From positions 1-15,963 of the forward strand of contig JAUXAJ010000088.1 of the NCBI GenBank assembly GCA_030620005.1: a stretch of DNA of 15,963 bases. Direction: 5' to 3'. Position 1 is the stretch's first letter. Every line of letters starts with the position of its first letter. Origin of the DNA: Promethearchaeota archaeon. Lineage in GTDB: Archaea; Asgardarchaeota; Lokiarchaeia; Sigynarchaeales; SOKP01. Under the pieces are notes generated by a model that worked only from the letters and a program-made list of their open reading frames with translations, did not search any database and had not been told where the DNA came from. The position numbers were made by a program, and so were the translations under genes. Of the stretch, positions 1 to 15,963 are shown in pieces.

Positions 1-1446
1 CAATGCAAGCCTCGGTATAGGCTTTTAACAGAGGTACAAATCAAGAAAATTCATCTAACAAGTTTAGAGATACTTGAAACTATAGGAGTTAAAGTGTCTC
101 ACGATGAAGCGGTGCAACTACTAAGGGATTCTGGATGTCGAGTTAAAGAAAATAATGTAGTTCTTTTTCCAAATTGGCTAGTAGAAGAATGCATTAAAAG
201 TGCCCCTTCACGGATCACGATGTATAATAGAAAAGGGGAAGAAGCAATGCGTTTGGAAGGAGACAATATTTATTTTGGGATGGGGACAGATTTAATTCGC
301 ACTATTGATTTGAAAACAAGTGAATTACGACTGTCATTATTAAATGACGTTGTTAACGCAGCTAGGGTTGCTGATTATTGTAAAAATGTTGATTTCATTG
401 CCTCCTTTGCTTTACCTAGCGATGTTCCTACCAATTTAATGTATATAAATTGTGTCAAGGCCATGATGGAAAATTCAACCAAGCCCATTTTTTTTACTGC
501 AGCAGGGAAAGAAGATCTTTCTTATATCATCGAAATGGCAGAAAATGTTGCGGGAGGAGAAGATGTTCTAAAAAGTAAACCTTTTCTCATCCATTACTCT
601 GAACCAACAGCACCTCTTTCCCACTCGTACGGTGCGATAAATAAAGTCTTTCTTTGTGCTGAAAAAGAGTTTCCTATTTGTTATACTCCGGGAGACTTAC
701 TCGGAGCCAGCACGCCAGTAACGCTTGCTGGAGGCATTGTTCAAGCTAATGCTGAGGCATTGAGTGGTATTGTTTTGCATCAATTAAAGAATAAAGGAGC
801 ACCAATTATCTCTGGTTTTGGCGCAGTCCCCTTAGACATGAGGGCTGCAACATTTTCATATGGCGCCCCAGAACAGCGTCTAACAAACTCGGCATGTGCA
901 GATATTTTCCATTATTATGGCATTCCCATGTGGTCTACAGTTGGTTCTGACTCCCATTGTCTCGATCAACAAGCATCCATGGAACACGCTTTTGGAACAT
1001 TGATGTCTGCCTTCGACGGGGCTAATTTAATCCATGATATAGGGTATTTGGGTCAGGGATTGATTGGAAACCCCGCTTCAATTATAATGTGTAACGAAAT
1101 TATAAGTTATGTAAAACGCATAATCAAGGGATTTGACATTGATAGAGAAATGCTTGGGATTGATGTTATAAGGAAGGTAGGTCCAACTGGAGAGTTTCTT
1201 ACCGAAGAACATACATTGAAACACTTTCGACAAGAGATGTGGCAACCAATCTTCTTGAATCGTAATGATCCAGAATCTTGGATTAAAATGGGAAAAACTC
1301 CCTATGGAGATAAAGTAATCAAAAAAGCTCTTGAAGTTCTTGAAACTCATCAACCAGAACCATTGCCTGAAGATGTCCAACAAAAGCTTAACGAGATCTA
1401 TAATAAGGCAGAAAAAATGTTAGCTGAAATAAAATTCAAAGCATGA
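1..1446 (+). CDS. MttB-superfamily (trimethylamine/glycine betaine-type) corrinoid methyltransferase, 5'-truncated by window edge
   Basis: The frame is open from base 1, and the residues before the GTG at 94 (LTEVQIKKIHLTSLEILE) read as the usual N-terminus of the MttB family. The GTG is therefore not the start and the gene begins just left of the window. The visible 481 residues are close to the family's full length. Family hallmarks include the segment around 950-1080 (SGxDSH-like stretch, GANLIHDIGYL) and a conserved TIM-barrel-like pattern. MttB-type enzymes move a methyl group from a quaternary or tertiary amine to a cobalamin-binding partner protein. There is no in-frame TAG, so this is the non-pyrrolysine type, like the glycine betaine enzyme MtgB. 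The substrate cannot be told from sequence. No corrinoid protein gene is visible in the window. Stop TGA at 1444-1446. Confidence 0.9.
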   Translation, partial: QCKPRYRLLTEVQIKKIHLTSLEILETIGVKVSHDEAVQLLRDSGCRVKENNVVLFPNWLVEECIKSAPSRITMYNRKGEEAMRLEGDNIYFGMGTDLIRTIDLKTSELRLSLLNDVVNAARVADYCKNVDFIASFALPSDVPTNLMYINCVKAMMENSTKPIFFTAAGKEDLSYIIEMAENVAGGEDVLKSKPFLIHYSEPTAPLSHSYGAINKVFLCAEKEFPICYTPGDLLGASTPVTLAGGIVQANAEALSGIVLHQLKNKGAPIISGFGAVPLDMRAATFSYGAPEQRLTNSACADIFHYYGIPMWSTVGSDSHCLDQQASMEHAFGTLMSAFDGANLIHDIGYLGQGLIGNPASIIMCNEIISYVKRIIKGFDIDREMLGIDVIRKVGPTGEFLTEEHTLKHFRQEMWQPIFLNRNDPESWIKMGKTPYGDKVIKKALEVLETHQPEPLPEDVQQKLNEIYNKAEKMLAEIKFKA

Positions 1447-1717
1447 GAAGTATCTGATGCTAACAAATTGGGATTTTTTAATACTCATTCTTTTTAAAGA
1501 TAGAACCACCATAATCATGCATATATTAGAGAAATTAAATGTTTTTAAAATAATGACAAAAAAATCGTATCTTTTAGAGAATTCAAAGAATCTCAAATGT
1601 TACAATAGTTTGTGGCAACTCTCTTGAGTGGTCATTATAAATTTTATGAACATAAAAAGACATCAGCCATCATGTAATAATAATTATTTAAATAAAATAA
1701 AATAATTAGAATATGTT

Positions 1718-2479
1718 TCAAGCTCGATTTAGAAAGTTAAAAATTCTATTAGGAAGGAGAAAACCAAAGAAAAAACAAAAACCAGATAAAACTAATAAAA
1801 TTTTACCAAAAACATTTATTATTTCTAAATATTGTATACCCATTATATTTGAAATTATATCGATTAAAATAGCTAAGGGAAACAAAATAAATGCCATGAG
1901 TAAAAACTTTCCTTTCATTTTAATTTTATTATTGTCTGATCTTCCTGTTTCAATGAAGAATAGGTATCCCGTTACTAATTCGGTTACCATGGCAAATAGT
2001 AAAAAGATAACCACTGTTAAAGTATAATCTATATAAAACATGCCACTTCTGACACCAATTAAAGTGTAATCAGTAAGAAAAGCAAATATTATGAATATTT
2101 CATATAGAGAGCATATAATACCAAAAATAAGAATTATTTTTTTACGATATTTTTCATTATGATAAATTTTTCCAAAGCTATAACACCACAAAAATAAGGT
2201 TAAAGATACAAAAACGCTCTCTGAAAATACGTACATGTTATCAGGTATATCTACATTAACAAAAGATGCAAGAAAGACAATAACACTACCCCACCATCCA
2301 GAAGTCATTAAAATTAATGTTAGTCCTAAAGAAATAAACGGATATTTCTTTTTGGAGGTTGTTTTTTCTAATGTAAAATATTTTTTCATTATTATGAATC
2401 CTAAGATAAATGCTGTAATAACAAATATTAGGTTTTCTATGCCTTGAATAATATCTAAAATTGATAATTCCATTTTCAT
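1718..2479 (-). CDS. seven-helix integral membrane protein of unknown function
   Basis: I do not recognise the family. The protein has about seven hydrophobic helices separated by short Lys-rich loops, laid out like the 7TM sensor regions of some archaeal and bacterial signalling proteins, but no kinase or other soluble domain follows; it ends right after the last helix (FFGFLLPNRIF). The frame is open to an ATG at 2518, but the first 13 residues are low-complexity and overlap a TTTATACTT box located about 20-25 bases upstream of the ATG at 2479. I therefore choose 2479 (253 aa); 2473 is also possible. No Shine-Dalgarno is visible, consistent with a leaderless transcript. It is on the strand opposite to the methyltransferase and has its own promoter region. 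Confidence 0.7.
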   Translation of the reverse strand: MKMELSILDIIQGIENLIFVITAFILGFIIMKKYFTLEKTTSKKKYPFISLGLTLILMTSGWWGSVIVFLASFVNVDIPDNMYVFSESVFVSLTLFLWCYSFGKIYHNEKYRKKIILIFGIICSLYEIFIIFAFLTDYTLIGVRSGMFYIDYTLTVVIFLLFAMVTELVTGYLFFIETGRSDNNKIKMKGKFLLMAFILFPLAILIDIISNIMGIQYLEIINVFGKILLVLSGFCFFFGFLLPNRIFNFLNRA

Positions 2480-2581
2480 GATTAAAATTTTTTTTAAGTA
2501 TAAATAAAAAATGAACAATATTTAAAAGTTATTATCAAAATATCTAAATTTTTAAAAAAAGAATATCATTTGATAATTTCG

Positions 2582-3271
2582 TTAATTTTTTTCATTAGAT
2601 TGGGAATTTAAATGATCAAACAACATTCCCCATTGAGTTACCGTAGTATTTGGTATATTTATCTCATCTATTACTTTAAATCCCACTTTTTCATAAAAGA
2701 AAACATTATTTTTGTTATGAGTTTCCAAATAAATATTAATTTTTTCTTTTTTACAAAATTGGATAATTGGTGCGCATAACTCCTTTCCATAGCCCTTTTG
2801 TTGATAATGTGAGTCTACGCCTAAATTTAATATGCATAGAAATGGTGTATATTCTAATTTATTTTTCATTTTCATGGCTTTATTTTTCATTTCAATTGAA
2901 ATTGTATTATAAGGTTTTTGTTTTTTTAAAAAATTAATACCTAGTTTTCTAATTATCTTCAATCCTCCTACCATTAATTCTCTTAAAAGTGTAAAATTAC
3001 TATCCTTCCCTGATAGCAGTGTAATTACTCCTTTAGATTCATTATGAACAAATACAATTCCATATTTCAAACAATATTTAATAAAAAAAGTCATGAGCAA
3101 TGAAAGTTTATCCAATCTTTTTTTATCGGATAATGGAAGAAAATACACGACCAACGGATCATTTTCAAATGCATTAGTCAGTATTTCACTTGCTCTTTTA
3201 ATATGAGTCTCTTTATTTTCTAATTTAATAAGACCATATTCTTCCCCTTTTTCACTTAATTTTTCAAACAT
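2582..3271 (-). CDS. GNAT-family N-acetyltransferase
   Basis: A 229-aa GCN5-related acetyltransferase. The acetyl-CoA-binding motif A is visible as LGVDSHYQQKGYGKEL (about residues 150-165, with Q-x-x-G-x-G as QQKGYG). It is followed by the family's NxxNVFFYEKVGF segment (about 187-198) and the terminal W-x-M pattern. The N-terminal part has the AFxxDPxxxYF motif of the small-molecule acetylating subgroup. The family moves an acetyl group from acetyl-CoA to an amine; the acceptor here is unknown. The start ATG at 3271 is the first in frame and has no clear Shine-Dalgarno. The last codons (HLNSQSN) lie in a 22-bp sequence repeated exactly upstream of the gene at 3355-3376. Confidence 0.85.
   Translation of the reverse strand: MFEKLSEKGEEYGLIKLENKETHIKRASEILTNAFENDPLVVYFLPLSDKKRLDKLSLLMTFFIKYCLKYGIVFVHNESKGVITLLSGKDSNFTLLRELMVGGLKIIRKLGINFLKKQKPYNTISIEMKNKAMKMKNKLEYTPFLCILNLGVDSHYQQKGYGKELCAPIIQFCKKEKINIYLETHNKNNVFFYEKVGFKVIDEINIPNTTVTQWGMLFDHLNSQSNEKN
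2594..2615. repeat. 22-bp direct repeat, copy 1 (3' end of acetyltransferase gene)
   Basis: Identical to 3355-3376 in the same orientation (begins ATTAGATTGGG, ends TTTAAATGA). The T-rich bases just left of both copies are also similar, and copy 2 carries an extra five bases (TAGAT-type duplication) there. Copy 1 encodes the last residues of the acetyltransferase. The two copies bracket the whole gene, 761 bp apart. Confidence 0.8.
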
Positions 3272-3354
3272 TTTATTATTATAAATATTCTTTAGTATTT
3301 TTAATTATTCACAAGTTAGAAATTTTTTGTAAAAAGTTGAAATCTTTTCATTAG

Positions 3355-3376
3355 ATTAGATTGGGAATTTAAATGA
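3355..3376. repeat. 22-bp direct repeat, copy 2 (between acetyltransferase and DUF885 remnant)
   Basis: Exact second copy of 2594-2615, lying in the 136-bp gap between the decayed DUF885 gene and the acetyltransferase start. It matches coding sequence of the acetyltransferase C-terminus but here has no open frame. It may be the tail of a deleted paralogue, or one end of a duplicated segment. Confidence 0.8.
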
Positions 3377-3407
3377 AAAATTGAATAAAAAATGTAAAGT
3401 TAAAAAA

Positions 3408-4859
3408 TCAAGATTTTTTCTTACTTTCAAAGTACTTTCTTACGACCAATTCTAAAACGTTCATTGGCATGGCTCCGTTATTAAGAACGACATCGTGAAA
3501 ATCTTTAATATTAAATTCATTTCTTAATTCATCTTGAGCCATTTCGCGAAATCGCAATAACTCCATCATTCCAATTTTATACGAGCACGATTGTCCTGGA
3601 CTCACAATATATCGTTCAATTTCTGCGGTAACATCGTATTCAGGCAAGCCAGTATTACTTAATAGGTATTCTATTGCTTTTTCTCTTGACCATTTCTTAA
3701 CATGGATGCCCTTATCGACGACTACACGAACAGCACGAAATAATTCACCTTGTAACCGTCCTAAATTGCTGAAGGGGTCATCTTGATACCCATATTCCCA
3801 CGCTAATTGTTCTGCATAGAGCGCCCACCCTTCAATATAGGAATTAAACAAACCAAACTTGCGAAATAATGGAAGGCCTTATTTTGAGCGAGTGTTAGTT
3901 GAAATGCATGTTCGGGAATTGCCTCGTGATAGGCAAGGGTTCTCATTCCAAATTTGAAAACATCGCTAGGTTTGCGTAGATTAACTTGCATTGCAGCGGG
4001 TCTGACGCCATCCAGTGATGCAGGATTTCCAAATGCTACGGGAGCGTCCTTTTCTTTAAATTCAGGGATCCTTCTCACTTCAATCTTTTCTATGGGTTAA
4101 GAATTAAACATTTTTCCTATATTCTTGTTGATTTCGTCGATGATTTCATGATAATCTTTTATTATTTGAGCACGAGCGTCATCTGTATTTGGATACTGAA
4201 AGCGCTCTTCCTTTGTCAGGTCTATCATGTGCTCTGCTACGCTTTTACTGGTATATCCTTGTTTGTCGAGTATGGTCCGCATTTCAGCTTGAATTCTGGA
4301 AATTTCTTCCAAGCCAATTTCGTAAACTTGTTCTGGAGTGAGATCTTATGTGGTATGAATGCGCAATAAATAAGCGTAATAATCAATATCATTGGGGAAT
4401 GTCCAAGCACCTGTTTCAGTTGGAGCTTTAGGTTTCAAGCTTTCAAAGTAATGAATCATTTTTTCATACGCAGGATAAACGGTATTCTTTAGTTCTTCTT
4501 GAACTTTTTGAAAGAATGCTTCCTTTTGTTTTTCATCAACTTTTTTTACGGATTCCAACTTTTCCACAAATGAAGCATATAAAACATTTTCTTGAATTGG
4601 TTTAGCAATAAAATCTCTCATCTGTGATAGCACCTTTTCCACCACAAATTTTGGAGGAATGATTCCTTCTAAATCGTGCGAGCATTGCACGATTAACGAG
4701 AAGATTAATATTAAATGGAAGACCAAAAATGGATTTATAAGTCCAAACTAAGCCAATTATTGCGCTTAATCCAATCATAATGTATTTAAGAATTTTCCCC
4801 CAAGTATATTGAGAGATCCAAATAAAAACAAGAATCAAGCTGATAACAACAATTCTCAT
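3408..4859 (-). pseudogene. decayed membrane-anchored DUF885 (PF05960) peptidase-like protein
   Basis: Pieces of one DUF885 protein can be read in order. A transmembrane anchor (KILKYIMIGLSAIIGLVW) runs from about 4802 to about 4680. The next recognisable part starts at about 4666 (GIIPPKFVVEKVL), so roughly 150-200 residues are missing and the frame changes. In-frame TAA codons follow at 4346-4348 (after RIHTT, before DLTPEQV) and 4097-4099 (after MFNS). A one-base deletion lies near 3872-3880, after which LPLFRKFGLFNSYIEGW resumes and runs to a normal C-terminus at 3408. The family's HEAxPGH motif is present at 3908-3928 as HEAIPEH, with Gly replaced by Glu. Intact members are about 550-600 aa. 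The start is uncertain: ATG at 4859 or a lost ATG near 4802. I regard it as non-functional. Confidence 0.85.
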
Positions 4860-4967
4860 ATCTGGTTGCGACACTTCAGCAAAGCGGAGCAAGTGCGGCA
4901 GGTCCACCGAAGGATACATATTTAGCTGTGCACTTATCGTAGCGGCGCGAATAGCGCGTAATTCTAT
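4860..4967 (-). other. GC-richer open segment, unidentified coding remnant
   Basis: Upstream of the DUF885 remnant, in the same frame as its anchor, an open reading runs from a TAA at 4968-4970. It gives protein-like sequence (RAIRAATISAQLN, then VDLPHLLRFAEVSQ). I do not recognise it. It is clearly richer in G and C (CGGCGCG, GTGCGGCAGG) than anything around it, and it does not resemble the N-terminus of DUF885 proteins. It could be a transferred fragment fused to the decayed gene. Confidence 0.3.
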
Positions 4968-4969
4968 TT

Positions 4970-4986
4970 AATCTTAAATTAAGATT
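4970..4986. repeat. 17-bp palindrome with 8-bp perfect arms
   Basis: AATCTTAA-A-TTAAGATT: perfect 8-bp arms around one central base. It marks the left end of the gene-poor stretch between two degraded readings. It could be an operator or the scar of an element end, and nothing nearby identifies which. Confidence 0.4.
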
Positions 4987-5037
4987 CAATGTACTTCTAT
5001 TTAAAAGTCTAGTTGATATCTTTTTTTCAAAATCACT

Positions 5038-5300
5038 TTAAAAGAACGCAATTTTTTCATTTATGACTTTTAAGAGTCTTTTAAGTGTGGATACTTGTTC
5101 TAGAGTAGATTTACGAGCAGTTACATCTCGGTCAATGATTTTCAAAGTTGAAATTTGTTTCTTAATTCCTCAAAAATTTTTTTTAATTGCTTAGAATTTT
5201 CTTCACTTTTTCTCAAAATTCCTCAGATTCGACAAACTATTTTTTCATCTTTAAATACAAGGAAAGTGAGAAGTACCAAGTGAGAGGGATTATGTCGGAA
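5038..5300 (-). pseudogene. possible broken small gene of unknown family
   Basis: Two stretches with protein-like composition follow one another on the minus strand. The first runs from about 5300 to 5145 (SHLVLLTFLVFKDEKIVCRI, then TGA at 5223-5225, then GILRKSEENSKQLKKIFEEL). The second, in another frame, runs from 5148 to the TAA at 5038-5040 (LKIIDRDVTARKSTLEQ, then LKRLLKVINEKIAFF). Joined, they give an 85-90 residue protein with a mostly helical C-terminal half, broken by one stop and one frameshift. No start codon is evident. The lesions resemble those in the adjacent DUF885 remnant. The coding signal is judged by eye only. Confidence 0.35.
5249..5258 (+). promoter_or_regulatory. putative archaeal TATA box for the GIY-YIG/ATPase operon
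   Basis: CTTTAAATAC resembles the archaeal TBP-binding consensus and has the same core as the boxes before the LRR-nitrilase gene and the csx1-like gene. Transcription would begin near 5280, ahead of the first plus-strand ATG codons at 5292 and 5308. Predicted by eye. Confidence 0.35.
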
Positions 5301-5307
5301 ACTTGAT

Positions 5308-5609
5308 ATGTGGAGGATATATGAAAGACCGTGGGATTTTTTAAGAAAAATTTTGATATAATTACAGAAATTTTTCAACAGTAATACGCACTTATCAAAA
5401 GATTCCTAAAAAAAAGCCTCCACTAAAGGGTCCAGTAGACCCTCCCAAAGAAATAGATCTTCCAAGGAGAGGAGGGAGAGGTGGAGGAAACGGAAGCTTA
5501 GGTGGTGGAAGCAAGTTGGGAAAACAACTTCTTGGAGGTGCGGTGGAAGCCATGGAAAAGTGGGAAAAAAGATAAAAAAAGAATATACGATGAGTATGCA
5601 GATCCTTGA
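5308..5609 (+). pseudogene. frame-broken Gly/Arg/Lys-rich small protein ahead of the GIY-YIG gene
   Basis: The best-supported part is an open frame ending at the TAA 5573-5575. It reads IPKKKPPLKGPVDPPKEI, then RRGGRGGGNG, then LGKQLLGGAVEAMEKWEK, and has no start codon after its upstream TGA at 5354-5356. Coherent extensions lie in other frames. Upstream, from ATG 5308, is MWRIYERPWDFLRK followed, one frame over, by FDIITEIFQQ. Downstream, after an A6 run (5565-5570), is KDKKRIYDEYADP ending at TGA 5607-5609. Joining them needs three single-base shifts, all at A or T runs, giving a basic protein of about 100 aa with an RGG-like motif. It may be a decayed gene, a run of assembly indels, or expressed by slippage. 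Function unknown. Confidence 0.4.
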
Positions 5610-5627
5610 TAAGATATTCGAAGAAAA

Positions 5628-5633
5628 GAGGAG
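5628..5633 (+). promoter_or_regulatory. Shine-Dalgarno of the GIY-YIG gene
   Basis: GAGGAG lies 3 bases before ATG 5637 and 6 bases before ATG 5640. The better spacing favours the second Met as the real start. It is one of the few clear ribosome binding sites in the window. Confidence 0.55.
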
Positions 5634-5636
5634 ACG

Positions 5637-8132
5637 ATGATGAAAAAAAAAGAACCATGTGGATTTATTTATAAAAATACTAATGTAAAAAATCAAAAGA
5701 ACTATATTGGAAAGGTGGAAATAAAGAGATTTAAGGAAAAGAATAAAGAACCGCTCCAAGGTCGGTGGGAAGAGCACTTGGCTGACGCAAAGAGATTAAA
5801 AGATAAAAGAGAAGCAAATCCCGATCAAAAGGTACGAGGAACGCATTTTGAGAATGCTATTGCCAAACATGGTTCAGAAGCGTTCACATTAGAAAAAATT
5901 GATACTGCGTATAGCTTAGAAGAATTAAATCAGAAAGAAACACATTATATTAAAGAATATGATTCAATGAATCCAGATAAAGGCTATAACATGACAGAAG
6001 GTGGGGAGGATGTAACAATGCGTCCAGAAGTTTTAAAAGAAAAGAATGAAAAGATATCGCAATTTTGGCAAGATAATCCCCAAGCAGCAAAAGAATTGGG
6101 TGAAAAGATATCGAAATATTATAAAGATAATCCCCAAGCAGCAAAAGAAAAGGGTGAGAAAGTATCGCAATATTATCAAGATAATCCCCAAGCAACAAAA
6201 GAAATAGGTGAGAAAATATCGCAATATTATAAAAATAATCCTCAGGCATTAAAAGAAAGGAATGCGAATATATCGCAATTTTGGCAAGAGAATCCCCAAG
6301 CAGCAAAAGAAAGACGTGAGAAGCAATCGCAATTTTATAAAAATAATCCCCAAGCATTAAAAGAAAGGGCTGAGAAACAATCGCAATTTTGGCAAGATAA
6401 TCCCCAAGCAACAACAGAAATGGGTGAGAATGTGTCGCAATATTATCAAAATAATCCCCAAGCAGCAAAAGAAAGACGTGAGAAGCAATCGCAATTTTAT
6501 AAAAATAATCCTCAGGCATTAAAAGAAAGGAATGCGAATATATCGCAATATTATAAAGAAAATCCCCAAGCATTAAAAGAAAGGAATGAAAAACTTCGGA
6601 AAGAAATTTCAAATTTAGAAGAATTCATGACAGATATAAAAAATCAAATGCTTCGAAAGGATGTGGCACAAAAGTATGACATATCAGGTTCAACAATTAA
6701 CGCGAGGATAAAAGAAACATTTGGTCCTGCTGGTCCAAAAAATTATAGCGAATTAAAAAGTTATTTAGAAGATAAAGAAATAAAAGATGTTTTAAAAGAT
6801 ATTGAGGAGAAAAACAATCAAGAAAAAAACGCTAATACGAATAATGAAATTCAAAAAGAAGACAGGAACGATATTGAAAGCATTAATGAGGGTTCAACTA
6901 AAGATGGCAAAAAAGATCTTGAGGGAATTAATGATACACAAGATAAAGAAGGGAAGAATAACACTGAGACAAACTCTGTAAATCCTGATAAAGATAAAAA
7001 CGAGGGAAAAATTAATGAATATAAAGATAAGAACAATGATCGGGATACTATCACCGATGAACTGAATCAAAAACCAAATGAAAGATCTAATGGATTACAA
7101 AATGAAATTAAATCCAAAGAATCAATAGAACAAGGCGACCTGGATGAAAAATACAAAAATGAAGAAATCACTACTGATAATAGCAACAAGAATGATCTTG
7201 AGATAAATTCTGAAAGTCCCGATGAAGATAAAAATGAGGGAAAAAATAACGATGGTCTAGATGAAAATAATGATAATAATGTAGAAAATAATCTTGATAA
7301 TATAAATCAAGAATTAAATGAGACAAAAGAGGGTATAAAATCAGGTGAGGTAATAGAACAAGGAGATCTTAACAATTTGGAAAGCGATTTGGAAGAACAA
7401 AATGAAAATAATGATGATAATGAAGATAAACAGCAATTAAATGATTGGGTAGAAGAGCAAGTTGACAATGAAGAAAATGAAGAATCTTCTGAAAGAATTG
7501 ATAACGATTCTAATGATGAAACGACAGATAAGAATCAAGGAGAATCTACAGGTGATACTAAGGAAGAGTCAAAAGAAGAATCTTTTGAACTAAAAATGGA
7601 TGAGAAACAAATAAACGAAAAACCGAATAATAACAGACCAGAAACCATCAATGATAAAAATGTTAATGAAAAGCCAAATGACAACAATAATATAACAATT
7701 TGGGATGATCGAATTGAGGAGAAACCTAAGAATGATGCTTCGGTGACTACATGGGATGGTTCAATCGAAGAAAAACCGCAAAATGATGAAAATTTAACGA
7801 TATTAGATGATCCTCCTGTTGAAACTCCAAATTCCTTTGATCCTGATTATAACGGCGTTAACTCAAGTTCGGGAGAATTTAACGAAGATTTTGACGGATT
7901 AAATGAAGACCATAAAGATAATGGAAAGGATTACGATAATATCAATGAAAAAACTAGTTATAATGGCAAGGACTTTGATGGAATTAATGAAAGCCATGAC
8001 GAGAATGGAAAGGATTACGAAGGCATCAATGAAAGATCTGGTGATACGGGTAAGGATTTTGACGGGATTAACGAGACATCTGAAGATAATGGAAAGGATT
8101 ACGATACTATTAACGAAAATTCTGATTATTGA
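5637..8132 (+). CDS. GIY-YIG endonuclease with ten 18-aa repeats, helix-turn-helix and long acidic tail
   Basis: The N-terminal GIY-YIG nuclease domain (about residues 8-122) shows GFIY (9-12), YIGK (23-26), Arg43, Glu101 and the GYNMTEGGE end. These are the positions expected for catalysis in this family, which cuts DNA with a metal ion. Residues 138-317 are ten tandem 18-aa units (EKxSQxxxxNPQAxKExx), comparable to NUMOD-like DNA-binding repeats of phage-type homing endonucleases. Then comes a helix-turn-helix (about 337-363, RKDVAQKYDISGSTINARI). Residues about 395-831 are Asp/Glu/Asn-rich, surely disordered, and end in six 14-aa units. Homing endonucleases are usually 200-350 aa, so the tail is exceptional. 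The next gene starts 8 bp downstream. It is probably a mobile-element nuclease; the tail's role is unknown. Confidence 0.85.
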   Translation: MMKKKEPCGFIYKNTNVKNQKNYIGKVEIKRFKEKNKEPLQGRWEEHLADAKRLKDKREANPDQKVRGTHFENAIAKHGSEAFTLEKIDTAYSLEELNQKETHYIKEYDSMNPDKGYNMTEGGEDVTMRPEVLKEKNEKISQFWQDNPQAAKELGEKISKYYKDNPQAAKEKGEKVSQYYQDNPQATKEIGEKISQYYKNNPQALKERNANISQFWQENPQAAKERREKQSQFYKNNPQALKERAEKQSQFWQDNPQATTEMGENVSQYYQNNPQAAKERREKQSQFYKNNPQALKERNANISQYYKENPQALKERNEKLRKEISNLEEFMTDIKNQMLRKDVAQKYDISGSTINARIKETFGPAGPKNYSELKSYLEDKEIKDVLKDIEEKNNQEKNANTNNEIQKEDRNDIESINEGSTKDGKKDLEGINDTQDKEGKNNTETNSVNPDKDKNEGKINEYKDKNNDRDTITDELNQKPNERSNGLQNEIKSKESIEQGDLDEKYKNEEITTDNSNKNDLEINSESPDEDKNEGKNNDGLDENNDNNVENNLDNINQELNETKEGIKSGEVIEQGDLNNLESDLEEQNENNDDNEDKQQLNDWVEEQVDNEENEESSERIDNDSNDETTDKNQGESTGDTKEESKEESFELKMDEKQINEKPNNNRPETINDKNVNEKPNDNNNITIWDDRIEEKPKNDASVTTWDGSIEEKPQNDENLTILDDPPVETPNSFDPDYNGVNSSSGEFNEDFDGLNEDHKDNGKDYDNINEKTSYNGKDFDGINESHDENGKDYEGINERSGDTGKDFDGINETSEDNGKDYDTINENSDY
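6048..6587 (+). repeat. ten tandem 54-bp units (18-aa repeat) inside the GIY-YIG gene
   Basis: Ten units with no length change, consensus EK(I/Q)SQ(F/Y)(W/Y)(Q/K)(D/N)NPQAxKE(R/x)x. The NPQA core is invariant. Positions 6-8 alternate between FWQ and YYK/FYK types, and units 5-6 are nearly repeated as 8-9, so the array grew by copying pairs as well as single units. An eleventh, degenerate unit begins at 6588 (EKLRKEI) and leads into the helix-turn-helix. Confidence 0.9.
7878..8129 (+). repeat. six tandem 42-bp units (14-aa repeat) at the GIY-YIG C-terminus
   Basis: Five good units with the core (N/T)GKD(F/Y)(D/E)xINE start at 7920, preceded by one diverged unit (NEDFDGLNEDHKD). They run exactly to the last codon before TGA. 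Each unit carries acidic DxDG/DY(D/E)x clusters. A function such as metal or protein binding is possible but not shown. Confidence 0.85.
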
Positions 8133-8140
8133 GATTTAAA

Positions 8141-8302
8141 ATGGTTATAATAATTGAAGTGTTTTTAATTCTATTTCTATTTAAAAAAGATATTGCTTAT
8201 CTAATACTGGGTTTCAATCAACGGGTTTTTATACAAGAACTTAGAAATAATTACAATATGTTAATTTTGAAATTTATCCGTAAAAGAAAAAAGCTAAAAT
8301 GA
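8141..8302 (+). CDS. 53-aa single-pass membrane protein between nuclease and ATPase genes
   Basis: A short ORF that is easy to miss. It starts at ATG 8141, eight bases after the GIY-YIG stop, and its TGA (8300-8302) overlaps the ATPase start as ATGATGA. The N-terminus is one hydrophobic helix (VIIIEVFLILFLF, residues 2-14) and possibly a second short one (YLILGF). The C-terminus is strongly basic (KFIRKRKKLK). A small membrane subunit with a cytoplasmic basic tail would suit a partner of a DNA-pumping ATPase. That role is inferred only from position and layout. The tight spacing on both sides is good evidence that it is a real gene. Confidence 0.65.
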   Translation: MVIIIEVFLILFLFKKDIAYLILGFNQRVFIQELRNNYNMLILKFIRKRKKLK

Positions 8303-10263
8303 TGACAGAGGACTTTTTTAGAAGCGAAAAATATTATTGGCTGGCACGGATCAATGTCACGCAGGCGCCCGTGCCTTTTGAACCCAAGATCGTGCCAGAT
8401 AGAACTCTATCCGCGTTTCAGGACCCTGAATATATAAGGACATTCTTGTACGATCCATTTGGAACGAATCCAGCTTCAACGTACGGATTAGAGCTGACGA
8501 CAGGAAAAAGACTCAAGTGGAGATTCTATACAAGAGCACATTCAAAATTTGATGCCATTGAATTGGGACACGCTTGGCTTTCGAATCTTAAATATAAATT
8601 CATCGCATTGGATGGAATTATTGAGCCAAAAATGATAAAAAAAGGAAATGACGCAAAAAACCTGAATACATTAGAAGAAATCGTATTTCCCGGGGTATTA
8701 TACAAGAAAAAGATCAATATTATTGAAAGATTCATTAACGCTTTTTATAGCGTTAGAAATTGTAAAGTTAAATTATTCATTTTGTGGAAAGAAAACCCTA
8801 AAAAAATGCCTAAAGCGGAATTTGGGCCCGAAAGGTCAACCTTTCGCATTAGAATATTCGTTAATTATGATACAAGTTCTTTAGACATCATGGAACAAAA
8901 GCGCCTCAAGGGAATCTTGAGATTTTTCTACATGGGTGTTGAAAGTATAAGAGGGGATAGGGCATTCGTGCGACATCCACCTGATGTAACGTTATTAGAT
9001 GTTTTAGGAGGGAATGTATTTGAAGACCATGACACGGGACTGAAATCGTTCAATGATACTAAGGTTAATTTCGACTTTCCCGACAATTTGCCCTTGCCTA
9101 GACTTCCCATTTTGGAACGTGAGAACGTTAGATACATAGATGTTGATGATCAGTTTATAAATGAAGCTATCTCAATTGGCATACACGTATCAAGGGGAGT
9201 GATCTCTCGACAAATTACTTTTGTTCCGATCAACAAGCTCCCTCAAGATTTAGCCATATTTGGCAAATCAGGGAGCGGAAAGACTTATTTTCTTGCTCGA
9301 TTTGTGGAAGAGCTCAGCCGTAAAGCAAAAAATGTCGGTATTTTAGTACTAAATGTTGCCAAGCAATCGCAAGAGATTTATTACGAGAATTTCAAGGTAA
9401 TTAAATTTTCTGATGATAACTTCCACATACCCTATTTTCATAACGAAGAAAAACAAATGCTCAAAAAAAATCTTCAAGAGACTGCCACTTGGATATGCGC
9501 TTCGTTAGGACTGAAAAATGTGTTTGAAAAAATAATCTATCGTTCTGAAATAGGTTTCATTGAATTAGAAGGCAAGTTACCCAATTTTTTCATCAAATTG
9601 CTGGAGGGCGTGGAAAATTACATGAATAAAAATCAATACGGACCAGAGGAGCAAGCAAATCTAATGCAAGTCTTTAGGAACCGCAAGAATGTTTTCAACG
9701 AACATAAGATACAAAAAGTGCTCCAATTATCCAAAAATTTGCCAAAGTGGGTGATGAATTGGATGAATGGCGAAAAAATCTTTCTCGATTTGTCAATGTG
9801 CAGTAAATTCGTCAAGACAGTAATTATAAACGCCATTTTCCAACTTTTAAGAACAATTACAAGAGACTTCGAAGCAGAGGAGTTAAAACAACTCATTGTC
9901 ATTGACGAGGCACACGCAATCTTGGAAAAACCCATAACGACAAATAGCGACGACGCCGATTTCATAACGAAAGAACAAATGGCCAAGATATTTTCTGAAT
10001 TGTTAAAGGAATACCGTAGCAGAGGGATAGGATTCGTTATCGCGGATCAATCTCCCAAAAGTTTATTCGACGATGTCGTGACTCAGCCAAGCATAAAAGT
10101 TGTTTTTAGAAGCGATTACCCGAACAACTTGCTTTTTTCCGAAGACCCAAAAGAACGACAAATGCTGACGCAATTAGAAAACAGGCTTGCCTTGGTCATT
10201 AACGGGGCGACAGGAGAGAAATATATTATCAAGACACTAGATTATAAGAGAGATAAATCTTAA
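8299..10263 (+). CDS. HerA/VirB4-like (DUF87-type) P-loop ATPase
   Basis: A 654-aa protein. Walker A is GKSGSGKT at residues 322-329. Walker B is LIVIDEAH, with Asp536-Glu537. A sensor-like ADQSPKS has Gln584, and a conserved Arg region follows (VVFRSDYPNN). The IxIGxxVxxGV stretch just before Walker A and the RSRGIGFVIADQ segment fit the HerA-FtsK superfamily, close to archaeal HerA and VirB4/TraC-type conjugation ATPases, which form hexamers that move DNA. The N-terminal 300 residues, longer than HerA's barrel domain, are not recognised and may dock to a membrane or nuclease partner. The ATG at 8299 overlaps the previous stop, implying coupled translation; ATG 8302 is equally possible. Base use is richer in G+C than the genes on either side. 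Confidence 0.85.
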   Translation: MMTEDFFRSEKYYWLARINVTQAPVPFEPKIVPDRTLSAFQDPEYIRTFLYDPFGTNPASTYGLELTTGKRLKWRFYTRAHSKFDAIELGHAWLSNLKYKFIALDGIIEPKMIKKGNDAKNLNTLEEIVFPGVLYKKKINIIERFINAFYSVRNCKVKLFILWKENPKKMPKAEFGPERSTFRIRIFVNYDTSSLDIMEQKRLKGILRFFYMGVESIRGDRAFVRHPPDVTLLDVLGGNVFEDHDTGLKSFNDTKVNFDFPDNLPLPRLPILERENVRYIDVDDQFINEAISIGIHVSRGVISRQITFVPINKLPQDLAIFGKSGSGKTYFLARFVEELSRKAKNVGILVLNVAKQSQEIYYENFKVIKFSDDNFHIPYFHNEEKQMLKKNLQETATWICASLGLKNVFEKIIYRSEIGFIELEGKLPNFFIKLLEGVENYMNKNQYGPEEQANLMQVFRNRKNVFNEHKIQKVLQLSKNLPKWVMNWMNGEKIFLDLSMCSKFVKTVIINAIFQLLRTITRDFEAEELKQLIVIDEAHAILEKPITTNSDDADFITKEQMAKIFSELLKEYRSRGIGFVIADQSPKSLFDDVVTQPSIKVVFRSDYPNNLLFSEDPKERQMLTQLENRLALVINGATGEKYIIKTLDYKRDKS

Positions 10264-10424
10264 TGTAATCACTTGTTAAAAACTCATTAGAATTGATATT
10301 AGTGATGAAAAAAATGAACTTGAAATCGTGAATGATTAGATTATTAGATTATTATTTATACAACTAAAATTTTTAGAAATTCAATAATCTCCTTGAATTT
10401 AAAATTAATTGATTATTATTTACT

Positions 10425-10432
10425 TTTAAATA
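10425..10432 (+). promoter_or_regulatory. putative TATA box of the LRR-nitrilase gene
   Basis: TTTAAATA in the AT-rich 224-bp gap between the ATPase stop and the LRR-nitrilase start. Transcription would begin near 10455. The gap also holds short ATTAGATT/GATTATTATTTA direct repeats (about 10337-10360 and 10411-10422) and nothing that reads as coding. Confidence 0.35.
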
Positions 10433-10487
10433 TTAAATACAAGGTTACTCCCATAGAAATTATCAGAGGATTATAACTTTTGAAAGA

Positions 10488-12386
10488 ATGATTATAATGC
10501 CATTTGTTAGGTATAAAGGAAAAAAATACGAAATAGAAGGTAAATATTTAGATTTACAATCTCAAGATATTTATGATATAACTCTCATTGAAGGATTAGA
10601 AAATCTTATTCATCTAAAAGCCTTAAATCTTAGAAATAATCAAATTACTGAAATTAAGGGGTTAAGTAAGCTTAAAAAATTAGAAAGACTATATCTTAAC
10701 AGGAATCAAATTGTAGAAATCAAGGGCTTGGATGCGCTTCAAAATTTACAAATATTATACCTTGATAGGAATCAAATTACAGAAATCAAGGGCTTGGATG
10801 CGCTTCATAATTTACAATCGTTATATCTTGACGGGAATCAAATAAAAGACCCTGAAGAAGAATATTTGATTCAAAGGGCTTCTAATGCTCAAGAATTTGT
10901 TGAATATTGCAAATCCAAAAAAATTAGGCAAAATATTCCCTTTATAAATTTCAATAAAAAATTATCATTTAACGAAAATATTGATTATTTCAGAAGAAAT
11001 CTAATGGAGATAACTGATAATTCATTTTTTGTGAATATAGGAACACATAAAGAATCCAAGAAAATTAAGGGGGAGCAAAATGCTATTTTTTTAATGAACA
11101 AGCCAAATGAGATTAATCTATCAAATAAAGACTTTAACAATTATAAAGATATAATAATCCATCTCGTTCAATTACATTCCTTAAAAGGGATTAAATTCAT
11201 TAAAAAAAATAAATTAGAACATTTTAATTTTGTAATAAGTCATTTTTGGGATGATTATGAGATTGAAAAAAATAATGTATTACTTTACAACGACGAATAT
11301 GGATCACGAGTGAACAATAAAATTAAAGAAATGCTAGATCTTTCAGTGAATACAAAAGTTAAAATGTTTAATGCAAACAAACCTGATATCATAATATTTC
11401 CTGAAAATTCAATTCCAAAAATATTGATAAATTATCTTAAAGAGTTTTCAAAAACTAATGAACTCCTCATTATAGGTGGTATTGAACACGAAAGAGGAAA
11501 ATCAAAATTCACCAACAAGGCAATCATTATTGATAAGGGAATAATGAGCTATCAGGTGAAACAAACTCCAGTATGGATATGGGATAAAGAAAATAGAACA
11601 TATATGAAAGAGAATATTAAATGTGAACATTTACCAGAAATAAACATATTTAACACTTCATTTGGAAGAATAGCTATTTTTATCTGTAAGGATTTCTTGC
11701 GATTAAGTGAAATCATACCATACTGGGTTTCAAGAAATCAAATTGATTTTGTAATCATTCCATCCTTGACAACAAAAGTATTACCTTTTCAAGCGAGATT
11801 ATTAAGTGTACTTAATTATCCTCAATGCATAAATACCAAATTCATTTTTAATAATATAGGAGAATACGGAGGATCAGAGTTATTCTCTGTTGAGGATAAT
11901 TGGAGAATAGAAGAGAACTATAGACTTAATAAACATGATAATGTGGGTGAAACCATCGTTACTAGAAAGATTGAACGCATAAAATCAAAATACTTAGATC
12001 TTGTTAGCAAGGAAATGAAAAATTGCAAAGAAGATCCTGAAAAATTTAAAAAACTTCAAGTCTATAAAAAAAAAATTGAATCAGACCGCATACCTTATAC
12101 ATTCACTAAGAATTTATCACTTGAGTGGCATAATGGAACTCCTCATATTACGGAAACTATCATTATTAAGGCTTCAGAATTATTTGGGGAAAAATTGGAG
12201 GGTTATTGTATAAGATGTAAAAAAAAGATTTTTTTCAATCGTTATAAGCCCTATTGTTATGATGACTGGCAAGATTGGGTACGATGGAATAATCCATTTT
12301 ATACAGAAAGATATTGTCATAAATGTGGAGAACCTTATGGAGCAACAAAAAGTAAACCTTTTTGTAATAATTGTTATTGGAGTTAG
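10488..12386 (+). CDS. LRR - nitrilase-fold hydrolase - double zinc ribbon fusion protein
   Basis: 632 aa with three recognisable parts. Residues about 17-125 are SDS22-like leucine-rich repeats, five units of 22 residues (for example LYLDRNQITEIKGLDAL). Residues about 165-490 are a carbon-nitrogen hydrolase (nitrilase superfamily) domain with the Glu-Lys-Cys triad visible as Glu306 (IIIFPENS), Lys358 (VKQTPVW) and Cys400 (IFICKDF). The C-terminus (about 570-632) holds two zinc ribbons. The first is C-x2-C paired with a C-x2-D, so one Cys is replaced by Asp; the second has four Cys. The family hydrolyses amide or nitrile C-N bonds; the substrate here is unknown. The second ATG (10497) gives the more natural start MPFVRYKGKKY. 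The gene faces the next membrane-protein gene and stands alone in its operon. Confidence 0.85.
   Translation: MIIMPFVRYKGKKYEIEGKYLDLQSQDIYDITLIEGLENLIHLKALNLRNNQITEIKGLSKLKKLERLYLNRNQIVEIKGLDALQNLQILYLDRNQITEIKGLDALHNLQSLYLDGNQIKDPEEEYLIQRASNAQEFVEYCKSKKIRQNIPFINFNKKLSFNENIDYFRRNLMEITDNSFFVNIGTHKESKKIKGEQNAIFLMNKPNEINLSNKDFNNYKDIIIHLVQLHSLKGIKFIKKNKLEHFNFVISHFWDDYEIEKNNVLLYNDEYGSRVNNKIKEMLDLSVNTKVKMFNANKPDIIIFPENSIPKILINYLKEFSKTNELLIIGGIEHERGKSKFTNKAIIIDKGIMSYQVKQTPVWIWDKENRTYMKENIKCEHLPEINIFNTSFGRIAIFICKDFLRLSEIIPYWVSRNQIDFVIIPSLTTKVLPFQARLLSVLNYPQCINTKFIFNNIGEYGGSELFSVEDNWRIEENYRLNKHDNVGETIVTRKIERIKSKYLDLVSKEMKNCKEDPEKFKKLQVYKKKIESDRIPYTFTKNLSLEWHNGTPHITETIIIKASELFGEKLEGYCIRCKKKIFFNRYKPYCYDDWQDWVRWNNPFYTERYCHKCGEPYGATKSKPFCNNCYWS
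10716..10807 (+). repeat. near-identical 66-bp tandem duplication inside the LRR coding region
   Basis: A 26-bp block (GAAATCAAGGGCTTGG...) at 10716-10741 recurs exactly at 10782-10807, one 66-bp (22-residue) LRR unit later. Neighbouring bases are also nearly the same, so this LRR unit was duplicated recently compared with the others. Confidence 0.75.
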
Positions 12387-12527
12387 AAAAACACAATTTT
12401 TTATTAATAAACGGGTTTAACATAATTAAAAATTATGAAACTGACTTAATCCTTTTTAAAACAAAAAAAAATTTTACTGACAATTTAATTCTTTTTTAAG
12501 GACTTGGCACTTCGAGAAATTCCACTT

Positions 12528-13145
12528 TTACCTTTTTTTTTCCTTCACCCTAATAATAATTAAAATTCCAAATATAATGATGGATGGAATGATATTCCAT
12601 AAAAATATTATTAAAATTATTAGCCAATTTAATATACTATATCCTAATGTATTTATTATAACACTTATTACAAATGTAATTAATAGAATCAATAATCCCA
12701 TCAACGTTAATAATCGTGTTGTTATTCCAATTTTGTTATAATTTTTCTGATATTTATGTAAATTAACTAATTGGATTTTATAATCGTCTTCAAATGAATA
12801 CTCGTCTATATTAATCATTATTTTTCTAAAATTATGATGCTTCCAACCTCTAACTCCACAAATCGATTTGCTTATTCCCTTGGTTCTATTTTCTCTTAAA
12901 TTATAAATAAAATTTGCTGAACTGAAACCAAAATAAATTACAAATGATATTATCATCGATAATTTTCCCCCTGCATTAAAAATATCCATAATGTAAACTA
13001 ATAAAAAACTAAATGCTGTCACTAATGCTAGGTTTATCTCTAAAAATTTATATCTTCGTTCTTCAGCTAATCTTACAATTTCATTGGCTCTTGAAATATT
13101 AAATCTTAAATCTTCCTTAATATTAATATTCGGTTTTTTTGCCAT
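12528..13145 (-). CDS. four-helix membrane protein, SLATT/Pycsar-effector-like layout
   Basis: 205 aa. A basic N-terminal helix (residues about 10-33, SRANEIVRLAEERRYKFLEI) leads into two membrane helices (about 38-55 and 62-82). A charged cytoplasmic segment follows (about 85-140), then two more helices (about 143-165 and 172-197) and a short Lys/Arg tail. Short helix, 2TM, soluble loop and 2TM is the layout of SLATT-type and related membrane effectors in nucleotide-signalled defence. I see no diagnostic motif, so that is only a suggestion. It converges on the LRR-nitrilase gene, sharing a T-rich 141-bp gap, and diverges from the next membrane genes. The ATG at 13145 is the first in frame. 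Confidence 0.65.
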   Translation of the reverse strand: MAKKPNINIKEDLRFNISRANEIVRLAEERRYKFLEINLALVTAFSFLLVYIMDIFNAGGKLSMIISFVIYFGFSSANFIYNLRENRTKGISKSICGVRGWKHHNFRKIMINIDEYSFEDDYKIQLVNLHKYQKNYNKIGITTRLLTLMGLLILLITFVISVIINTLGYSILNWLIILIIFLWNIIPSIIIFGILIIIRVKEKKR

Positions 13146-13254
13146 ACATATAATTTACCATTTCTAGTTTAATATTTGTAATTAATAACGAAATAATAAT
13201 AAATACGAAATTTTCTTGAAAATATTGGTGCTGTTTTTAAGATTCCTTTCTAAT

Positions 13255-13258
13255 AGGA
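13255..13258 (+). promoter_or_regulatory. short Shine-Dalgarno (AGGA)
   Basis: AGGA ends four bases before ATG 13263, supporting that start. The 117-bp gap upstream separates two divergent genes and must hold promoters for both; it is too AT-rich to single out boxes with confidence. Confidence 0.35.
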
Positions 13259-13262
13259 TTAC

Positions 13263-13586
13263 ATGTTAAATCTTACAGAAATGCTAGAATTAAGGTTATT
13301 GTATTTAATTCTAATTTTTGTGCAAACAGGGCTTAGCGCCATATTTTACATTTATCGCAGAAAAGCGCGCGAGTTATCAAAATTAAAGGTCCTAATAACA
13401 ATTCTGATCGTTTTTTCGTTCTCGATTCAGATTATAGATTCAATCCCTTATCTTTTCATTGATATATTTCAATTTCCCGAAATTAATATCATTTTTAGTA
13501 ATATCTTTCTCTTTGCGATAAGCATCTCGACAATTTTATTTCTAATTGCTGTTATTGAAAAAGAACAAAATGTTTTAAAGAAATAA
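13263..13586 (+). CDS. 107-aa membrane protein, three helices
   Basis: Not recognised. There are three hydrophobic helices (about residues 9-29, 41-66 and 74-98) with a basic loop after the first (YRRKARELSKLK), and the protein ends in a charged tail (EKEQNVLKK). It is the first gene of a plus-strand run with the next membrane protein and a 54-aa ORF; the gap to the next gene is 1 or 61 bp depending on start. Small paired membrane proteins next to a larger polytopic one occur in archaeal DNA-import (Ced) systems, but no sequence feature here links it to them. Confidence 0.65.
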   Translation: MLNLTEMLELRLLYLILIFVQTGLSAIFYIYRRKARELSKLKVLITILIVFSFSIQIIDSIPYLFIDIFQFPEINIIFSNIFLFAISISTILFLIAVIEKEQNVLKK

Positions 13587-13647
13587 GTTGAAGTGGGTGT
13601 TAAATAATTTTGTTGACTTTAAATATTTCAATTCGAATAATTTATTA

Positions 13648-14289
13648 ATGGCAAATTTCCCCCCCCTTGCTTATAAATCAGATAATATTTTCGAAGAAGT
13701 TTTGAATGAAACGCTGTTCGGATTAGAGGCGTGGTGCGTAGAATTTAACGGTTTTTGTTTAACATTTTTTTGGTATTTGAAATATATTTTTGTTTTTATC
13801 TTGTTGTCCATAGGCATTTCAACTCTTTTAAGGTTAAGAGGGATTTATTTTCAAATAAGACCGAGTAACAAGGAATTAAGCAGAGTTAAAATGAGTCATA
13901 TCGATAAGGCTCGCATAGGATTAGGTACTTTTTACATCGTTTTTGCTATCGGGATATTGTTTAACTTCATGACGTATTTTTTAATATATGTTTTAGATCC
14001 ATTGCCCGACCGGTTAATTTTTAATTTTTTGAATTTTGGTGGGTATATCGATCCGTTTTACATGAACCGCATAGAAGATCTTGACGCTGCGCAATACCCT
14101 CACGAGAAAACCATTTATTATTGCGTTGCGATGTGTTCTTTTATTGCGATTTTGGACATCGTGATAAGCGTTTGGTACATGATAAATAACAACCGCTTTA
14201 ATCCGAAAATCATGATGACTCTTTTAATAGGAGGGGTTACAAATGGAATTTTAACCGGATTTACGACCTGCCTTCCGTTTTTTTTATAA
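13648..14289 (+). CDS. polytopic membrane protein of unknown function, four or more helices
   Basis: Begins at ATG 13648 (213 aa). A TTG at 13588, one base after the previous stop, would add 20 residues of poor composition, so I prefer the ATG. Not recognised. After an N-terminal segment with two Cys (WCVEFNGFC), a long helix follows (YIFVFILLSIGIS), then a basic loop, a second helix (GTFYIVFAIGILFNFM), an acidic outside loop with an Asp/Pro-rich stretch (about 14040-14100), a third helix (CSFIAILDIVISVWYMI) and a C-terminal helix that runs to the last residue. A C8 run sits at about 13659-13666, just after the start. It is probably cotranscribed with the 107-aa gene. Confidence 0.65.
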   Translation: MANFPPLAYKSDNIFEEVLNETLFGLEAWCVEFNGFCLTFFWYLKYIFVFILLSIGISTLLRLRGIYFQIRPSNKELSRVKMSHIDKARIGLGTFYIVFAIGILFNFMTYFLIYVLDPLPDRLIFNFLNFGGYIDPFYMNRIEDLDAAQYPHEKTIYYCVAMCSFIAILDIVISVWYMINNNRFNPKIMMTLLIGGVTNGILTGFTTCLPFFL

Positions 14290-14316
14290 TTAATAATAAA
14301 AATTCAACATAAATCG

Positions 14317-14481
14317 ATGTATATGAAAGAAATGAAAATTATAATGTTTAAATTAGGCTATGTTTTGGACTTTGAAATAGAAAAAGTAAAGACATTTCTG
14401 GAGGAGGAGGTACTTTCGGGGAACGCTGACCCGAAGCTTAAAGCGTTGAACCGTGTGTGGAATTTTCCGAAGCTCCAATGA
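14317..14481 (+). CDS. 54-aa small hypothetical protein
   Basis: A short ORF from ATG 14317 (or 14323, 14332 or 14344) to TGA 14479-14481, 27 bp after the membrane-protein stop and on the same strand. The C-terminal two thirds reads as soluble helical protein (VKTFLEEEVLSGNADPKLKA, then NRVWNFPKLQ), and its G+C content is well above the flanking non-coding DNA, as expected for coding sequence. Its stop lies 27 bp from the convergent csx1-like stop. Function unknown. Confidence 0.5.
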   Translation: MYMKEMKIIMFKLGYVLDFEIEKVKTFLEEEVLSGNADPKLKALNRVWNFPKLQ

Positions 14482-14508
14482 AAGTCTCAAAAACCAATAA
14501 CAAAAGTA

Positions 14509-15864
14509 TCACGGTTTTTTTGACGGTTTTATCTTTTGAACGATTTCTTGAAAATATCTCGCGTTTTCGGCCTTTTTATAGAGTTCTACTAGTTTAACTA
14601 CATCTTCTAAGATTTTAGATTTAAATTGCATCAATGATTTCGAACGTTTTTCCATGACGGCAATTTTATTTCTTGTAGTAAAGACGTGTGCAAAATTATT
14701 TCTCTCGTCTGATAATTCGGATATTATCGAAAATAGTTGGCTTCCTTTAATCCCGTGTTCGCCTGATTTAAGCGACTGTCTTAAAGTTCCAAAACACGCA
14801 GACGCGGATTTTCTGCCTTCTGAATCAAAAGGATCCGAGTCCATGACTTCTTCGCACATCCAAGAGATGAAACTTTCTCGAATTAATTGTAAGGCCGTAG
14901 AAAAATCCATTTTTCGAGTCATTAACAACTCTGCTAAATTAAGTTGCCTGTTCCAGACTTTTAAAGTTTTTGAACCGGATCCATAGATTTTTTCTTTAAT
15001 TAATTGAATTTCTGGAATGATCCCGTTAATAAAGGAATCCTTGTAGAAATTATCGTACTCTTTAAACACTTCTAATGGAACTCGTTTAAAGGGATCGGGT
15101 TTTAAGAGAAACTCAATTTTTTCTAATAACTCTTCACTAACGATTCCGTTATTAACGTACAACATTACTTTTTGCAAGGTTAAAATGAACCCTTTTAAGG
15201 CCTTCACGTTTCCTTTTATCCATTCAAAGGCAGATACATCAAGATTTTTAACGATTAGTTTAATTTGAGAAATTTCTTGCTGTAGCATTATTAATTGATC
15301 CAACTCTATAAAATTTGAATCCTTATCTTTGCCCTGAAATATGGCGTAATAAATTTTCTCTAATTTGTTCGAAGAAATGTTTTCAAAATAGTAAATAAAA
15401 GAAAATAGGAGGCTTTGGAACAATCGAAATCCGTGAGTAATGTCAACGATTACTGAACTGTTTTCAATCTTGTTAAACGCTTGGACGAGCAAGTTAAGAA
15501 ACGACCAGATTTCGTTTTTATTCTCGATGTTCGGAAATTCAATTCCAATAATTTCCGAAGTGTCCGAAAAATTTTCCTTAAATAAATCTTTTATGGCCTT
15601 TCTACTTCTTCCTAAGCCTTCTTCGGCATAATCAGATTCCCAGCCAATTTCGAAACTTTTAACTCCTTCGGGAGTGTTTGGATATAGGACTAAAATTCTA
15701 TTTGGAACTTGGCTTTTTTCTTCTTTTAGATACGTTAATAGAGCGTGACTGGCATACCAATGGTTTAACCTGAATACTTCTCGCTGATTTTCATTAAAAA
15801 TGTAGTTCGTATCGTCATAAAACCTTGAGTTCCCCAATACAGAAACAAAAGTGATATTTTCCAT
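14509..15864 (-). CDS. Csx1-like CRISPR-associated CARF-HEPN protein (TM1812/TIGR02221-type)
   Basis: 451 aa from ATG 15864. The N-terminal half is a CARF domain: strand and loop VSVLGNSRFYDDTNY (residues 7-21) and the family's VDITHGFR (140-147), the region that holds a cyclic oligoadenylate ring. The C-terminal half is helical and contains the HEPN ribonuclease motif R-x4-H as RNNFAH (Arg388, His393). In type III CRISPR systems such proteins are turned on by cyclic oligoadenylate made by Cas10 and then degrade RNA. No cas10 is in the window, so the rest would lie to the right. A GTG at 15873 is in frame, but it lies inside the Shine-Dalgarno of the ATG, which decides the start. Confidence 0.85.
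   Translation of the reverse strand: MENITFVSVLGNSRFYDDTNYIFNENQREVFRLNHWYASHALLTYLKEEKSQVPNRILVLYPNTPEGVKSFEIGWESDYAEEGLGRSRKAIKDLFKENFSDTSEIIGIEFPNIENKNEIWSFLNLLVQAFNKIENSSVIVDITHGFRLFQSLLFSFIYYFENISSNKLEKIYYAIFQGKDKDSNFIELDQLIMLQQEISQIKLIVKNLDVSAFEWIKGNVKALKGFILTLQKVMLYVNNGIVSEELLEKIEFLLKPDPFKRVPLEVFKEYDNFYKDSFINGIIPEIQLIKEKIYGSGSKTLKVWNRQLNLAELLMTRKMDFSTALQLIRESFISWMCEEVMDSDPFDSEGRKSASACFGTLRQSLKSGEHGIKGSQLFSIISELSDERNNFAHVFTTRNKIAVMEKRSKSLMQFKSKILEDVVKLVELYKKAENARYFQEIVQKIKPSKKP
14515..14521 (+). terminator. T-run, possible terminator for the small membrane-gene operon
   Basis: T7 lies 33 bases after the 54-aa ORF stop and just inside the 3' end of the convergent csx1-like gene. A poly-T tract alone can end transcription in archaea. 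No hairpin is evident. Confidence 0.25.
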
Positions 15865-15869
15865 GATAT

Positions 15870-15876
15870 TCACCTT
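15870..15876 (-). promoter_or_regulatory. Shine-Dalgarno that sets the csx1-like start
   Basis: AAGGTGA on the minus strand, five bases before ATG 15864. It matches the 16S anti-SD core well and overlaps the alternative GTG start at 15871-15873. Confidence 0.6.
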
Positions 15877-15894
15877 AAAAATATATTACATCAT

Positions 15895-15902
15895 TATTTA
15901 AA
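15895..15902 (-). promoter_or_regulatory. putative TATA box of the csx1-like gene
   Basis: TTTAAATA on the minus strand, 30-40 bases before the start codon, which would give a very short leader just long enough for the ribosome site. It is followed upstream by a T9/A-rich tract (15911-15924). Confidence 0.35.
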
Positions 15903-15934
15903 TTTAAAACTTTTTTTTTAAAAATGAAGAAATA

Positions 15935-15963
15935 GTTACGTCCGTTTTCGACGGAGAATCCTA
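15935..15963 (+). CRISPR. possible first part of a CRISPR repeat, cut by the window end
   Basis: The last 29 bases start with GTT and hold a small dyad, TCCGT-TTTCG-ACGGA (15941-15955), followed by GAATCCTA. Start, dyad position and G+C rise are what one expects of a 36-37 bp repeat, and it sits about 70 bp upstream of a csx1-like gene behind an AT-rich leader-like stretch. Only one copy is visible, so this stays unproven. Confidence 0.35.

Follow-up and report, generated by a model that had tools for sequence, protein, structure and literature searches.

A GIY-YIG nuclease encoded beside a HerA/FtsK-class ATPase in an Asgard archaeon: a candidate cut-and-pump locus

The window analysed here, a stretch of 15,963 nucleotides of Promethearchaeota archaeon DNA, encodes a GIY-YIG nuclease and a HerA/FtsK-class ATPase. 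Both enzymes have conserved catalytic motifs, the nuclease family has a conserved tail motif, and membrane segments are fused to three relatives of the ATPase. From the comparison of family members we strongly infer that the two enzymes are recurrently paired. We propose tentatively, at somewhat less than an even chance, that the locus is a two-component cut-and-pump machine whose most likely job would be the cutting or degradation of invading DNA.

According to the listing of open reading frames (ORFs), the nuclease gene (5637–8132, 831 aa), a small ORF (8141–8302, 53 aa) and the ATPase gene (8299–10263, 654 aa) follow each other on the forward strand. Eight bases separate the nuclease from the small ORF, which overlaps the ATPase gene as ATGATGA; the coordinates thus bear out the original prediction of three tightly packed ORFs. 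The nuclease (NCBIfam and PHROG matches, relatives) and the ATPase (Pfam DUF87, a family of listed proteins) are surely genes, because both have families and conserved catalytic residues. Promoter-like and terminator-like sites between 5000 and 10600 were no commoner than in shuffled sequences, and the window contains neither a tRNA detectable by ARAGORN nor an Rfam family at gathering score.

The ATPase and its relatives

Pfam DUF87, the central domain of HerA, matches the ATPase with 29.9 bits (cut-off 23.2). A search of 5.8 billion proteins yielded a family of 101 listed proteins with at least 30% identity, including the window's own (P0001); an organism is named for 11 of them, and in every case it is an Asgard archaeon (Promethearchaeota, Thorarchaeota, Lokiarchaeota, and Odinarchaeota). 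Across the 77 sequences of the ATPase alignment (A5; alignment A1 has 28), G322, G325, G327, K328, and T329 of the Walker A motif GKSGSGKT (9262–9285, forward strand) and D536 and E537 of the Walker B motif LIVIDE (9892–9909, forward strand) are invariant. As hallmarks of the HerA/FtsK clade, PMC10853773 gives, besides Walker A and B, an arginine finger before core strand 4 and a glutamine at the end of this strand. By sequence position, R573 (76 of 77 rows) is the candidate arginine finger and Q584 (72 of 77) the candidate sensor (10015–10050, forward strand); together with the DUF87 match above cut-off, these positions place the protein in the HerA/FtsK superfamily. The predicted identity as a HerA-like ATPase is therefore supported by both DUF87 and the Walker residues.

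Membership in HerA proper is a different matter: three NCBIfam HerA models reach only 28.3, 27.3, and 18.3 bits against cut-offs of 800, 800, and 970, and the model for CedD gives 23.1 bits (2.6e-5) against 600. Since these equivalog matches fall so far under their cut-offs, the ATPase is treated as a separate HerA-class family. The PADLOC model mad8 and one HerA model match all of 28 ATPases, weakly and in a manner generic to HerA-class ATPases. The best solved profile matches are the HerA chains 4d2i (1.2e-4) and 9x1l (2.2e-3, named “DNA helicase”), and in each of the 40 solved chains retrieved (E up to 10) the best stretch begins at profile position 279 or later. These stretches leave uncovered an N-terminal domain of about 300 residues (8299–9198, forward strand), which is conserved in the family (mean major-residue frequency 0.56 vs. 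0.75 in the ATPase part), resembles no known fold by sequence and matches no Pfam family.

Four of the 101 ATPases pass a hydropathy scan. One of them (P0046) has a weak internal stretch and was not counted; the other three, all distant (P0091, P0096, and P0097), carry membrane segments fused ahead of the ATPase, upstream of the point where the window protein starts. P0096 and P0097 have about five N-terminal hydrophobic segments, and these two and P0098, also distant, share a C-terminal extension of about 150 aa that appears helical by eye. Two other family members, P0057 and P0083, have the same contig size of 504,212 bases; they are probably paralogues on one and the same contig.

The fused membrane segments raise the possibility of a machine for DNA exchange, in which a membrane-anchored pump in the style of CedB, CedD, VirB4, or FtsK would move DNA after a site-specific cut by the GIY-YIG enzyme, replacing a relaxase, had started the transfer. 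CedD, described as combining a HerA/VirB4-like ATPase with a transmembrane domain and an N-terminal domain (PMC11868833, in part), resembles the window ATPase in its extra N-terminal domain and in the transmembrane segments present in some relatives, and its NCBIfam model matches weakly. According to the relevant portion of PMC9905601, archaea have no apparent relaxases of the bacterial type, and a divergent channel could be hidden among the several window ORFs that have no Pfam assignment above cut-off. Against this stand the CedD score itself, far short of its cut-off, and a Pfam scan of ten window proteins that recognised neither a channel nor a pilin gene. Genes resembling CedA or CedA1 were not recognised either, the ATPase has by sequence no N-terminal domain like that of VirB4, and the pair includes a nuclease, all in contrast to the CedD/CedB and VirB4-like pumps. 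Alignment by hhalign to the ATPases of two Sulfolobus conjugative plasmids, pHVE14 and pKEF9, reveals local similarity of the P-loop and core only, and the best solved matches are HerA, with VirB4 absent from the 40 chains; VirB4 membership was rejected on these grounds. We regard DNA exchange as rather unlikely, and a role against invading DNA as more likely. A bolder version is quite unlikely in our estimate: an Asgard-wide membrane-anchored transfer machine, in which the GIY-YIG enzyme with an interchangeable array would substitute for the relaxase and its tail would deliver the cut DNA to the pump.

The nuclease, its array and its tail

The catalytic domain of the nuclease comprises residues 9–118 (5661–5990, forward strand). 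A profile built from 28 family members finds the I-TevI structures 1mk0 and 1ln0, and the protein also matches PHROG homing endonucleases and, with 29.4 bits (7.5e-7) and thus under the cut-off of 56.05, NCBIfam TIGR01453. Pfam PF01541 matches 16 of the 28 members, but not the window nuclease. The five catalytic residues of the GIY-YIG superfamily (Y, Y, R, E, and N) are all present: Y12 and Y23 are kept in all 26 rows that have a residue there, R43 and E101 in 27 of 27 and N118 in 28 of 28. They align with the active-site residues of I-TevI. H47, which aligns near an active-site residue of that enzyme, is retained in just 16 of 27 rows. The profile match and the conserved residues sustain the predicted identity as a GIY-YIG nuclease. 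At least 30 relatives were found in the protein database, a number that is not a census because 7998 candidates sharing most words were scored, restricted to 0.55–1.75 times the query length. Over the whole protein they are 24–33% identical to the window nuclease, and array and tail vary strongly.

The catalytic domain is followed by an array of ten 18-aa NPQA units (6033–6595, forward strand), detected by motif scan and by TRF (6035–6584, period 54, 10.2 copies), which confirms the repeat array noted in the original prediction. An HTH-like unit with approximate boundaries follows (6609–6761, forward strand), recognised by motif and by Pfam matches in relatives (FokI_D3 in 11 of 28 members, HTH_11 in 4 of 28). 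By motif, it occurs in zero to three copies among the relatives and is missing from 10 of 30. I-TevI consists of a catalytic domain and a DNA-binding array, and the window nuclease has a similar layout besides the five catalytic positions that it shares with this type of endonuclease. It differs by its recurrent pump partner and by a long acidic tail of low complexity (6837–8129, forward strand) with 14-aa repeats that contain D[YF]xxIN near 7890–8125.

The tail motif D[YF]xxI[DN] is found in 25 of 28 family members with 59 copies, whereas shuffled tails contain 0.28 copies on average; the pattern counted, D[YF]x[GSATFDNHEK]I[DN], was picked after the family had been seen. Three proteins (P0124, P0130, and P0131) had been excluded from this count and from alignment A6; all three lack the motif even in a looser scan, and their addition brings the fraction to 25 of 31. 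Among 40 viral loci with related GIY-YIG domains (L004–L043), the motif, scanned as D[YF] and I[DN] separated by one or two residues, occurs in none of the frames read, several of which are short or cut.

Pairing of nuclease and ATPase

Linkage of the two families was assessed by an exact match in the size of the source contigs and agreement of the listed sources, so that location on the same contig is deduced from these two properties. Three nuclease/ATPase pairs were recovered in this way, on contigs of 396,182 (P0105/P0086), 7,789 (P0122/P0013), and 5,711 bases (P0119/P0024), with agreeing sources in each case. When the contig sizes of the nucleases were jittered by up to 7%, the mean number of matches was 0.19; 16 of 20,000 trials gave three or more, and contigs above 100 kb never matched. 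The contig of 5,711 bases is the sole one that sets a tight bound, as nuclease and ATPase must be less than about 1.9 kb apart; its nuclease represents three contigs. For 27 of the 30 nuclease matches no size match exists, and linkage may therefore not be universal; each cluster shows only its longest contig.

The two proteins also diverge in parallel. In the six comparisons possible among the four loci, window included, identities of the ATPase (first 400 residues) and the GIY domain (first 130) were 49/44, 54/56, 54/56, 56/51, 56/50, and 89/78%, so that the catalytic domain of the nuclease and the ATPase diverge about equally fast. A quick tree of 85 ATPases (the window's and those of the 101 longer than 560 aa, which excludes P0086 as too short), calculated with long-branch warnings, assigns the window protein and P0024 to the same fork and P0013 to a different one; both forks have a support of 89, short of the 95 at which the tool awards a star. 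Contigs of equal size and parallel divergence suggest that the pairing is probably inherited rather than a local accident. Of the predicted three-gene module, the HerA/GIY-YIG pair thus appears to recur on three further contigs, judged by size and source; an ATPase family never found beside the nuclease would have spoken against the module, and as far as the comparison reaches this is not the case. The small membrane protein, for which no homologue was found, could not be established as its third part.

This apparent co-inheritance across about 50% divergence of the ATPase bears on a simpler explanation, namely that a free-standing nuclease of the homing type happened to land next to an unrelated ATPase. 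Its catalytic domain and HTH units do resemble homing endonucleases, and related GIY-YIG domains are encoded in the 40 viral loci. The acidic motif tail, however, extends through the family and was unseen in the frames read from these loci. We consider a chance landing very unlikely. The view of the enzyme as a generic homing endonuclease was likewise dropped, as the viral loci lack the motif in the frames read and are unmatched by the family ATPases: a tblastn search with 14 of the latter, at an E-value limit of 1e-3, retrieved the plasmid loci L001–L003 alone.

The small ORF between the two genes (8141–8302, forward strand) encodes one hydrophobic segment and a basic C-terminus and is a putative gene. 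It is 53 aa long if read from ATG and 57 aa from a TTG at 8129, which overlaps the stop of the nuclease gene as TTGA. We lean slightly towards the view that it might be a detached membrane anchor of the ATPase. That the ORF is spurious and the module consists of two genes only is a serious alternative, just short of an even chance. Its GC content is 0.211 (neighbours 0.321 and 0.375), its codon score (-0.025) is uninformative, being intermediate between the scores of the two other frames (-0.050 and 0.020), other ORFs of 50–60 aa occur between genes in the AT-rich window, and no candidate homologue was retrieved from the protein database. Its likeness to the fused membrane segments of P0091, P0096, and P0097 is no better than expected by chance, as 252, 228, and 453 of 500 shuffled sequences score as high. 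For a real gene speak the TTGA and ATGATGA couplings at its ends, the corresponding position of the membrane segments fused to three ATPase relatives, and the rarity of a same-strand open frame of at least 50 codons in dinucleotide shuffles of the gap (18 of 5000).

A sequencing error that split an originally fused protein was also considered. Frameshifts do exist in the window, since the DUF885 gene upstream (3408–4726, reverse strand) is fragmented into four pieces with Pfam matches, which jointly cover profile positions 129–529 and reflect either a pseudogene or frameshifts of the assembly. Among ATPases in which the start motif was found, only four (P0098, P0091, P0096, and P0097) have more than 32 residues ahead of it; a fused original is therefore not needed, and the explanation was discarded. 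Just upstream of the nuclease gene, a glycine-rich frame without visible start (5354–5577, forward strand) might be the remnant of a fourth gene; the stretch 5354–5636 has 40% GC.

Genomic context and possible functions

Two genes within 6 kb downstream of the locus recall defence systems. The first (10488–12386, forward strand) encodes an LRR and nitrilase-like protein that is similar to DRT-associated nitrilases (PADLOC model for an RT-associated nitrilase, 8e-16) and has a weak zinc-ribbon match; its LRR repeats are 80% alike at the DNA level. The second (14509–15873, reverse strand) encodes a Csx1/Csm6-like CARF-HEPN protein (PADLOC, 3e-29), for which sequence comparison at E up to 0.01 yielded no solved relative and beside which TRF listed no repeat array. 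At the other end of the window (94–1446, forward strand) lies a homologue of the MttB-family trimethylamine methyltransferases; its 387 bits fall short of the 525 required by TIGR02369.

Three pattern-based scans of limited reach recovered no relative of the ATPase from viral contigs, and its plasmid and phage matches are only local and HerA-like (22–38% identity; 13 plasmid records and one phage record). In the viral and plasmid collections scanned, the ATPase family is thus no hallmark of either type of element; the tie to viruses or plasmids that had been raised is not established, and an origin from them was rejected. The best plasmid match, on the Exiguobacterium plasmid NZ_CP081879.1 (L002, 22.5% identity), is followed after four bases by an HNH endonuclease gene; a gene of the PD-(D/E)XK family is located two genes upstream. 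Two scans of genome contigs, one of which matched 589 stretches, confirmed no relative, a result that is not read as absence because NCBI-sourced Asgard proteins of this family exist.

A chromosomal family would fit the lack of viral relatives in the three scans and the ATPase members on contigs of up to 1.28 Mb, and the pair could accordingly serve chromosome maintenance, with an FtsK-like pump, for which the membrane segments of three members would be suitable, and a nuclease for end processing or the removal of trapped or bridged DNA. The two members that share the contig size of 504,212 bases, however, indicate that copies multiply, and the nuclease array and tail vary strongly, although the catalytic domain keeps pace with the ATPase. 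Chromosome maintenance therefore seems improbable to us.

Returning to a cut-and-pump machine directed against invading DNA, the HerA/FtsK-class ATPase, presumably a hexamer, would pull double-stranded DNA, and the GIY-YIG endonuclease, whose variable array is predicted to bind DNA, would cut what is pumped. The acidic D[YF]xxI[DN] tail probably docks the nuclease to a partner, most simply the pump. The 53-aa protein may anchor the window ATPase, a task for which some distant relatives have membrane segments in cis. The invading DNA would thereby be cut or degraded, as in other HerA–nuclease pairs: HerA with another nuclease forms a two-component anti-phage defence system (PMC11291478, in excerpt), and the archaeal HerA-NurA cuts both strands of double-stranded DNA (as stated in part of PMC12977600). 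These known systems and the CARF-HEPN and LRR-nitrilase neighbours lead us to favour defence by analogy, with a confidence that stays below even. The defence-like neighbours pertain to one window only, and DNA transfer would account no less well for the membrane segments fused to three relatives.

Like HerA-DUF4297 and HerA-NurA, the locus pairs a HerA-class ATPase genetically with a nuclease, and the solved structure that matches best is a HerA chain (4d2i). The locus belongs to neither system, as the partner is a GIY-YIG enzyme with array and acidic motif tail; moreover, the window ATPase is far below the HerA model cut-offs, and 3 of the 101 family members have fused membrane segments. DndH and the HerA/FtsK capture systems also combine a pump ATPase with an endonuclease and are proposed to act against invaders (PMC10853773, in part), but nuclease class and ATPase family differ from those of DndH systems, and none of the window proteins scanned matched Dnd proteins above chance. 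In agreement with the original prediction, no description of a HerA/GIY-YIG pair, in Asgard archaea or elsewhere, was found in the open-licence papers searched, and a term search of PMC8813620, PMC11291487, and PMC4158269 returned no mention of GIY-YIG.

The combination of a HerA-class pump with a nuclease recurs in DNA repair and in defence against viruses, and a conserved GIY-YIG pairing in Asgard archaea would add to it a nuclease class, a new and conserved docking-like motif and possibly a connection with the membrane. If the locus served DNA transfer instead, its GIY-YIG enzyme could be the strand-initiating nuclease that is still missing from archaeal DNA exchange, which would bear on gene trading among the Asgard archaea.
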